From positions 62,001-126,000 of the forward strand of contig NZ_JAGGQJ010000011.1 of the NCBI RefSeq assembly GCF_018613325.1: a DNA stretch of 64,000 nucleotides, written 5' to 3'. A program made the translations under genes and the position numbers. Source of the stretch: Bacillus sp. ISL-34. Lineage in GTDB: Bacteria; Bacillota; Bacilli; Bacillales; DSM-1321. Positions 1 through 64,000 of the stretch are shown in pieces; within the stretch, counting starts at the first letter, position 1; each line of letters opens with the position of its first letter. Below the pieces are notes generated by a model that saw only the letters and a list, made by a program, of their open reading frames with translations, ran no database searches and had not been told where the DNA came from.

Positions 1-582
1 ATGAGGATCGCTCCAGTGGCATTTATCCTTTTTAATAGCTTTAATTTCATTGAAAAAACCCAAACCATTAAAAAATATACGGAAGTTACCCATGCACATC
101 CGCGTTCTGTGGTAGGTTCCATTATTTATGTCGAGTTTTTACTTAGACTTTATTATAATAATTCTCCAGAAGTTTCAAAAAGGGAAATAAAAGAACTTTT
201 TGATGAGAATTTTGATAAAGATCATATATACCAAAAAGAGCTGCAATCCTATTCAAGAATTTTTGAGGAAGATTTCTTTTCATTACCACAAGAAGAAATT
301 CAGTCAGATGGTTATGTGGTTCATACGTTAGAAGCAGCCATTTGGTGCTTAGGAAATTCAGATTCATTTAGCGAAGCCGTTTTAAAGGCAGTGAATCTAG
401 GGGATGATACGGATACAGTAGGTGCCATTACAGGAACAATGGCAGGTATGTACTATAAAATGGACGACATTCCTAAAGAATGGCTTGAGAAAATCACAAG
501 AAAAGAAGATATCGATGAATTAATCAAGCAATTCCATAGTTTTTGTGCAGATAAAGCAATTAAAGAAGAGTATGGGGATTGA
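1..582 (+). CDS. ADP-ribosylglycohydrolase, 3' part (5' cut by window edge)
   Basis: This is the C-terminal 193 residues of a DraG-type ADP-ribosylglycohydrolase, a metal-dependent enzyme that removes ADP-ribose from proteins, nucleic acids or free metabolites. The start MRIAPVAF matches the internal NG-x-x-MRIAP segment of the family, so the Met at base 1 is internal and roughly the first 100 residues lie outside the window. Near residues 134-147 the GDDTDTVGAITGTMAG motif supplies the Mg-binding Asp residues. The gene ends in a strong terminator. DraG relatives can act as immunity proteins against ADP-ribosylating toxins (known for Tri1), and small orphan genes follow, but no toxin is visible, so the substrate is unknown. 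Confidence 0.88.
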   Translation: MRIAPVAFILFNSFNFIEKTQTIKKYTEVTHAHPRSVVGSIIYVEFLLRLYYNNSPEVSKREIKELFDENFDKDHIYQKELQSYSRIFEEDFFSLPQEEIQSDGYVVHTLEAAIWCLGNSDSFSEAVLKAVNLGDDTDTVGAITGTMAGMYYKMDDIPKEWLEKITRKEDIDELIKQFHSFCADKAIKEEYGD

Positions 583-605
583 TGTAAATCCCTCATATGA
601 ACATA

Positions 606-642
606 AAAAAACCCCTATAAAAGTCCTTTATAGGGGTTTTTT
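606..642 (+). terminator. Intrinsic terminator of the glycohydrolase gene
   Basis: A perfect stem of about 16 pairs (AAACCCCTATAAA with TTTATAGGGGTTT at its core) with a five-base loop ends in TTTTTT. It sits 24 bases after the stop codon. Confidence 0.9.
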
Positions 643-734
643 ATGTCCAGAGTCCAGTTTATGCTATGTTAAACGGGAAGCGAAGCAGTTTGAATTTAGG
701 TGATGGAGAATTAAATAATGGAGTGAGTGGAAAA

Positions 735-1058
735 ATGATTAGAAAAGGTGAGTATACTATCTATAATGGGAAAGAGTATAGATTCATAGAATCGGATACA
801 GTGGGAGCTATTGAATTAATAACCAATGATAAAAAAGATATGGGCAATGGCTTTACTTATTATAAAAATAATATTTACACGAAAATATTACGCGTAAATG
901 AAGTTAAAGAATTATATTCTATTAATCCCTATGCTGTATATAAGGGAGAGATGTTTCCAGCATCAGAAGAAAGAACAACTGGTAAAGTATTGTTGGTTAC
1001 AACAAACACTGAACTTGCTAAACAGATGGGTTTTGAACGTACAGATAAATATATGTAA
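735..1058 (+). CDS. Orphan protein, tandem paralogue A, cut by a premature stop
   Basis: A 107-residue protein starting MIRKGEYTIYNGKEYR that I do not recognise. It is a paralogue of the gene at 1480-1866. A TAA at 1056-1058 stands where the paralogue has TAC (Tyr). The frame stays open behind it for 21 more codons (SKSVEWDEVEII and onward) to a TAA at 1122-1124, exactly where the paralogue stops, so a single base change has removed the last 22 residues. The ATG at 735 follows a GGAGTG motif and aligns with the paralogue start; the frame is open upstream to 666 but without a ribosome site. It may be a decaying copy or may still fold without the tail. Confidence 0.7.
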   Translation: MIRKGEYTIYNGKEYRFIESDTVGAIELITNDKKDMGNGFTYYKNNIYTKILRVNEVKELYSINPYAVYKGEMFPASEERTTGKVLLVTTNTELAKQMGFERTDKYM

Positions 1059-1176
1059 TCCAAATCTGTGGAATGGGATGAAGTGGAGATAATCGAGAAG
1101 AGGAAGCCCTATTCAATAGATTAAATTTTCTCGTTTGAAATGCGATTTATTTTATTGCACTATATGGGAGGTTAAA

Positions 1177-1455
1177 ATGGATTGTAAGAAAAAGCAGTTA
1201 ATCGATCAAATAAAAGTTGTAATAAATAATCTTGAAAATGATTATTATAATGAAATTACTAGCGGCGTTTTACAACTTATATATATAAGATATAAGAATG
1301 CATTGAAAGCATTGGAGAATAATAAAGATATAAGAGAATTAAATATAATTGGTGGCATAAGGGCATATATGGATAGTTATAGTGACTATCAAAATCCATT
1401 ATTAAAAGAATTACATAAAGCTGAAAAATTACATAAAGAATTATTGAATGCTTGA
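1177..1455 (+). CDS. Small orphan protein between the two paralogues
   Basis: A 92-residue, probably all-helical, charged protein (start MDCKKKQLIDQIK, end KAEKLHKELLNA) that I do not recognise. There is no signal peptide or membrane segment. The ATG at 1177 follows GGGAGG at a good distance; an upstream in-frame start at 1135 has no ribosome site. It lies 24 bases before the intact paralogue B and probably shares its transcript. Size, helical content and position among tandem paralogues fit an immunity-type protein, which is only an inference. Confidence 0.6.
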   Translation: MDCKKKQLIDQIKVVINNLENDYYNEITSGVLQLIYIRYKNALKALENNKDIRELNIIGGIRAYMDSYSDYQNPLLKELHKAEKLHKELLNA

Positions 1456-1479
1456 TAAAGTTTGAAAATGGAGGAATCT

Positions 1480-1866
1480 ATGATAAGAAAAGGAAAGTAT
1501 GCAATATATAATGGTAGCGAGTATAGTTTTAGTCTACTGGAAGATAAGTCTATAAGGATAATAAGTAATAAACATGCTGATCTATCTCAAGGTTTCAAAC
1601 ATTTAGATGAAAATATTTATATAAAAAATGTTTCTGTAGAAGAGGTAGAAAATTTATTTAAGATAAATTCGAAGGCAATATATAAGGGAGAGTTGTTTAC
1701 AGCATCTGAAGAAAGAAAAACCGGAAAAGTATTGTTGGATACAACCAACACTGAAATTGCCAAAAAGATGGGGTTTGAACGAACAGATAAATATATGTAC
1801 TCCAAATCTGTGGAATGGGATGAAGTGGAGATAATCGAGGAGAGGAAACCCTATACATTAGATTAA
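1480..1866 (+). CDS. Orphan protein, tandem paralogue B, intact
   Basis: A 128-residue protein of unknown function and full-length partner of the truncated gene at 735-1058. The N-terminal halves of the two differ widely after a shared MIRKGxYxIYNGxEY start. From AIYKGELF onward they are nearly identical, including GKVLLxTTNTExAKxMGFER and the last 22 codons. The ATG at 1480 sits eight bases after GGAGGA; an in-frame TTG at 1462 is less likely. A variable front and conserved tail is what recombination or gene conversion between duplicates would leave. No membrane segment or known domain was recognised. Confidence 0.7.
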   Translation: MIRKGKYAIYNGSEYSFSLLEDKSIRIISNKHADLSQGFKHLDENIYIKNVSVEEVENLFKINSKAIYKGELFTASEERKTGKVLLDTTNTEIAKKMGFERTDKYMYSKSVEWDEVEIIEERKPYTLD

Positions 1867-1876
1867 TTACCCCGTT

Positions 1877-1906
1877 AAAAAGCCCTTAAGGATAGGGGCC
1901 TTTTTT
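1877..1906 (+). terminator. Probable terminator of the paralogue cluster
   Basis: An imperfect stem (AAAAAGCCCT against AGGGGCCTTTTTT, one mismatch) ending in six T follows the stop codon by ten bases. Confidence 0.5.
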
Positions 1907-1947
1907 ATGAGGGGTGTCAATCTAAAGGCAACGAATCAGCACCAGTT

Positions 1948-1983
1948 GATTTGGTAGCGACAGTATCCTGCCGTTACCAAATC
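1948..1983. other. Stem-loop between convergent genes
   Basis: GATTTGGTA and TACCAAATC form a nine-pair stem with an 18-base loop. It has no T run, so it is not a classical terminator. It lies between the end of paralogue B and the end of the DUF445 gene and could be an RNA end-protecting structure. Confidence 0.35.
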
Positions 1984-2001
1984 GGCCGAAGGGTGCCTGG
2001 A

Positions 2002-3258
2002 TTATAATAGCCTAAGTAAAGCCTGTGCACCTGTTAGGATAAGCCCTATTATAAAACCACAGACCGCCCCGTTCACACGAATCCATTGTAAGTCTTTTCC
2101 TACGCCATTTTCCATCATATCAATCAGTGTTTCATTGTCTAGCTTATCTAAATTTTCCTGTACAAGATTGCCGATCTGCGTATGATTATTTTCAATGAGG
2201 ACAGTAATTTGTTTCTGTATCCAATGATCGATGTGGGTGCTGTTTTCTTTTATGTTGTCCAGTAAGTGATGAATCATTGGAGTAAGGTAATTATCCATGA
2301 AATGCTCATCTTCGACGAAATCCAATGCTTCTTGTTGAATTTGTTGTAGACTTCCCTTTATTGTCGCCTCAGGCTCCCATTTTGTCAGAAGTTGTTTTTT
2401 CCATTTTTCAACTCCTTCTAACAGTTCCCGGTTATGGTTAATGCCTTGTATCTCTTTCCTGATATATAAGATTAAAGCCTCTCTATTTGGTTCGTCCTCG
2501 TTTTGTAAATTATTTACGACACTTAATAAAAGGTTTTGTATGATATTCCCAAGTTTCTCTTCGTTAAGCAAACTTTGAATGGATTTAACGGCAAACTGAA
2601 GCATACCTTCCAGTTCAATCTTGCTGAGTACATCCATGGAAACAGTGCCAAGTCGGTGGCTGGTTTGTTTTTTTCTTAACCAATCTTCCGCTTTTTTCAA
2701 AACATGATCCAAAGCCTTCTTATCAAACTCTTCGTTAAGTAACTGTGAACTTACTATATGTAGAATCTTACTCATGTCTATATTAGAAAGTGATGCTTCA
2801 ATTTTTTTTGCAACGAAAGGTGTAATCTTTTCTATATCTATATAACCAATCATTTGCTTGATCAGTTTAATCAGGACTTTTCTAAAAGTATCACTTTGTA
2901 TCTCTTTTACTAAAATGGGGATCAATTTTTCTGTAAAAGAAATATGTTTTACTTTGTCCTGAATACTTTCCTTAGAAAGCCAATCGTTTTTTAACATCGA
3001 AACAAGTGCATTTGTCATTCTTTTACGATTATTAGGCAAAAGTGCTGTATGGGGGATTGGTAATCCAAGCGGATGCCGGAATAGTGCAGTGACTGCAAAC
3101 CAATCTGCCAATCCGCCAACTAAACCAGCCTCAAACCCTCCATGTAATAAATCTAGCGGCAATGAACCTAGAAATGGAGTGGTTGCAATATAACCCGCCC
3201 CCATGATAATTAGTGAATACCTGGCAATTTTTCTTGATGATTTTATTTTTGATGACAT
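2002..3258 (-). CDS. DUF445 family membrane-associated protein (YheB/YjiN type)
   Basis: A protein of 418 residues with the DUF445 hallmark GGLADWFAVTALFRHP near the N terminus, followed by the IPHTALLPNNR stretch. A hydrophobic segment lies at about residues 10-35 and another closes the C terminus (VCGFIIGLILTGAQALLRLL), with a long helical charged region between. The biochemical role of the family is unknown; both ends look membrane-anchored. I prefer the ATG at 3258 (MSSKIKSS) because AGGATGAGGA precedes it at normal spacing; the ATG at 3270 would be part of that ribosome site. Monocistronic and convergent with the upstream cluster. Confidence 0.85.
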   Translation of the reverse strand: MSSKIKSSRKIARYSLIIMGAGYIATTPFLGSLPLDLLHGGFEAGLVGGLADWFAVTALFRHPLGLPIPHTALLPNNRKRMTNALVSMLKNDWLSKESIQDKVKHISFTEKLIPILVKEIQSDTFRKVLIKLIKQMIGYIDIEKITPFVAKKIEASLSNIDMSKILHIVSSQLLNEEFDKKALDHVLKKAEDWLRKKQTSHRLGTVSMDVLSKIELEGMLQFAVKSIQSLLNEEKLGNIIQNLLLSVVNNLQNEDEPNREALILYIRKEIQGINHNRELLEGVEKWKKQLLTKWEPEATIKGSLQQIQQEALDFVEDEHFMDNYLTPMIHHLLDNIKENSTHIDHWIQKQITVLIENNHTQIGNLVQENLDKLDNETLIDMMENGVGKDLQWIRVNGAVCGFIIGLILTGAQALLRLL

Positions 3259-3492
3259 TATATTCCTCATCCTTAAATGAAATTCAATTACTATACACGA
3301 ATCATTAGCAAATTTTATAACTTACTTTTATCTAGTAGTATAGCAGGTAGTTCAAAAAAATACTCCCAACACGGGCAGTAAGTTCATCTATTGGGGAATG
3401 GGGAAATCAATTATTAAGACCATAATTATTAATATTTTCCTTTGAATGTTAAAGATGCGGATGTTTTATTCATTTAATGAATCTCCAACATA

Positions 3493-4462
3493 TTATGATG
3501 CGTCTGTTTTTATCGAATTATTTTTAACGGTCCCTACATTTTTCTTATCTTTCATATGACTGAAGATATAGGCCAGAACGGAGCCTGATAGATTATGCCA
3601 AACACTGAAGATGGCACTAGGTACAGCGGGCAAAGGCGAGAAATGGCTGTTGCTATCGCTACACCTAAACCAGAGTTCTGCATACCAACTTCCATTGCAA
3701 CGGCTTTCTGTTTAGCTAAATCCATCCCGCATAAACGAGCAAAGAAAAAGCCGAGAAGAAAACCAAGAACATTATGAAGAACGACGACTGCAAAAATCAG
3801 TAAACCTGTTTTAGCCAGCTGTGCTTGGCTGCCAGCTACTACGGCAGAATACGATCAGAACGATGGAAATGCAAGATACTAGAGGTAAAGCCCTTGCACG
3901 GGCCTCTGCCTGTTTACCGAAAAACTTTTTAACGATGAATCCAAGCATCAGTGGGATAATCACCACTTGAATGATGGAAATGAATAATGACCCAATACTG
4001 ATATTGACCCATTTACTTGCCAAGAGCAGAATAAGAAGTGGAGTTACGGCAGGCGCTAGAATAGTGGAAACAGAAGCAATGGCAACTGCAAGCGCAACAT
4101 TTCCTCTCGCTAAAAACACCATGACATTTGAAGTTGTTCCACTAGGGCAACATCCTACCCAAATAACGCCAACAGCCATTTCTTTGGGAAAATCGAAGCC
4201 TATTGCTAATACAAATGCCAATGGCATAATGATAAAATGTCCTGCTACTCCTAGTGCCACTTCTTTCGGACGTCGGAAAACTTATTTAAAATCCGATGTT
4301 GATAATGTAAGTCTCGTGCCAAACATGACAATTCCTAATAATGGAACAATATAGTCTCCAATCCTTATAAATTGATTAGGTATACGCAATAACTGCAAAT
4401 ATAATGACCCATAAGGTAAACGTTTTACCAGCAAATCCGCTGATTTTCTCTACTACTCCCAT
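3493..4462 (-). pseudogene. Bile acid:sodium symporter (BASS/YocS type), four lesions
   Basis: Joined across frames, the minus strand encodes a complete BASS-family sodium-coupled anion symporter of about 320 residues. It begins MGVVEKISGFAGKTF at 4462 behind AGGAGGG and ends with KNNSIKTDAS at 3493. Four lesions break it: a frameshift near 4376-4390, an in-frame TAA at 4282-4284 (apparently Glu to stop), a frameshift near 3844-3856 and one near 3641-3650. Family hallmarks survive between them: GCCPSGTTSNVMVFLARGN and the late VGMQNSGLGVAIA. The longest open piece is 149 codons. With this many hits it cannot make the normal protein; sequencing error is a weaker explanation because one lesion is a substitution. 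Confidence 0.88.
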
Positions 4463-4699
4463 AGTGACCCTCCTAGATGTTTTAAAATAAAACAATTATA
4501 GTTTATACTCAGAATGTTTTAAAGTTTTTAAAAAATCAAGACATTTCTAAACAGCTTTTTGGGTATTTTCTATGGACAGTCATATTGAAAAAAGTGATTT
4601 TTTGAACGGTAAATTCTCTAGCGCTGATATTGTATGAATATGAAGATTATCTATATGTTGAACGGACATGGCAAAATGAGACGAAAGCAACTAAAATAG

Positions 4700-4737
4700 G
4701 CCGCCGCCTCTCCAAAGGAATTAGGAGAGGCGGCGGC
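4700..4737. other. Perfect 14-bp GC-rich inverted repeat in a 395-base gap
   Basis: GCCGCCGCCTCTCC and GGAGAGGCGGCGGC pair perfectly across a ten-base loop. The stem stands out in an AT-rich gap (4463-4857) that otherwise holds no gene. It lies about 120 bases beyond the bioC stop. There is no flanking T run on either strand, so it is not a standard terminator; it may be an RNA-stabilising hairpin or a small repeat element. Confidence 0.6.
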
Positions 4738-4857
4738 AGAAATCGCTTGAATTGGAACCTAGTTAATCGACAGTAAGCAGATGAATTACTAGTCGGTACT
4801 TTTTATAAACGGCCTGCAATTATGTATAATACTTTGCTTGTATCCCATTCGGTTATC

Positions 4858-5688
4858 TTAGGATTCATCATGTTTTTCTATCTTAAAGAACAAACAGTGA
4901 TAGGTTGCTTTCACACCTGATTCATTTCGGTATTGTGTTTCGTATATGTTGATTAACTCTCGAAAAAAGGAAGGGCGCTGGCAGTAGTTTTCTTTGTTGC
5001 TGTTAGCAGCACCAATCTTTTTAATTGAAGTGAAAAATTCACGTACTGTCTGAAAGTACTCTATTTCAAGCTTTTCGTTTTTTGTTATCTCGATTGGAAC
5101 TGCTGATGAAAAGGGGATTGCTTCTACACAAACTTTGGATAGTTCTTCTAGAGTGTAAAACATTTGGCCTGGTGAACTATCAATGGAAAGTTGAAGTTTT
5201 TCTTTCGCATGTTCATATGACCTATGAAGCTCTTTAAAGGTATCGACTCCGAACGTTGAAAATATCAGGCTTCCTTCGGCCGTTAATCGTGTACACAGTT
5301 TTTCAAGGGTTGCAGGAAGATCGTTCAGCCATTGAAACGTTGCATTGGAAATAATCAAGTCGTAATTTTCATTAAGCACCATTTCTTCGATATCCGTACA
5401 TAAAAATGTAACACGGTCTTCATCTGTCATTCCTTTCGCCACTTCGACCATTCCTGGTGCCAAATCAACAGCCGTAACAGCGGCATTAGGGAATGTTTTG
5501 ACGAGTAACCTGGTTAAGTAACCAGTGCCGCAGCCAATTTCAAGAATACTGATTTTATGATTGGTGCTTTTTTGAGGAAGCAAATCCACTAATTGCTTTG
5601 CCATGTTTTTTTGGACATTGGCGTACGCATCATATGTTTTCGCGTGTTCACTGAACCGCTTGCTTAACAATCGTTTATCAATCATCAA
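4858..5688 (-). CDS. bioC: Malonyl-ACP O-methyltransferase BioC
   Basis: A 276-residue class I SAM-dependent methyltransferase. BioC methylates the free carboxyl of malonyl-ACP so that fatty acid synthase can build the pimeloyl chain of biotin. Motif I ILEIGCGTGYLTRLL lies at about residues 49-63, the acidic motif VTAVDLAPGM follows, and DLIISNATFQWLNDL matches BioC motif IV. The N terminus (MIDKRLLSKRFSEHAKTYDAYA) is typical of BioC. It is the last gene of bioF-bioH-bioC, its start overlapping bioH by 11 bases, so the three are probably translationally coupled. Confidence 0.92.
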   Translation of the reverse strand: MMIDKRLLSKRFSEHAKTYDAYANVQKNMAKQLVDLLPQKSTNHKISILEIGCGTGYLTRLLVKTFPNAAVTAVDLAPGMVEVAKGMTDEDRVTFLCTDIEEMVLNENYDLIISNATFQWLNDLPATLEKLCTRLTAEGSLIFSTFGVDTFKELHRSYEHAKEKLQLSIDSSPGQMFYTLEELSKVCVEAIPFSSAVPIEITKNEKLEIEYFQTVREFFTSIKKIGAANSNKENYCQRPSFFRELINIYETQYRNESGVKATYHCLFFKIEKHDES

Positions 5689-6424
5689 TGTACTCCTTTT
5701 GAATAAATGTTTTTATATGCTGCACACTTTCCTGTGGTTTTGTGAAAAATGGAATATGACCAGCGCCTTCGATAATATGAAACTCGGCTTTCCCACCCAG
5801 ATTTTCTTTAATGAAAGAGGAGGCCTCGATTGGACAAATGTTGTCTTCCTTCCCATGAAGCAATATAACGGGGGCTTCAATCCGGTCGAGTTTTGCTCTA
5901 GCATCTTTCTGAAGTAGATAATCCAAGCCAATAAGAAGCGAAAACACATCATCTCCATGAAACTTGCTTTGAATTTTCGTGATGAATTGATGATAAAAGC
6001 CTGCTTCTTTTTCAGCTTCGGAAAACATCGCTTCATAGAAAGAAGTCAAAGTCTTCTCTTTATTGCGCTGCAGTTGTTTCTTCATGCGCTCGACCATTCG
6101 TGGATCCCAGCCAAATGAATAATTTTCTCCTGTGGTAAACCGACTTGTAGCGCCAAAAAGGATAAAACCTTTTATTTTTTCTCGATACGAACTTGCAATT
6201 TCAAGTGATACTAGTGATCCTAATGACCAGCTCAGTAAATAAACAGGACCATCGATGGAAGCGATTGTGTCTATGGCTCTTTCTTCAAAGTCATTTAATG
6301 CTTTCATATCTCTCCATTCTATAAATGAAAGGTGAAATACTTCTGACAGCGGTTTGATTAACGGTTCAAACGCCTCTTTTTCCATTCCCCAGCCAGGAAG
6401 CATGATTAAATTCGGCTGTTTCAT
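5678..6424 (-). CDS. bioH: Pimeloyl-ACP methyl ester esterase, BioH-like
   Basis: A 248-residue alpha/beta hydrolase. In the biotin pathway it would hydrolyse the methyl ester of pimeloyl-ACP, undoing the BioC step and closing chain elongation. The nucleophile elbow is SWSLGS (Ser near residue 87), the acid lies in LLHGKEDNICP (Asp near 194) and the catalytic His in GAGHIPFF (near 222). The start overlaps the bioF stop by four bases and the end overlaps bioC. Gene position is the main reason to call BioH rather than a general esterase; the fold itself is clear. Confidence 0.82.
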   Translation of the reverse strand: MKQPNLIMLPGWGMEKEAFEPLIKPLSEVFHLSFIEWRDMKALNDFEERAIDTIASIDGPVYLLSWSLGSLVSLEIASSYREKIKGFILFGATSRFTTGENYSFGWDPRMVERMKKQLQRNKEKTLTSFYEAMFSEAEKEAGFYHQFITKIQSKFHGDDVFSLLIGLDYLLQKDARAKLDRIEAPVILLHGKEDNICPIEASSFIKENLGGKAEFHIIEGAGHIPFFTKPQESVQHIKTFIQKEYIDD

Positions 6425-7620
6425 TCAATAACACCCATTTCTTTTCCAATGATCGAAACCTTTTCAACTGCCCAATCAAGATCTTTTTTATCGTGGAGAG
6501 TTGTTATGGTAAACCGGATTCTCGCCTCATTTTCAGGAACGGTCGGCGGCCTGACAGCAATAGCCGCAATTCCTTCCTTTTGCAAACGTGCGGCAAATTC
6601 CATCGCTTTTTCGTTTTCCCCGATGACGATAGGAACAATTTGTGATTGACTTCCGCAAATATTAAACCCGTAATATGTGAGTTCTTCTCTAAAGTGTTCT
6701 GAATGTGCTTGGAGCAGTGAGCGGCGTTCAGGTTCTTGCTGTACAAGTTCAATCGCTGCTTTTATGGCACCGAGTATGGCCGGTGGGAGTGCGGTTGAAT
6801 ATATGAATCCGCGCATGCGATTTTTTAAATAGTCGATAAGCCATTTTTTCCCGACAACATAGGCCCCGAATGAACCGAGCGCTTTACTGAAAGTTCCCAT
6901 TTGGATATCTATTTTATTTTGAAGATGGAGATGACCGGCATAGCCTTCACCATTTTTACCGTAGACTCCGCTTCCGTGTGCTTCATCAGTCATTAATATT
7001 GCGGTATAACGTTCCTTTAACCGAACAAGGTCTTCAAGATAAGCAAAGTCACCGTCCATGCTGAAGACCGTATCCGTCACGATTAATTTACGTGCTTCAA
7101 TCGGTGATTTTTTCAAAAATGCTTCTAAATGATCTAAATCATTATGACGATAGCGTATATGCTTTGCACGGCTTAAAAGGGCTCCATCGACAATGCTTGC
7201 ATGATTCAATTTATCGCTATAAATAATATCGTTACGGGAAAGCAGGGTGGAGATGATTCCAAGGTTCGCGTTATATCCACTGTTGATGATGAGTCCTGCT
7301 TCGGCTTTCTTCCAATTGACAAGAGCTTGTTCCGCTTGCCCGTAAAGAGGATGATTGCCAACAATTAAACGTGATGCCGTTGCTCCTGCACCATATGTAT
7401 GTACTGCATCTACCATAGCCTTTTTCAGCCGCTCATCCCCTGCATATCCTAAATAGTTATTAGAAGCTAGATTTAGCATCCTGCATCCGTTGATCATAAG
7501 CCATGGCTGCTCGGCGCATACCGTTGATACGAGTTCACGCTTTTGCGAAATCTCATCTAAATAAGCCAGTTCTTTTTTTATTTTTTCTTCCCAACAAGGT
7601 AATTGTTTTTCACTGTGCAT
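6421..7620 (-). CDS. bioF: 8-amino-7-oxononanoate synthase BioF
   Basis: A 399-residue PLP-dependent alpha-oxoamine synthase that condenses pimeloyl-ACP or -CoA with alanine to KAPA, the first committed ring-forming step of biotin synthesis. Visible motifs are ASNNYLGYAGDERLKKA at the N terminus, TDEAHGSGVYG (Asp and His that position PLP) and GTFSKALGSFGAYV with the Schiff-base Lys near residue 240. The ATG at 7620 follows AAAGGAG. It is the first gene of the operon, directly downstream of a BirA-type operator. bioA, bioD and bioB are absent from this locus and must be elsewhere or replaced by uptake of intermediates. Confidence 0.93.
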   Translation of the reverse strand: MHSEKQLPCWEEKIKKELAYLDEISQKRELVSTVCAEQPWLMINGCRMLNLASNNYLGYAGDERLKKAMVDAVHTYGAGATASRLIVGNHPLYGQAEQALVNWKKAEAGLIINSGYNANLGIISTLLSRNDIIYSDKLNHASIVDGALLSRAKHIRYRHNDLDHLEAFLKKSPIEARKLIVTDTVFSMDGDFAYLEDLVRLKERYTAILMTDEAHGSGVYGKNGEGYAGHLHLQNKIDIQMGTFSKALGSFGAYVVGKKWLIDYLKNRMRGFIYSTALPPAILGAIKAAIELVQQEPERRSLLQAHSEHFREELTYYGFNICGSQSQIVPIVIGENEKAMEFAARLQKEGIAAIAVRPPTVPENEARIRFTITTLHDKKDLDWAVEKVSIIGKEMGVIE

Positions 7621-7638
7621 GGCCAGTCTCCTTTTTAA

Positions 7639-7668
7639 TTGTTAACTAAAATAAAAATAGGTTAACAT
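7639..7668 (-). promoter_or_regulatory. BirA-type biotin operator
   Basis: Two GTTAAC half-sites (7641-7646 and 7661-7666), inverted about a 14-base spacer and extended to TTGTTAAC and GGTTAACAT, match the operator known for BirA in Bacillus bio operons. It lies 19 bases before bioF and overlaps its predicted -10, so biotin-loaded BirA would block transcription. Confidence 0.85.
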
Positions 7669-7693
7669 ATAAAACATTCTAATTCTGACTCAA
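7664..7693 (-). promoter_or_regulatory. Predicted bioFHC promoter
   Basis: On the minus strand TTGAGT (7688-7693) is followed by TATATG after 16 bases or TATGTT after 18. The -10 lies inside the upstream half of the BirA operator. Confidence 0.5.
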
Positions 7694-7941
7694 TGAAACT
7701 GTCAAGCTTAGAAAAGGAGCATGAGAATAAATTAATAATCCATTAATCTCGGAGAAATCAAGGGTCGAAAAAAGCTGGTGGCCAGGAACATGTATCTACC
7801 CATTAAAATAAGTTTAAGGAGAACCGGGCAGAGGCTTTGTTAAGCTAATTATAAAAGAGCTTAATGAAAATTAGTGCCTTTGTGTGTATTAAGCTCGTTC
7901 ATTGAAGATAATCTAACTTCCAAGGTAGTCTTTTTGTTAAA

Positions 7942-7959
7942 CCTTCAAATCTTTGAAGG
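7942..7959. promoter_or_regulatory. 18-bp palindrome upstream of the YitT-family gene
   Basis: CCTTCAAA-TC-TTTGAAGG is a perfect eight-pair palindrome about 85 bases before the start codon, overlapping a possible -35 (TTGAAG). It is either a repressor site or a leader hairpin. The rest of the 420-base gap (7621-8041) holds the bioF control region and nothing else recognisable. Confidence 0.45.
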
Positions 7960-8041
7960 ATTAACTGGAATTCCATGTTACTATAGAGCAGTGAAATTAA
8001 CCGAATTCACATTAACCATTACATAAAGGAAGGGTATAAAT

Positions 8042-8881
8042 ATGAAAAAGATTTCTTTGGATGTTTTCTTTATATTAATAGGAGCTTTTATTTTCGCTTT
8101 GGCAATAAATCTTTTCGTCATTCCCAATGAACTTGGTGAGGGGGGAGTCACGGGGATAACCATCATTTTGTTTTATCTTTTTGAATGGTCACCAGGGCTG
8201 TTAAGTTTGATCATTAACGCTTTCCTGCTCATTGTCGGTTATAAATATTTGTCGAAATTAACAACGGTATATACAATCATAGCCGTTGCATTTAATTCAC
8301 TTTTCCTTCATTTAACCGAAAATTGGACGATATCTTCAGATGAATTGGTCATCAATGCGATATTTGGCGGGGTTTTTGCCGGTGCAGGAATTGGCATAAT
8401 CATTCGTGTTGGAGGCACTACTGCGGGTACGACGATCCTGGCCCGAATTACGAATAAGTATTTGGGATGGAGCTTAAGCTATGGACTTCTGTTTTTCGAT
8501 TTAATCGTTGCGTTCTCATCTTATTTCATCATAGGTGCAGAAGGTCTGATGCTCACTATCCTTATGCTTTATATTGGAACAAAAACGATGGAATTCATCA
8601 TCGAGGGATTGAACCCGAAAAAAGCGATTACCATCATTTCAAAAGAAGCGGACCAGATTGCAAAACAAGTAACCGAATTGATGGACCGGGGGGTCACTGT
8701 TTTTAGTGGTCATGGATACTATACAAAAGCATCCAAGGATATATTATATATCGTTATAAGTAAGCAAGAAGTACTAAAGTTAAAGAGAATAGTGCAGTCG
8801 ACGGATAGCAATGCTTTTATAGCCATACATGACGTTCGGGACGTATTTGGTGAAGGATTCCTGGATATCTCGAAGTCCTGA
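8042..8881 (+). CDS. YitT family membrane protein (YitT_membrane plus DUF2179)
   Basis: A 279-residue protein with five or six hydrophobic segments over about the first 190 residues, then a soluble DUF2179 domain (from about KAITIISKEADQIAKQ to the end). Family signatures include NLFVIPNELGEGGVTGI near residue 22 and GGTTAGTTILARI near residue 124. The family has several paralogues in Bacillus and is presumed to be transporters or membrane sensors; no substrate is established. The ATG at 8042 follows AAAGGAAGGG. It stands alone, with a palindrome upstream and a small terminator downstream. Confidence 0.9.
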   Translation: MKKISLDVFFILIGAFIFALAINLFVIPNELGEGGVTGITIILFYLFEWSPGLLSLIINAFLLIVGYKYLSKLTTVYTIIAVAFNSLFLHLTENWTISSDELVINAIFGGVFAGAGIGIIIRVGGTTAGTTILARITNKYLGWSLSYGLLFFDLIVAFSSYFIIGAEGLMLTILMLYIGTKTMEFIIEGLNPKKAITIISKEADQIAKQVTELMDRGVTVFSGHGYYTKASKDILYIVISKQEVLKLKRIVQSTDSNAFIAIHDVRDVFGEGFLDISKS

Positions 8882-8904
8882 TGCGGATATGGTATATGCG
8901 AAAT

Positions 8905-8930
8905 GAAAAGGCCTAATAGGCTTTTTTATT
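8905..8930 (+). terminator. Short terminator after the YitT-family gene
   Basis: GCCT-AAT-AGGC, extended by flanking A and T runs, ends in TTTTTT about 25 bases past the stop codon. Confidence 0.55.
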
Positions 8931-9034
8931 TTGCACTGCAAAAAATCTGTTAATTCTGAATAATTTGTTATATTATGTAAGTAAGAAACCACACACCCTG
9001 AGGAGTGCAGCCATTAAATGTGGAGGTGTCCAAG

Positions 9035-9220
9035 ATGATCCTTTTAAAAGTGGATGACAGAAAGTTTGGGAAAAGCAATATCAAGTACAGTGTCGTTGAT
9101 AAGGAAACGAATGAATTGATCATTAGCGGTGTGTTTAAAGAATTTGGACAAGCAAGTGATAAATATTATGAATTGAAGGATGAATACGGTCCTTCCAATG
9201 TGAAGATGATATTGAAGTGA
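9035..9220 (+). CDS. Small conserved-looking protein, 61 residues
   Basis: An unrecognised protein starting MILLKVDDRKFGKS and ending SNVKMILK. The alternating hydrophobic pattern suggests a small beta-rich domain and it is not secreted. GGAGGTG lies six bases before the ATG, which supports translation from 9035 rather than from the upstream in-frame start at 9005. A terminator follows immediately, so it is a single-gene unit. Confidence 0.65.
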   Translation: MILLKVDDRKFGKSNIKYSVVDKETNELIISGVFKEFGQASDKYYELKDEYGPSNVKMILK

Positions 9221-9247
9221 AGGGGGACCGACGGGTTTCCCTTTTTT
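9221..9247 (+). terminator. Terminator of the 61-residue protein gene
   Basis: AGGGGGACC and GGTTTCCCT form nine pairs (two G-U) around GACG, followed by six T. Confidence 0.65.
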
Positions 9248-9379
9248 CGTATAATGCCAGGAATGAAAATGGCCCGTACGATAAATAATCGGATAAAGGA
9301 ATAATCAAAGGTTTCTGAATCATATAATTAGGTTAAGAGAGTTCTTAACATCCTTTTTTTACAATATACTACAATTTTA

Positions 9380-9408
9380 TTGTAAAGTATGGAATTTGGT
9401 GGTAATAT
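9380..9408 (+). promoter_or_regulatory. Predicted promoter of the sugar transporter operon
   Basis: TTGTAA (9380-9385), a 17-base spacer and TAATAT (9403-9408). The predicted start lies just before the first LacI-type operator. Confidence 0.6.
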
Positions 9409-9420
9409 AAAGCGCATAAA

Positions 9421-9434
9421 TGTAAACGTTTGCA
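9421..9434. promoter_or_regulatory. LacI/CcpA-type operator 1
   Basis: TGTAAACGTTTGCA is a near-perfect palindrome with the central AAACGTTT typical of LacI-family sites. It sits just downstream of the predicted start. It also nearly fits the CcpA cre consensus, but the same core recurs at 9519 and 13937 in front of genes flanking a LacI regulator, which favours a local repressor. Confidence 0.75.
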
Positions 9435-9518
9435 ACGATTTTTGTGAGGAGGTGATGTAAAAGAAGAGCGATAGACTATTAATTTTATAGAATGAATGGC
9501 TTTTATTTTGCTATTTTA

Positions 9519-9532
9519 TGCAAACGTTTTCT
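9519..9532. promoter_or_regulatory. LacI-type operator 2
   Basis: TGCAAACGTTTTCT shares the GCAAACGTTT core with the other two sites. It lies 98 bases downstream of operator 1, just before the binding-protein gene, a spacing that would allow looping. Confidence 0.65.
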
Positions 9533-9577
9533 TAAAAATTGCATGAATATTATGAGAAAAAGGGAGAGTGGGTAGGC

Positions 9578-10867
9578 ATGAGGCGTAAAAAATGGTACGG
9601 GGGAATTCTTACTGTTTTATTAATTTTTAGTGTGATTTTGGCTGGATGCTCTTCTTCAACTGGCGGAAACAGCGACTCAAAGGATGTCGTGACGCTGGAT
9701 ATATTCCAATTCAAGGTAGAATTCAAGTCGCAATTCGAGACATTGGCAAAACAATATGAAAAAGAAAATCCAGATGTGAAGATCAAGGTATCGACAGTCG
9801 GCGGCGGAAATGATTATAAATCAGCCATTACGGCAAAGTTCGCTTCAGGTGAGGAGCCAGCTGTTTTTAACATTGGCGGACCGGTAGATGTCGAACAATA
9901 TAAAGATAGATTAACAGATTTAAAGGACACGAAGGCTGCTGCTGCAGCACTTGACGGTACTTTGGATGGCGTGGAAGAGGACGGGCAAGTCCTTGGACTT
10001 CCATTTAACCAGGAAGGATACGGCTTGATTTATAACAAACGGATATTTAAAGAAGCCGGAATTAACCCTGATGAAATTACAAATTATGAAGCCCTAGAGG
10101 CGGCAGTTAAAAAAATGGATTCACAGAAAGATAAATTGAAAATCGATGCAGTTTTCGCCTATCCGGTCAAAGAGAAGTGGGTGACAGGAAACCATTTATC
10201 CAATGTATTCTTATCTCCGGAGTTTGATGGGAATGTGTTAGAAGCAAGTAAGGCTCCAACGGTCAAATTCACGGATGGTGACAAGTTTAAACAACTGGTC
10301 GATATCCAAAATGAATATTCCGTCCAGCCGACAGCAAGCCTCGATTACTCCCAACAAGTGGAAGAGCTGTTCTCACTTGAAAAGGTTGCAATCATTCAGC
10401 AAGGCAACTGGGTGTATAACACAGTGTATGATATGGACCCTGAGTTAGCTGAAAAGGGAATTGGCATCATCCCGATTCCAAATGGTGACTCTGCAGGCAT
10501 GCCGGTCGGCGTACCGAACTATTGGGCAGTGAACAAGAAATCGGATGAAAAGGTACAGGAAGCAGCGAAGAAGTTCCTTGACTGGATGTATACATCCGAA
10601 GAAGGGAAAAAAGCCGTTTTGGAAGATTTTAAATTCATTCCTGCTTATGAGGGATATGATGTAGAAAAAATTGCCGATCCAATTTCAAAAGAAATTTATA
10701 AATATTCCCAAGAAGGAAACACGGTTGGGTGGGTGTTTAATGGATATCCGGTCGGTTGGAATGATGATCTTGGTGCAAGTGTCCAAAAATACGTAACTGG
10801 TAAATTGACTTGGGATGAACTTGTCCAACAGAACATTGAAAATTGGGAGAAGATTCATAAGAAATAA
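9578..10867 (+). CDS. Sugar ABC transporter substrate-binding lipoprotein (CUT1)
   Basis: A 429-residue extracellular solute-binding protein of the carbohydrate CUT1 class. The N terminus MRRKKWYGG, a hydrophobic run and the lipobox LAGC (Cys near residue 25) mark it as a lipoprotein tethered outside the membrane. The mature part shows the MalE-like fold with FNIGGPVDVEQY and PIPNGDSAGMPVGVPNYWAV. I chose the ATG at 9578 because the signal peptide begins there; an in-frame TTG at 9539 would add 13 unlikely residues. It is the first gene of an operon with two permeases. Substrate unknown; the downstream dehydrogenases and isomerase suggest a glycoside or sugar derivative. Confidence 0.9.
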   Translation: MRRKKWYGGILTVLLIFSVILAGCSSSTGGNSDSKDVVTLDIFQFKVEFKSQFETLAKQYEKENPDVKIKVSTVGGGNDYKSAITAKFASGEEPAVFNIGGPVDVEQYKDRLTDLKDTKAAAAALDGTLDGVEEDGQVLGLPFNQEGYGLIYNKRIFKEAGINPDEITNYEALEAAVKKMDSQKDKLKIDAVFAYPVKEKWVTGNHLSNVFLSPEFDGNVLEASKAPTVKFTDGDKFKQLVDIQNEYSVQPTASLDYSQQVEELFSLEKVAIIQQGNWVYNTVYDMDPELAEKGIGIIPIPNGDSAGMPVGVPNYWAVNKKSDEKVQEAAKKFLDWMYTSEEGKKAVLEDFKFIPAYEGYDVEKIADPISKEIYKYSQEGNTVGWVFNGYPVGWNDDLGASVQKYVTGKLTWDELVQQNIENWEKIHKK

Positions 10868-10886
10868 GTGTTGGGAAATGCAAGTG

Positions 10887-10917
10887 ACCAATCGGCATGA
10901 AAAGTGTGTCGATTGGT
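10887..10917 (+). other. Intercistronic stem-loop after the binding-protein gene
   Basis: ACCAATCG and CGATTGGT pair across a 15-base loop about 20 bases past the stop codon, without a proper T run. Such hairpins often protect the upstream mRNA so that the binding protein exceeds its permeases; that role is an inference. Confidence 0.5.
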
Positions 10918-11028
10918 ATCCTTGTTATAGAAAAGTCGCTTAGGGAAATTGCCTCAGCAAGGGATTCAGCAAATAACCATGGTCTAAAACCAATTAACTA
11001 TTAAATCATTTCAAGGAGGTCGGTTTCG

Positions 11029-11889
11029 TTGAGGAATCGGGATGCCGCATATTGGCTGTTTTTGACACCTGTTCTTGCTGCACTCATTTTGGTTGTGATC
11101 GTGCCACTCATCTACGGATTTTATTATTCCTTTACGAATTGGAACGGTTTAGGGAAGCCGGATTTCATCGGTCTTAAGAATTATATAGACTTGTTTACGG
11201 ATAAAGGGTTCCTTGATACATTTTGGTTCACCATTAAATTTTCCGTAGCCGCAATTGTGGTAATCAATGTCATTGGATTAAGTTTGGCTCTCATCGTGAC
11301 TTCAAAAATTAAATCAAGCAACATACTGCGGACAGTTTTCTTTATGCCCAATTTAATTGGCGGCTTGATTCTCGGTTTTATCTGGCAGTTCATTTTTATT
11401 AAGGTTTTCGGTGCGATTGGTGATTTGACTGGAATCGAAGCATTTAATGGATGGTTATCAACGACAGATACAGGTTTTTGGGGATTGATCATTTTAACGT
11501 CTTGGCAGATGGCCGGATATATCATGATCATTTATATTGCCTATCTGCAGGCTGTTCCTGAAGACCTGATCGAAGCGGCAAAAATTGACGGAGCGAACAG
11601 CTTCCAGCGTTTTCGTCATATAACTTTTCCGCTAGTGGCACCTGCTTTTACCGTCAGTTTGTTTTTGACGCTTTCCCACTCGTTCAAGATCTATGATCAA
11701 AATCTTTCTTTGACGAATGGAGCTCCCTATAATTCAACTGAAATGGTTGCGATGAACATTGTAAAATCCGCCTTCACCGAAAACGATATGGCGTATGCAC
11801 AGGCAAAAGCCGTTATCTTTTTCGTAATCGTGGCGGTCGTTTCACTGACACAAGTCTATTTCAATAAAAAACGGGAGGTTGAGCTGTAA
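11029..11889 (+). CDS. Sugar ABC transporter permease (MalF-like)
   Basis: A 286-residue CUT1 permease with six hydrophobic segments. The EAA loop that docks the ATPase is EAAKIDGANSFQRFRHITFP at about residues 183-202. Translation probably begins at TTG 11029, since AAGGAGGTCGG lies five to seven bases upstream and MRNRDAAYWLFLTPVL is a normal MalF-type start. It overlaps the next permease by one base. No ATPase gene accompanies the pair, so an MsmX-like shared ATPase encoded elsewhere is the likely motor. Confidence 0.92.
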   Translation: MRNRDAAYWLFLTPVLAALILVVIVPLIYGFYYSFTNWNGLGKPDFIGLKNYIDLFTDKGFLDTFWFTIKFSVAAIVVINVIGLSLALIVTSKIKSSNILRTVFFMPNLIGGLILGFIWQFIFIKVFGAIGDLTGIEAFNGWLSTTDTGFWGLIILTSWQMAGYIMIIYIAYLQAVPEDLIEAAKIDGANSFQRFRHITFPLVAPAFTVSLFLTLSHSFKIYDQNLSLTNGAPYNSTEMVAMNIVKSAFTENDMAYAQAKAVIFFVIVAVVSLTQVYFNKKREVEL

Positions 11890-12707
11890 TGAGAGGAAAA
11901 TGGAAATTGTGGCTGATTGGATTCATCGGATTCATTTTGGCCATATTATGGCTCACTCCGTTTTATTTAATGCTTGTCAATGCTTTTAAAATGAAACGGG
12001 ATATATTTGCCGATACACTGGGACTGCCTGAAACCTGGACATTCGAAAACTTCATTCAAGCTTTCGAGCAATTGGATTTCCTCCGGACATTATTCAATTC
12101 TTTATTGATATCGGGCGTCAGTGTAGTCATCATCATCATCTTTTCTGCGATGGCTGCGTACGCTCTTTCCCGAAACAAAAGTAAAATAAGTTCCCTGCTT
12201 TTCTTCATATTTGTAGCAGCCATGCTGATCCCGTTTCAGTCTGTGATGATACCGCTCGTTGCCCAATTCGGACAGCTGGGGATGTTGAACAAGGCCGGAC
12301 TGATTTTCATGTATTTAGGTTTTGGCTGCAGTCTCTCCATATTCCTATATCATGGTACTTTAAAAGGGATTCCCATCTCACTTGATGAGGCAGCAAAGAT
12401 TGATGGTGCAAACCGCTTTCAAATATTTTGGTATATCATATTTCCGTTATTAAAACCGATGTCCATTACAGTTGGGATCTTAAATGTCATTTGGATATGG
12501 AATGACTACTTGTTGCCATCCCTTGTTATTGGCGGCGCAGGATCGGAGACCATTCCACTTAAATTATTCTTCTTTTTCGGTCAATATACGAAGCAATGGC
12601 ATCTTGCCTTGGCTGGCCTTACTTTATCCATCATTCCAGTCATCATTGCGTACTTTTTTGCTCAGAGGCAAATTATCAAAGGAATTGCAGATGGAGCCGT
12701 TAAATAA
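11889..12707 (+). CDS. Sugar ABC transporter permease (MalG-like)
   Basis: A 272-residue CUT1 permease with six hydrophobic segments. The EAA motif is EAAKIDGANRFQIFWYIIFP at about residues 167-186, and the sequence ends with the positively charged tail typical of MalG proteins. The ATG overlaps the stop of the upstream permease (TAATG), implying coupled translation and a 1:1 dimer. The regulator gene follows within about 50 bases on the same strand. Confidence 0.92.
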   Translation: MRGKWKLWLIGFIGFILAILWLTPFYLMLVNAFKMKRDIFADTLGLPETWTFENFIQAFEQLDFLRTLFNSLLISGVSVVIIIIFSAMAAYALSRNKSKISSLLFFIFVAAMLIPFQSVMIPLVAQFGQLGMLNKAGLIFMYLGFGCSLSIFLYHGTLKGIPISLDEAAKIDGANRFQIFWYIIFPLLKPMSITVGILNVIWIWNDYLLPSLVIGGAGSETIPLKLFFFFGQYTKQWHLALAGLTLSIIPVIIAYFFAQRQIIKGIADGAVK

Positions 12708-12758
12708 CTATTTAAATATAGGGAATATTAAACCATGTGCGGTGAACGGGGAGTGTTG

Positions 12759-13799
12759 ATGAATTTGTCTGTTACTATAAAAGACGTTGCCAAAAAAGCG
12801 AATGTCGCTCCATCAACGGTATCGCGTGTAATCCATAACAGCCCGACAATCAGTGAAAAGACAAAGCGTAAGGTACGCAAGGTATTAAAGGAAATGGGCT
12901 ATCATATGAATGAAAATGCCCGGAATTTGGTCACGAAGTCAACTAAGGCTATTGGGATTGTCATGAAAAGTTCGGCAAGGGAATCACTTTATAATCCCTT
13001 TTTTCCGGAAGTGATCCGAGGCATCGGGGATTTCTGTAATAAAGAAGGGTACAGTCTTTCTCTGACAACCGGCGAGACGGAGGATGCCATCTTTGAGGAT
13101 GTCGTGAAAATGGTTCAGGGCAGAAGAGTGGATGGCATGATTGTTTTGTACTCTAAAAAGGACGATAAAGTGGTGCCGTATTTATTAAAGCAGGGCTTCC
13201 CGTTCGTTTTGATCGGGAAGCCAAGTACGAACTTGAGCGGTATCACATTCATTGATAACGATAATGTTCAAGCGGCCAGGGAAGTATCGGAGTTTGTAAT
13301 CAGTCTTGGACATGAGCGAATTGCCTTTTTAGGGGGCAGTCCCGAGTTTGAGGTGATCCAGGACCGCTTGACAGGCTTTCAACAAGCGATGGAACAGGCC
13401 GGGTTGGAGGTGCGACAGGAATATATCAAATTGATTCCTTTAAATCGAACGGATGGAATAAAGGCGATTGACGAATTGCTGGAATTGAAAGAGGCACCAA
13501 CCGCTTTTTTGGTGATGGATCTTTTATTGGGTGTTCTTTTGCTTGGAGTGTTAGCTGAAAAGAACTTGAAAGTGCCACAGCAAATAAGCGTCGTCTGTTT
13601 TAACCACTCAGAATTCATAGAATTTTTAAGTACGCCGCTGACGACTGTTGATATCCATACGTATCAGTTAGGGTATGAGGCGGCAAAATGCGTGTTTGAT
13701 CTAATTGCAAATCCGGAAATGATGGAAAAGAGTATCAGCATTCCTACCAAAATCATAAAGCGAGAGTCGCATTTTGTTGCCGAAAAGGAAATTAAATGA
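12759..13799 (+). CDS. LacI family transcriptional regulator
   Basis: A 346-residue regulator. The N-terminal helix-turn-helix VTIKDVAKKANVAPSTVSRV and the hinge region precede a periplasmic-binding-protein-like sensor domain (AIGIVMKSS to the end). The LacI-specific helix that inserts into central CG of the operator is present (ENARNLVTKSTKAIG), in keeping with the AAACGTTT operators. I prefer ATG 12759 after GGGGAG; an in-frame ATG at 12735 has no ribosome site. Located between the transporter and the catabolic genes, it probably represses both from sites at 9421, 9519 and 13937; the inducer is likely the imported sugar or its product. Confidence 0.92.
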   Translation: MNLSVTIKDVAKKANVAPSTVSRVIHNSPTISEKTKRKVRKVLKEMGYHMNENARNLVTKSTKAIGIVMKSSARESLYNPFFPEVIRGIGDFCNKEGYSLSLTTGETEDAIFEDVVKMVQGRRVDGMIVLYSKKDDKVVPYLLKQGFPFVLIGKPSTNLSGITFIDNDNVQAAREVSEFVISLGHERIAFLGGSPEFEVIQDRLTGFQQAMEQAGLEVRQEYIKLIPLNRTDGIKAIDELLELKEAPTAFLVMDLLLGVLLLGVLAEKNLKVPQQISVVCFNHSEFIEFLSTPLTTVDIHTYQLGYEAAKCVFDLIANPEMMEKSISIPTKIIKRESHFVAEKEIK

Positions 13800-13886
13800 A
13801 AAATGTAGAAATGTTTTACCAATTAAAGCTTGATTTTTGATAACATAAATTTACAATATAGATTATCACTATTATTTTTGAAAATT

Positions 13887-13924
13887 CATACTTTCTGAAG
13901 TCAATAAGTATGTTTTTATATTTT
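13887..13924 (+). terminator. Weak terminator after the LacI regulator
   Basis: CATACTT and AAGTATG form seven pairs, followed by TTTTTATATTTTT. It would separate the transporter-regulator transcript from the catabolic genes. Confidence 0.5.
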
Positions 13925-13936
13925 TGATTCTGCCTA

Positions 13937-13954
13937 AACGCAAACGTTTGCGTT
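13937..13954. promoter_or_regulatory. LacI-type operator 3, perfect 18-bp palindrome
   Basis: AACGCAAACGTTTGCGTT is fully palindromic and contains the core of operators 1 and 2. It lies about 75 bases before the ThuA-domain gene and should control the catabolic transcript. Confidence 0.85.
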
Positions 13955-14029
13955 ATGAATAAATAGGTAATAGTTAACCATGCAAAGCAAGTTGCCGTGA
14001 AATGAATCTGGAATGGAGGAGGGTTGTTC

Positions 14030-14758
14030 ATGAGAGTCTTGGTTTGGAATGAGTTTCGCCACGAGAAAACAAAGCCTGAAGTAGCAAAAGTATATCCGGA
14101 TGGTATCCATGGTGCAATTGCAGGCTTTTTACAAAGTGAACAGGTCGAGGTGAGGACCGCCACTCTTGATGAAGAAGAGCATGGATTAACCGAAGAAGCA
14201 TTGAAACGAACCGATGTGCTTCTTTGGTGGGGGCATGTTGCACATGATGAAGTTCAGGATGAAATCATTGCAAGGGTTCACAAGCGAGTACTCGAGGGCA
14301 TGGGTCTCATCGTCCTCCATTCTGGTCATTTTTCAAAGATCTTCAAACGACTTATGGGCACGACTTGCGATTTGAAATGGCGGGTGGCGGATGAAAGGGA
14401 ACGGCTCTGGGTTGTCGATCCCAGTCATCCTATCGTTGATGGAATCGGAGAATATATAGAGCTTGAGAAGGAAGAGATGTACGGGGAACATTTTGATATT
14501 CCTGCACCTGATCAATTAATATTCGTCAGTTGGTTTGAAGGCGGGGAGATATTCAGAAGCGGTTGCACGTATCAGCGGGGAAAAGGGAGGATTTTCTATT
14601 TCCGTCCAGGTCATGAAACATATCCTACCTTCCATAATCCGGAGATTCAACGAGTGATTAAGAATGCCGTTGATTGGGTCAAGCCGGAATTTGGAATCGT
14701 AACGAACTATGGGAAAGCCGAACCGTTGGAATCCATCTCAGGTAAAGAGATGAAGTGA
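14030..14758 (+). CDS. ThuA domain-containing protein
   Basis: A 242-residue protein with the ThuA (trehalose utilisation) fold, related to class I glutamine amidotransferases. The order [42 protein letters not shown] and [13 protein letters not shown] matches the family, with His and Glu residues in the usual places. ThuA with its dehydrogenase partner is linked to 3-keto-disaccharide formation or handling in other bacteria. The ATG at 14030 follows GGAGGAGGG. It heads a four-gene run with two Gfo/Idh/MocA dehydrogenases and an isomerase. The exact reaction is not established. Confidence 0.9.
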
Positions 14759-14771
14759 AGGAGAGAACAAA

Positions 14772-15794
14772 ATGGGCAAAGTGAAGGTAGGAGTCATTGG
14801 ATGCGGGAGTATCGCAAAAAATAGGCATTTTCCGGAGTATGATGCACATCAGGAAACGGAGATCATTGCCGTTTGCGATATTGTGCAGGACCGGGCGAAT
14901 GCAGCAGCACAAAGGTATGGCGCACAAGCATATACTGATTATATAGAACTTTTGAAGAATGAGGAGATTGAAGCGATCAGTGTATGTACACCGAATTACC
15001 TGCATGCACGCATCACGGTTGCGGCGTTGGAAGCTGGTAAGCATGTCCTTTGTGAGAAACCAATGGCTACTTCTTTGGAGGACGCTGAAAAAATGAATGC
15101 AGCAGCAGCGAAAAGCGGCAAAATACTAATGATTGGTCATAATCAGCGTTTTGTTCCCTCTCATCAAAAAGCGAAACAGCTTATTGAGAGCGGGGAGCTA
15201 GGGAAGGTCTATAGCTTCCGGACGGCTTTTGGACATTCCGGGCCGGAAACCTGGAGCGTGGACGGACTGGAAAGCTGGTTTTTTAAGAAGGATCAGGCAG
15301 TCATTGGTGCAATGGGAGATTTAGGCGTTCATAAAGCTGATTTATTACGGTATATCCTTGGAGAAGAATTTGTTGAAGTGGGAGCCTTTGTGGAAACGAC
15401 TGCCAAGAAAAATACAGACGTTGATGACAGTGCGGCCTGTATCCTCCGGACGGAGAGCGGTATCATCGGAACTCTTACCGCCAGCTGGTCTTATGCAAAA
15501 GAAGACAATGCTACGGTCATTTATGCGGAAAAAGCGGTATTGCGCCTTGAAGACGATCCGAATTACTCACTGATCATCCATCATGATAATGGAAAGACAG
15601 AAACCATCCAATTAGGAAGCATCCAGACTAATGACTCAGAAGGACAGCATGATTCCGAAGTGATCAGCCACTTTGTAAAATGTGTGGTGGACAATGAGGA
15701 GCCACTTGTCTCAGGAGTTGAAGGATTAAAATCATTAAAAGTCATTCTTGGCGCGATGGAATCAAATGCATCCCGAAAAATCATCCGCTTATAA
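14772..15794 (+). CDS. Gfo/Idh/MocA family oxidoreductase 1
   Basis: A 340-residue NAD(P)-dependent sugar dehydrogenase. The Rossmann motif GVIGCGSIAKNRHFP lies at residues 7-21, the catalytic Lys is in LCEKPMATS (near 97) and GDLGVHKADLLRYILG carries the active-site Asp-x3-His pattern (near 181). Enzymes of this family oxidise one carbon of a sugar, often C3 of a glucoside. It begins 13 bases after the ThuA gene. The enzyme at 15812 is a second, distinct paralogue, so two successive or alternative oxidations are possible. Confidence 0.92.
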   Translation: MGKVKVGVIGCGSIAKNRHFPEYDAHQETEIIAVCDIVQDRANAAAQRYGAQAYTDYIELLKNEEIEAISVCTPNYLHARITVAALEAGKHVLCEKPMATSLEDAEKMNAAAAKSGKILMIGHNQRFVPSHQKAKQLIESGELGKVYSFRTAFGHSGPETWSVDGLESWFFKKDQAVIGAMGDLGVHKADLLRYILGEEFVEVGAFVETTAKKNTDVDDSAACILRTESGIIGTLTASWSYAKEDNATVIYAEKAVLRLEDDPNYSLIIHHDNGKTETIQLGSIQTNDSEGQHDSEVISHFVKCVVDNEEPLVSGVEGLKSLKVILGAMESNASRKIIRL

Positions 15795-15811
15795 AGGGGT
15801 TAAAAGTTATC

Positions 15812-16852
15812 ATGTACAAATTAAAAATGGGTATTATCGGTGCTGGCGGAATTGCCCAAAAAAGGCATATCCCAGCTTTTCAAAAATTTCAAGATAAAGT
15901 GGTTTTATACGCCATTCAGGATATAGATGAAATGAAGGCGCGAGAAGTGGCGCGTGAATTTCATATCGAAAAGGTTTTCACCAACTATGAAGAAATGTTT
16001 GCCGAAGTGGATGCTGTTACGATTGCAACGCCAAACAAGTTCCATGCGGAGATTTCCATTGCTGCTCTGCAAGCTGGTGTACATGTGTTATGCGAAAAGC
16101 CGATGGCCATTACAACTGAGGAATGTTTAGCAATAACCGAGGCCGCAAACATATCGGGTAAAGTGTTATCGACTGCTTATCATTACCGCTTCATGAAGGA
16201 AGCCCAGGCTGCAAAGAAAATGATTCAGGCCGGTGAAATAGGTGAACCGTATGTAGCGCGTGTACAGGCAATCAGACGGCGCAAAGTCCCTGGCTGGGGA
16301 GTTTTTACAAGCAAGGAATTGCAAGGCGGGGGAAGCGTGATTGATTACGGCTGCCATTTGCTTGATTTGGCATTATGGCTGATGGATGACCCAGAACCGA
16401 TTGAAATCGTAGGTTCGACATATAATTATGTCAGTAAGGGTGTCGATCAGGTCAATTTATGGGGGAATTTTGATGCCTCGGTATTTGAAGTGGATGACCA
16501 TGCCACGGCATATATTAAATTTGCCAACGGAGCATCTTTATTATTCGAAACATCTTGGGCCGCGAATATCCGTGAAGAAGCAACTGTTTTGAGTTTATCC
16601 GGAACGCAGGGCGGACTTGATGTGTTTCCTTTAGTCTTGAATCAGGCTAAGCACGGCATGCTTTTAAATAGTGAGGCAGTATGGATGCCAGGGGAGGATA
16701 CACCAGACCTGCAACAGGCAGAGAACTTTATTAATAGCTGCCTGGGGTTGGCAGAACCATTGGTAAAACCATCGGAAGCCATGAAAGTTTCAAAAATAAT
16801 CGAAGCCATTTATCAAAGCTCGGCAAGTGGGAAGGTCATGAGCATAAATTAA
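15812..16852 (+). CDS. Gfo/Idh/MocA family oxidoreductase 2
   Basis: A 346-residue NAD(P)-dependent dehydrogenase. Visible features are the dinucleotide motif GIIGAGGIAQKRHIP, the catalytic-Lys motif LCEKPMAIT, and GSVIDYGCHLLDLALWLMDD with the catalytic Asp and His. The C-terminal domain carries DDHATAYIKFANGASLLFETSW, a common substrate-domain pattern. It is clearly diverged from enzyme 1 at 14772. It lies between that gene and the TIM-barrel isomerase with short gaps (17 and 21 bases), so it is cotranscribed. The substrate cannot be read from sequence. Confidence 0.92.
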   Translation: MYKLKMGIIGAGGIAQKRHIPAFQKFQDKVVLYAIQDIDEMKAREVAREFHIEKVFTNYEEMFAEVDAVTIATPNKFHAEISIAALQAGVHVLCEKPMAITTEECLAITEAANISGKVLSTAYHYRFMKEAQAAKKMIQAGEIGEPYVARVQAIRRRKVPGWGVFTSKELQGGGSVIDYGCHLLDLALWLMDDPEPIEIVGSTYNYVSKGVDQVNLWGNFDASVFEVDDHATAYIKFANGASLLFETSWAANIREEATVLSLSGTQGGLDVFPLVLNQAKHGMLLNSEAVWMPGEDTPDLQQAENFINSCLGLAEPLVKPSEAMKVSKIIEAIYQSSASGKVMSIN

Positions 16853-16873
16853 TGAAAAGGTGAGGTGGGGCAT

Positions 16874-17842
16874 GTGAAATTAGGGATCTTTACAGTGCTA
16901 TTTGCTCAAAAATCATTCGAGGATATGCTTGATTATGTCGCGAATTCCGGATTAAAAACAGTAGAAATCGGTACAGGCGGGTATCCAGGAAATATCCATT
17001 GTCCACTCGATGAACTGCTGGAAAGTGAAGAAAAGCGCCAAAAATACCTCGAAGCCGTTCAAACTAGAGGGCTAACGATCAGTGCATTCAGCTGCCACGG
17101 CAATCCAATCTCTCCAGATGAAGCATTCGCTAAAGAAAGTGATGAAACACTGATTAAAACAATCAAGCTTGCATCCTTACTGAACGTCCCGGTCGTCAAT
17201 ACCTTTTCTGGTACAGCGGGTGATCACGAAGGAGCTAAATATCCAAACTGGCCCGTCGCCCCTTGGCCGAATGAGTATACAGATGTGCTGAAATGGCAAT
17301 GGGAAGAAAAATTGATCCCCTATTGGAAGAAAGTGGCCGCCATCGCCGATGAACACAATATAAAAATTGGCCTTGAACTGCATGGGGGCTTTCTCGTGCA
17401 CACACCCTACACCTTGTTAAAACTTCGGGAAGCTACATCTGATGCAATAGGCGCCAACCTTGATCCAAGCCATCTTTGGTGGCAGGGCATCGAACCAGTC
17501 GAGGCCATCAAAATCCTAGGGAAAGCGGGAGCAATCTACCACTTCCACGCAAAAGACACATACCTGGATCAGGATAACATCAATATGTATGGATTAACCG
17601 ACATGCAGCCATATGGAAATATCCAGAGCCGTGCCTGGAACTTTCGCTCTGTAGGATGCGGCCACAGCCTGCAAGAGTGGTCCGACATCATGAGCGCCCT
17701 TCGCACATACGGTTACGATTACGTCGTCAGCATCGAACACGAAGACCCGCTGATGTCAGTTGAAGAAGGATTCCAACGGGCCGTAACCAATCTGAAAACT
17801 GTACTCATCAACGAAAGCCCAACTGATTTATGGTGGGTATAA
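16874..17842 (+). CDS. Sugar phosphate isomerase/epimerase family TIM-barrel protein
   Basis: A 322-residue AP-endonuclease-2-type TIM barrel, related to IolE and to keto-sugar lyases and epimerases. The likely metal ligands are visible: Glu in GLELHGG, Asp-x-x-His in NLDPSHLWWQG, His in YHFHAKD and Glu in VSIEHEDP. Such enzymes act on the keto-sugars made by Gfo/Idh/MocA dehydrogenases, fitting a 3-keto-sugar pathway. Translation probably starts at GTG 16874 (MKLGIFTVLF) after GGTGGGG; an in-frame GTG at 16865 is also possible. It is the last gene of the operon and is followed by a terminator. Confidence 0.88.
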   Translation: MKLGIFTVLFAQKSFEDMLDYVANSGLKTVEIGTGGYPGNIHCPLDELLESEEKRQKYLEAVQTRGLTISAFSCHGNPISPDEAFAKESDETLIKTIKLASLLNVPVVNTFSGTAGDHEGAKYPNWPVAPWPNEYTDVLKWQWEEKLIPYWKKVAAIADEHNIKIGLELHGGFLVHTPYTLLKLREATSDAIGANLDPSHLWWQGIEPVEAIKILGKAGAIYHFHAKDTYLDQDNINMYGLTDMQPYGNIQSRAWNFRSVGCGHSLQEWSDIMSALRTYGYDYVVSIEHEDPLMSVEEGFQRAVTNLKTVLINESPTDLWWV

Positions 17843-17859
17843 TTTAGAGCCGATAACGA

Positions 17860-17889
17860 GCAGCCTACTCCAGGTTGCTTTTTATTTTT
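17860..17889 (+). terminator. Terminator of the sugar catabolic operon
   Basis: GCAGCCT and AGGTTGC (one G-U pair) around ACTCC, followed by TTTTTATTTTT. Confidence 0.8.
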
Positions 17890-17894
17890 GGCCC

Positions 17895-18009
17895 TTACTC
17901 GTGAAAAAGTGGAATTCACGAGTAAAGTTGTGGAATTCACGAGTAAAAGCGTGAAACTCACGAGTAAAACAGCGAAACTCACGAGTAAATCCGCAAAACT
18001 ACGAATAAA
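17895..18009. repeat. 21-bp tandem repeat array (five units) with a leading inverted unit
   Basis: TCACGAGTAA begins at 17916, 17937, 17958 and 17979, with a decayed TACGAATAA at 18000, giving an exact 21-base period. The array opens with the inverse TTACTCGTGA at 17895, which can pair with the first unit in a ten-base stem. Spacers between units vary (for example AAGTTGTGGAAT against AAGCGTGAAAC). It lies between two convergent transcription units and codes for nothing plausible. Confidence 0.85.
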
Positions 18010-18031
18010 AAAGCAAAAATTTATATGAAAT

Positions 18032-18067
18032 TAAAAAAGAGATGCCCCCGAAATTCTGGGGGCATCT
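18032..18067 (-). terminator. Terminator of the pseudouridine synthase gene
   Basis: AGATGCCCCC and GGGGGCATCT pair perfectly. On the minus strand the stem runs into CTTTTTTAATT, directly after the stop of the 18071 gene. Confidence 0.9.
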
Positions 18068-18070
18068 TCA

Positions 18071-18781
18071 TTATGATCTTTGCCTTGGGGTGTAATCCAA
18101 TTCCTTAAACAGTTCCGTCAATTCATCCTCGGTTAGGTCACGCCATTGTCCGATCGCCAGTCCGTCCAGATGGATGTTCATGATCCGGATTCGATGTAAA
18201 TCACGGACTTCATAACCCAGTGCGGAGCACATCCGGCGGATTTGTCTGTTCAGTCCTTGCATCAAAGTGATGTTGAATGTAAATTTGGTCAACTGCTCAA
18301 CTTTACAAGGAAGTGTTTTCGTATCCAAAATCTCCACTCCGGATGACATATCTTTAATGAAGGAAGCGGTAAGTGGCTTATCGACGGTTACGATGTATTC
18401 TTTTTCATGCTTGTTTTCTGCACGAAGGATTTCATTTACGATGTCTCCGTCATTAGTAAGAAGGATCAGACCGCTTGAGTCTTTGTCCAGCCGTCCGATA
18501 TGAAAAATGCGAAGCGGATGATTTACAAAATCAACGATATTCCCTTTAATGTGTTTTTCCGTCGTACTTGTAATCCCTATTGGTTTATTCAGTGCAATAT
18601 AGACATTTTGCTGTTCGACTTTTATCGGCTTGCCGTCTACACGGACATCATCGCCGGGTTCAGCTTGACTGCCGAGCTCAGCTACAGTGCCATTAATCGT
18701 AACACGGCCCTCGGCTATCCATTTGTCTGCGCCTCGTCGCGAGGTAATTCCGGATTCACTGATAAATTTATTGATCCTCAA
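18071..18781 (-). CDS. Pseudouridine synthase, RluF/RsuA family
   Basis: A 236-residue rRNA pseudouridine synthase. An S4 RNA-binding domain ([20 protein letters not shown] to about residue 50) is followed by the catalytic domain with the active-site Asp in [20 protein letters not shown] (near residue 98). [21 protein letters not shown] is the conserved RsuA/RluF C-terminal motif. The length and short C terminus resemble RluF, which modifies U2604 of 23S rRNA; RluB or RsuA-type targets cannot be excluded. Single gene with its own terminator. Confidence 0.88.
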
Positions 18782-18896
18782 CTAAAGCACACCTTTACAT
18801 TCAGATTTTCTTCTTTAAAGGATAACGTAAATCATGGTGCATAGACAAGGGGAAAAGCCAAGAAAGCGCTCGTTGATGAGAATTACTGGATGTTCT

Positions 18897-19796
18897 TTAC
18901 ATGTTCTTCGTGACAGCTGACGGATATGCCTTTTTCTTTTTGCTTGTCAGGTAGACGCCAATGAAGACAAGGAGGCCACCGAGGATTTGGATGATAGTGA
19001 TCGCATGACCCAAAACCAGACTAAGAATGGCGGTAAATACAGCAATCAGATTCAGATAAATTCCAGCCTGGCCGGCATTGATATGACGAAGGGAAATATT
19101 CCAGAAAATAAATGAGCCGACAGACGGGAAGATCCCAATATATAAGAGACCCGTGATGGCTTTACTGCTTAAATCAAGGTTCATTCCCGAGCCAATGGCA
19201 AATGGAGCGACGAGAATCAACCCAAGAAATACGGAAACGGCAGTGGCTGAGATGATCGGAATGCTTTTCAGTTTTTTACCGATTATTGAATAGAAGGTCC
19301 AAACGAGAATCGCCAGGAACATCAATAGGTCGCCTTTATTGTAAGTGAGCTGGAAAATATCCAGAAGGTGCCCTTTTGTCAGGACCAATAAAACGCCGAA
19401 TAAAGATATGAAAAGTCCGAGTGCATGGAGGGATGAAATTTTCTCCTTTAACAGCAAAGCGGAAAAAAGAACAATTAAGGCCGGGTTCATGGAATTGACA
19501 AGAGCGGCATTCATGGAGGTTGTATAGGTCAAAGCCCAATAAAGGAAAAAATTATAACTGATGATTCCGAGCACACCCAAGACTAATAGTAATTTCCAGG
19601 CTTTCCATACACTCTTCCAGTCTGGCTTTTCAATCCATTGGGCTAGAGGAAACAATAAGAAAACGGCAATTAGCCATCGCATGAATGTTAGCTGGATCGG
19701 GGAAAGTTCGGTCACAACGTACTTTCCGAATATGTAATTACCGGCCCAGAACAAATTTGCCAAGATAAGAAATAAAATAACAATAGATTTTTTCAT
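18897..19796 (-). CDS. EamA/DMT family transporter
   Basis: A 299-residue integral membrane protein with ten hydrophobic segments forming two EamA repeats, the layout of drug/metabolite exporters. The N-terminal FWAGNYIFGKYVVTELSPIQ and PALIVLFSALLLKEKIS are characteristic. The substrate is unknown; relatives export amino acids or metabolites. A single gene on the minus strand, with a Lys-rich cytoplasmic tail (TSKKKKAYPS). It is not close in sequence to the second EamA protein at 53183. Confidence 0.88.
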   Translation of the reverse strand: MKKSIVILFLILANLFWAGNYIFGKYVVTELSPIQLTFMRWLIAVFLLFPLAQWIEKPDWKSVWKAWKLLLVLGVLGIISYNFFLYWALTYTTSMNAALVNSMNPALIVLFSALLLKEKISSLHALGLFISLFGVLLVLTKGHLLDIFQLTYNKGDLLMFLAILVWTFYSIIGKKLKSIPIISATAVSVFLGLILVAPFAIGSGMNLDLSSKAITGLLYIGIFPSVGSFIFWNISLRHINAGQAGIYLNLIAVFTAILSLVLGHAITIIQILGGLLVFIGVYLTSKKKKAYPSAVTKNM

Positions 19797-19912
19797 CAGA
19801 CTGCCTCTTCCTTAATTTATGGAATATTCACTAAATATAACAAAGTGCAGGCACCTAAGCAATATAGAGAGCCTAGTCAATTTTTGTACAAGGATGAACC
19901 ACAGAGCAGGAT

Positions 19913-19947
19913 AAAAAGGCCGTTCAGCTTGAGCTGAACAGCCTTTT
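19913..19947 (-). terminator. Terminator of the aldo/keto reductase gene
   Basis: GTTCAGC-TTGA-GCTGAAC extended by AAAAGGC and GCCTTTT across one mismatch. On the minus strand it ends in CCTTTTTATCC just past the stop codon. Confidence 0.85.
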
Positions 19948-19957
19948 CACATCTATA

Positions 19958-20890
19958 TTAAGCGAAAATGGCACTGATTTCGGCGATTTCATCCATGGTT
20001 AGATCGACATCCAATGCTTGTAAGTTGCGTGTGACCTGTTCTGGCTTTTTCGCTCCGGGAATCAGTACATCTATCGAGTGCCGAGTTAAATACCAAGCTA
20101 GTACGACATCGGCGACATCGGTTTGCTTCCTGTTGGCGATCGCCCGCACTTCTTCCACTTTTTGCAGGTTGCTTACAAAGGCTTGTCCTTGGAAAAGCGG
20201 ACTTTTTGCCCGGCCGTCCTCGAATGTTGATTCCTGATTATATTTGCCGCCGAGCAGACCGGAAGCAAGGGGGAAATAAGGAATGAAGGAAATATCATTT
20301 TCGGCTGTATATGGCAGCAGGTCTTGTTCTGCCTCCCGTTTAAATAGATTGTACTCGGATTGCAGGACATCGACATAGCCGTCTTTATTCGCTTCCTTCA
20401 ATTGTTCGAACGAAAAGTTCGAGACGCCGATTGACTTGATTTTGCCTGCATCCTTTAATTCCTTTAAGGCACCTACTGCTTCATCTTTAGGGGTATCACC
20501 ATCAGGGAAATGGATATAAAATAAGTCGATGTAGTCTGTTTGGAGCCTTTTTAGACTCGAGTCCACGGCATTTTTTAGAAAAGCCGGAGAGTTATCAAAG
20601 ACGATGTTGCCATCGACAAATTTATGTGCCCCTTTAGTGGCAAGGACTATGTCCTCGCGTTTGCGACTCTCTTTAAGGATTTCACCGATAAGTTCTTCTG
20701 AACGCTCAGGACCGTAAATGTATGCTGTATCCCAAAAGTTGATTCCCTCTTCCAATGCCGTCCTCAAAACATCCCTTCCTGTATCCTCGCTTAGATTAGG
20801 GAAAAGGTTATGTCCGCCAATTGCATTCGTGCCAAGGCCAATCGGATTTACATACAGATCTGTTTTACCAATACGGGTTTGCTTAGACAT
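19958..20890 (-). CDS. Aldo/keto reductase, IolS-like
   Basis: A 310-residue NADPH-dependent aldo/keto reductase. [20 protein letters not shown] is very close to what I recall of Bacillus IolS. The catalytic Tyr lies in [18 protein letters not shown], with the Lys in [10 protein letters not shown] and the His in DLFYIHFPD. IolS relatives reduce varied carbonyls; a physiological substrate is not firmly known. I favour ATG 20890 (MSKQTRIG) with AAAGGAG somewhat far upstream. In-frame starts at 20902 and 20989 exist, but the first abuts the ribosome site and the second adds an unlikely hydrophobic leader. Confidence 0.88.
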
Positions 20891-21012
20891 ATTACTTATC
20901 ATCTCCTTTGACCCCATCATAACAAAAAGTGGATGTCGATTTCCAAAATAAAGCAATGCAGACATGTACAAAATAAGCAGGTGATCCATAAAATCACCTG
21001 CTTACTTCATTA

Positions 21013-22344
21013 TTATAGTGTTTCGATTTCCAACTCCTCAGCTGGAGCCTTTTGTCCGATTTGGCTGAGCAGAAGGCCAAGGGCTGTACCGACGAGAGCA
21101 GGGATGATCCACTCCATGCCGTAGGCGGAAAGGGGAAGGACATCACTCAAGGTTTGCACGGGTCCTAATTGTAAGCCAAAAGCATTCAGTCCATCTATCA
21201 AGGCGAAAACTCCTGTGAAAGTCATTGCACTGCGATAAACCTTCTTCGGGTTTTTGAAATGACGGCTGAAGAATGTCAGGACGATCAGGACGATCGTTAA
21301 CGGATAAGCCATCACAAGGAATGGTACCGATACTTTCAGAATTTGGTTCAGCCCCATATTTGAAAGGATGAAACCGACCATTGTTACGATCAGAATGACG
21401 GTTTTATAGTTCAGCTTGGGGAAAAGCTTCGAGAAATACTGTCCGCAAGCAGTCGTCAATCCGACGACGGTGGTGAAGCATGCTAAAGTGAAAATGATGC
21501 CGAGAAGGATCTTCCCGCCAGTTCCAAGTAAAAGGGTCGATGCGACAGTGAGGATATCCGTTCCGTTTTCGAATGAACCATCGGCTGCCATGCGTGCTCC
21601 CATTAGACCTAAGGAGATATAAACTAAAGAAAGCAAAACACCAGCGATGAGACCCGCTTTTACTGTATATCTCGTCAATTGCTTTCGTTCGGAAATCCCC
21701 CTTTGCTGGATTGAAGTAAGGATGACGATCCCAAAAGCCAGGGCAGCTAGAGCATCCATCGTATTGTAGCCTTCAATGAACCCTTCCGAAAATGCTCCTG
21801 CAGCATATGCTTCGGTTGGAGCTTGGAATGGAGCATCAAGCTTTACGAACCCAACGACACAGAGAATGACCATGGACAAAAGAAGAACGGGTGTAATCCA
21901 GCGTCCCATGAAGGTTTCCATTTTTTCTGGATTCAATGAAATGGCATAAACGATGATGAAAAATATGGTTGTGAACATGAATAGAAATAGTGATTGATTC
22001 ATTGAGTCGCCAAGATACGGCTTGAAGCCCATTTCATAGGCAACATTCGCATTCCGTGGAATGGCAAGAAACGGCCCGATGCTTAAATAGATGACCACCA
22101 TGAACAACGTGCTGAATAGAGGATGTACACGGGCACCGATAGTTTGTGCCCCGCCTTTAACAAGTGAGACTGCAAGAAGCACCAAAATTGGCAGGCCGAC
22201 TCCGGTGGCGACAAAACCGGCAATGGCTGGCCAGAAAGAAGTTCCTGATGATGCGCCTAAAAATGGAGGGAATATGAGATTCCCCGCTCCGAAGAACATT
22301 GAGAAAAGCATAAGGCCGATAAATAATGTGTCTGTTTTTTTCAT
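21013..22344 (-). CDS. brnQ: Branched-chain amino acid transport protein BrnQ
   Basis: A 443-residue secondary transporter of the LIVCS family, importing leucine, isoleucine and valine with sodium or protons. The start KKTDTLFIGLMLFSMFFGAG and FPPFLGASSGTSFWPAIAGF are diagnostic of BrnQ, and about twelve hydrophobic segments follow. It is preceded by a complete T-box leader whose specifier reads as isoleucine, which supports uptake of isoleucine when charged tRNA-Ile is scarce. Single-gene unit. Confidence 0.95.
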   Translation of the reverse strand: MKKTDTLFIGLMLFSMFFGAGNLIFPPFLGASSGTSFWPAIAGFVATGVGLPILVLLAVSLVKGGAQTIGARVHPLFSTLFMVVIYLSIGPFLAIPRNANVAYEMGFKPYLGDSMNQSLFLFMFTTIFFIIVYAISLNPEKMETFMGRWITPVLLLSMVILCVVGFVKLDAPFQAPTEAYAAGAFSEGFIEGYNTMDALAALAFGIVILTSIQQRGISERKQLTRYTVKAGLIAGVLLSLVYISLGLMGARMAADGSFENGTDILTVASTLLLGTGGKILLGIIFTLACFTTVVGLTTACGQYFSKLFPKLNYKTVILIVTMVGFILSNMGLNQILKVSVPFLVMAYPLTIVLIVLTFFSRHFKNPKKVYRSAMTFTGVFALIDGLNAFGLQLGPVQTLSDVLPLSAYGMEWIIPALVGTALGLLLSQIGQKAPAEELEIETL

Positions 22345-22422
22345 GGTGATTTCTCCTTTTTTTAAAATGATAACTCTCGCCGACTGGCCTGAAAAAGGCT
22401 AATTAAAGTGTTTTGTGCAAAT

Positions 22423-22690
22423 AAAAAACTCGCCCCTGAAAATCAGGGACGAGTTTGTGCTCGCGTTACCACCCATATTCCGCACTTCAAAGAAGCTGCG
22501 GCACTCAGTCAACGTACGAATTCATACGTGATCCATTGTAACGGCGGAAACCCGTCAAAGCCTACTGCACTTTCAGCTTTGCATCTCAGAGATGATTTTC
22601 GGATAGGCCTTGGACATCGACTTCCACCACATGTCGACTCTCTATGGAACAGGGTTCTCATCTTACTCTTTCTCTTCATAGATTTTATAA
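22423..22690 (-). promoter_or_regulatory. T-box leader, isoleucine-specific, controlling brnQ
   Basis: On the minus strand, TGGGTGGTAACGCG (22462-22475) is the T-box element that binds the uncharged tRNA end. A terminator stem follows (AAACTCG...CGAGTTT, 22426-22456) with a T run. Stem I includes GAAA-ATC-A; the ATC at 22594-22596 sits where the specifier codon is expected after the conserved GAA, giving isoleucine. Uncharged tRNA-Ile would stabilise the antiterminator and allow brnQ transcription. Confidence 0.93.
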
Positions 22691-22699
22691 TATAAAGAT

Positions 22700-22728
22700 A
22701 ATTTAGCAAATTCTGATTATGAAGTCAA
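22700..22728 (-). promoter_or_regulatory. Predicted promoter of the brnQ T-box transcript
   Basis: Minus-strand TTGACT (22723-22728), a 17-base spacer and TAAATT (22700-22705), placed just upstream of Stem I. Confidence 0.65.
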
Positions 22729-22895
22729 CATAATTTATCAATAATCCTTTTAAAGGAGCAGGAAATTAGTCCCTCGTTGGCGAAACTTCCTTTATCCAGA
22801 GGATTTTTTGAAGAAGAATAGGCTATAACTCCCTATTATCTTTCTAATCGCAACTATATTATAATAGAAGGCAGAACACTAAAGGAGACAACAGT

Positions 22896-23069
22896 ATGTC
22901 TGAAAATAAAAAATTAAGCCTGGCGGATGCAGTCAAACAGAAACTGGCTCAAAAGCAAGCAGGATCAAGTAAAGATAAACTGGAAACAGGCGTTGTGAAG
23001 AAAACGAAACAGCTTAAAAGCCAGTTGACCAAAAAGCCGAATAACCAACGTAAGCGTACAGGGGTATAA
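22896..23069 (+). CDS. Small basic protein, 57 residues
   Basis: A short Lys- and Gln-rich protein beginning MSENKKLSLADAVKQKLAQK and ending NQRKRTGV, strongly basic and without hydrophobic segments. AAAGGAGACA lies at normal distance before the ATG, and a terminator follows, so it is a self-contained small gene. Composition suggests a nucleic-acid- or ribosome-associated or partly disordered protein; I do not recognise a family. It is short enough for automatic annotation to miss. Confidence 0.72.
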   Translation: MSENKKLSLADAVKQKLAQKQAGSSKDKLETGVVKKTKQLKSQLTKKPNNQRKRTGV

Positions 23070-23113
23070 TCCTAATTTGTCAAAGGACAACGACTGTTCG
23101 GAGCTTATCAGAG

Positions 23114-23150
23114 AGCAGTTACCTTTTATGAATGAGGGTACTGCTTTTTT
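23114..23150 (+). terminator. Terminator after the small basic protein gene
   Basis: AGCAGTTACC and GGTACTGCT pair with one bulge, followed by TTTTTT. The remaining bases to 23519 hold no gene I can support. Confidence 0.75.
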
Positions 23151-23519
23151 ATATGGATGAGGCAGGGTGATCTTGCTTTTTACCGTTTATAGGTAAGTTG
23201 AAGGGCTGGGCAACTGGTCATTTAGAGGGATAAAGAATGGTTTGCTCACCTCTAGAAAAAACATATTTTCTCGAATATGGAAATGACATCTCTGTATCGG
23301 TTTATTAAAAACATTACAGTTCCATTTGTTTCTGTTTTAAAATTGTAAGAGTGGTGACATGTTGTTACCATATTGTTTTGCTAAAATAACATTTTAAGGT
23401 TTTGTAAATGATTTTTTAACTAAAGGAACCTATAGATTGAATGTTAGGTCTACTAGAGTGCTTATAGAATTAGTGATTATCCTTTAATTGAAAATATGAA
23501 ATATATCGGGGGAATAAAG

Positions 23520-26261
23520 ATGGACGAACGGCTGATCGGAAAAAAATATTATGAAACGATGATTGAGGATACAAGGAAGCACCCCATTCAAGCTTTGGGG
23601 GAAATGTTTCTCGTGGAACAAAAAAAGGAAAGAGCGGATTTAACCGCAATTCGATTTGCTCAAGGAGAAGTATATTTTCAGCATCATGACTATGAAGCGG
23701 CCATTTTTAAATGGGAAAACATAGAAGGGGAACTTGGTTCATGGGCGAAGAAAAACATCGCTGATGCTTATTTTGAACTGGAAATGTATTCAACCGCAGA
23801 GGATATCTATAAATCCGTCGATACGAATGAAGCGGTCCTGAAAACAGAGGTTCTTTTGCAACTGTTTTCCCTGTACATAGTGGAATCGAGAAATGACCTG
23901 GCTTCCAATGTCGTGAAAGAAGCAGTCGAGTTTCAACCGGACTACCCGAATGTCACGGAAATTGCACGCGCCTTTTTTGAAGAACAAAAGGATTGGAACA
24001 GTGCGGTGGTATTAGCGGCGAATGAAAGTATCCGTACAGAATCAATGGGCTGGTTCGATGTGCTGAAAACGTATATCCAGCAAGGTGTTGCCCAGTCGAT
24101 GGATCCGGATTATTTTTCAACTGTCCTTGGTTCGCTATACACACTCGACCAGAAACGTTTTGAAAAGGTGACGGTTGCCCTTTGGAAAAATTATAAATAT
24201 ACGGATTCTTATTTCGAATGGCTAAGAGTGATTAATAACTTGATAGATACCATCGAGTTGAACCATGCGGATGTATGGGATGAGCTTTCCGTCTATTACA
24301 GGGATGCATATGCAGGTCTGTTAGAAGGAACGCACCTAATCAAAGAATTAAGTCCTGTCGTGCCAAGGTTGCTGGAAAACTGGCTCAAAATCGCAGACGG
24401 GGAGCTCTCACTGTTTGCGGCGGCATCTGCGTTGTCCTGGAATGAAATCTTCCCGGATACGATCAATGCGCTGGTCATTCAGGATGCAGAGAGCCTGTTG
24501 GCGAAATCGCCTAAATTGGGTGGAGGACTGGAAGCGGGAGAGAAACTGTTCAATTCCATTATCCAGTGGGCAGAAGATAATGATTTAAAGGTTGGCAATA
24601 AGCTTAAATGGATGGTGGACGGGCTTAAGGATACCCGAAATTTCAATCTTCTTCTTGCAGGAAGTACAGGAAATGGCAAGACATCCTTTATTCAGTCAAT
24701 CGTTGGCGAGAGCATTGCCGCTGAAGATCATTCGTCCTTAGTCAGTGTCAAAGACGGGGATGATTTGGAAATCCTTGAAATTACCGATACAGATAGCAAA
24801 GTTGTCATGGAGCTAACTGATTTGGATGAAACACGCCGCCAGCGCGGGACTATTGTCGATGTGACCATCATCAGTGACTACTTAAGAAATAATCATCTGC
24901 GATTATTGGATACACCGGGGTTCAATGGGGAAAAAAGCGTGGAATCCGATTTCCAAGGCTATTTACATGGCAGTGATGGATTGATGTTCGTTCTTGACGC
25001 CCGGGCGCCTTTCACCGGCAGCGAACGGGATCTGTTATTGGAAATTCAAATGATGGCTCCGAAACTGCCGATCCATTTCTTATTAAATAAAATGGATACG
25101 ATTTACAGTGATCAGGTCGCAGTCCGGATGGAAGACGAAACATGGGATAAAGTGAATGCATATTTCCCGAATGCAAAAGTATTCGCTTTCTCCAAACATT
25201 ATGACAGCAGGCAGCAATTGAAGGACCTTTCAGCCTTCCTTCAATCGAATTATCAAGATGATAATTGGAAGGAAAGAAGATCTGAAAAAATCCTGGCATT
25301 CATTCGTAAAACTTTATCTTACCTGTTAGAAAAACGGGCAGCCAATGAGCGGAAATGCGAGCATTCCATCTCTTGGAATGAACAGATGGAAGTCAAGCTG
25401 AATGGGGCGGTCAATCAACTGGCTGATTTGGAAAAAGAAAAAAGTGAAAATATCATAAGGTCGTATCGTCAGCTTAAGGACGAAGTGAAAAATGAGCTTT
25501 ATTCAAAAATTCCTGAATTACTGAGGGATTGCTCAAAATCGTTAACGGAAAGCAGTGATTTCAGTCAGGTCCATGTACAGTTAAACCAGGAAATGAATGA
25601 GCGGATTCAAAACTTCATTTCTGACAAGATCATGCCTCAATATTACCGTTCTCTTCAAGACTGGATTGCCAGTTCCCAAATGGAGTTCTCACAAAGCCAG
25701 CAGTTTATGGATGAGATGAGTGCCGGATTCAATGAATTGTACAAAGAAGAACGGATCACGCTGGCAGGTGACTTCAGGGTATTGGATGACTGGCGCCGTG
25801 ATGCAGACCGGATGACAAGCAGTATCCGCATCGAAAACGTCAATATCCTTTTGCGCAGGACTCCATCTCAATTACTGCTTAAAGGGGCAGGGAAGCTGTT
25901 TGGGGCGATACCGCAAAATAAAGCCAATATGTACAATCGTTATAAGAAATACTTGGAAAGTGAAGATTACCTGGATGTTGCGGAAATGATCACGGAACGT
26001 TTCCTAACCCAATTTGGATTGTTTGAAAAATCTTTGGATCGGGACATCTCCCTTTTCTATCGCGGTTCATTTGCCTTACTTCAAAAAACGATAGAGCAAA
26101 CGCAGACTGAAATAAAAGACTACCAGGCTGCATTGGAGCATATGAAGGAAAATCCGGAAGTTTACCGTGACCCAATCACATTGTTCGAAGTGAAATTAAG
26201 GCAGTTGGAGCGGATTGAGAAGGTTGAGAAAAAGCGTCTAGCCCAGCTTCAAAGAAAATAA
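23520..26261 (+). CDS. TPR-like plus dynamin-family GTPase, 913 residues
   Basis: A large cytoplasmic protein in three parts. Residues 1-360 are helical with TPR-like spacing (FAQGEVYFQHHDYEAAIFKW, IADAYFELEMYSTAEDIY). A dynamin-type GTPase domain follows: G1 GSTGNGKTS near 380, a G2 Thr in RQRGTIVDV near 443, G3 DTPG near 464 and G4 NKMD near 522. Residues 590-913 are long charged helices, like a dynamin stalk, without an obvious transmembrane segment. Bacterial dynamin-like proteins remodel or repair membranes; the TPR front suggests a partner-binding module. ATG 23520 has GGGGGAA upstream. It is monocistronic, flanked by unrelated genes, and its function is unknown. Confidence 0.82.
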   Translation: MDERLIGKKYYETMIEDTRKHPIQALGEMFLVEQKKERADLTAIRFAQGEVYFQHHDYEAAIFKWENIEGELGSWAKKNIADAYFELEMYSTAEDIYKSVDTNEAVLKTEVLLQLFSLYIVESRNDLASNVVKEAVEFQPDYPNVTEIARAFFEEQKDWNSAVVLAANESIRTESMGWFDVLKTYIQQGVAQSMDPDYFSTVLGSLYTLDQKRFEKVTVALWKNYKYTDSYFEWLRVINNLIDTIELNHADVWDELSVYYRDAYAGLLEGTHLIKELSPVVPRLLENWLKIADGELSLFAAASALSWNEIFPDTINALVIQDAESLLAKSPKLGGGLEAGEKLFNSIIQWAEDNDLKVGNKLKWMVDGLKDTRNFNLLLAGSTGNGKTSFIQSIVGESIAAEDHSSLVSVKDGDDLEILEITDTDSKVVMELTDLDETRRQRGTIVDVTIISDYLRNNHLRLLDTPGFNGEKSVESDFQGYLHGSDGLMFVLDARAPFTGSERDLLLEIQMMAPKLPIHFLLNKMDTIYSDQVAVRMEDETWDKVNAYFPNAKVFAFSKHYDSRQQLKDLSAFLQSNYQDDNWKERRSEKILAFIRKTLSYLLEKRAANERKCEHSISWNEQMEVKLNGAVNQLADLEKEKSENIIRSYRQLKDEVKNELYSKIPELLRDCSKSLTESSDFSQVHVQLNQEMNERIQNFISDKIMPQYYRSLQDWIASSQMEFSQSQQFMDEMSAGFNELYKEERITLAGDFRVLDDWRRDADRMTSSIRIENVNILLRRTPSQLLLKGAGKLFGAIPQNKANMYNRYKKYLESEDYLDVAEMITERFLTQFGLFEKSLDRDISLFYRGSFALLQKTIEQTQTEIKDYQAALEHMKENPEVYRDPITLFEVKLRQLERIEKVEKKRLAQLQRK

Positions 26262-26297
26262 AAAATAACGAGAAACTTTCAAATATTCAAAAATCTA

Positions 26298-26326
26298 TTG
26301 ACTTTACGACTATATCCCTATAAAGT
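26298..26326 (+). promoter_or_regulatory. Predicted promoter of the SAM riboswitch transcript
   Basis: TTGACT (26298-26303) followed by TATAAA after 15 bases or TAAAGT after 17. It lies about 30 bases before the riboswitch. Confidence 0.5.
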
Positions 26327-26355
26327 GATAATTACGAAAACGTAACACTATATAT

Positions 26356-26461
26356 CTCTTATCAAGAGTGGCGGAGGGACTGGCCCTAAGATGCCCAGCA
26401 ACCGTTCCATTAGGAATTGGTGCTAAATCCTGCAAAACAGAAATGTTTTGACAGATAAGAG
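26356..26461 (+). promoter_or_regulatory. SAM-I (S-box) riboswitch
   Basis: P1 is CTCTTATC with GATAAGAG. The conserved core AAGAGTGGCGGAGGGACTGG, then GATGCCCAGCAACC and GGTGCTAAATCCTGC, match the SAM-I class closely. The 3' side of P1 (AGAGAGG, 26458-26464) can instead pair with CCTCTCT of the following terminator, so SAM binding should cause termination and low SAM should switch on the transporter genes. Confidence 0.96.
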
Positions 26462-26489
26462 AGGGACAAGTCTGCAAAACAGCCGATTA

Positions 26490-26516
26490 AACCTCTCTAT
26501 ATTAGAGAGGTTTTTA
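26490..26516 (+). terminator. Riboswitch-controlled terminator
   Basis: AACCTCTCT and AGAGAGGTT with a five-base loop, followed by TTTTTATTTT. Its left arm is complementary to the riboswitch P1 region. Confidence 0.92.
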
Positions 26517-26576
26517 TTTTGGGATTTACACCAACTTAAATGATAAGACTAATAGGAAAACATGGAGGGAAACAAA

Positions 26577-27689
26577 ATGAGAAGGTCTATTAAAGGGATA
26601 TTCATTTCAGCCATCGCTTCGGCTTTGCTTTTAACGGGTTGCTCTACAGGGCAGAGCTCCACAGAGTCGAAGAAAGAAGAAAAAGTATCATTTGAAAATG
26701 TCCCGGAAAGATTTGCTGATGGGGATGGAGCCAGAATCAAAGTGATTCGTAAAATTGGCGGTGATGATCATACGGCCCAATACCTGGCGGGGGCGAAGGA
26801 AGAAGGAGAAGCACTTGGATTTCAAGTGGATACGTATACAGCCAATGGTGATACGGCTAAATTCCATGATGCGATAGCGCAGGCTTTGGAGGAAGATTAC
26901 GACGGCTATATCATTTCCCATGGTGATGATGCAGCAACTGTGAATGACGTTCAAAAGTTGGTTGATGCAGGTAAAAGCGTTGTCACATTCGATTCAATAA
27001 GCGATCTATCTAAAATAGAAGGCGTGACATTAACTTCCCAGGATGATGAAGCGTTGGCAACACTAGCTTTTGATAAACTGATAAAAGAACAGAAAGGTGA
27101 AGCGTCAATTGCATATCTTTGGGTGGATGGATTTCCTCCAATGGTACGAAGAAATGCAGTCTATCAGGAAAAATTAAAAGAAAATCCTGGGATTAAAGAA
27201 GTCGAAAGATTCGGAGTGGCATCCGCTGATACTTCGGTTCAGACACAAAATGCTGTAGCCGCAATGCTGAATAAATACCCTAAAGGTAAATTGGATGCCA
27301 TTTTCGCAACATGGGATGCGTTTGCTATCGGTGCAGCCCGGGCGATTAAAGAAGCGGGCCGCGATGAAGTGAAGATATATGGTATTGACGTATCTAACGC
27401 AGATCTCCAGGAAATACAGTCAGCTGGTAGCTCATGGTCCTATACGGCAGCAGTCGATCCCAAGTTGATCGGTGCAGTGAATATGAGGATATTGGCTAAA
27501 AAATTAGCGGGCGAAGATACGCCGCAAACCTATGACTTGGAGGCTTCACTTATTTCACAAAAGCAAATCCAAGCCTCAAAAGAAGCGGTGAACATGGCAA
27601 ATCTGTCTGGTATTATCGATGGCTGGGGTGTATCGACGGAATTTGAAGAAGATTGGATGAAAGTTTTGAAAGATCATTATAAAAAGTAA
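26577..27689 (+). CDS. Sugar-type ABC transporter substrate-binding lipoprotein (S-box regulated)
   Basis: A 370-residue periplasmic-binding-protein type I (RbsB-like) lipoprotein. The signal sequence ends in LLLTGCSTG (Cys near residue 22). The ligand-binding halves show YIISHGDDAATVNDVQKLVD and AIFATWDAFAIGAARAIKEA, typical of ribose and autoinducer-2 binding proteins. With the ATPase and permease downstream it forms a CUT2-type importer. Because the operon has a SAM riboswitch, the ligand is probably a sulfur-linked sugar; methylthioribose is the leading candidate, as comparative genomics has proposed for S-box sugar transporters. Ligand identity is inference. ATG 26577 follows GGAGGG. Confidence 0.9.
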   Translation: MRRSIKGIFISAIASALLLTGCSTGQSSTESKKEEKVSFENVPERFADGDGARIKVIRKIGGDDHTAQYLAGAKEEGEALGFQVDTYTANGDTAKFHDAIAQALEEDYDGYIISHGDDAATVNDVQKLVDAGKSVVTFDSISDLSKIEGVTLTSQDDEALATLAFDKLIKEQKGEASIAYLWVDGFPPMVRRNAVYQEKLKENPGIKEVERFGVASADTSVQTQNAVAAMLNKYPKGKLDAIFATWDAFAIGAARAIKEAGRDEVKIYGIDVSNADLQEIQSAGSSWSYTAAVDPKLIGAVNMRILAKKLAGEDTPQTYDLEASLISQKQIQASKEAVNMANLSGIIDGWGVSTEFEEDWMKVLKDHYKK

Positions 27690-27693
27690 AAAG

Positions 27694-27724
27694 AGACACT
27701 CTCTTTCCAGTGAAGGGAGTGTCT
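27694..27724 (+). other. Intercistronic stem-loop after the S-box binding-protein gene
   Basis: AGACACTC and GAGTGTCT pair, extended inward by further pairs, four bases after the stop codon. The downstream sequence GTTCAATAAGG lacks a T run. It probably protects the upstream mRNA or partly terminates. Confidence 0.55.
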
Positions 27725-27745
27725 GTTCAATAAGGGGGAATGGAC

Positions 27746-29248
27746 ATGGGCACGCAACTAGAAATGAAGAAGATTTCGATTGAATTTCCGGGGGTGAAGG
27801 CGCTGAGTGATGTTGATTTTTCCGTAAAATCAGGGACAGCCCACGCATTGGTCGGTGCAAACGGAGCAGGGAAATCGACGTTAATGAAAGTTTTATCGGG
27901 AGCCCATGTTCATTATTCAGGTGACATTTTTATTGATGGGATGAAGCGGGATATCCGCTCGCCAAAAGCGGCTCAGGATCAAGGCATTCAAATTGTCTAT
28001 CAGGAAGTGGATACCGCCCTCATCCCTTATTTAACGGTTGGGGAAAATGTAATGTTGAATGATATGGTTCAAAACATGGGAAAAAAACAGATGGTCCAAT
28101 GGAAAGAGCTGCACAACCAGGCCGCTTCTATTCTTGAAGATATGAAAATTCGTGTCCCTTCGAAAAAGCTGGTAAGAGACCTTACCTTGGCTGAAAAACA
28201 GATGGTCCTGATAGCAAGAGCCGTTTCGACAGAATGCAAATTCCTGATTCTCGACGAGCCGACTGCTCCGTTAAGTCATACGGAGACGACAGAACTTTTT
28301 CGAATTGTAAATGAATTAAAGCAAAAAGGCGTTGGAATCATTTTCATTTCACATCGCCTGCCCGAGATTTTTGAAATCTGTGAGGAAATTACGATCATGA
28401 GGAATGGGGAGCGTGTCACTTGTCGAAAGAAGGAGGACATAACCCGTACCGAAGTGGTGGAGAATATGCTTGGGAAAACCATGGATAAACAGTTTCCTGA
28501 AGTGAATGCTTCGATTGGAGACGTTATTCTGGAAGTGAATGGATTGTCAGATGCAGAGAAAGTTAAAAATGTCAGTTTGAATATTAAAGCAGGCGAGATC
28601 ATCGGCTTGGCAGGGTTGGTCGGGGCTGGGAAAACGGAGCTGTGTAAAGCCCTTTTCGGTCATACTTCGATCACAGCGGGTGAAGTTATCCTGAATGGTC
28701 GAAAGCTTTCCTTGAAATCACCGCACGAAGCAGTAAAAAGCGGTCTGGCACTTGTACCTGAGGAACGCAGGAAAGAAGGGGTCCTTGTTCAGGAATCAGT
28801 CTCGGCGAACTTGACGGCAGCCAGTCTTGGCAAATTCTCCAAGACATTCAGCTTCGTGAATCGCAAGGAGGAAAAGGAAAGGTCAAAGGAAATGATCGCA
28901 AGTCTCGGCATTAAAACTCCTTCAGGGGAAGTGAATGTCGAAAACCTTTCAGGTGGTAATCAGCAAAAAGTTGCCATTGGAAAATGGCTTATGGCCGATG
29001 CGGATGTATACATATTCGATGAACCAACGAAAGGGGTCGATGTTGGAGCCAAGAAGGATATATTCGAATTGATTGCAAAGCTTGCAAGGAATGGGAAAGC
29101 GATCATTTTTGCATCATCCGAGCTTTCCGAAATCATTGGCATTACCAACCGGACATATGTGTTATATGACGGGAGCACTGTCATCGAATTAGAAACGAGC
29201 AAAACGAATGAAGAAGAACTACTATTCTATTCAACAGGAGGAAAATAG
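27746..29248 (+). CDS. Sugar ABC transporter ATP-binding protein, two ABC domains (RbsA-like)
   Basis: A 500-residue fused double ATPase. Domain 1 has Walker A GANGAGKST (near 36), a degenerate signature (LTLAEKQMV) and Walker B FLILDEPTAPL. Domain 2 has GLVGAGKTEL near 287, the canonical LSGGNQQKV signature and VYIFDEPTKGVDVGAKKD. A weak first site beside a canonical second one is normal for RbsA/MglA. I prefer ATG 27746 (MGTQLEMKK), seven bases after GGGGG; ATG 27740 abuts that ribosome site. It energises the S-box-regulated importer. Confidence 0.93.
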   Translation: MGTQLEMKKISIEFPGVKALSDVDFSVKSGTAHALVGANGAGKSTLMKVLSGAHVHYSGDIFIDGMKRDIRSPKAAQDQGIQIVYQEVDTALIPYLTVGENVMLNDMVQNMGKKQMVQWKELHNQAASILEDMKIRVPSKKLVRDLTLAEKQMVLIARAVSTECKFLILDEPTAPLSHTETTELFRIVNELKQKGVGIIFISHRLPEIFEICEEITIMRNGERVTCRKKEDITRTEVVENMLGKTMDKQFPEVNASIGDVILEVNGLSDAEKVKNVSLNIKAGEIIGLAGLVGAGKTELCKALFGHTSITAGEVILNGRKLSLKSPHEAVKSGLALVPEERRKEGVLVQESVSANLTAASLGKFSKTFSFVNRKEEKERSKEMIASLGIKTPSGEVNVENLSGGNQQKVAIGKWLMADADVYIFDEPTKGVDVGAKKDIFELIAKLARNGKAIIFASSELSEIIGITNRTYVLYDGSTVIELETSKTNEEELLFYSTGGK

Positions 29249-29249
29249 A

Positions 29250-30251
29250 ATGAGCACCATTCCTGTTACACAGACAGCGAAAGCGAAGAAAAAAGTGGAA
29301 CTATTCGACTTTTTCTATAAATACGGCACAATATTGACGATTATCATCTTGATTGGTATTTTTGCCGTGTCCAATCCATCTTTCATTCAAACTACGAATC
29401 TGGTCAACATCCTGCGTTCCATTTCAATCGTGACCATCATTGCGATCGGCATTACGATATCCCTGACCGTGGATGGCTTCGACCTTTCCGTCGGCTCCGT
29501 CGCATCACTGGCCAATGCCATCGTCATCTCAATGTTTGTCTGGTTTTCGCAGGATACATTAATAGCCATATTAGCTGCAATCGGTGCCTCGCTTGTCGTA
29601 GGGGCCTTGAATTCATTCATGATCGTTAAATTAAGAATTCCCGATATGCTGATGACATTGGCTACCATGTTCATTATCCAGGGAATTGCCCTTACCTATA
29701 CAAAAGGGGCCACGGTTTCGCAAAATATGGTCATGCCTGACGGAACATTCGCGAAAGGACTGATCAGCCCGTTTTTCGCCAAAATTGGCCAGGTACCCTG
29801 GATAATCCTGATCATGGCAGTCATTGTGATAGCGACACATATCTTCTTGACTTATACGAAGCACGGTCGTTATATGTACATTATTGGGGGAAATAAGGAA
29901 GCGGCGAGACTTTCCGGGATAGCGGTCAATAAATACAAAATCCTTGCCTATCTGCTTTCAGCTCTATTTGCTGCAATCGGGGGGATTGTCCTTGCTTCAA
30001 GGGTCATGACATCGGAAATCAATTCAGGGTCCCCATATTTAATGGATGCCGTCGCAGCAGCCTTCATTGGTTCCTCCGTTTTGGGAGCGGGAAAACCGAA
30101 TGCCTTTGGAACCTTTGTCGGAGCAGTCCTGATCGGAATCCTTCAAAATGGACTGATCATGATGTCCGTTCCGTATTATGCGATGGATATCGTCAAAGGA
30201 ACAGTGCTGGCCCTTGCGCTCGCTGTAACCTATTACAAACAAAAACACTAA
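29250..30251 (+). CDS. Sugar ABC transporter permease (RbsC-like)
   Basis: A 333-residue CUT2 permease with eight or more hydrophobic segments. VDGFDLSVGSVASLANAI near residue 77, GGNKEAARLSGIAVNKYKI and SGSPYLMDAVAAAFIGSSV are RbsC-family hallmarks. The ATG lies one base after the ATPase stop and the ribosome site AGGAGG is inside the ATPase gene, so translation is coupled. It is the last gene of the S-box operon. It resembles ribose and AI-2 permeases, so sequence alone does not fix the substrate. Confidence 0.92.
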   Translation: MSTIPVTQTAKAKKKVELFDFFYKYGTILTIIILIGIFAVSNPSFIQTTNLVNILRSISIVTIIAIGITISLTVDGFDLSVGSVASLANAIVISMFVWFSQDTLIAILAAIGASLVVGALNSFMIVKLRIPDMLMTLATMFIIQGIALTYTKGATVSQNMVMPDGTFAKGLISPFFAKIGQVPWIILIMAVIVIATHIFLTYTKHGRYMYIIGGNKEAARLSGIAVNKYKILAYLLSALFAAIGGIVLASRVMTSEINSGSPYLMDAVAAAFIGSSVLGAGKPNAFGTFVGAVLIGILQNGLIMMSVPYYAMDIVKGTVLALALAVTYYKQKH

Positions 30252-30339
30252 AATGAATCCGTTACGTTTATGACTAAGTGATTTGTCTGTATGTGGATAA
30301 TTTAAGAGACTGGTAACTCGCGGTGAGTTTTACGAAAGA

Positions 30340-30368
30340 GGAAGAGGGTTTCTTTTTAACCCTCTTCC
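30340..30368. terminator. Stem-loop between the S-box operon and the nitroreductase gene
   Basis: GGAAGAGGGTT and AACCCTCTTCC pair perfectly over 11 bases with a T-rich loop. There is no long T run outside, so termination may be modest, but it sits between two convergent units. Confidence 0.55.
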
Positions 30369-30413
30369 CACTCTAATTTCCAATATCCAATTTTTAAAAA
30401 GTAATTATACCCA

Positions 30414-31037
30414 CTATATTTTGTTTTTATAAATGACTTTGTTAACATCGTGTCTTACTGTTTTGTGACCTTCTTTAATTCCTTTCCCCATGGCAATAAG
30501 CATAACATCTAAATACCTATCAGAAATTTTTAAGGCAGACTTTAATTGTTTAGAATCATACCCGGACATTGTGATGGTTTCAAGACCTGCTTCGTTCGCC
30601 AATAAAAGTAACGACATTGACGCCAAGCTTGCGTCTCTTATTAATTCAACCTTTAAATCCTCTTTTGATTTATTTAGATAATAATTGATTGCCGCGTTGG
30701 TTAAATGGTCTCTTACTGATGCGTCAAAATAACCCTTTTGAAATCCATCCTCATGTATCATCATGATATTTTCTTTCTCAAATGCTTGATAATCACCTAG
30801 TACAACAATTAGTACTGATGCTTCAATTACCTGTTGCTGATTAAAAGCAATGGGCAGTAACAAATTCTTTAAATATGGTTCATCTATAACGAGGTATCGT
30901 GTTGCTTGAATATTATTTCCGTTAGGCGATTTACTGGCTCCTTCAATAAATGTCGCCAACGTTTCTGGACTAATTTTATAATGGGGATCATACTGCCGTA
31001 CGGAACGTCTTTTTTCTATAATCTCTCTTACACTCAT
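30414..31037 (-). CDS. Nitroreductase family protein
   Basis: A 207-residue FMN-dependent NAD(P)H oxidoreductase. FMN-binding elements include EKRRSVRQYDP at residues 7-17 and SPNGNNIQATRYLVI near 37. The AINYYLNKSKEDL and GLETITMSGYD regions correspond to the rest of the fold. Substrates may be nitroaromatics, quinones or diamide-like electrophiles. It is divergent from an HxlR regulator, the classic arrangement for electrophile-induced nitroreductases. I prefer ATG 31037, eight bases after GGGAG, over the upstream in-frame start at 31052. Confidence 0.88.
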   Translation of the reverse strand: MSVREIIEKRRSVRQYDPHYKISPETLATFIEGASKSPNGNNIQATRYLVIDEPYLKNLLLPIAFNQQQVIEASVLIVVLGDYQAFEKENIMMIHEDGFQKGYFDASVRDHLTNAAINYYLNKSKEDLKVELIRDASLASMSLLLLANEAGLETITMSGYDSKQLKSALKISDRYLDVMLIAMGKGIKEGHKTVRHDVNKVIYKNKI

Positions 31038-31162
31038 CGTGTTCACTCCCAAATGTTATATTTGCTTCATAATTCGATTATAATGGACCATGATGTAGTA
31101 GAAAATAACGCACAATAAAGTGGCATAGCCACCTTTATGTGCCTATTCAGGAGGAATGAATA

Positions 31163-31513
31163 ATGAAGAGTCTAAATACTGGAATAAATATTTTTATGAA
31201 TACTGTAGGAGGAAAGTGGAAATGTTTAATCCTCTTTTTTCTGAGTCAAAAACCAATGAGGACGAAAGAGTTTTATATTCTAATACCGGCTATTACCCAG
31301 AAAGTCTTAACCGACCAATTAAAGCAGTTGGAAAGAGATGGGCTTGTCCGAAGAGAAGTATATAAAGAAGTACCACCAAAAGTAGAATACAGTTTAACTG
31401 AGTTAGGTCAATCCTTTGTACCTGTATTAAATACAATGTGTGAATGGGGCAATACATATGCAGTCGAACAAAACCTCGAAAGACAAGAACAAATCTGTCG
31501 TCATCATAAATAA
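31163..31513 (+). CDS. HxlR family transcriptional regulator
   Basis: A 116-residue winged-helix regulator with the HxlR core GGKWKCLILFFL, AITQKVLTDQLKQLERDGLV and VEYSLTELGQSF. HxlR proteins such as HypR and YodB sense electrophiles through an N-terminal Cys just before the first helix; here that position reads NTGINIFMN and has no Cys. Cys residues occur only at WKC, NTMCEW and QICRHH. Regulation by ligand or by another Cys must therefore be considered. The ATG follows GGAGGAATGAATA. Divergent from the nitroreductase gene, its probable target. Confidence 0.88.
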   Translation: MKSLNTGINIFMNTVGGKWKCLILFFLSQKPMRTKEFYILIPAITQKVLTDQLKQLERDGLVRREVYKEVPPKVEYSLTELGQSFVPVLNTMCEWGNTYAVEQNLERQEQICRHHK

Positions 31514-31750
31514 GTAAGAGCTGCATGATGTGTGTTGGCTTACTTCAACTAAGAGTATGGCTTTTTTTTGACAAGATCAGTGATGCAAGCAGGGTTTATT
31601 AAAGCTTTCAGTGTAAGAAATACGTTATTTGGGTCTTGAAGATGAACTTTTTGGCAGTTTCTAGAGATTGTATTAAACTAACAGGTGCTATACTTTAAGG
31701 TAGTTGCTTTGCTCCGCTCTTTTTCGTATGAGTTTAAAGTGACCGGTTAG

Positions 31751-31778
31751 TTGCATAAGATTTTTTTTGCTTTATAAT
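31751..31778 (+). promoter_or_regulatory. Predicted fabH promoter
   Basis: TTGCAT (31751-31756), a 16-base spacer and a perfect TATAAT (31773-31778) whose end overlaps the FapR box. The rest of the 329-base gap (31514-31842) shows nothing else clear. Confidence 0.65.
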
Positions 31779-31795
31779 TAGTACCAGGTATTAAT
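31777..31795. promoter_or_regulatory. FapR operator upstream of fabH
   Basis: ATTAGTACC-A-GGTATTAAT is a palindrome with one mismatch. It fits the FapR box of Bacillus fatty acid genes (TTAGTACC, then a near-inverse). FapR is released by malonyl-CoA, which would raise FabH when precursor is plentiful. Confidence 0.85.
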
Positions 31796-31842
31796 ATCAA
31801 GTTATAAAATTGATGCAATTCATAACACGAGGTGGTTATTCC

Positions 31843-32826
31843 ATGTTCAAATCCAAAGCACGTATTACTGCGATAGGTTCGTATGTTCCAGAAAAAAGGT
31901 TAACAAATAAAGACTTAGAAAATATGGTTGAAACCAATGATGAATGGATTGTTAAACGTACTGGTATTAAAGAACGAAGAATTGCACATGAAGAAGAGTT
32001 TACTAGTGATATAAGTTATAGAGCTGTAAAGGATTTAATGGACCGGTATGATAAATCTGTCGAAGATGTTGATATGATTATTGTCTGTACCTTTACACCT
32101 GACTTCAACACTCCAAGTGTAGCTTCTTTAGTTCAAGCAAAGCTAGGTATAAAGAATACCGGAGCTATTGATTTAAATGCTGCTTGTGCAGGGTTTACTT
32201 ATGGGTTGCATGTAGCTAATGGATTAGTAACATCTGGTTTAAACAAGAAAATTCTTGTTATTGGAGCTGATACTTTATCTAAAATTATGGACTATGAAGA
32301 TCGAGCCACTTGTATTTTATTCGGAGACGGTGGAGGTGCAGTTCTTGTAGAATATGATGAAAAACAGCCAAGTTTTATTTCTTCACATTTATATTCGGAA
32401 GGAGAAGGCGGGAAACATTTATATAGTACAAACCTATCGACACGTATAAATGGTGAAGACTTAAATATTAGTGGTAACCTTGTACAAAATGGACGTGAGG
32501 TTTATAAATGGGCTGTTACTACCGTTCCAAAAGGAATGCAAGCTGTGATGAAAAATACTGATTTTCATTTGAATGATGTTGATTGGTTTGTTCCGCATAG
32601 TGCAAATTTAAGAATGATTGAGTCAATATGTGATAGAAGTGGTTTTCCAATTGAGCGTACTTTATATAGCTTAGTGGAGTATGGAAATACTTCTTCAGCA
32701 ACAATTCCATTATCTTTGGATAAAGGAATAAAAGAAGGGAAGCTCAGTAGTGGTGAGAAGGTTTTATTATATGGTTTCGGCGGTGGATTAGCACAAGCAG
32801 GATTGCTTATCAATTGGACCCTATAA
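31843..32826 (+). CDS. fabH: 3-oxoacyl-ACP synthase III (FabH)
   Basis: A 327-residue thiolase-fold ketosynthase that condenses an acyl-CoA primer with malonyl-ACP to start fatty acid synthesis; Bacillus enzymes favour branched primers. The Cys-His-Asn triad is visible in NAACAGF (Cys near 113), VPHSANLRM (His near 253) and YGNTSSAT (Asn near 283). ATG 31843 follows GAGGTGG. It stands alone with a FapR box, as expected for the stand-alone FabHB-type isozyme rather than the one in the fabHA-fabF operon. A second FabH elsewhere is likely. Confidence 0.94.
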   Translation: MFKSKARITAIGSYVPEKRLTNKDLENMVETNDEWIVKRTGIKERRIAHEEEFTSDISYRAVKDLMDRYDKSVEDVDMIIVCTFTPDFNTPSVASLVQAKLGIKNTGAIDLNAACAGFTYGLHVANGLVTSGLNKKILVIGADTLSKIMDYEDRATCILFGDGGGAVLVEYDEKQPSFISSHLYSEGEGGKHLYSTNLSTRINGEDLNISGNLVQNGREVYKWAVTTVPKGMQAVMKNTDFHLNDVDWFVPHSANLRMIESICDRSGFPIERTLYSLVEYGNTSSATIPLSLDKGIKEGKLSSGEKVLLYGFGGGLAQAGLLINWTL

Positions 32827-32962
32827 CGCTACTTTCTGGGAAGGATAATTCAACAAGACCTTTATTTGATTTTTAGACAAATTATGGCGGTGTAAAACTA
32901 GTGGTGATTACATGAGGAATATTTCTTCTATAAGAACCGTTTGATCACATTAAATTCTTGAG

Positions 32963-33000
32963 GGCATGAACCCGTAGTCTACCGGGCTCATGCCTTTTTT
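32963..33000 (+). terminator. Terminator downstream of fabH
   Basis: GGCATGAACCCG and CGGGCTCATGCC pair with one mismatch around an eight-base loop and end in TTTTTT. Confidence 0.85.
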
Positions 33001-33013
33001 ATCGTATATTTAG

Positions 33014-33047
33014 TCAAAAAACTGCACCTCCGATTTGGGGTGCAGTT
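33014..33047 (-). terminator. Terminator of the NCS1 permease gene
   Basis: AACTGCACC and GGTGCAGTT pair perfectly. On the minus strand the stem is followed by TTTTTTGAC, 20 bases past the gene end. Confidence 0.85.
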
Positions 33048-33069
33048 CATTTTACGGTTCTCAATTATC

Positions 33070-34482
33070 TTACTTAACATTCTTCTTGGAAGCGTTTGTG
33101 TTCTCTAACGAACCAATCTCTTGTTTGTTTATTGCATTTTCAGCCCTATTCAACTTTTTTCTCATTGGGAAGTAGTACAAGACAGCTGGGACAACCAACC
33201 CAATGATCCAAGCGATATCTGCCCCTTCAAATGCCTTGGCTATCGGTCCTACATAGAATGAAGTGTTTATAAAAGGGATTTCCGCCAAGATTGATACAAG
33301 AAATGCCATACAAGTAATCCAATTTATTTTGCCATATTGACCGTTCACATCAAAAATATCTTTTACATTGTAATGGCCATGTCGCAGCAAATAATAATCA
33401 ACAAGGTTGATGGATGTCCAGGGAATTAAAAAATAACTAATGAAAAAGATGAAATTCAAGAAAAAGGATAGGAAATTACTCTGACCTAGTAAGCATAAAA
33501 CGGTTCCTGCCACTGTTACACAGAATATCATTCCTATTCTTACTTTCGGTGTGACCTTTAATTTAATGAACGGTTCAATTGTTGTTATCGTTGCCATGAA
33601 TGCCCCATATAGGTTAAAGACATTTATAGCAAGCTGTCCAAAGATGATTATAAAGAACATGATTATAGCAAAATTTCCAAACAGGCTGGCCAAGTTACCG
33701 CCAGAGTGATCAAGGAAGTTAGGAATCGCAATGGTTAAGGTTGCTCCTAATGTCATCATCCATATAGTCCCGATGACTGTGCCGGCGTAACTATACCAAA
33801 AAGTATGGGCCGTGGGTGTGGTTATCGGTAGATATCGAGAGTAGTCTGCAACGTAGGGGGCATATGCCAATTGCCATGTAGCAACCATACTCACCGCCAG
33901 CAAAAACACCGGTAAATCCAAATTTCCTATTGCCCAACTGCCTGCCGGAACTTGCAATTGGAAGACTATATATGTAGCTACAATATAGATACAGAGAGAC
34001 GCCCAGGACAATAATTTTTGCATTTTATGAATTAAGTTATAGCCATAAATGGTGGCCACGAAACAAAGAACATTTAAAAGTATAATGCTCCATGTTTGGT
34101 CGATCTTTGTTAAGCTGCTTAAGGTTTGTGCTGCAAGCAAACCGCTGCTGGCAAAGAAGCCTAAATAGACAAACATTACGAGAAACAAGGGGAAGATGGC
34201 TCCGATTACACCAAATTGAGCCCGGCTTTGGATCATTTGCGGAATTCCGAGTTGAGGTCCTTGAGCTGAATGGGAGGCCATGAAAATGGCGCCTAATAAG
34301 GTACCGACAATTATTGCTGCCAGACTCCAAAATAAATTAAGACCTAATGTAATGGGCAATGCCCCGGTTACAAGGGTGGTAATATGCATATTTGCCCCAA
34401 ACCAAATTGGAAATAAATCACGGGCCTTACCATGGCGTTCATCAGCCGGAATATATTCTATACTGCGAGTTTCAACTTTCAT
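33070..34482 (-). CDS. NCS1 family nucleobase/cation symporter
   Basis: A 470-residue NCS1 transporter with about twelve hydrophobic segments. The family imports nucleobases, hydantoins, allantoin, thiamine or pyridoxine with sodium or protons. Characteristic parts are RDLFPIWFGANMHITTLVTG near residue 22, IPQMIQSRAQFGVIGAIFP, and YVADYSRYLP in the middle. ATG 34482 lies six bases after AGGGGG. It diverges from a GntR regulator and the flavin monooxygenase cluster and shares a 20-bp operator with it, so it probably imports the compound that the cluster degrades. Confidence 0.92.
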   Translation of the reverse strand: MKVETRSIEYIPADERHGKARDLFPIWFGANMHITTLVTGALPITLGLNLFWSLAAIIVGTLLGAIFMASHSAQGPQLGIPQMIQSRAQFGVIGAIFPLFLVMFVYLGFFASSGLLAAQTLSSLTKIDQTWSIILLNVLCFVATIYGYNLIHKMQKLLSWASLCIYIVATYIVFQLQVPAGSWAIGNLDLPVFLLAVSMVATWQLAYAPYVADYSRYLPITTPTAHTFWYSYAGTVIGTIWMMTLGATLTIAIPNFLDHSGGNLASLFGNFAIIMFFIIIFGQLAINVFNLYGAFMATITTIEPFIKLKVTPKVRIGMIFCVTVAGTVLCLLGQSNFLSFFLNFIFFISYFLIPWTSINLVDYYLLRHGHYNVKDIFDVNGQYGKINWITCMAFLVSILAEIPFINTSFYVGPIAKAFEGADIAWIIGLVVPAVLYYFPMRKKLNRAENAINKQEIGSLENTNASKKNVK

Positions 34483-34510
34483 CAATTTACCCCCTATCAA
34501 ATTGGTATAC

Positions 34511-34530
34511 TACCATGTACCATGCAAGCT
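34511..34530. promoter_or_regulatory. GntR operator at the NCS1 side (20 bp)
   Basis: TACCATGTACCATGCAAGCT is the exact reverse complement of the sequence at 34795-34814. It begins about 15 bases downstream of the predicted NCS1 -10, where a repressor would block initiation. Confidence 0.85.
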
Positions 34531-34544
34531 TATTTTATAGAATC

Positions 34545-34574
34545 ACTATAATTGTAAGCGTATACAGATGTCAA
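34545..34574 (-). promoter_or_regulatory. Predicted NCS1 permease promoter
   Basis: Minus-strand TTGACA (34569-34574) with TATAGT after 18 bases (34545-34550). Confidence 0.7.
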
Positions 34575-34752
34575 TATTTTCAGAAAAAATAATTTTTAAG
34601 GGAATTATCATAAAATATCCGTTCATTCATCTAGTGCATTTCAATAAATCAGCTTGATTATTGGACTGAATGATTGAAAATATTAAACTTCAGTTTGAAA
34701 ATTGTGGAATAACCTATCTTCGAATAAAAAATAAAATTTTATATTTTTTGAA

Positions 34753-34781
34753 TTGACAGTCTATTTACCATGACCTATAAT
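34753..34781 (+). promoter_or_regulatory. Consensus promoter of the GntR/monooxygenase cluster
   Basis: TTGACA, 17 bases, TATAAT: a full match to the vegetative consensus, followed after 13 bases by the GntR operator. Such a strong promoter would require tight repression. Confidence 0.88.
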
Positions 34782-34794
34782 TGCACTTATCAAG

Positions 34795-34814
34795 AGCTTG
34801 CATGGTACATGGTA
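34795..34814. promoter_or_regulatory. GntR operator at the catabolic side (20 bp)
   Basis: AGCTTGCATGGTACATGGTA, with an internal direct repeat of ATGGTA, is the mirror copy of 34511-34530. It lies around the predicted transcription start of the GntR gene. Confidence 0.85.
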
Positions 34815-35516
34815 CAAACTTTTAAAAAGGAGGGGCTTTACATTACAGCTATCTTAACGTTGGGGATTACGGCTCAGGTTACTAACGCTATACGCGAATC
34901 CATAGTAACTGGAGATTATGAACCAGGACAAAAATTATCTGAAACTGTTTTATCTGAATATTACAAAGTTAGTAGAACCCCTATCAGGGAAGCATTTAAA
35001 CAGCTAGAAAGAGAAGGGTTAGTCGAGATCATTCCAAGGGTTGGAACATGTGTGACAAAACCAACTGAAAAGGAACTAGATGAGTTATTTACTTTAAAAG
35101 AAGTAATGGAAGGGCTTGCAGCGGGTTTGCTTGCAGAAAGCGGGAGTGCAAAAGACATTAATAACCTTAAGCAAGCAGTGTCTGACATGGAGATTGCTAT
35201 GCAAACCTCGGATAAAAAGCTATATGTCGAGGCTAATGAAGTTTTTCATTCAGTCATCCAAGAAGGTGCCAATAACTCTAAATTAAGTTACATGCTAAAT
35301 TTGCTGCTCAATCAAATACCTTATAGACAGTATGTCTTTTTAACCATCGAAGATCCGAATCGCCGTGAGAGATCACTCAAGGAACATCAGGCGGTCTTGA
35401 TAGCTATAGAAAAAGGCAATCGGGAGGAAGCGGAGAAGGCCATGCGAGAGCATGTAAAAGCAAGTGGAATGCAGCTTAAAATGGACATAGCAAAAAAACT
35501 TGGTCAAAAAAAGTGA
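34809..35516 (+). CDS. GntR family regulator, FadR subfamily (FCD domain)
   Basis: A winged-helix regulator with the GntR reader AIRESIVTGDYEPGQKLSE, VSRTPIREAFKQLEREGLV and a C-terminal all-helical FCD ligand domain (ELFTLKEVMEGLAAGLLAES; NEVFHSVIQEGANNSKL). The start is uncertain. ATG 34809 lies inside the operator and lacks a ribosome site, giving 235 residues. A strong AAAAAGGAGGGG lies exactly six bases before an ATT codon at 34842, which would give 224 residues and a normal GntR N terminus. It probably represses itself, the downstream enzymes and the divergent NCS1 permease. Confidence 0.85.
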   Translation: MVQTFKKEGLYITAILTLGITAQVTNAIRESIVTGDYEPGQKLSETVLSEYYKVSRTPIREAFKQLEREGLVEIIPRVGTCVTKPTEKELDELFTLKEVMEGLAAGLLAESGSAKDINNLKQAVSDMEIAMQTSDKKLYVEANEVFHSVIQEGANNSKLSYMLNLLLNQIPYRQYVFLTIEDPNRRERSLKEHQAVLIAIEKGNREEAEKAMREHVKASGMQLKMDIAKKLGQKK

Positions 35517-35536
35517 TATGAGGGGGAATGAGTTTT

Positions 35537-36682
35537 ATGAAATTTGGAATCTTTGCAAATCTTGCAGGACAGGGAAGACATGATGAGTATTATAAAGTGC
35601 TGGATGAAGCCCGTGAGCAAGCTATTTACTGTGATGAAAATGGTTATGATTCGATTTGGTATACAGAACACCACTTTGGTCATGAAGGAAATGAACTGAT
35701 TTCTAACCCGATCTTAATGGGTGCTGATATTGCTGCACGGACAAAGAACATTCGAATTGGCCAGGCTGCCAATGTCGCCACTTTCTGGCATCCACTGCGT
35801 TTGGCGGAAGACATAGCAATGCTTGATCAGTTAAGTAAAGGACGTGTGGAAGTTGGCCTGGCTCGTGGATTATACGGACGGGAAGCGGCTAATTTAAACA
35901 CTTTGGCAGATCCAGCAAATCAAGAACAAAACCGTGCACTGTTTGAAGAAACATTGGAAATTTTGAAAAAGGCTTGGTCAAACCGTTTCTTTTCACATCA
36001 AGGTGACATCTATCAATTTCCTCCTAAAGGTTTAAAGTGGAGTCACCCTATGAGTCCATCAACTTCGGAATTTATGGATATGGAAAAAGGCGAAATTGAT
36101 AAAATTTCCCTTATGCCTAGACCTTACCAGCAATCACTTCCGCTGTGGCAAGTAATTGATTCACCGCGTTCTATTGAATTGGCCGCGGAGAACAATATAC
36201 AAGGAATGTTTTGGATGCCGACCGTCAAAGAATTAAAAGGCCGTTTTGAACTGTACCGTGAAAGGGCTTCCAAAGCCAAAGGCTATGAAGTTCCACTTGG
36301 TCAGGGTATTGCTTTAGTGCGTGATGTATATGTAGCGGAAACGATGGAACAGGCTCGTCAAGATGCGGCAGAAGCAGTATTGAACAATTATCGCTGGATT
36401 TGTCACTGGAGGGGGCTAAGCAACCTTATGGATCCAGGCGAAACTGTGAAAGAAGGACAGGAATTGAACTATGAATTCTTACATCCTAGAAATTTATTGT
36501 TTGGTACACCTGACTATGTAGCAGAGAAAATTCAAGAATTGAAGGAAGAGCTGAATTTAGAAACATTACTGCTTTGGGTTAACCATAATGGTTTGCCACA
36601 TGAAAAAATGATGAAAAGTTTAAAATTGTTCACGGAAGAAGTTATGCCAAAATTCACAAAAACTAAAATGGGGGTAATGTAA
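35537..36682 (+). CDS. LLM-class flavin-dependent monooxygenase
   Basis: A 381-residue bacterial-luciferase-like TIM-barrel monooxygenase that uses reduced FMN supplied by a partner reductase. Signature regions are MKFGIFANLAGQGRHDEYY, YDSIWYTEHHFGHEG, GQAANVATFWHPLRLAEDIA and GRVEVGLARGLYGRE. Relatives such as RutA cleave pyrimidine rings and others open pyridines or desulfonate alkanes. A matching FMN reductase lies 2.9 kb downstream in the same run, giving a complete two-component system. ATG 35537 is well spaced from GAGGGGG; ATG 35528 is too close. Confidence 0.92.
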   Translation: MKFGIFANLAGQGRHDEYYKVLDEAREQAIYCDENGYDSIWYTEHHFGHEGNELISNPILMGADIAARTKNIRIGQAANVATFWHPLRLAEDIAMLDQLSKGRVEVGLARGLYGREAANLNTLADPANQEQNRALFEETLEILKKAWSNRFFSHQGDIYQFPPKGLKWSHPMSPSTSEFMDMEKGEIDKISLMPRPYQQSLPLWQVIDSPRSIELAAENNIQGMFWMPTVKELKGRFELYRERASKAKGYEVPLGQGIALVRDVYVAETMEQARQDAAEAVLNNYRWICHWRGLSNLMDPGETVKEGQELNYEFLHPRNLLFGTPDYVAEKIQELKEELNLETLLLWVNHNGLPHEKMMKSLKLFTEEVMPKFTKTKMGVM

Positions 36683-37261
36683 ATGTTAGATATTCGTAAA
36701 GTGTATACAGCTATTGAAGAAACACGTATTGAGGGCGGTAAAAAAGTAGAGAATCCGATCAAGATGATAATAACTATGGCTGTTATCAAAAACCCATGGG
36801 CTGGCAGAGGGTATGTTGAAAATTTAAAACCGGAAATTGACGAATATGCACCGCAAATTGGCGAACTATTAGTTGCTGAACTATTTAAGCACATTGATTC
36901 AGCCGATGATGTCGAGGCTTTCGGCAAGGCAGCTGTCGTGGGAGTGGATGGGGAAGTTGAACATGCATCAGCATTTATCCATACTTTGAAATTCGGTAAC
37001 AAATTCCGGGACGCCGTGCAAGGAACGAGCATCTTGAGCTTTACTAATAAGCGTGGTGGCGCTGGAACTGCGGTGCTCATACCGATGGTACATAAGACAG
37101 ATGATTCTGAACGCTCTCATTTCATTACATTTGAAGCTTCTATACCTGATGCACCGAGGGCTGATGAGATCGTTGTTGCTATTGGGGTTTCTACAGGAGG
37201 ACGTCCTCATCCGAGAACAGGAAACAGGCATCAAGATATGGTTGAAATGGGGCTGGTTTAA
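36683..37261 (+). CDS. Amino acid synthesis (AA_synth, DUF1185) family protein
   Basis: A 192-residue protein of the AA_synth/DUF1185 family. Distinctive stretches are AVIKNPWAGRGYVENLKPEI near residue 34, GEVEHASAFIHTLKFGNKFR and GVSTGGRPHPRTGNRHQDM near the end. Despite the family name, no reaction is established as far as I know. The start directly abuts the stop of the monooxygenase gene, and its own stop overlaps the hydrolase start, so it is tightly coupled to both and probably handles the monooxygenase product. Confidence 0.87.
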   Translation: MLDIRKVYTAIEETRIEGGKKVENPIKMIITMAVIKNPWAGRGYVENLKPEIDEYAPQIGELLVAELFKHIDSADDVEAFGKAAVVGVDGEVEHASAFIHTLKFGNKFRDAVQGTSILSFTNKRGGAGTAVLIPMVHKTDDSERSHFITFEASIPDAPRADEIVVAIGVSTGGRPHPRTGNRHQDMVEMGLV

Positions 37262-38061
37262 TGCCAACTACATTGCATGGAAAAGATTCGCTTCATTATG
37301 AAGAGAAAGGGATTGGTGAATCGCTTATCTTTATTCATGGTGTTGGTCTTGATCTTACGATGTGGGAAGAACAAGTTGAAGATTTGTCGAAACATTTCCG
37401 TGTTATCACATATGACATGGTTGGGCACGGAGGATCTGAGCATCCTCCGGGTCCTTATTCCCTTTCACAGTTTGTTGAGCAGTTAGCAGAACTCATGAAT
37501 CACTTACAAATTGAGAAAAGTCATATTATTGGTTTCTCCATGGGTGGTATGGTCGCTCAGGCATTTGCATTAAAATATCCGGATAAAGTGAAAACGCTAA
37601 CAATCATGAACGCAGTGGCCAATCGGACGAAGGAACAGAGGAATGCCGTTTTAAAAAGGGTTGAAGAAGTGAAAAGAACAGGACCTTTTGCAACAATTGA
37701 ACCAGCCATTAAACGCTGGTTTAATCTTGAATTCTTAAATTCACAGGAAGAAACCGTCAGTAAAATTCGGGAAAGACTTCAGACAAACGATGCTGCTTCC
37801 TATTTAGCGGCCTATACACTTTTTGCAACTGCGGATGACGAGTTGTGGCCACGGATCCACCAGATCAATATACCGACCCAAATTATAACAGGGGAGCATG
37901 ATGTAGGTTCAAATCCCGAGATGGCGAGACAAATGCATGAAAAGATTGTGCATTCAGAACTCATGATAGTGCCTAATATGAGGCATATGCTACCGATAGA
38001 AGGATCCAAAATAGTGAACGAAGCCATTAGGTCGTTTATTGAAAGACAAACAAAGGGGTGA
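37261..38061 (+). CDS. Alpha/beta hydrolase
   Basis: A 266-residue hydrolase with the oxyanion motif FIHGVGLDLTMW, the nucleophile elbow GFSMGGM (Ser near 97), acid in TGEHDVGSN (Asp near 218) and His in NMRHMLPIE (near 243). In a catabolic cluster with a flavin monooxygenase it resembles RutD-like or ring-cleavage hydrolases that open esters, lactones, carbamates or C-C bonds; which one cannot be read here. The start codon overlaps the preceding stop (TAATG), suggesting coupled translation. Confidence 0.9.
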   Translation: MPTTLHGKDSLHYEEKGIGESLIFIHGVGLDLTMWEEQVEDLSKHFRVITYDMVGHGGSEHPPGPYSLSQFVEQLAELMNHLQIEKSHIIGFSMGGMVAQAFALKYPDKVKTLTIMNAVANRTKEQRNAVLKRVEEVKRTGPFATIEPAIKRWFNLEFLNSQEETVSKIRERLQTNDAASYLAAYTLFATADDELWPRIHQINIPTQIITGEHDVGSNPEMARQMHEKIVHSELMIVPNMRHMLPIEGSKIVNEAIRSFIERQTKG

Positions 38062-38067
38062 CTCGAT

Positions 38068-39552
38068 GTGAAAGAGCTGAAGAAATATCAGATGTATATA
38101 AACGGGGAATGGGTAGAATCATCAAGTGGTGAATATTTCGATAGTTATAACCCTGCAACCGAAGAAGCTTGGTGTCAAGTCGCCAAAGGGAATGCTGAAG
38201 ATGTAAATCGTGCCGTTCAATCTGCGCATAATGCATTCTTGCATTCAGGATGGACCAATATGACATTCACAGAGCGGGGGCGTCTGGTTAGAAAGCTTGG
38301 AGAGCTGATTGCTATTCACTCTGAAGAGCTTGCGAAAGTCGAATCACTGGATAATGGGAAATTAATACGCGAAATGCGCGGTCAGGTAAAATATTTACCT
38401 GAATTTTTCTATTACTATGCAGGACTAGCAGATAAAATCCATGGGCAAACCTTACCGATTGATAAAAAAGATATGTTCGCCTTTACATCCAAAGAGCCGC
38501 TGGGGGTAGTAGCCGCCATTACTCCTTGGAATTCCCCTCTTTATTTAACAACCTTGAAGCTTGCACCTGCTCTTATAGCAGGAAATACCATAGTCATTAA
38601 ACCTTCGGAAATGACTTCGGCCTCTCTATTGGAACTGGTGAAACTGGTTGAAGAAGCTGGTTTTCCACCTGGTGTTGTCAATGTAGTCACCGGCTTTGGA
38701 ATGCCTGTAGGCGATACACTCACCTCACATCCTCTTGTAAGGCGTGTGGCCTTTACGGGAGGTTCAGAATCAGCAAGGCATATTGTTCGTAATTCGGCTC
38801 AAAATTTTGCACAGGTTTCACTGGAACTTGGAGGGAAATCACCGAATATCGTGTTTGAGGATGCTAATCCGGATAATGCGGCGATGGGAATCATAGCTGG
38901 TATATTTGGTGCTTCAGGACAAAGTTGTGTGGCTGGTTCTCGTGCATTTTTACATGTGGATATTTACGATGAAGTGATGCAAAAACTCGTTGACCGTGTA
39001 TCGAAAATTAAGATCGGTGATCCTTTTCAAGATGATACGGAAATGGGACCGCTGGCAACGCAAGCCCAATTGGAGCGTGTCCAAAAATACGTAGCTATCG
39101 GGTTGGATGAAGGTGGAAAACTTGTTTGCGGAGGTAAAAAGCCTGAATATTTAGAGAAAGGATGGTATTTTGAGCCCACGATCTTCGAGCATCACGATAA
39201 CGATTCCCGCATTACTAAAGAAGAAATATTTGGTCCTGTGTTAAGTGTTATCCCTTTTAAAGATGAAGAAGAGGTTATTCAATTAGCAAACAGTACTGAT
39301 TACGGATTAGCAGCTGGAATTTGGGTGAGTGATATTGCTAAAGCTCACCGGGTCGCGAAAGCTATACGTGCTGGAATCGTGTGGGTGAATACCTATAGAA
39401 GTATTTCACCAATTGCTGCAATCGGCGGATCTGGCCTAAGCGGTTATGGAAGAGAAGGCGGTTATGAAGCGATTCATGAATATATGCAAGATAAAGTGGT
39501 TTGGATCAATACATCATCTGAACCGATTCCTGACCCTTTCATAATGAGGTAG
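38068..39552 (+). CDS. Aldehyde dehydrogenase 1
   Basis: A 494-residue NAD(P)-dependent aldehyde dehydrogenase. MYINGEWVESSSGEYFDSYNP begins the fold; the general base Glu lies in LELGGKSPNIV (near 254) and the nucleophile Cys in GASGQSCVAGSR (near 288). It probably starts at GTG 38068 after GGGGTG. Similarity within the family is broad, so the substrate is open; in this setting a semialdehyde formed after ring cleavage is likely. It lies seven bases after the hydrolase gene. Confidence 0.92.
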   Translation: MKELKKYQMYINGEWVESSSGEYFDSYNPATEEAWCQVAKGNAEDVNRAVQSAHNAFLHSGWTNMTFTERGRLVRKLGELIAIHSEELAKVESLDNGKLIREMRGQVKYLPEFFYYYAGLADKIHGQTLPIDKKDMFAFTSKEPLGVVAAITPWNSPLYLTTLKLAPALIAGNTIVIKPSEMTSASLLELVKLVEEAGFPPGVVNVVTGFGMPVGDTLTSHPLVRRVAFTGGSESARHIVRNSAQNFAQVSLELGGKSPNIVFEDANPDNAAMGIIAGIFGASGQSCVAGSRAFLHVDIYDEVMQKLVDRVSKIKIGDPFQDDTEMGPLATQAQLERVQKYVAIGLDEGGKLVCGGKKPEYLEKGWYFEPTIFEHHDNDSRITKEEIFGPVLSVIPFKDEEEVIQLANSTDYGLAAGIWVSDIAKAHRVAKAIRAGIVWVNTYRSISPIAAIGGSGLSGYGREGGYEAIHEYMQDKVVWINTSSEPIPDPFIMR

Positions 39553-39611
39553 TGGAAATTTGAAGGGGAGGCGCTTTTTATCAAAGGGTTTTAATAAGGA
39601 GGAAAAGTGAA

Positions 39612-40172
39612 ATGAAATTACTGGGAATTTCAGGAACGGTAATAGGAACAAAGACGAAAGTCGTTATTGAAAAGGTTTTAGAGGAAGTTAAGAATAACCA
39701 CCCTGATATCGAAGTCGAACTGCTTGATTTGAAAAAGTATGATGTTCAATTTTGTGATGGCCGTAATCCGTCCACATACACTGGAGATACGAAAAAAGTA
39801 ATTGATATCGTTACCTCTGCAGACTTTTACATTATAGGAACACCAATATTCCAAGGGTCAATTACGGGTGCTCTTAAAAACTTATTTGATTTAATCCCCC
39901 CTAAGGATTTCCGTAATAAAGTAATGGGTCTTGTGGCTACCGGTGGAACCTACCAGCATTATTTAGTCATTGAAAATCAGCTGAAACCTATAGCCAGTTA
40001 TTTCCGCGCATTTGTTGCACCTGGCTCTGTTTATGCTCATAATGACCATTTCAATCCACAAAATGAACTGGTTGATGAGGAAGTGTTGGAACGTATTTCA
40101 ATGCTGAGTGAAGAAGTCGTGTTTATGCAAAAAGCATTGAAGAGTACTAAACCAGAGCATCAATTAAGCTAA
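39612..40172 (+). CDS. NADPH-dependent FMN reductase
   Basis: A 186-residue flavodoxin-fold reductase. The N-terminal LLGISGTVIGTKTKVVIEKV binds the FMN phosphate; GTPIFQGSITGALKNLFDLI and VATGGTYQHYL are standard for the family (SsuE/MsuE-like). It would supply reduced FMN to the luciferase-like monooxygenase at 35537. ATG 39612 follows AAGGAGG. Sixty bases separate it from the aldehyde dehydrogenase upstream. Confidence 0.9.
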   Translation: MKLLGISGTVIGTKTKVVIEKVLEEVKNNHPDIEVELLDLKKYDVQFCDGRNPSTYTGDTKKVIDIVTSADFYIIGTPIFQGSITGALKNLFDLIPPKDFRNKVMGLVATGGTYQHYLVIENQLKPIASYFRAFVAPGSVYAHNDHFNPQNELVDEEVLERISMLSEEVVFMQKALKSTKPEHQLS

Positions 40173-40247
40173 AAGATTTACAAAATGAAAACACTCCAGC
40201 TGAAGTGCATTTCAATTAGCAGAGCTAAGTAGCAAGGAGGGGACAAA

Positions 40248-40553
40248 TTGCTATTAGATGTAGAAGAGATAATAAACTTAACTGATTTATCCTTTATTAA
40301 AGTTTGTAATGAACAGTATGGGATTAATAGAGGGGTTTATAATACCATTGATGCTTGGTTTTATAAGCAAGGAATTAGTAACATTCTAGAAAGGCGCAAT
40401 AGTATATTATATTTCCTTGAATTTATTAAGCGAAATTCCGGGAGTGAAAATAACCACTGTAAATTTGGTCACGGTGGCTTAACGACAAAATTAGAAGAGT
40501 ACTATTTTCCAAGAATGGAATCGACTTTTGTAAAAATTGCCTCTAATCTTTAA
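40248..40553 (+). CDS. Uncharacterised 101-residue protein within the catabolic cluster
   Basis: I do not recognise this protein (start MLLDVEEIINLTDLSFIK; GHGGLTTKLEEYYFPR near the end). It looks soluble and helical, with one cluster of His and Cys residues (NNHCKFGHGG near 71-80). It starts at TTG 40248, seven bases after AAGGAGGGG, and that strong ribosome site is the best evidence that it is translated. It sits between the FMN reductase and the second aldehyde dehydrogenase, so a role in the pathway is plausible but unproven. It could also be a remnant of a longer gene. Confidence 0.55.
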   Translation: MLLDVEEIINLTDLSFIKVCNEQYGINRGVYNTIDAWFYKQGISNILERRNSILYFLEFIKRNSGSENNHCKFGHGGLTTKLEEYYFPRMESTFVKIASNL

Positions 40554-40590
40554 ATGAAGCACATACAAAGAGTGAAGGGTGGCTGGGAAC

Positions 40591-42033
40591 ATGACAATCA
40601 TAGATAAAGTAGAAAAAAAACATTTACTAATTAAAGGGGAATGGGTGGAGGCCAAGGAGTATAGTCCGCTTCGATCTCCTTATTCAGGGGAAGTCATAGC
40701 TGAAATCCCCCTGGCCACAGACGAAGAAACCGACCAAGCTATTGAAGCGGCGCAAAAAGCTGCTAAGGTGATGGCAAAAATGCCAGCCCATCAACGTGCG
40801 AAAATCCTGGAAACATTGGCCCATCTTCTTGAGGAGCGCGCGGATGAAGCCGCCCAAATCATATCTATTGAATCAGCAAAGCCGGTTACAACCGCGAAGG
40901 GCGAGGTGGCGCGAACAATTGAAACCTACAAGTTTGCCGCTGAAGAAGCGAAACGAATTCATGGAGAAACGCTTTCGCTGGATGCCGCCCAAGGCGGCGA
41001 AAACCGACTCGGTTACACTGTACGTGAACCGATTGGAGTGATTGGGGCCATAACACCTTTCAATTTCCCCATGAATCTAGTCGCTCATAAAGTAGGTCCT
41101 GCCATCGCCGCAGGAAATACAATTGTATTAAAGCCAGCAAGCCAAACCCCTCTATCCTCCCTGTTCATCGGAGAACTATTACAGGAAGCCGGATTGCCTG
41201 CAGGAGCATTAAATGTGGTCACAGGTGGAGGAAGAGTGGTTGGAGACAAGTTGGTCACTGATTCCAGAGTAAGTATGATTACTTTTACAGGCAGCCCAGG
41301 AGTCGGAATTGGCATCCGCAATAAAGCCGGATTGAAACGAGTGACGCTGGAGCTGGGATCCAATGCAGCTGTCATCATTGACCGGGGTGTAGATATTGAT
41401 AAGATCATTTCTCGTTGTGTGACTGGAGCATTTTCCAACCAAGGACAAGTATGTATTTCTTTGCAAAGGGTTTATGCCCATGAAGAAGTCTACGATCGCT
41501 TTGTTGAAAAGTTTATAGAAGCAACGAAACTATTAAAATTAGGTGATCCGCTTGATCCAGAAACGGATGTTTCCGCTTTGATCTCCCCGAATGATGTTGA
41601 AAGAACCATCAATTGGATAGAGGAGGCGAAACAAGGTGGAGCCAAGATTGCAACAGGTGGAATGGCGGAAGGCAATATCCTTCATCCGACAGTCATATTA
41701 GATGCAGATACCCATACAAAGGTATCCTGTCAAGAAGTGTTTGCCCCAATCGTTTTGATTAACAAGATTCAATCTGTAGAACAAGCAATTGATTTGGTGA
41801 ATGATTCAATTTATGGCCTGCAAGCAGGGATTTATACAAACGATGTACGTACAGCACTGGATGCAGCAGAAAATTTACAAGTTGGTGGAGTCATGATCAA
41901 CGACATTCCGACATTCCGTGTGGATAATATGCCGTACGGTGGAGTGAAGGAAAGTGGAACTGGCCGTGAAGGATTAAAATATGCAGTTGAAGAAATGACA
42001 GAAATGAAGCTGGTTGTCTGGAACCGAAATTAG
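40591..42033 (+). CDS. Aldehyde dehydrogenase 2
   Basis: A 480-residue aldehyde dehydrogenase. The Glu base is in VTLELGSNAAVI (near 253) and the nucleophile Cys in SNQGQVCISLQR (near 287). The SNAAVI segment in place of the usual GGKSP groups it with the glycolaldehyde, phosphonoacetaldehyde and sulfoacetaldehyde branch rather than with enzyme 1 at 38068. The two enzymes therefore probably act on different aldehydes. ATG 40591 follows GAAGGGTGG by eight bases. It is followed within 13 bases by the YciI-like gene. Confidence 0.9.
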   Translation: MTIIDKVEKKHLLIKGEWVEAKEYSPLRSPYSGEVIAEIPLATDEETDQAIEAAQKAAKVMAKMPAHQRAKILETLAHLLEERADEAAQIISIESAKPVTTAKGEVARTIETYKFAAEEAKRIHGETLSLDAAQGGENRLGYTVREPIGVIGAITPFNFPMNLVAHKVGPAIAAGNTIVLKPASQTPLSSLFIGELLQEAGLPAGALNVVTGGGRVVGDKLVTDSRVSMITFTGSPGVGIGIRNKAGLKRVTLELGSNAAVIIDRGVDIDKIISRCVTGAFSNQGQVCISLQRVYAHEEVYDRFVEKFIEATKLLKLGDPLDPETDVSALISPNDVERTINWIEEAKQGGAKIATGGMAEGNILHPTVILDADTHTKVSCQEVFAPIVLINKIQSVEQAIDLVNDSIYGLQAGIYTNDVRTALDAAENLQVGGVMINDIPTFRVDNMPYGGVKESGTGREGLKYAVEEMTEMKLVVWNRN

Positions 42034-42046
42034 GGAGTGGAAAAGC

Positions 42047-42301
42047 ATGGCTTATTATGCAGCAATTTTACATATGATTGATGCTGAAAAAAATATAGAA
42101 GTGCGTCCACATCATATCGAGTATTTAAACGAACTTGATCGTAAAGGGAAGGTCTTTGCAAGAGGGCCTTTTGCGGATGGCTCGGGCGGTTTGGTTGTCT
42201 ATATTGCAGACACATTTGAAGAAGCACTCTCATTAGCGGAAAATGATCCCCACGTTGTACATAAGGTGCGGAGACTGGAATTAAAAGAGTGGAACATTTA
42301 A
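42047..42301 (+). CDS. YciI-like protein
   Basis: An 84-residue YciI/dimeric alpha-beta barrel protein. HMIDAEKNIEVRPHHIEYLN supplies the conserved His near residue 23-24; GKVFARGPFADGSGGLVVYI and DPHVVHKV complete the pattern. Relatives act as small isomerases, dehydrochlorinases or lactone-handling enzymes in degradation pathways. The ATG at 42047 follows GGAG. It is the last gene of the cluster, followed by a terminator. Confidence 0.87.
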   Translation: MAYYAAILHMIDAEKNIEVRPHHIEYLNELDRKGKVFARGPFADGSGGLVVYIADTFEEALSLAENDPHVVHKVRRLELKEWNI

Positions 42302-42377
42302 TAATGAACTTTATAAGTGCGTGTCAATGCAATGAATAAAACCTGGAGCTGGAGACAGTTCCTTCATTAATAAGGAG

Positions 42378-42399
42378 GGTTGCCGAGGCAACCTTTTTT
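42378..42399 (+). terminator. Terminator of the catabolic cluster
   Basis: GGTTGCC-GA-GGCAACC followed by TTTTTT, about 75 bases after the YciI-like gene. Confidence 0.88.
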
Positions 42400-42593
42400 A
42401 TGTGCAAATCAACTCGGTAACGAAAAGACAAAGTTATACCATAAGTGAGTAAAGATATTAACCAGACCTTACTACCCTTTAATAACTGCCAGTTGTTATA
42501 CTGTGAAAGTATTAGTGCAAATAGGTTCATAGAGCGAAATAAAAAAAGCTTCGTGAAGTTAAACAGGCAGGTATTACACCGATATTTAGGTTT

Positions 42594-42624
42594 AAAAGTC
42601 TTGTCTATACACAAGGCTTTTTTT
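42594..42624 (+). terminator. Orphan terminator-like hairpin
   Basis: AAAGTCTTGT and ACAAGGCTTT (one G-U pair) with a T run. No gene precedes it between 42400 and 42594, so it may be a relic or end an unannotated RNA. Confidence 0.5.
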
Positions 42625-42723
42625 GAATTAAGGACAAGTGGTTAATTCTTGATACATGTGATGGCAAGATGGCTTATTAAGCTGAAAAATTATAGAATTG
42701 AGTAGCTGCTTAGCTGGCTAGCC

Positions 42724-42798
42724 GAGACCCCACAGGCGCTTGCTTTGATAAGGCTTGGCAGACAGTCGGCGGAAAGGGAGCGGATTTCTGAAATCAAC
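42724..42798. repeat. Degenerate half copy of a Bacillus-type intergenic repeat
   Basis: GAGACCCCACAGGCGCTTGC, then GGCGGAAAGGGAGCGGATTT and AAATCAAC, resemble the 3' half of the GC-rich intergenic repeat common in Bacillaceae and seen in fuller form at 56861. Otherwise the gap 42400-42978 holds two hairpins and no gene. Confidence 0.6.
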
Positions 42799-42854
42799 TG
42801 GATTTTATTTAAATTTGAACTTTCTACAGCAGTTCCGGTAAATTAAACTGATTC

Positions 42855-42870
42855 CCTTGATATATCAAGG
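42855..42870. other. 16-bp perfect palindrome upstream of the XRE regulator gene
   Basis: CCTTGATATATCAAGG is fully palindromic and followed by TTTTCTT. It lies about 110 bases before the XRE gene and could be its operator or a small terminator. Confidence 0.45.
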
Positions 42871-42978
42871 TTTTCTTCGGTTGTCACCCATAAGTTGCAT
42901 AGTAATGCGCTTATTACTATCTTTACTTTGCATAATTCATCTCACAATACTAGGAGTAGGAAAGGCGATGAACTCATT

Positions 42979-43431
42979 ATGATTTTTAGCGAACGATTAA
43001 AAAAAGAACGGGAAAAAAGAAATTGGTCACAAAATGATCTTGCAGAGAAGATTCATGTGAGTCGCCAATCTGTGTCCAAATGGGAAACGGGAAAAAATTA
43101 TCCAAGTATTGAAGTACTCATTAATTTAAGTGATTTATTTCAAATTACGGTAGATGAATTATTAAGGAGTGACGAGGAATTGAAGGAAAAGATAATACGG
43201 GAAAGTAAGCAGTTAGCATTTCCAAAAAGGAAAATATTTTTTGATATCTTGTTATTAATAGGAGCATTTTTGTTAGTGTCTAAATTAATAATTTTAGGTC
43301 TAAACAAATTTGCCGGCACAGATATTACCATCTTAAAAAGCATGCCAGTTTTAGCGAACTTTTTACCATTTGCTTTGATGGTTATTGGCGGTATTGGTTC
43401 GGATTATTTGAAGGATAAATATGTAGATTGA
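42979..43431 (+). CDS. XRE family regulator with membrane anchor
   Basis: A 150-residue protein. Residues 1-65 form an XRE helix-turn-helix (RLKKEREKRNWSQNDLAEKI, VSRQSVSKWETGKNYPSIE, LFQITVDELLRSD). Two hydrophobic segments follow (FFDILLLIGAFLLVSKLIIL and LANFLPFALMVIGGIG), so the DNA-binding domain is probably tethered to the membrane. Such regulators often answer to envelope stress. ATG 42979 is chosen because the HTH starts there; the frame is open upstream to 42895 but with no typical ribosome site. The ribosome site itself is weak (AAAGG). Confidence 0.83.
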   Translation: MIFSERLKKEREKRNWSQNDLAEKIHVSRQSVSKWETGKNYPSIEVLINLSDLFQITVDELLRSDEELKEKIIRESKQLAFPKRKIFFDILLLIGAFLLVSKLIILGLNKFAGTDITILKSMPVLANFLPFALMVIGGIGSDYLKDKYVD

Positions 43432-43533
43432 AAAATCTCTGCTGATAAAACTGTATAATGAGTCACAAAATGGATACTTTTTCAATTTCCCTTATATGGG
43501 GGAAGGAATACCTTTTAATTGTGCTTAATCATA

Positions 43534-43567
43534 AAAGAACAGAACCTTTGAATTTCAAGTTCTGTTC
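43534..43567 (-). terminator. Terminator of the 122-residue protein gene
   Basis: GAACAGAAC and GTTCTGTTC pair perfectly. On the minus strand the stem is followed by TTTTAT, just after the stop codon. Confidence 0.75.
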
Positions 43568-43574
43568 CTATTTC

Positions 43575-43943
43575 CTATTTGAACTTTTGCACTTCTTCTT
43601 GTCCCTCGAATTTGTTATCATTCAATATGCCGATTTCTTCTATATGTTTTCGTGCCGTTTCATCCCCCAATTTATAAATGAGGGCATAAAGCCTTTTCAT
43701 GGCTGCATCGTATTTATCATTTGCCCGGTCATGATGATAGAGAAGGTAGGGCACATGTGAACGGGCATATGCCTCCAGATCATCTGTCTGGTGTTCCTCC
43801 AAGCAGTGTTTCAATTCTGCCAGTTCCTCATCAGTTGCGTGTACAGTGAAGCTCGGATTCTCTTCAAGTTTTTGTCCGAGTACGTCTCCGCTGACCAAAT
43901 CGACATGATAGGTCTGTTTTTCCTGCATCATTCTGCGCATCAT
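43575..43943 (-). CDS. Uncharacterised 122-residue protein
   Basis: A soluble, acidic, mostly helical protein that I cannot place. It begins MMRRMMQEKQTYHVDLVSGD; the middle SFTVHATDEELAELKHCLEE and the end are helical. His-rich HVPYLLYHHDRAND near residues 74-87 could bind metal, but no known motif is complete. Several Met codons (43943, 43931, 43928) are possible starts; GAAAGGATG precedes the first. It has its own terminator and is divergent from the lipoprotein gene at 44106. Confidence 0.68.
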   Translation of the reverse strand: MMRRMMQEKQTYHVDLVSGDVLGQKLEENPSFTVHATDEELAELKHCLEEHQTDDLEAYARSHVPYLLYHHDRANDKYDAAMKRLYALIYKLGDETARKHIEEIGILNDNKFEGQEEVQKFK

Positions 43944-44105
43944 CCTTTCAAGCGTTTATCTATTCTGTACCACTATTTGTAAAAAGTTAATCATCAATGT
44001 AAACATTTCCTTAATGAAAAAGATAGGAAATAGAGGTATCGGATTTCTTATCAAATGGTTTAAGATGAATTTACAGAATAATATGGAAAATCGAGGAGTG
44101 ATATA

Positions 44106-44810
44106 GTGAAGAGGCCAATCATGGTTATTTTTTTGGTGTTGATTGCTTCAGGCTGCGTAACAAGGAATTATGATTCCAATATGGAGTTAGGGAAAAGTCA
44201 GTTGAATGAGGAAAATTATTTAGAAGCCCACGAGGCATTTGAATTAGCTTATAAAGAAGCAAAAACACCGGAAGCAAGGGAGCTAATGGATCTTTCAGGT
44301 TTTCTGGCGAGTGGTATGAAGAAATACGACGAACAGGATTTTGAATCGGCCAAAAGAGATTTTGAAGAAGCAACCGCATATAAAGCAAAATACCGGGAAG
44401 GTAAACTAATGGTTTCAAAGGCGGCGGAAATGCAACCGGTATCAGGCTCCGCCACGATAGAAGCAGTAGAGGGAAATGACGAGGTGGAACCGGCGGAGGA
44501 AGCAACTGTGGACGAACCCATTGAATCCAAAGTGCAAGATGAGGCGGCAACGGATACAAAAGGCGAAGAAGGGAGCAAGGATTCGGTAAGTGCTTTAAGT
44601 AAATCTCAGGCGGAGAAGCTTGTGAAGGATTACGTGGACATGGAAAATTTTCCGGAATTGCATATTGAATATGATCATGATGCCGAAAAGGGAGATTACA
44701 TTTTTCATGTTTTCGAGTTGGATGAACCTAGTCAGAAAAGTGGCCACAAAACCACTTGGGGATGGTATGGCGTGAATAAGAAGACTAAAGAAGTTTATGA
44801 AGTCATGTAG
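44106..44810 (+). CDS. Putative lipoprotein with TPR-like N-terminal part
   Basis: A 234-residue secreted protein. A short signal peptide ends in the lipobox IASGC (Cys near 17). Residues 25-105 resemble TPR helices (GKSQLNEENYLEAHEAFELA; GMKKYDEQDFESAKRDFEEA). An acidic low-complexity linker (EVEPAEEATVDEPIES) leads to a C-terminal domain of about 75 residues containing DYVDMENFPELHIEYDHDAE and TTWGWYGVNKKTKEVYEV, which looks like a small beta-rich, PepSY-like domain. It starts at GTG 44106 after GAGGAG. Function unknown; it acts outside the membrane, upstream of an HtrA-type protease gene. Confidence 0.78.
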   Translation: MKRPIMVIFLVLIASGCVTRNYDSNMELGKSQLNEENYLEAHEAFELAYKEAKTPEARELMDLSGFLASGMKKYDEQDFESAKRDFEEATAYKAKYREGKLMVSKAAEMQPVSGSATIEAVEGNDEVEPAEEATVDEPIESKVQDEAATDTKGEEGSKDSVSALSKSQAEKLVKDYVDMENFPELHIEYDHDAEKGDYIFHVFELDEPSQKSGHKTTWGWYGVNKKTKEVYEVM

Positions 44811-44818
44811 GATAATTG

Positions 44819-44843
44819 AAGGCCCCCTGTTGAGGCCTTTTTA
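44819..44843 (+). terminator. Terminator of the lipoprotein gene
   Basis: AAGGCC and GGCCTT with a nine-base loop, followed by TTTTATTTT. Confidence 0.75.
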
Positions 44844-44986
44844 TTTTGCGCGCAGCAAAATACAAGATTCGATAAAATTTTATAATTTTTGTAAAAACGT
44901 CGCCCTATTCTTAATTTCTTAAGAATTTTTTAATATTTAATGTTTATGATTGAGCCAAGTAAAGGACAATCATAGGAGGGATAAAG

Positions 44987-46222
44987 ATGGAGAATTATAA
45001 TGGTGATGAGCAAGTCAGAGTGAAGGCAGAACGGAAAAAGGGTAAGTCTCTTTGGCTAACTAGCCTTGTTTCCGGAACGGTTGCTTCTATGGTGACATCG
45101 TCTGTATTTCTATTTGGCGGGGACTTTATAGATCAAGGGAAAAGTTCAGTGAATGAGTCAACCAAAACGGCAGGTGTACAGCAAACGGAAAGTGTTGAAA
45201 AGGATAAAAGTGTCACGGCGGAAAAATTATCGACAAGTACGGATTCAAATGATAGGGCAGAGATGGTCGAATCAGCATCCAAATCGATTGTAGGGGTCGT
45301 CAATTTACAGGAGATGCAAAACCAGAACCCGTACCAGCAGCAAAGCACGGTGAGCGAAACGGTTGAGAGCGGCACTGGCTCAGGGGTCATTTATAAAAAA
45401 GCTGGTGGGAAAGCCTATATCATCACGAACAATCATGTTATTGAAGGAGCCAAGGAAGTCGAAATTTCATTGTATGATGGACAAAAGGCGACTGCAGCGG
45501 TTGTCGGGGCTGATGCTTTGACGGATTTAGCGGTTTTGACAATTGATGCCTCGAAAGCACCGGATGGAATTAAATTCGGGAATTCCGATAGCATGCGTCC
45601 AGGTGAAGAAGTATTGGCAATTGGCAACCCACTTGGACTTGATTTTTCACGATCGGTTACACAAGGGATCGTCAGTGCGACCGGACGCTCCATTTCAGTC
45701 GATACCTCGGACGGGGAGTGGGAACTTGATGTCCTTCAAACAGATGCAGCGATCAACCCCGGCAATAGCGGGGGTGCATTGATCAACACCGCTGGGGAAG
45801 TGATCGGCATAAACAGTTTGAAGATTTCCGAAAACGGTGTGGAAGGCTTAGGGTTTGCCATACCAAGTAATGATGTGATTCCGATTGTTACGGAGCTGAT
45901 TGAAAATGGAAAAATCACGCGCCCATATTTAGGAGTCAGCTTGGCCAATATGGAAGAACTGCCGCAATATTACATTCAAAATGTTCCAGAAGCCGTAAAG
46001 TCCGGCGTAATGGTGACGAGTATAGAAGCGGGATCGGCTGCGGCGAATGGAGGGCTTAAGCAACAGGATATCATCGTTGAGATTGATGGAACGAAAATAA
46101 ATACTGCCGCTGCATTAAGGAAGTACTTATATACAGATAAGAAAATCGGCGATAAAGTAAAGGTTAAAGTATATCGGGGCACTGAAGAGAAAACGGTAAC
46201 GTTAACCTTGCAAAAACCATAG
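44987..46222 (+). CDS. HtrA/DegP-type membrane-anchored serine protease
   Basis: A 411-residue S1C protease. An N-terminal cytoplasmic stretch is followed by one membrane anchor (about residues 23-45), a low-complexity linker and the trypsin-like domain with His in ITNNHVIEGA (near 149), Asp in ALTDLAVLTI (near 181) and Ser in NPGNSGGALIN (near 261). A single PDZ domain closes the protein (ITRPYLGVSLANMEEL onward). It degrades or refolds damaged secreted proteins at the membrane surface. Bacillus HtrA proteins usually answer to the CssRS secretion-stress system; I saw no certain CssR site. Several Bacillus paralogues exist, so I give no symbol. Confidence 0.93.
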   Translation: MENYNGDEQVRVKAERKKGKSLWLTSLVSGTVASMVTSSVFLFGGDFIDQGKSSVNESTKTAGVQQTESVEKDKSVTAEKLSTSTDSNDRAEMVESASKSIVGVVNLQEMQNQNPYQQQSTVSETVESGTGSGVIYKKAGGKAYIITNNHVIEGAKEVEISLYDGQKATAAVVGADALTDLAVLTIDASKAPDGIKFGNSDSMRPGEEVLAIGNPLGLDFSRSVTQGIVSATGRSISVDTSDGEWELDVLQTDAAINPGNSGGALINTAGEVIGINSLKISENGVEGLGFAIPSNDVIPIVTELIENGKITRPYLGVSLANMEELPQYYIQNVPEAVKSGVMVTSIEAGSAAANGGLKQQDIIVEIDGTKINTAAALRKYLYTDKKIGDKVKVKVYRGTEEKTVTLTLQKP

Positions 46223-46232
46223 AAAGAGGTAT

Positions 46233-46262
46233 GGCCCCTGTTCATTCATCAGGGGTCTTTTA
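46233..46262 (+). terminator. Terminator of the HtrA-type protease gene
   Basis: GGCCCCTG and CAGGGGTC (one G-U pair) followed by TTTTAAT. Confidence 0.82.
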
Positions 46263-46476
46263 ATATAAGTTTTTAATAGTATACAAAAGATTAATACCGG
46301 AAAAATAGATAGTGTATTTGCACTGTTTTGCAGTTTGTTCATATAGTCTTGAATACCTAAAAGTGAATGGTGGCGTCTTCTATTTGTCAAGGTTTTCATC
46401 GTGGATATGTTAAAAAATAGAAAAGATTTGACAAATTTGTGAAATGTCATAAAATAGAAAGAAAGGGGATGAAATT

Positions 46477-46791
46477 ATGGAAGCTAATCAGAAGATGTTA
46501 GATGCAGTGAAATGGGTATCGGGCACAGGTTGTGTAATCGGAATTATTATTTTTGCTTTAAGTTTCTTTGTAAGCGATTACAATAAGGATTATATATTTA
46601 CCGCTGTTGGAATCGCCATCACACTAAGTGCAGCTGCCATTTTTCTAGTTGGTATATTTTTTGTCCTGACAGAAGAAATGGTAATGAATACACATAAAGG
46701 CAAAAGAATTGAAACGGAAACGACTAAAATCATAAAAATGAAAACAAATGCTAAAGCTCCAACAAAAAGAAGTACAGAATTCAGTAATTAA
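46477..46791 (+). CDS. Small membrane protein, 104 residues
   Basis: An unrecognised protein with two hydrophobic segments (about residues 17-34 and 43-66) and a basic, Thr/Lys-rich tail that should face the cytoplasm. The ATG at 46477 follows AAAGGGG. No domain is recognisable. It stands alone; downstream is a long stretch without a convincing gene. Confidence 0.65.
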   Translation: MEANQKMLDAVKWVSGTGCVIGIIIFALSFFVSDYNKDYIFTAVGIAITLSAAAIFLVGIFFVLTEEMVMNTHKGKRIETETTKIIKMKTNAKAPTKRSTEFSN

Positions 46792-47087
46792 AACAAGGAA
46801 TATAGCATAATGAACCGGCTATCTATCATCAGATTCACTAACATGGATGAACAAAATTAGTTGTTCGTTTGCTTGCAGAATTTGAACCAATTCAATTCCA
46901 ATCATTGAATGCGCTCTCATTTCTTGTAATGCTTGGATTTGATGAATTTTATTTCAAAACAGTATGCACTCGTTATGTAACAAAAAATATTTCAAGCAAC
47001 TCTTTGTATTAAACGGATTACATACGATGTGCTTGGACATTCAAACCAAAAGCCTGAACGCCTGGAAGTTCTCACCTTGAACTATAT

Positions 47088-47138
47088 CCACGAGAAAAGG
47101 ACACTTTTAAAAAGTCCTTTTTTCGTGGCTTTTTTTTT
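47088..47138 (+). terminator. Strong orphan terminator
   Basis: CCACGAGAAAAGGAC and GTCCTTTTTTCGTGG pair over 15 bases with one mismatch, and eight T follow shortly after. It has no annotated gene upstream for about 300 bases. Confidence 0.8.
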
Positions 47139-47818
47139 ATGTACTTTTACCTGAAGATACAAAAGGGAAGCACGTTTCAATATGGGGGTAATGTGTAGAG
47201 GGTTTCCAAAAGATGGAGTTGATTAACCACCAAATGTACTTTTTTGTCCTGTCCTACTGAATGATAAACTTGACTAGTTGCAACAAGTTGATTGACCCTG
47301 GAATTACTTCATCCCACGACTACTGCTAAACGGCTGTTCAGGAATGGCTGACAGGGCAATAAGTATTTCGGGGAGAGGGAACCCAATTACATTTCACACT
47401 CGTTGTTTCCTTATATATATATAATATTGACCTGTGTTGGATCATAAGGGTGTTGAAGCATGGTTACAACATCGTTCACTAAGCGGCTGCCATTTACCAA
47501 CTTTCATGGCCGAGTGAAAAAAATCCGCTTTAAGTCATGTTTTCCATCGATAGATACCTAATTAACAGGATAGGTAATTTAATGCATAATCTATATAAGT
47601 CTTAAGGCAATAAACGCGGTGAATATAATGTGAAAATTTTATTTCATTATATTAGAGTAATATTAAACGGAAAGTGGATTGGTACTATCCGCAATCCTGT
47701 ACTGATAAGTGAAGTTTCCATAGGCAAGTTATTAAACATTTATTATATTTCATTTGCTGAAGATTTTCGAATATTTCTGTTCATTTACCATCTTCTTACT
47801 GCACTTTATTGAACTTTA

Positions 47819-47834
47819 TGTGACAGATGTCACT
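47819..47834. promoter_or_regulatory. Fnr/CRP-like palindrome upstream of qoxA
   Basis: TGTGA-CAGATG-TCACT matches the Bacillus Fnr pattern TGTGA-N6-TCACA in nine of ten specified bases. It lies 121 bases before qoxA, a place suited to oxygen-dependent control of the oxidase. Confidence 0.4.
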
Positions 47835-47954
47835 TTGTATTGTCTTTTTTTAGACTTGGGATTAATATTGGTATGTCGGGGTTTGTGAACATGGTAACAC
47901 TTTGTCCGAATAATTACCAATTGGAATTTTATTATGTAAGAAAGGGGTAGTACT

Positions 47955-48884
47955 ATGAAAATAAAATGGGCTCTATTAACTATACTTTTTACAATTGCCA
48001 CTGTGCTAACCGGTTGCGATAACCCATTAATGGTCTTGGACCCTAAAGGGCCAGTAGCTGCAACACAAGCAGATGTTATTATGATTTCGATATGGACAAT
48101 GGCCTTTGTCGTCCTTGTCGTTATGGTACTGTATATCTTCATGATAATGAAATATCGTGCTTCCAAACAGCGTGATGATTATGAACCGCCTCATATTGAA
48201 GGAAGTAAGGTTCTTGAAATAATTTGGGTTGCGATCCCAATTTTAATCGTCGCTTTCCTATCCGTTGTTACTGTTAAAACAACAAATGAAGTTGAGGCAA
48301 CACCTAAAGGGTACGGAGATCAAGAACCTTTAGTCATTTACGCTTCATCTTCCAACTGGAAGTGGCATTTTAGTTATCCGGAAGAAGATATCGAAACAGT
48401 CAACTATCTGTTTATACCGACTAACCGACCAATCGAATTTAAACTTTACTCATTCGGTCCAATCTCAAGTTTCTGGATTCCGCAACTTGGAGGACAAAAA
48501 TACGCGATGTCGGACATGGTTAATACGTTGCACTTAGCAGCTGATGTACCAGGTGAGTATATGGGTCGAAATTCAAACTTCAGTGGTTCAGGTTTTGCTC
48601 AGCAAACGTTCAACGTTAATGCACTGTCTGCAGAAGAATACGATAAGTGGGTAGATGAAATTAAAGCTACTGCTAAACCGATTACTGAGGAAAAATTCAA
48701 TGAATTATTAAAACCTGGTCATGTGGGACAATCCACTTACACTGGAACTCACTTAGAGTTTTCACCAGCTCCTGAAGGGGAAAATGCTGGTCATGACCAC
48801 GGATCTTCTGATACTGAAGAAAATGATTCCAAGGATTCACACGAGGAACATTCAGAACACAGCAACATGAATCATGATCACTAA
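47955..48884 (+). CDS. qoxA: Cytochrome aa3 quinol oxidase subunit II
   Basis: A 309-residue subunit II of the menaquinol oxidase. The lipoprotein signal ends in VLTGCDNP (Cys near 22); two membrane helices follow, then the cupredoxin domain (YASSSNWKWHFSYPEED). The CuA ligands of cytochrome c oxidases are absent: the usual Cys-x3-Cys and His/Met region reads GRNSNFSGSGFAQQTF, which identifies a quinol oxidase. The last 35 residues form a His- and acid-rich tail (HDHGSSDTEEND, ending NMNHDH), an unusual extension that may bind metal. First gene of qoxABCD. Confidence 0.96.
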   Translation: MKIKWALLTILFTIATVLTGCDNPLMVLDPKGPVAATQADVIMISIWTMAFVVLVVMVLYIFMIMKYRASKQRDDYEPPHIEGSKVLEIIWVAIPILIVAFLSVVTVKTTNEVEATPKGYGDQEPLVIYASSSNWKWHFSYPEEDIETVNYLFIPTNRPIEFKLYSFGPISSFWIPQLGGQKYAMSDMVNTLHLAADVPGEYMGRNSNFSGSGFAQQTFNVNALSAEEYDKWVDEIKATAKPITEEKFNELLKPGHVGQSTYTGTHLEFSPAPEGENAGHDHGSSDTEENDSKDSHEEHSEHSNMNHDH

Positions 48885-48957
48885 GAATTAATTTCGTTCG
48901 ATAAAACAACTAGGTTTACAAGATAAGGAATATTTTCCTGAAAGGAGTCACAAAAGT

Positions 48958-50904
48958 ATGGATTACTTTGATCGATTTGCCGTACCTCATCCAAGTCCTG
49001 CGATTTATGCATCCATGGTTGCCATTGGTTTAACCATGATCGCGGTTGTTGCCGGAATTACCTATTTTAAAAAATGGGGTTACTTATGGCGTGAGTGGTT
49101 AACAACGGTTGACCATAAACGTATTGGTATCATGTACATCTTGGCAGCACTGCTTATGCTCTTCCGTGGTGGCGTCGATGCACTTATGATGCGTGCTCAA
49201 ACGGCTATTCCAGATAACGGTCTTTTGGATGGACAGCATTATAATGAGGTATTTACAACACACGGGGTCGTCATGATCCTTTTCATGGCTATGCCATTTA
49301 TCATTGGGTTAATGAACATTGTTACACCATTACAAATTGGAGCGCGTGACGTAGCATTCCCACGTCTGAACGCAGTAAGCTTCTGGTTATTCTTCATGGG
49401 GGCAATGCTATTTAACATCTCTTTCGTAGTCGGTGGTTCTCCTGATGCGGGTTGGACATCTTACTTCCCGCTGGCAAGTAATGATTTCAGTGAATCAGTA
49501 GGTTCGAACTATTACGCGATTGCCATTCAAATAGCTGGTATCGGTACATTACTGACTGGTATCAACTTTATCGTAACCATCTTGAAAATGAGAGCACCTG
49601 GCATGAACTTAATGAAAATGCCAATGTTCACATGGTCTATCTTGATCACAAACTTCATTATCGTTTTCGCTTTCCCTGTATTGACAGTGGCACTTGCGTT
49701 GATGACAATGGATCGTCTATTCGGAACTCAATTCTTTACGATGGCCAATGGCGGTAGCGATATGCTTTGGGCGAACTTGTTCTGGGTTTGGGGACATCCT
49801 GAAGTTTATATAGTAATTCTTCCAGCTTTCGGTATTTACAGTGAAATTATTTCGACATTTGCACGTCGTAACCTGTACGGGTATAATTCGATGGTTATCT
49901 CCATGGTAGCTATTTCTACTCTATCTTTCATTGTATGGGCTCACCATTTCTATACAATGGGTCACGGTGCAATGGTTAATGGTATCTTCTCGATTACCAC
50001 GATGGCAATTGCCGTCCCGACTGGTGTTAAGATTTTCAACTGGTTGTTCACACTTTGGAAAGGTAAAATCGTATTTACCGTTCCAATGCTATACTCTTTA
50101 GCTTTCATTCCGATTTTCACGCTCGGTGGGGTAACAGGGGTAATGCTTGCCATGGCAAGTGCTGACTACCAATACCATAATACAATGTTCTTAGTAGCTC
50201 ACTTCCACTACGTTTTAATCCCTGGTACTGTATTTGCCGTACTTGCTGGTTTCACGTACTGGTGGCCAAAAATGTTCGGTTTCATGTTGAGCGAAAAAAT
50301 TGGGAAATGGTCGTTCTGGTTCATTACAATCGGCTTTAATGTAACATTCTTCCCGATGTTCATCACTGGTTTAGATGGGCAGGCACGTCGTATGTATACG
50401 TACTCTGAATCAACAGGGTATGGTCCATTGAATATGCTCTCTTTCGTTGGAGCGATTGGCTTGGCAATAGGTTTTGCACTTATCGTGTACAATATCTATT
50501 GGAGCACTCGTTATGCGTCAAGAAATATCTCGAACGATCCATGGGATGCACGTTCTCTCGAGTGGGCTACACATACACCAATCCCTGAATATAACTTTGC
50601 AATTGTACCAACAGTTGATTCTACAGAAGCATTCTGGGATTCAAAGAAAAAAGGCTTTAAATTATTTGGCGGTAAAGTAGAAAAGATTCATATGCCAAAT
50701 AACAGTGGCGTGCCGTTTATCATGAGCTGTATCTTCTTCGTTTGGGGCTTTGCATTGGTATTCAGCATGTGGATCATTGCAATCATTGCAACGATCGGTA
50801 TCTTTGCTTGTATGATTCACCGTTCATTCGAAAAAGATCACGGACGTTATATCTCTGTTGAAGAGATCGAAGAAACTGAAAATAAATTGCGAGGTGCTAA
50901 GTAA
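48958..50904 (+). CDS. qoxB: Cytochrome aa3 quinol oxidase subunit I
   Basis: A 648-residue heme-copper oxidase subunit I, the proton-pumping catalytic core reducing oxygen to water. Low-spin heme ligand in [11 protein letters not shown], CuB ligand with the cross-linked Tyr in [15 protein letters not shown], the His pair in WAHHFYTMG and heme ligands in [11 protein letters not shown] are all present. It carries the N-terminal membrane extension typical of QoxB and twelve or more further segments. The gene follows qoxA and its stop overlaps the start of qoxC by one base (TAATG). Confidence 0.97.
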
Positions 50905-51500
50905 TGAAAATAGATAACTCGCTGCCACTAGAATATAGCACGGAAGAAAATCGCTTAAAGATTTTTGGATTCTGGATTTTCCTAGGAGCAGAAATAGCTC
51001 TTTTCGCTACACTGTTCGCCACTTATTTTGTTCTAGTTGATGGAACTGGAAATGGTCCAACAGGGGAACATCTTTTTAAACTACCAACCCTGATGTTTCA
51101 AACAATCTTTCTTTTAACTAGTAGTTTCACCATAGGTCTTGGAATCAATGCAATGAGACTTGGAAGACAGAAGGCAACGCTTGGTTTCTTCATTATCACC
51201 CTTATTCTTGGTTTAGGCTTCTTAGGAGTCGAAATTTATGAATTCGTGGAGTATGTACATGAAGGAGCAACCATTCAAACAAGTGCTTTCTTATCTAGTT
51301 TGTTCACATTACTAGGTACGCATGGAGCTCACGTTACACTTGGTTTATTCTGGGGAACCTTCATCATCATGCAGATTAAAAAGCGCGGTATGACTCCAGA
51401 AACAACAAACAAGGCTTTCATCTTTTCACTTTACTGGCATTTCTTGGACGTTGTCTGGATTTTCATCTTCAGTTTCGTCTACCTGAAAGGAATGATGTAA
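50904..51500 (+). CDS. qoxC: Cytochrome aa3 quinol oxidase subunit III
   Basis: A 198-residue subunit III with five membrane segments. Characteristic parts are FGFWIFLGAEIALFATLFAT near residue 21, EFVEYVHEG near 111 and FSLYWHFLDVVWIFIFSFVY close to the C terminus. It stabilises the catalytic subunit and proton uptake. Start overlaps the qoxB stop by one base; qoxD begins after a single-base gap. Confidence 0.96.
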   Translation: MKIDNSLPLEYSTEENRLKIFGFWIFLGAEIALFATLFATYFVLVDGTGNGPTGEHLFKLPTLMFQTIFLLTSSFTIGLGINAMRLGRQKATLGFFIITLILGLGFLGVEIYEFVEYVHEGATIQTSAFLSSLFTLLGTHGAHVTLGLFWGTFIIMQIKKRGMTPETTNKAFIFSLYWHFLDVVWIFIFSFVYLKGMM

Positions 51501-51501
51501 T

Positions 51502-51786
51502 ATGAAAGAATTATTCCCACGGGGCCAAGTTATGGGATTTGCCTTTTCGCTAGTCCTGACTTTGGTCGCACTATCAGTTATTATGTTTGATCTCTCACTA
51601 AAAATGGCTATGATCATCCTGCTTGTTACAGCTTTCATGCAAGCTGCACTGCAATTGGTTATGTTCATGCACGCAGGAGAGTCAGAAGATAAAGCATCGA
51701 TTTACACAAACGTTTATTACGGATTGTTCGTTGCATTGGTTACAATTTTCGGTACAATGCTAACAATGATTTGGGGATATCAATAA
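51502..51786 (+). CDS. qoxD: Cytochrome aa3 quinol oxidase subunit IV
   Basis: A 94-residue subunit IV with three membrane segments; GQVMGFAFSLVLTLVALSVI and QAALQLVMFMHAGESEDKAS are typical of QoxD. It assists assembly of the CuB site. Last gene of the operon, followed by a strong terminator. Confidence 0.95.
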   Translation: MKELFPRGQVMGFAFSLVLTLVALSVIMFDLSLKMAMIILLVTAFMQAALQLVMFMHAGESEDKASIYTNVYYGLFVALVTIFGTMLTMIWGYQ

Positions 51787-51800
51787 TCCATTCGGAAAAG

Positions 51801-51830
51801 CTGGGCGTCTTGATGACGCCCAGTTTTTTT
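51801..51830 (+). terminator. Terminator of qoxABCD
   Basis: CTGGGCGTC and GACGCCCAG pair perfectly across TTGAT and end in TTTTTTT. Confidence 0.93.
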
Positions 51831-52038
51831 AACCATATTTTTTAGTATTACCATTTAGGAACAATATATTTATAAAGGGCAAATTTTCACTTTCGAAGCG
51901 TGCCTGTGCGTGTAATTACAATGTTTTCCAAAGTAAAACATTAATAGAACTGACACATCTTCTAAGAAAAAACTGTCAGTCATTTTGATATAATAAGCCA
52001 TATAAGAATTAATTTATAAACATAGCGGAGATGATGAA

Positions 52039-52488
52039 TTGACATTGCCGGTTTTGATTTTGACAATTATATTAAGTCTGATAAAAATATTGGTTTCCTG
52101 TCTTCCAACCGATGCAGTTAATTGGATTATCAGCAAATTTAAAATACACTCAGAAATTTGTGACGGGAATGCGATCGTAACCTTGGACGGAAAACGTTTG
52201 GAAGGTGAAGAAAAAATTCAGGTTATCAATTATTTTAATAACGCTAAATTTTTGAAAAAAAATCATATATTCCCAGGGAACGAGCAATTGTTTTTACATC
52301 CAGAGAACAGTGGGACTACATTAGTCATTGATACTAAAAAAGGCAAAAAGGATGTTAGGTTATTTGTATATATTTACAACGACCACGTGGATGTCGTTAA
52401 ACAATACAAGAAGAAAATCATTTCTTATAGTCTGCTTTCCGATAGCCTCCAAGAACGTTCCATGCCATTAATAAGAAATTTAGTTTAA
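52039..52488 (+). CDS. YfmQ-like protein
   Basis: A 149-residue protein with one N-terminal hydrophobic segment (residues 3-22) and a soluble remainder. GKRLEGEEKIQVINYFNNAK, IFPGNEQLFLHPENSGT and KKGKKDVRLFVYIYNDHVDV are close to what I recall of Bacillus YfmQ, a family of unknown function. Translation starts at TTG 52039 after CGGAGATG. The segment is probably an anchor rather than a cleaved signal, leaving the domain on one membrane face. Single gene with a terminator. Confidence 0.78.
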   Translation: MTLPVLILTIILSLIKILVSCLPTDAVNWIISKFKIHSEICDGNAIVTLDGKRLEGEEKIQVINYFNNAKFLKKNHIFPGNEQLFLHPENSGTTLVIDTKKGKKDVRLFVYIYNDHVDVVKQYKKKIISYSLLSDSLQERSMPLIRNLV

Positions 52489-52498
52489 AAGAACATTA

Positions 52499-52530
52499 AA
52501 AAGACGGTCCTTAAAAGACCGTCTTTTTTT
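52499..52530 (+). terminator. Terminator of the YfmQ-like gene
   Basis: AAGACGGTC and GACCGTCTT around a seven-base loop, followed by TTTTT. Confidence 0.93.
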
Positions 52531-52763
52531 ATAAGTCTTTTATTGTGTAATTCCATTTCATTCAGGTGCTTTTTTCTTTATATAAAATTCTAAATTACTT
52601 GTTATTCAGATTGAGAGGTTTACGTACACAAACTGAAGTCTTGATTTTAGTGTCTTTAGGAAAAAACAATTAAAAGCGTTTTAAGTGGGAGGGAATTGCT
52701 GCAAGAGGTTCTTTAATAGTGCATAGTGCATATGAAAAGTATTTTGGAAATTATTAAAATGGT

Positions 52764-52800
52764 AATAAAAAAGCAGGTATCTATTGCAATGCCTGCCTTT
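52764..52800 (-). terminator. Terminator of the 44-residue stress protein gene
   Basis: GCAGGTAT and ATGCCTGC pair (one G-U). On the minus strand the stem runs into TTTTTTATT directly after the stop codon. Confidence 0.75.
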
Positions 52801-52935
52801 TTACGCTTTCCATTGTTTTTCAACTTGATGAAGGGCTTGTTGCAAAATTACTTCATGATCTGTACCCGGTTTAGTTAGGACGTTAGTTTGATAAGATTTT
52901 CCTTGGAAATCAACTGTTACTGTAACTTTTACCAT
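52801..52935 (-). CDS. BA3454-family small stress response protein, 44 residues
   Basis: A very short protein, MVKVTVTVDFQGKSYQTNVL through HQVEKQWKA. Its pattern (beta start, a central GKxYQTNV and helical end with QVEKQW) fits the BA3454 stress-response family of Bacillus as I remember it. AAGGAAAG precedes the ATG at good spacing, a SigB-like promoter lies 57 bases further upstream and a terminator follows at once, so all parts of a functional gene are present. Molecular role unknown. Short enough to be missed by length-limited gene calling. Confidence 0.78.
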   Translation of the reverse strand: MVKVTVTVDFQGKSYQTNVLTKPGTDHEVILQQALHQVEKQWKA

Positions 52936-52991
52936 TATGCATCTTTCCTTCCTAATTCAGAATTAAATGAGGTGGTTGTACTACTTCTTTT

Positions 52992-53018
52992 ATACCCGTG
53001 GCAGAGGAATATTCAAAC
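52992..53018 (-). promoter_or_regulatory. SigB-type promoter of the small stress protein
   Basis: On the minus strand GTTTGA (53013-53018), 15 bases, GGGTAT (52992-52997). The consensus of the general stress sigma factor is GTTTAA and GGGTAT with 12-15 bases between. Confidence 0.65.
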
Positions 53019-53122
53019 ATTTCAAAAGCAGCAAAATCGAAAGAATTAATATTCAAAATTATCTGATATTTTTCGGGAAGTGTCAACACTTTTTTTGAAC
53101 CAACCCTATTTCCCGGCTAAAT

Positions 53123-53161
53123 AAAAAAATGACCTGGCTTGTGTGCACATGACAGCCAGGT
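53123..53161 (-). terminator. Terminator of the second EamA transporter gene
   Basis: ACCTGGCT and AGCCAGGT with a 14-base loop. On the minus strand it ends in CATTTTTTTA. Confidence 0.82.
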
Positions 53162-53182
53162 GTTTTTGTAAATGGACTATAT

Positions 53183-54040
53183 TCATATTTTAGTTAAGAT
53201 AATGCCGATTAATGCTGCAAGTACGCCAGCAATTTGATAGGTTTTTAGTTTTTCCTTGAATAAATAACATCCTGCGAATACGACAACTAAACAGTTCAGG
53301 CTGACTACAGGGAAGATGATGCTTGCGATGCCGGTGTTCAACGCAAAGAAATAACATCCATAGCCTATAGTGCTTAAAAAGCCTACTAAGGAACCGATTT
53401 TGACTTCCTGCAGCTTGATTTTTTCCTTTTTGAAAACCAGCATCGAAAGAAGATAAAGAGTTCCGCCTCCATACATTGATACTAGGATATCAAGGGAATT
53501 TAAATGAAGACGTGTTGATGTCGTCATTAGAATGCCGAGCACACCAAAAGATAAAATGGATAATAATGTGTGCATTATCCAAGGGACATATTGATGGTTA
53601 CCTTTAGCGTTAGGTGTATACTGAATGACTAATGTAGCGAGAAACATGCAGACGATTCCAGTCCACTGCAAGGAAGAAATATGTTCGTGAAAAATTAAAG
53701 CTGCACAGAGAATGGGGAATATTGCATTTGCTGCGATTAATGGAGATGTCAAGCTTGCCGGCCCTTTTTCAAAGGCGCTTGCCATCTGGATATTACCATT
53801 AGCGTTCAGTACCCCAATGGCTCCACCAAGCATGATGGACAGCCAGTTCAGCTGCAAACCATCCATAAATACTCCATAAAAAATGGACAAAATAAAAGCT
53901 GAAAAATAAAAGAAAAATTGGATATGTATCTTGGAATAGCCTTTTCCGCTGCTCCATTTAAAAATACTGTTATTGATTCCGAAACATAAACTCGTGATGA
54001 GTGCTGCAAAAATCCACATTGACTTAATCTCTTCCTTCAT
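53183..54040 (-). CDS. EamA/DMT family transporter 2
   Basis: A 285-residue membrane protein with about ten hydrophobic segments in two EamA halves (SLCFGINNSIFKWSSGKGYS; MASAFEKGPASLTSPLIAAN). The last segments (KTYQIAGVLAALIGIILTKI) are typical. Substrate unknown. The start could be ATG 54040 or the internal Met at MWIFAALI (54019); the former is kept as the longer reading. Single-gene unit, divergent from the preQ1 riboswitch and queF. Confidence 0.87.
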   Translation of the reverse strand: MKEEIKSMWIFAALITSLCFGINNSIFKWSSGKGYSKIHIQFFFYFSAFILSIFYGVFMDGLQLNWLSIMLGGAIGVLNANGNIQMASAFEKGPASLTSPLIAANAIFPILCAALIFHEHISSLQWTGIVCMFLATLVIQYTPNAKGNHQYVPWIMHTLLSILSFGVLGILMTTSTRLHLNSLDILVSMYGGGTLYLLSMLVFKKEKIKLQEVKIGSLVGFLSTIGYGCYFFALNTGIASIIFPVVSLNCLVVVFAGCYLFKEKLKTYQIAGVLAALIGIILTKI

Positions 54041-54176
54041 GTAGGATATACTTCTTCTACATTTTAAGCTGAATGCATGCAGGAATCAAACCAAATTAAA
54101 AAAAGTATGATTGACAGATTAGATATTTTTTTCTATATTTACTATGACAATTTTAAAATATTTCCCGATAAACGGG

Positions 54177-54210
54177 AGAGGTTCATAGCATCACCCTCTT
54201 AAAAAAACTA
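54177..54210 (+). promoter_or_regulatory. PreQ1-I riboswitch
   Basis: AGAGGTTCATAGCATCACCC, then TCTTAAAAAAACTA, matches the compact class I aptamer (stem AGAGG/CCTCT, then an A-rich tail that forms the pseudoknot). It lies 112 bases before queF and is followed by a terminator, so preQ1 should turn the gene off. Confidence 0.93.
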
Positions 54211-54236
54211 TGGCTTTGATATTTTTCGCGAATCAA

Positions 54237-54263
54237 CCATATCTTTGAGGAGATATGGTTTTT
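54237..54263 (+). terminator. Riboswitch-controlled terminator before queF
   Basis: AACCATATCT and AGATATGGTT pair perfectly, followed by TTTG. ATGG-CTTTGAT after the aptamer can pair with ATCAA-CCAT and compete with it. Confidence 0.85.
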
Positions 54264-54321
54264 GTTATATAGAGGCCCATTTTATGAATCTCCCTGAAAC
54301 GTGGGATTAGGAGGACTTTTA

Positions 54322-54822
54322 ATGTCTGGAAGAAAAGAAGAAGAATTAAAAAAAGATATCACACTGCTTGGAAATCAAGGAACAAAATATACATTCGACT
54401 ATGCGCCTGAAATCCTTGAGTCATTCGATAACAAGCATCCGAACCGGGATTATTTCGTCAAATTCAATTGCCCGGAATTCACTAGCTTATGTCCGATAAC
54501 GGGCCAGCCGGACTTTGCTACCATTTACATCAGCTATATTCCCAGTGTGAAAATGGTGGAAAGCAAGTCTTTGAAACTTTATTTATTCAGCTTCCGCAAT
54601 CACGGTGATTTCCATGAAGACTGCATGAACATCATCATGAATGATTTAATCGAATTGATGGATCCTAAATATATTGAAGTCTGGGGCAAGTTTACACCTA
54701 GGGGCGGAATTTCCATCGACCCTTACACGAATTATGGGAAACCAGGTACGAAGTATGAGGAAATGGCAAATTACCGCTTGATGAACCATGACTTATACCC
54801 GGAAACCGTGGATAATCGCTAA
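54322..54822 (+). CDS. queF: NADPH-dependent 7-cyano-7-deazaguanine reductase QueF
   Basis: A 166-residue unimodular QueF that reduces preQ0 to preQ1, the precursor of queuosine in tRNA. The catalytic Cys is in [16 protein letters not shown] (near 58) and the QueF motif [20 protein letters not shown] is intact, including the Glu and His that bind substrate. ATG 54322 follows AGGAGG. It is alone, unlike the queCDEF operon of B. subtilis, yet keeps its own preQ1 riboswitch, so it can be controlled apart from queCDE. Confidence 0.96.
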
Positions 54823-54833
54823 AGAATAGGAGA

Positions 54834-54865
54834 GACAATGGGCATATGCCCGTTGTCTTTTTTTT
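54834..54865 (+). terminator. Terminator of queF
   Basis: GACAATGGGC and GCCCGTTGTC (one G-U pair) around ATAT, followed by seven T. Confidence 0.92.
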
Positions 54866-55026
54866 GTTTTTTAGCCATTCTCGATCAGTGGTCCTGACGA
54901 TTTGTCCTTTTTAAAAATACAAATGTCCTCCTATAATGGAATTTGCACTTGATTGTTTTGAGAAAAAGCGTAATAATAGGGAGAGTTGATTTTGACAGAA
55001 TATTTACGAAAATAGGGGATGTCGAG

Positions 55027-56373
55027 ATGAAAGTTGCAAAGTTTGGTGGAAGTTCACTTGCGTCAGGTGAACAGTTGAGGAAGGTATTCGAAATTGTTGT
55101 TTCTGATCCAGAGAGGAAGATTGTAGTCGTTTCGGCTCCAGGGAAACGCAATTCCGATGATATAAAGGTGACGGATTTATTAATTGAGGCTGCGGAACAG
55201 CAGCTGCGAGGGGATAACGGAGAGCGTTTGATAGAAGATGTCGTATCCCGCTATGCGAGCATTGCAGAAGAGTTGGATATATCCGAGAGTGTCATAACAG
55301 GGATTCATGAAAATTTAATGGCACTGCTGCATGCAAACCAAACTAACCCGAAGCGCTATCTGGATGCCTTGAAGGCCAGTGGCGAGGATAATAATGCGAA
55401 GCTGGTCGCAGGTTATTTCCAAAGCCGTGGGGTAGAGGCACAGTATATAAATCCAAAGAAGGCCGGCTTGATCGTAACGGATGAAGGTGGATTCACCAAG
55501 GTGCTGCCAGAGTCTTATGAACGGTTATATGCTCTGCGTGATGAGCCTGGAATCGTCGTATTCCCAGGGTTCTTCGGTTATACGTTAGATGGTGATGTGT
55601 TAACCTTCTCAAGAAGCGGTTCCGATATTACGGGTTCGATTCTTGCGAATGGGGTCAAAGCTGAATTGTATGAGAACTTTACGGACGTGGATGCCGTTTA
55701 TGCGGTGAATCCAAATGTTGTTTCCAATCCGAAAGGAATCCGGGAATTAACCTACCGTGAAATGCGTGAGCTTTCTTATGCAGGTTTCTCGGTATTTCAT
55801 GATGAGGCGCTGATTCCTGCATTCCGTGCGGGAATACCTGTCCATATCCAGAATACGAACAATCCGGCGGCACAAGGGACCCGCATTGTGAGTACACGGG
55901 ATAATACGAACGGGCCCGTAATTGGGATTGCAAGTGATAAAGGATTTTGCAGTATTTACATTAGCAAATATTTGATGAACCGGGAAGTTGGCTTTGGCCG
56001 GAAACTGCTGCACATCCTCGAAGATTATGGAGTTTCATATGAGCATATTCCGTCAGGCATCGATGATGTGACGCTTATTCTTAGGCAGGACCAGATGAAA
56101 GGTGAAGCCGAGAAGAAAATCATTTCACGAATCAAGAAAGAGCTTCATGCCGATGAAGTGAATGTGGAGCATGATCTTGCGTTGATCATGGTTGTAGGGG
56201 AAGGAATGCGTCATAATGTCGGTACAACGGCAAGAGCGTCAAAAGCCTTGGCCGAAGCGAAGGTGAATATTGAGATGATCAATCAGGGCTCTTCGGAGGT
56301 AAGCATGATGTTCGGTGTGAAAGGACACAACGAAGAGACGGCAATTCAGGCATTATATCACGAGTTCTTTTGA
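55027..56373 (+). CDS. Aspartate kinase (YclM/ThrD type)
   Basis: A 448-residue monofunctional aspartokinase producing aspartyl phosphate for lysine, threonine and methionine synthesis. The ATP-binding N terminus VAKFGGSSLASGEQ, the catalytic FSRSGSDITGSILANGV and FTDVDAVYAVNPNVV are intact. Two ACT domains at the C terminus (FCSIYISKYLMNREVGFGRK; ALIMVVGEGMRHNVGTTARA) provide feedback control. The overall layout and length match Bacillus YclM, the third isozyme. ATG 55027 is chosen for the start because MKVAKFGG is the conserved N terminus; the frame upstream is only accidentally open. Confidence 0.93.
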   Translation: MKVAKFGGSSLASGEQLRKVFEIVVSDPERKIVVVSAPGKRNSDDIKVTDLLIEAAEQQLRGDNGERLIEDVVSRYASIAEELDISESVITGIHENLMALLHANQTNPKRYLDALKASGEDNNAKLVAGYFQSRGVEAQYINPKKAGLIVTDEGGFTKVLPESYERLYALRDEPGIVVFPGFFGYTLDGDVLTFSRSGSDITGSILANGVKAELYENFTDVDAVYAVNPNVVSNPKGIRELTYREMRELSYAGFSVFHDEALIPAFRAGIPVHIQNTNNPAAQGTRIVSTRDNTNGPVIGIASDKGFCSIYISKYLMNREVGFGRKLLHILEDYGVSYEHIPSGIDDVTLILRQDQMKGEAEKKIISRIKKELHADEVNVEHDLALIMVVGEGMRHNVGTTARASKALAEAKVNIEMINQGSSEVSMMFGVKGHNEETAIQALYHEFF

Positions 56374-56388
56374 GAAAAATTGTTCAGA

Positions 56389-56413
56389 GACCTCCTTTTA
56401 GAAGGGGGTTTTT
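56389..56413 (+). terminator. Terminator of the aspartate kinase gene
   Basis: ACCTCCTT and AAGGGGGT (one G-U) followed by TTTT. Confidence 0.6.
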
Positions 56414-56511
56414 GTGATTAATCTTTTAGTCACTATACATACGCTGGATTTTTCATCTGGTTCTTTATGATAGTGGCAATGACCGTGTGGGGATGATCAT
56501 TCCAAGCTAAC

Positions 56512-56548
56512 AGACGCGCTGTAGGGTTCAGCGCGTCTATTTTAATTT
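56512..56548. terminator. Strong hairpin beyond the aspartate kinase gene
   Basis: AGACGCGCTG and CAGCGCGTCT pair perfectly with a seven-base loop, followed by ATTTTAATTTAAT. It has no gene of its own upstream and may be a second terminator. Confidence 0.65.
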
Positions 56549-56617
56549 AATACCCATTTGTCAAGTGGCTAAGGTAATTGGAGGAGAACGGAGTTGACGC
56601 TCTTGAAACGGATAAAA

Positions 56618-56634
56618 AGGGGTGTCCAACCCCT
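56618..56634 (-). terminator. Hairpin that truncates the transposase remnant
   Basis: AGGGGT-GTCCA-ACCCCT; on the minus strand it runs into TTTTTATCC. The transposase-like reading ends exactly here. Confidence 0.5.
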
Positions 56635-56780
56635 GAATACATATCTTTCACCAAATCATAAATGAAAGAGATGTCAATGGCAGCATCAAGTTTACGAGCC
56701 AAATGATTCACTGGCACCAATTGATTTAAAGTAATCACTTCGAGTTGATCTTGCTGAATAGAATCATGTTTAGAAAGCAT
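56631..56780 (-). pseudogene. IS1182-type transposase, N-terminal remnant
   Basis: Fifty codons (MLSKHDSIQQDQLEVITLNQ through YDLVKDMYSG) match the conserved N-terminal domain of IS1182-family transposases, where a line such as GRPSIDPVVL normally follows DLYS. After Gly at 56631 the reading frame continues into unrelated residues and stops at 56547, so more than 400 residues, including the catalytic DDE domain, are missing. It is a relic of a former insertion sequence; no terminal repeats were identified. Confidence 0.82.
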
Positions 56781-56860
56781 CCTTATCACCTCAAGTTAAA
56801 TACTTCTATATAATACAAAAAAGAATGTAGGAATAAGTTCTACCTATATGTTAAAACAAA

Positions 56861-56982
56861 GTTGATTGGAGTGTAAGGTGAGAGACTCCGGGAAAAGCGC
56901 GTCTAGGAGAGACACCGCAAGCGTAAGCATAGGAGGCTCCCGGACCGCCCGCGGAAAGCGAGTGCCCTACGTTACAATCAAC
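56861..56982. repeat. Bacillus-type GC-rich intergenic repeat
   Basis: A 122-bp element bounded by GTTGATTG and CAATCAAC. Its interior (GTGAGAGACTCCGGGAAAAG, GAGGCTCCCGGACCGCCCGC, GGAAAGCGAGTGCC) resembles the highly copied intergenic repeat of Bacillaceae. It lies next to the transposase remnant. A degenerate half copy lies at 42724. Together with the hairpins this accounts for the gap 56790-57088. Confidence 0.8.
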
Positions 56983-57009
56983 GTTTAAATTGTAAAAGCC
57001 ATAAAAAAA

Positions 57010-57048
57010 ACTGTAGACAACTCGATTTTCATCGAGTTTGTCTACAGT
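57010..57048 (-). terminator. Terminator of the nitroreductase gene
   Basis: ACTGTAGACAA-CTCGAT and ATCGAG-TTGTCTACAGT form a 17-pair stem with one bulge. On the minus strand it ends in TTTTTTTTAT. Confidence 0.9.
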
Positions 57049-57052
57049 CTGA

Positions 57053-57076
57053 GCCTCCAAATAGAAGATTGGAGGC
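57053..57076. other. Second stem-loop at the nitroreductase 3' end
   Basis: GCCTCCA and TGGAGGC with a ten-base loop lie between the gene end and its terminator. Confidence 0.6.
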
Positions 57077-57088
57077 TTTCCTTTTATG

Positions 57089-57655
57089 TTAGTCCATAAT
57101 TGTCAGGAGTTGATCGATCGCGTTCCTTGGACGCGGGGCAGGGATCATATCGGGATAGCCAACGTGAAGGCTGCCGACGATTTTCTCGCCAGGTTTCACG
57201 CCTAAAGCTTCACGAAACTCCATGCTGTGTATCATGCCGTATGTTTCCCATATCATCCCGATTCCCTGTTCCCAGGCAAGCAGGCTGAAATTCTGGATCA
57301 AGGCACTTGTGGCCGCATAATCTTCTTCACGTGTCATAGGATTCGGATTCTCTTCCATTATCACTGCGACAAACATCGGTACACCTATAAGTTTATTATA
57401 TCCCCGCTGTCCGGCTGCTTTTTTCTTTTCAGGGTCCTTCTCTTTGCCTTCCATGAATGCACGGGTTGCTTCTGCGAGTTTTAAGCGGCTATCACCATGA
57501 ACCATGACGAAGCGCCATGGTTGGGTCATTTTATGGTTCGGTGCCCATGTTGAAGTTTCCAATAGTGATTGGATGGTATCAATAGGAACAGGAATGTCCT
57601 TAAATCGTTTGATGCTGCGCCGTTCTTTAATGATATCTTCTAGTTTCATGATCAT
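57089..57655 (-). CDS. Nitroreductase family protein (YfhC-like)
   Basis: A 188-residue FMN-dependent oxidoreductase. IIKERRSIKRFKDIPVPIDT near residue 9 and WAPNHKMTQPWRFVMVHGD near 37 form the flavin site; AATSALIQNFSLLAWEQGIG and GVKPGEKIVGSLHVGYPD complete the fold. It is close in layout to Bacillus YfhC. It differs in sequence from the HxlR-linked nitroreductase at 30414. Natural substrates are unknown. ATG 57655 or 57649 may be the start; AAAGGAG precedes both. Single gene with a double hairpin at its end. Confidence 0.88.
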   Translation of the reverse strand: MIMKLEDIIKERRSIKRFKDIPVPIDTIQSLLETSTWAPNHKMTQPWRFVMVHGDSRLKLAEATRAFMEGKEKDPEKKKAAGQRGYNKLIGVPMFVAVIMEENPNPMTREEDYAATSALIQNFSLLAWEQGIGMIWETYGMIHSMEFREALGVKPGEKIVGSLHVGYPDMIPAPRPRNAIDQLLTIMD

Positions 57656-57911
57656 CCTGCTCCTTTAATCATATATGTAAGTTTAATAGTTGAAAAAAAT
57701 AATCCCCGGCTGCCTAATATGCTTCCAACGTGAATAAATTACTTGAATAAAGAGGGGGCAATATTCTAGTGACTTGCATTCGCTAATGAGCATATAATTT
57801 TTACTAGGCACAGAGAAGCCGGGGCGACATTGTAACTATGTACAATATCAAAAGGGTACGATAAGAGAGTATCGTAATTGCTTATCAAATTTCAGAGATC
57901 GATAATGAAAT

Positions 57912-57926
57912 TGAAAATCATTATCA
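57912..57926. promoter_or_regulatory. Fur box upstream of the ABC exporter operon
   Basis: TGAAAATCATTATCA matches the Bacillus 7-1-7 Fur consensus TGATAATNATTATCA in all but one specified base. Flanking GATAATGAAATTG adds an overlapping partial site. It lies about 150 bases before the leader ORF; the rest of the 405-base gap (57656-58060) shows nothing else recognisable. Confidence 0.7.
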
Positions 57927-58060
57927 ATTAGAATTTTCGCTTATTTCCTGTTATTTGTCAAGGGTATTTATAAAAAAATTCAAGATATTTACCAATCCTT
58001 TAAAACAGTTAAAATCTTTTAAAAAATCTGTATAAAAATGTATAATGAGAGGATGAAAAG

Positions 58061-58096
58061 ATGCTATCTACATATGAAGAATCGAAGGTGTCATAG
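58061..58096 (+). CDS. Candidate 11-residue leader peptide of the ABC exporter
   Basis: MLSTYEESKVS begins seven to eight bases after AGAGGA and ends in TAG immediately before the ATG of the exporter gene, with no base between. GAAGGTG inside the leader serves as ribosome site of the exporter. Arrangement suggests coupled or leader-regulated translation, as in drug-responsive leader peptides such as BmrB; function here is inference. Confidence 0.45.
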   Translation: MLSTYEESKVS

Positions 58097-59845
58097 ATGA
58101 AAAAGTTGTCCTCATTTCTTAAGCCGTACTGGCTTTTGATCATTCTTGCTTTATCCTTAATGATTGTCGAGCTCGGGGTAGAGCTGTTACAACCTTTATT
58201 TATAGCAAAAATAATTGATGATGGCATTTTGCAGAGAGATTTATCGGTGGTGATTAAATGGGGAAGTGTCATGGTCGGGCTTTCCGTTTTTTCATTTCTT
58301 GGCGGGATCGTTAATTCCTTTACGGCATCACATGTAAGTCAAAGCTTTGGACATGATGTCAGGAAAAGCCTTTTTGGTAAAATACAGGCGTTTTCTTTTG
58401 CAAATTTGAATAATATCCCCACTTCCTCGTTGATAACAAGGATGACGAATGATGTGACCCAACTTCAAAATACGGTTTTTATGGGCCTGCGTATCATGGC
58501 AAGGGCGCCATTGATCGTAATCGGCGGAGCGATAATGGCTATTGCGGTGGATTTGAAACTATCACTTGTTTTGGTCATTTCAATTCCGGTTCTTGTTTTC
58601 TTCCTGAGATGGGTTATGAAACGAGCAGCCAAGCTGTTTAAGCTTGTACAGAAAAAACTCGATAATGTCAATGGCGTCATGAGGGAAAACCTGATAGGCA
58701 TGCGCTTGATCAAGGCTTTTCTTCGTAAGGAGCATGAAATCGGCCGATTTGACGATGCGAATGAAGAGTTGAAAAGAAAGACCGTGACTTCCCTTCGTTT
58801 AATTGAAACGACGATGCCTGTACTTATGCTTGTCATGAATGTGGCGATTCTGATCATTCTCTGGCTTGGAAGCGAATTTATAACAACGGGAGATATACAG
58901 GTAGGGGAAGTTGTGGCGATTGTCAACTATGCCACAAGGATTGCGGCATCCCTTTCCGTTTTTTCATGGCTGATCATGGTCATTTCCCGTGCGAAGGCTT
59001 CAGCGGAGCGTGTGACGGAAATATTTGAAACCCCGATAGATATTGATGAAGGTAAGGCTGAAAGCAAGAATGGGGCCGTCAATGGTGGAGGCATCAAGTT
59101 TCTGGATGTATCTTTCCGCTATCCTGGAACCGATGCCTCGATATTGAAAAACCTGACCTTCTCCATCAATCCGGGAGAATCGCTTGCCATCTTAGGAGCG
59201 ACAGGATCAGGGAAAACATCACTGTTTCAGCTGATTCCGAGATTATACGAAGTTGAAAGCGGCTCCATTCAAATTGATGACCAGGACCTGAAAGATATTC
59301 CCTTGAATTCGCTGCGGAAAAGGATCGGCTATGTACCGCAAGAGGCCCTGCTTTTTTCAGGAACCATAAAAAATAATGTCGCTTGGGGAAAAGAAGGTGC
59401 CTCGATGGAGGAAATCATGGCTGCGGCCGAGCATGCTCAGGTGCATGAGACCGTAATGAAACTCCCGAAACAATATGAAACCCAGTTAGGGCAAAAGGGA
59501 GTGAATCTGTCCGGAGGGCAAAAACAGCGCTTATCGATCGCAAGGGCATTGGTGCGCAAACCGAAGATTCTCCTTCTGGATGATAGTACGAGTGCGCTGG
59601 ATTTGAAAACGGAAAGTAAATTGCTTGCCGCTTTAAAGGACTATACATGCACAACGCTAATCATTACACAAAAAATCAGTACAGCCAGGGAGGCTGACAA
59701 AATCTTGTTGCTGGAAAGCGGTCAAGTCCTTGCGCTGGGGAAACATGAGGATTTGCTTCAAACAAGCGATCTTTATCGAAAAATCGTTCACTCACAGTTT
59801 GGGGAGGAGGGGATTTCGCTTGAGTCTAAGAATATCTCCCGATAA
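58097..59845 (+). CDS. ABC exporter, first half-transporter (degenerate ATP site)
   Basis: A 582-residue type IV ABC exporter subunit: six membrane helices (residues 12-300) then an ATPase domain. Walker A GATGSGKTS lies near 371, the signature is the canonical LSGGQKQRL near 475, and Walker B ends LLLDDSTSALD with Asp in place of the catalytic Glu. Such a defect in one subunit, paired with a canonical Glu in the other, is typical of heterodimeric exporters (BmrC/D, TM287/288, YfiB/C). It pairs with the gene at 59820. It probably exports drugs or lipophilic molecules; the Fur box hints at an iron-linked substrate. Confidence 0.92.
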   Translation: MKKLSSFLKPYWLLIILALSLMIVELGVELLQPLFIAKIIDDGILQRDLSVVIKWGSVMVGLSVFSFLGGIVNSFTASHVSQSFGHDVRKSLFGKIQAFSFANLNNIPTSSLITRMTNDVTQLQNTVFMGLRIMARAPLIVIGGAIMAIAVDLKLSLVLVISIPVLVFFLRWVMKRAAKLFKLVQKKLDNVNGVMRENLIGMRLIKAFLRKEHEIGRFDDANEELKRKTVTSLRLIETTMPVLMLVMNVAILIILWLGSEFITTGDIQVGEVVAIVNYATRIAASLSVFSWLIMVISRAKASAERVTEIFETPIDIDEGKAESKNGAVNGGGIKFLDVSFRYPGTDASILKNLTFSINPGESLAILGATGSGKTSLFQLIPRLYEVESGSIQIDDQDLKDIPLNSLRKRIGYVPQEALLFSGTIKNNVAWGKEGASMEEIMAAAEHAQVHETVMKLPKQYETQLGQKGVNLSGGQKQRLSIARALVRKPKILLLDDSTSALDLKTESKLLAALKDYTCTTLIITQKISTAREADKILLLESGQVLALGKHEDLLQTSDLYRKIVHSQFGEEGISLESKNISR

Positions 59846-61610
59846 GGCAAAGTCTAAACCGGTCAACTCCTGGAATACGATAAAAAGGATCATTCCCTAC
59901 TTGGCAACGAATAAAAGCCTGCTATTTTGTGTCCTTTTCATGGTACTGATAAGCTCGGTTTTGGGACTGCTTGGCCCCTTTCTTGTTGGGATGGCCATTG
60001 ATGATTATATTGTCACAAGAGATAGCAGGGGGCTGATCAGCCTTCTTTTCGGACTTCTCGGAGTCTATATATTCTATTCCCTATCCATGTGGCTTCAGAA
60101 TTATTGGATGATTGGAATCGCTCAGGATACGGTTTATGAAATGCGCAATCAATTATTCAAAAAGCTTCACCAGTTGTCCATTCCCTTTTTTGACCGGCGT
60201 CAGCATGGGGAATTGATGAGCAGGGTCACGAATGATATAGAAAATGTCAGCTCCACTTTGAATAGCTCCGTCATCCAGATTTTTTCTAGTGTGCTGACAC
60301 TGGTCGGGACGATCGGAGTCATGCTGTATTTGAGCCCATTATTAACTGTTTTAACCTTATTCATCGTTCCTCTTATGTTCTTCGGTCTGAGATGGATAAC
60401 GAACCGGACGGGAAAGCTGTTTAAACAACAGCAGAAGAACCTTGGAGAACTGAATGGGTTTATAGAAGAAACGATTTCCGGACAACGGATCGTAAAGGCT
60501 TTTTCACAGGAAGATAAAGTGATCCGGGATTTTATCATCCGGAGTGAAAACTTAAAGAAAGCCGGCTTTCTATCACAATCATACTCTGGGCTGATTCCAA
60601 AACTGATGAATTTACTGAACAACTTAAGTTTCACGGTAATAGCTGCTGTCGGCGGGTTTTTGGCGCTGAGTGGCATCGGAACGGTTTCCATCGGGGTCAT
60701 TGTCATTTTCACCGAGTATTCAAGGCAATTCACCCGTCCGCTCAATGACCTGGCTAACCAATTCAATACACTCCTCTCAGCTGTTGCCGGTGCGGAGCGG
60801 GTTTTCGCCATACTTGATGAAAAAGAAGAGGAAGTGGATGAGAAACAGGCCTCTGAACTTCGTGATGTCCGCGGTGAAGTGGACTTTGAGGATGTTTCCT
60901 TTTCGTATAATGATGAGGAGCAAACGATATATGGTGTTAATTTCCATGCCGAAAAAGGGGAGACCATCGCGCTTGTGGGTCCCACTGGGGCCGGTAAGAC
61001 TACGATCATTAATCTTCTTGCACGTTTTTACGAGCCGAACAGCGGCCGGATAATGATTGATGGCCAGGATATCCAACAGGTGACGAGGTACAGTCTCCGT
61101 AAGCATATGGGCTTCGTTTTGCAGGATTCCTTCTTGTTTCAAGGTACGATTCGTGAAAATATCCGCTACGGTCGACTGGAGGCGGAAGATGAAGAAGTGG
61201 TGAATGCAGCCAAGCTTGCCAATGCCCATTCCTTTATCATGAAACTGCCGGATCGATATGATACCATCTTGAATCAAGATGGCAGTGGAATAAGCCAGGG
61301 ACAGCGCCAGCTATTATCGATTGCCAGGGCTATTTTAGCCGATCCCGTTCTATTGATTTTGGATGAAGCGACAAGTAGCATAGATACGATTACTGAGCTT
61401 AAAATCCAGGAAGCATTACACCGCTTGATGGAGGGAAGGACAAGTTTTGTCATAGCCCACAGATTGAATACAATTCAGCAAAGTGATCAAATCCTTGTAC
61501 TTGATGAAGGAAGGATCATCGAAAAGGGATCCCATGATGATTTGTTGCGGCAGAGGGGTTTTTATTACGACTTATTTCGGAGTTCATTAAGGGGAAATCA
61601 GATTGGATGA
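59820..61610 (+). CDS. ABC exporter, second half-transporter (canonical ATP site)
   Basis: A 596-residue partner of the preceding subunit. Six membrane helices are followed by an ATPase domain with Walker A GPTGAGKTT near 386, a degenerate signature (ISQGQRQLL) near 490 and a canonical Walker B LLILDEATSSID. Combined with the first subunit's intact LSGGQ, this makes one competent and one degenerate ATP site. TTG 59820 lies seven bases after GGGGAGGAGGGG and overlaps the first gene by 26 bases; longer in-frame starts have no ribosome site. Last gene of the operon. Confidence 0.92.
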   Translation: MSLRISPDKAKSKPVNSWNTIKRIIPYLATNKSLLFCVLFMVLISSVLGLLGPFLVGMAIDDYIVTRDSRGLISLLFGLLGVYIFYSLSMWLQNYWMIGIAQDTVYEMRNQLFKKLHQLSIPFFDRRQHGELMSRVTNDIENVSSTLNSSVIQIFSSVLTLVGTIGVMLYLSPLLTVLTLFIVPLMFFGLRWITNRTGKLFKQQQKNLGELNGFIEETISGQRIVKAFSQEDKVIRDFIIRSENLKKAGFLSQSYSGLIPKLMNLLNNLSFTVIAAVGGFLALSGIGTVSIGVIVIFTEYSRQFTRPLNDLANQFNTLLSAVAGAERVFAILDEKEEEVDEKQASELRDVRGEVDFEDVSFSYNDEEQTIYGVNFHAEKGETIALVGPTGAGKTTIINLLARFYEPNSGRIMIDGQDIQQVTRYSLRKHMGFVLQDSFLFQGTIRENIRYGRLEAEDEEVVNAAKLANAHSFIMKLPDRYDTILNQDGSGISQGQRQLLSIARAILADPVLLILDEATSSIDTITELKIQEALHRLMEGRTSFVIAHRLNTIQQSDQILVLDEGRIIEKGSHDDLLRQRGFYYDLFRSSLRGNQIG

Positions 61611-61617
61611 AGAAAGA

Positions 61618-61645
61618 ATGTGTGCCGTCAGGCGCACATTTTTTT
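61618..61645 (+). terminator. Terminator of the ABC exporter operon
   Basis: TGTGCC and GGCGCACA (one bulge) around GTCA, followed by TTTTTTT. Confidence 0.75.
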
Positions 61646-61838
61646 GTGTTGGTCTCATAACAACGGCCTTAAACTTGGGGATTGCATCGTTTCATTTAAT
61701 GATGCACCTTCTAAAAATGGGGGTTTTTTACCCGAAACGGTTTTTGTGAAACGTGAATTCCTAAATCCGTATTGATGGCAAAAGAGGTAATTATCGACAA
61801 AATAATGGAAAATACCTTACAAATTTACCATTTTACTA

Positions 61839-61868
61839 TTGCTAAAAAACCTTATGGTAACATATAAT
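61839..61868 (+). promoter_or_regulatory. Predicted cstA promoter
   Basis: TTGCTA (61839-61844), 18 bases, TATAAT (61863-61868). A seven-base inverted repeat, TTACCAT at 61825 and ATGGTAA at 61854, spans the promoter and may bind a regulator. Otherwise the gap 61646-61988 is empty. Confidence 0.55.
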
Positions 61869-61988
61869 TCAGAATATATATAAAATTCTTTAAATTTAAT
61901 GGGCATTGGGAGGAATACTGCTCAGGCCCCTTATAAATGAAGGTTTTTTATAGTTGCAAAATAGTTCAATAGAGAGGAGATGGAAAAA

Positions 61989-64000
61989 ATGAAAGCGCTT
62001 AAGTCGGTCATTCTTTGGGGAGTCATATCTGCTTTGGGTGCGGTGAGTTTTGGTTTCGTCGCGCTAAACCGGGGGGAAAGCATCAATGCCATGTGGATTG
62101 TCACTGCAGCACTTTGTGTTTATTCAATTGCATACCGCTTTTATAGTAAATTCATTGCACGGAAAGTGTTTGAGCTAGATGACAATCGCCAGACTCCATC
62201 TGAAGCGAATAATGATGGGAAAGATTATGTTCCTACAAACAAATGGGTGTTGTTTGGCCACCATTTTGCAGCAATTGCCGGAGCTGGCCCTCTGGTAGGT
62301 CCCATCCTTGCAGCGCAGATGGGATATTTGCCAGGGACGCTATGGCTTGTAGTCGGAGTTGTATTGGCTGGTGCCGTACAGGATTTCATCATTCTCTTCG
62401 GTTCGATGCGCCGTAACGGCAAATCATTGGGAGAGATGATCAAAGAGGAAATTGGGCCGATTACTGGATTGATAGCGATGATCGGTATCCTGGGTATCAT
62501 GATCATTTTATTAGCGGTACTTGCCCTGGTTGTCGTAAAAGCGCTGGTGGGCAGTCCGTGGGGGATGTTCACGATTGCCTCGACCATACCTATTGCAGTC
62601 CTTATGGGCATTTACATGCGTTATATAAGGCCGGGACGGGTTGGTGAAGGATCGATCATCGGAATCATACTATTGATGCTCGCTTTATATTTCGGCCGCT
62701 TTGTAGCCGAGAGCCCAACATGGGCGCCAATGTTCACTTTCAGCGGGGAAACGATCGCCATCATGTTGATTGTATACGGATTTGTTGCCTCCGTTTTGCC
62801 TGTATGGATGTTATTGGCACCGCGTGATTACTTAAGCACATTCTTGAAAATCGGTACGATCATCGGACTTGCACTTGGTATCTTTATTGTCATGCCGAGC
62901 CTTGAAATGCCTGCCGTCACTCAATTCATTGATGGAACAGGACCTGTATTTTCCGGGAATTTATTCCCGTTCCTATTCATTACGATCGCTTGTGGAGCGG
63001 TATCGGGATTCCATGCACTCGTTTCATCAGGTACAACTCCTAAAATGATTGAACGCGAATCGCATTCACGTCCAATCGGATACGGGGCGATGTTGACTGA
63101 ATCCTTTGTAGCCATCATGGCGATGATAGCAGCCTGTGTATTGACGCCAGGGATCTATTTTGCCATTAACAGCCCGGGGGCCGTTGTGGGAACGGAACCT
63201 GCTCAGGTGGCTGCCACGATATCCGATTGGGGTTTCGTTTTGACACCTGAGATGATTACCGACCTTGCAGACGATGTTGGGGAAGAGACCATTATATCCC
63301 GTACTGGAGGAGCTCCAACCTTTGCTATCGGCATGGCCCATATCTTCTCGCAAGTGATTGGCGGGGCGTCCCTGATGGCATTCTGGTATCATTTCGCGAT
63401 CCTGTTCGAGGCATTGTTCATACTGACCACCATTGATGCTGGAACCAGGGTAGGGCGTTTTATGATACAGGATATCATCGGCACCTTTTACAAACCATTT
63501 GCAAAAACGAATAAATGGCTGCCCAATATTATTGCGACTGCGATTTGTGTAATCGGTTGGGGGTACTTCCTTTATCAAGGGGTCATTGATCCTCTTGGCG
63601 GAATCAATACCCTTTGGCCATTGTTTGGAATTGCCAATCAGATGCTTTCCGCCATTGCGTTGCTGCTTGGGACGACGGTCCTTTTCAAAATGGGCAAAAA
63701 AGCGTACACATGGGTCACTCTTGTGCCTACTACATTCTTGTTGATAGTGACCATGACGGCAGGGTGGCAAAAGCTGTTCCACGAAAATCCGGCGATTGGC
63801 TTTTTAGCGCATAAGGATAAGTTTAAAGCTGCCTATGATAGTGGGGAAATTCTTGCTCCGGCAGCTAATCTGGCCGAGATGAAGCGGGTCATCGTCAATG
63901 ATTATGTGGATGCTGCCCTTTGTGCCATCTTCATGATTGTGGTGATCACCGTCCTTATTTCTGCCATTAGGTTATGGATAAAGGTCTTAAAGAACCAGAA
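61989..64000 (+). CDS. cstA: Carbon starvation protein CstA, 3' end beyond the window
   Basis: At least 670 residues of a CstA-family peptide or pyruvate transporter with a long series of membrane segments; no stop is reached before the window ends. Diagnostic regions are FGHHFAAIAGAGPLVGPILA near residue 83, GAVQDFIILFGSMRRNGKSL near 130, ACGAVSGFHALVSSGTTPKM near 335 and EALFILTTIDAGTRVGRFM near 472. It exceeds the roughly 600 residues I recall for B. subtilis CstA and resembles the longer CstA/BtsT type. GAGGAG precedes ATG 61989. A promoter-spanning inverted repeat suggests specific regulation. Confidence 0.93.
   Translation, partial: MKALKSVILWGVISALGAVSFGFVALNRGESINAMWIVTAALCVYSIAYRFYSKFIARKVFELDDNRQTPSEANNDGKDYVPTNKWVLFGHHFAAIAGAGPLVGPILAAQMGYLPGTLWLVVGVVLAGAVQDFIILFGSMRRNGKSLGEMIKEEIGPITGLIAMIGILGIMIILLAVLALVVVKALVGSPWGMFTIASTIPIAVLMGIYMRYIRPGRVGEGSIIGIILLMLALYFGRFVAESPTWAPMFTFSGETIAIMLIVYGFVASVLPVWMLLAPRDYLSTFLKIGTIIGLALGIFIVMPSLEMPAVTQFIDGTGPVFSGNLFPFLFITIACGAVSGFHALVSSGTTPKMIERESHSRPIGYGAMLTESFVAIMAMIAACVLTPGIYFAINSPGAVVGTEPAQVAATISDWGFVLTPEMITDLADDVGEETIISRTGGAPTFAIGMAHIFSQVIGGASLMAFWYHFAILFEALFILTTIDAGTRVGRFMIQDIIGTFYKPFAKTNKWLPNIIATAICVIGWGYFLYQGVIDPLGGINTLWPLFGIANQMLSAIALLLGTTVLFKMGKKAYTWVTLVPTTFLLIVTMTAGWQKLFHENPAIGFLAHKDKFKAAYDSGEILAPAANLAEMKRVIVNDYVDAALCAIFMIVVITVLISAIRLWIKVLKNQ

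Follow-up and report, generated by a model that had tools for sequence, protein, structure and literature searches.

Within the window, the 64,000-nucleotide stretch of Bacillus sp. ISL-34 DNA that was analysed, ten open reading frames (ORFs) occupy the span 33070..42301, on the strands claimed in the original prediction. Pfam bore out the annotations given there for all but the 101-residue product: Transp_cyt_pur, GntR plus FCD, Bac_luciferase, AA_synth (DUF1185), Abhydrolase, Aldedh (twice), FMN_red and YCII. An NCS1 permease gene (33070..34482, minus strand; PF02133, 307 bits) is divergent from a plus-strand operon that encodes, in order, a GntR/FadR-type regulator with an FCD domain (34842..35516; PF00392, PF07729); a luciferase-like monooxygenase (LLM), which is the candidate ring-opening oxygenase (35528..36682; PF00296); a TgnF-like DUF1185 (AA_synth) protein (36683..37261; PF06684, 228 bits); a TgnD-like alpha/beta hydrolase (37261..38061; PF00561); a TgnC-like aldehyde dehydrogenase, ALDH1 (38068..39552); an NADPH-dependent FMN reductase (39612..40172; PF03358); a helical protein of 101 amino acids (40248..40553); a second aldehyde dehydrogenase, ALDH2, a candidate succinate semialdehyde dehydrogenase (SSADH; 40579..42033; PF00171); and a YciI-like protein (42014..42301; PF03795, 42.5 bits). 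The operon ends at an intrinsic terminator on the same strand (42371..42400; hairpin of −15.5 kcal/mol, then T6).

Looking for the gene set in other genomes, as had been proposed, we found the GntR-to-YciI order kept in 10 of 36 same-genus genomes, and the arrangement is therefore beyond chance. This count includes G024, in which some operon ORFs are split. The divergent NCS1 gene accompanies the operon in nine of the ten genomes (split in G024); in the remaining one, G010, NCS1 lies downstream of the operon only.

The intergenic region contains two promoters, the consensus TTGACA-17-TATAAT for the operon (34753..34781, plus strand; 12/12) and TTGACA-18-TATAGT for NCS1 (34545..34574, minus strand; 11/12). 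The ATG at 34770 from which the GntR ORF was listed falls between the −35 and −10 boxes of the operon promoter; GntR therefore starts further downstream, probably at the ATT at 34842, which is preceded by the ribosome site AAGGAGGGG. For NCS1, comparison with homologues suggests that translation probably begins at the ATG at 34482 rather than at the TTG at 34500, to which the ORF was listed. An operator-like repeat, TTGCATGGTACATGGTA, lies between the operon promoter and GntR (34798..34814, plus strand), and an exact copy lies at the NCS1 promoter (34511..34527, minus strand). These two copies are the sole exact ones in the draft genome, and the NCS1-promoter copy is also present in eight other genomes carrying the divergent NCS1. 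The GntR protein may repress both promoters through the shared repeat until an inducer arrives. The genome also has a site with two mismatches to the repeat, which led nowhere, and the G033 genome has further operator-like sites at which none of the operon's gene set was seen.

Perchat et al. (2018) reportedly described a trigonelline (tgn) cluster in Acinetobacter baylyi whose functions overlap extensively with those of our locus. Both have GntR, NCS1, DUF1185, an alpha/beta hydrolase, an aldehyde dehydrogenase, a two-component flavin oxygenase (flavin reductase plus LLM) and a second aldehyde dehydrogenase (SSADH in A. baylyi, a candidate SSADH here). PMC7913881 and PMC8269262 cite that study for the tgn cluster, and the latter states that TgnA/TgnB open the trigonelline ring. 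Among the 80 tgn-type loci that we kept, DUF1185, TgnB and TgnC were each present in 80, the reductase in 78, the hydrolase in 76, GntR in 56, NCS1 in 49 and SSADH in 42. DUF1185, which had been taken for an extra, is thus a regular tgn member. Of the proposal that the locus encodes an undescribed N-heterocycle degradation pathway, the outline of the chemistry fits, from import through ring opening with FMNH2 and a hydrolytic step to a dicarboxylate reached by oxidizing two aldehydes, with every reaction conjectural, whereas 'undescribed' does not hold because tgn of A. baylyi has the same set of functions. The two loci nevertheless differ. Gene order is not the same, the oxygenase is not of the TgnB type, the flavin reductase is PF03358 here and PF01613 in A. 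baylyi (TgnA), ALDH2 is 34% identical to TgnE and lies outside the TgnE clade, and the 101-amino-acid protein and YciI stand in place of the DUF1330 and CMD genes. A tgn-like cluster on the Arthrobacter dokdonellae plasmid pDCT5 shares GntR (47% identity), aldehyde dehydrogenase (54%), DUF1185, hydrolase, NCS1, reductase and SSADH with our locus, but its LLM is TgnB-like, being 50% identical to the A. baylyi enzyme, and it also has a second DUF1185 gene, a tautomerase and a riboflavin kinase.

The oxygenase sets the locus apart from tgn. A place within the TgnB clade is rejected for the LLM (AU p = 0.004). Of 90 residues specific to TgnB it carries 10, and leave-one-out tests gave 7–9 of 70–78, no more than the 4–12 counted in ten unrelated LLMs. 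We therefore rejected plain tgn orthology of the locus. What is new here is that both oxygenase and reductase are outside the TgnB and TgnA families. As the oxygenase should set the substrate, an LLM that is not of the TgnB type counts against a trigonelline reading. It is consistent with the same ring-opening logic acting on another N-heterocycle (pyridine, nicotinate, N-methylnicotinamide or homarine), an alternative to which we give a minor but appreciable share of our belief. Related DUF1185–ALDH–hydrolase–LLM clusters with other transporters or downstream genes, such as a betaine ABC transporter in A. fabrum and CoA-type genes in Parasedimentitalea and Aminobacter, point in the same direction. 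Pyridine itself is cleaved by PyrA/PyrE in Arthrobacter sp. 68b, whose pyrABCDE cluster comprises a two-component oxygenase, two aldehyde dehydrogenases and an amidohydrolase, with succinate as the end product. NCS1 import, however, would suit a charged or polar ring rather than volatile pyridine. Opening of homarine by TgnA/B is argued against in PMC8269262. The position of DUF1185 and ALDH1, nearest to the tgn-linked lineages, also speaks against a different heterocycle.

These relationships are clearest for the DUF1185 protein, which is the first branch inside the ring-cleavage clade (support 100/99), outside the TgnF subclade proper. It has 14 lineage-specific residues that are kept in this clade and that the 12 other DUF1185 proteins compared rarely show. 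The hydrolase is 30–38% identical to TgnD-type enzymes, retains the presumed triad S93, D214 and H242, and has 10 of 15 TgnD-specific residues, as defined against three outgroup rows; its tree is weak. ALDH1 is 52% identical to A. baylyi TgnC (the second best of 17 reaches 40%) and groups, as a sister lineage, with the TgnC lineage and the Parasedimentitalea and Aminobacter cluster enzymes (98/97). Relatives at 54–55% identity occur without DUF1185 nearby in Bradyrhizobium, Rubrobacter and a P. frigoritolerans plasmid, and because these reach 56–59 of 108 TgnC-specific residues, the 67 of 108 in ALDH1 are weak evidence for TgnC function. A contrast of 67 with 18 of 108, with ALDH2 as the control, was dropped as proof of that function, the control being too distant. 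As judged from sequence, the DUF1185 protein belongs with the tgn-linked lineages, and ALDH1 and the hydrolase seem to do so less clearly.

ALDH1 relatives without ring-cleavage genes would also be expected if no ring were opened at all and the LLM instead carried out a Baeyer–Villiger oxidation or dealkylation, with the hydrolase and dehydrogenases handling a lactone or an acyclic aldehyde. In keeping with this, once the genus-specific set is left aside, two of the closest LLMs (32% and 36%) adjoin lactonase-type and ribB-type genes, and 3,6-diketocamphane monooxygenase aligns with the LLM across residues 26–377 of 384. We nonetheless regard this reading as unlikely, given that the DUF1185 protein is of the ring-cleavage clade and that NCS1 is under the same operator-like repeat as the operon. 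A pyrimidine pathway of the Rut type, in which an LLM uses FMNH2 for ring opening, has a superficial likeness to the locus in its LLM, hydrolase and nucleobase-type permease. The original prediction had set the standard Rut pathway aside, and we concur: the reductase is FMN_red, the hydrolase scores 91 bits on the RutD model against a cut-off of 238.5, and RutA, RutB and RutC were absent among the NCBIfam matches listed for the ten proteins (the best 25 for four of them). This reading is already contradicted and is highly improbable.

On the import side, NCS1 is 35% identical to an A. baylyi NCS1 that sits in the tgn locus and is the only one found in that genome, and 58% identical to an NCS1 adjoining a Paraburkholderia tgn locus. 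In four of the ten same-genus clusters there is a second NCS1 along with an amidase of the isochorismatase type. The amidase hints at an amide, in favour of a heterocycle other than trigonelline. The same pair (amidase 44%, second NCS1 65%) is present in two Paraburkholderia tgn loci that are nearly identical to each other. As Pseudomonas luteola has the pair without such a cluster, we rejected it as tgn-specific, and it is therefore no proof of substrate. Priestia filamentosa has a lone NCS1 with 67% identity to the second NCS1 of G014.

The 101-amino-acid protein had been called an orphan, but it has relatives. In 12 further loci that we inspected, these have luciferase-like enzymes, flavin reductases, riboflavin kinases or UbiX/UbiD nearby, so that the family is associated with flavin enzymes, which is a further new point besides the oxygenase and reductase. 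The ORF is under purifying selection, with dN/dS of 0.07–0.24 in eight of nine comparisons and 0.46 in G024. The protein itself matched nothing in Pfam or the PDB, and the family members tested matched no Pfam or NCBIfam family; two PHROGs matches (E = 0.009 and 0.04) were judged to be chance. The protein may help FMN to reach, or stay on, the oxygenase.

On balance, we lean towards an inducible catabolic locus of a soil member of the Bacillaceae, probably Peribacillus, that works like the trigonelline pathway without being a tgn member; our best guess at the substrate is trigonelline, a pyridine alkaloid of plants, or a closely related pyridine carboxylate. In the proposed pathway, NCS1 would import a carboxylate with a pyridine or pyridinium ring, the likeliest being trigonelline (N-methylnicotinate), and the FMN_red reductase would provide FMNH2 to the LLM. 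Cleavage beside the nitrogen would give an N-formyl enamine bearing an aldehyde, which ALDH1 would oxidize. Formate, an amine, CO2 and succinate semialdehyde would then result from the action of the alpha/beta hydrolase, DUF1185 being active around the same step, and ALDH2 would convert the semialdehyde to succinate. As DUF1185 is retained while oxygenase and reductase change, it should act after ring opening.

Among the literature matches listed, no study of trigonelline use by Bacillaceae was apparent by title. In the portions available, PMC11858476, the one listed paper that mentions trigonelline as well as Peribacillus, records trigonelline traces in two of its hemp extracts and reports that P. 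simplex grew well on such extracts, drawing no link between the two observations. PMC4213383 mentions trigonelline only as a metabolite of A. baylyi, and PMC7356986 deals with a different pathway, that of 4-hydroxypyridine.

More tentatively, the LLM may represent a second class of flavin-dependent oxygenase that opens pyridine rings, recruited independently to a DUF1185–ALDH–hydrolase lower pathway, and the 101-amino-acid protein may represent a previously unnamed family of small Bacillaceae proteins that carry FMN, or guard it, in luciferase-like, FMN-reductase and UbiX/UbiD systems. This family is a possible unrecognized flavin-handling component of two-component monooxygenases, and the swapped oxygenase and reductase make the role of DUF1185 testable. 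If our reading is correct, a trigonelline-type pathway would reach the Bacillaceae, and its ring-opening step would be swappable while the remainder is kept.

The ten ORFs of the original prediction and the families named for them are all present in the window (ORF list, Pfam), and the same gene set was found in other genomes: the GntR-to-YciI order is kept in 10/10 cluster-bearing genomes, nine with the divergent NCS1 permease. In G024, a genome that is 87% complete, the NCS1, luciferase-like monooxygenase (LLM) and first aldehyde dehydrogenase (ALDH1) ORFs are split, perhaps through assembly error. Of 36 same-genus genomes, ten encode an LLM 93–100% identical to that of the window. None of the 65 remaining relatives does; their closest match reached 42% over 163 residues. 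Three wider searches each sampled 299 genomes and scored no more than six candidates per genome. At E 1e-30, the order-wide sample gave only the own genome and this 42% match, and the phylum-wide sample the own genome alone; across the phylum of Acinetobacter baylyi, two matches (34% and 33%) passed E 1e-40. Within the family, DUF1185 proteins were detected in 12/43 genomes, comprising the ten cluster-bearing genomes plus G013 and G023, in which a 48% version has no such cluster around it.

The known counterpart is the trigonelline degradation (tgn) pathway of A. baylyi, with TgnC as its aldehyde dehydrogenase and TgnD as its hydrolase; the pathway was reportedly described by Perchat in 2018. 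The A. baylyi DSM 14961 locus, to which we gave tgn names by gene set and not from ADP1 records, reads DUF1330, GntR, DUF1185, hydrolase, flavin reductase, LLM, ALDH, NCS1, an unscanned ORF, succinate semialdehyde dehydrogenase (SSADH) and CMD. Trigonelline ring opening is attributed to TgnA/TgnB (PMC8269262). For an Acinetobacter TgnB, 548 relatives were found, and we took the best 80 as tgn-type loci, some of them cut by contig ends. DUF1185 and TgnC were present in 80/80 of these, the reductase in 78, the hydrolase in 76, GntR in 56, NCS1 in 49 and SSADH in 42. Plasmid clusters with a tgn-type set were found in Sinorhizobium medicae, Rhizobium etli, Agrobacterium fabrum, Burkholderia multivorans, Leisingera and Arthrobacter, among others. 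One strain of Paraburkholderia tagetis carries two separate tgn-type loci (L073, L100), one of which also has an amidase and an NCS1 of a different type. The tgn-like divergent cluster on A. fabrum pAt (L017) adjoins a glycine-betaine type ABC transporter, and its substrate may differ. In loci L183 and L184, a DUF1185-hydrolase-ALDH-LLM set is joined by an ABC importer and genes of CoA type; these loci represent a further lineage of this module, perhaps with another lower pathway.

The window oxygenase and reductase differ from their tgn counterparts. Identity of the LLM to those of tgn loci (26–30%) is lower than to two LLMs from other clusters (32% and 37%), and window-type LLMs fell outside the TgnB clade in both trees. 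Constraining the two types to one clade cost 29 log units (AU p = 0.004, a guide only, because the trees contain long branches and the grouping was picked after the first tree). The window LLM has 10/90 TgnB-specific residues and the A. fabrum cluster LLM 47/90; ten unrelated LLMs, scored by leave-one-out, had 4–12 of 70–78. The window reductase belongs to PF03358, whereas the A. baylyi tgn reductase is PF01613; relatives of the former, 59% identical in a same-order genome and 72% in a same-genus genome, lie near other LLMs. Because two defining parts fail, we do not class the window locus as tgn.

DUF1185 and, less clearly, ALDH1 and the hydrolase lie closer to tgn. ALDH1 found TgnC as the best of 17 A. 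baylyi matches (52%; next, 40%) and clusters with TgnC and Parasedimentitalea and Aminobacter enzymes (support 98/97). Counting against this link, ALDHs without DUF1185 nearby are 54–55% identical to ALDH1; they share 56–59 of 108 TgnC-specific residues, compared with 67 in ALDH1. The hydrolase retains the presumed triad and R122, R133, R152 and W153, all of which may be common across its superfamily. The GntR regulator matched that of the Arthrobacter cluster at 47% (167 bits; the next of 83 matches in the examined loci, 110 bits). The window DUF1185 protein is 52–57% identical to tgn-linked ones and forms the first branch of the clade from ring-cleavage clusters (support 100/99). Fourteen of its residues are shared by at least 97% of 92 proteobacterial-locus rows and by 9/9 same-genus rows, but by at most 30% of 12 other DUF1185 proteins. 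As DUF1185 is kept despite the replaced oxygenase and reductase, and where no TgnE was seen nearby, it would act once the ring is open, close to the step of ALDH1 or of the hydrolase. Such a placement differs from the reported stimulation of TgnE-dependent succinate semialdehyde oxidation by the homologue TgnF in A. baylyi (PMC7913881), the authors of which state that they could not demonstrate such stimulation for their own protein.

The window NCS1 is 35% identical to the single NCS1 found in A. baylyi and 58% to one adjoining a Paraburkholderia tgn locus. Behind the cluster, 4/10 genomes (G010, G014, G017 and G029) carry a second NCS1 together with an amidase of isochorismatase type (L134, 14608–16980; also L133, L135 and L137), with a repeat copy upstream of the added pair in G014, G017 and G029. 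The amidase-NCS1 pair recurs in two of the best 80 tgn loci, which are almost identical, and in Pseudomonas luteola without such a cluster.

The forward-strand genes are tightly spaced (gaps of −20 to 75 bases), and a hairpin with a T run lies downstream of YciI. The promoters upstream of the operon (34753–34781, 12/12 consensus) and NCS1 (34574–34545, 11/12) score highest among promoter-like sites, which overall show no excess (24, compared with 26.3 in shuffles). Directly downstream of both lies the direct repeat TTGCATGGTACATGGTA. As matches with three or fewer mismatches exceed expectation within the window (2 observed, 0.24 expected) and exact copies in the draft genome occur only at this locus (two other sites have two mismatches), the repeat is a likely GntR operator. 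The ORF list places the GntR start at an ATG upstream of the −10 box. Coding conservation, however, seems to set in at an ATT (34842) behind a ribosome site; this is probably the start codon, and weak translation would therefore be expected; a TTG further inside is TTA in G014.

The 101-aa protein (40248–40553), a small helical Bacillaceae protein, had been called an orphan, a description that no longer holds. Its ORF has a good ribosome site and is under purifying selection, and the structure predicted for the protein comprises five helices (mean pLDDT 78, pTM 0.72). It matched no Pfam or NCBIfam family and no PDB entry, and the tested relatives matched no family beyond chance scores (for example, M11L, E 0.15; HisJ, E 0.05). 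Relatives at 41–54% identity were detected in L157, L162 (41 residues only), L163, L167, L168 and L185, near an LLM, flavin reductase, FMN_red or stand-alone riboflavin kinase (PF01687); this set is biased because L185 was retrieved through its ALDH and the others through their LLMs. A direct search of 72,556 plasmid records located the protein at 16 places, spread over 13 records that all belong to four Bacillaceae genera; the loci assigned to the family are L163, L167, L168, L185 and L191–L196. Inspecting one place in each of seven of the 13 records, we found an FMN-related enzyme gene nearby in 7/7: riboflavin kinase, flavin reductase and LLM in Peribacillus frigoritolerans; LLMs in two Priestia records and Niallia (about 30 bases away); SsuD, three genes in between, in Cytobacillus; and flanking UbiX and UbiD in two other Priestia records. 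As a control, 44 annotated features in 50 kb elsewhere on one such plasmid included one FMN-binding protein and no LLM. At the P. frigoritolerans plasmid locus L185, riboflavin kinase and flavin reductase genes accompany five annotated LLM genes that lie within 15 kb. In the LLM tree, the row closest to a same-genus genome's LLM lies on a P. frigoritolerans plasmid, which makes Peribacillus the probable genus of the window's source. A literature search for such a flavin-linked small protein returned no paper with an on-topic title.

The simplest reading is a putative flavin-handling role for the 101-aa family. The predicted window pathway would work like the tgn pathway.
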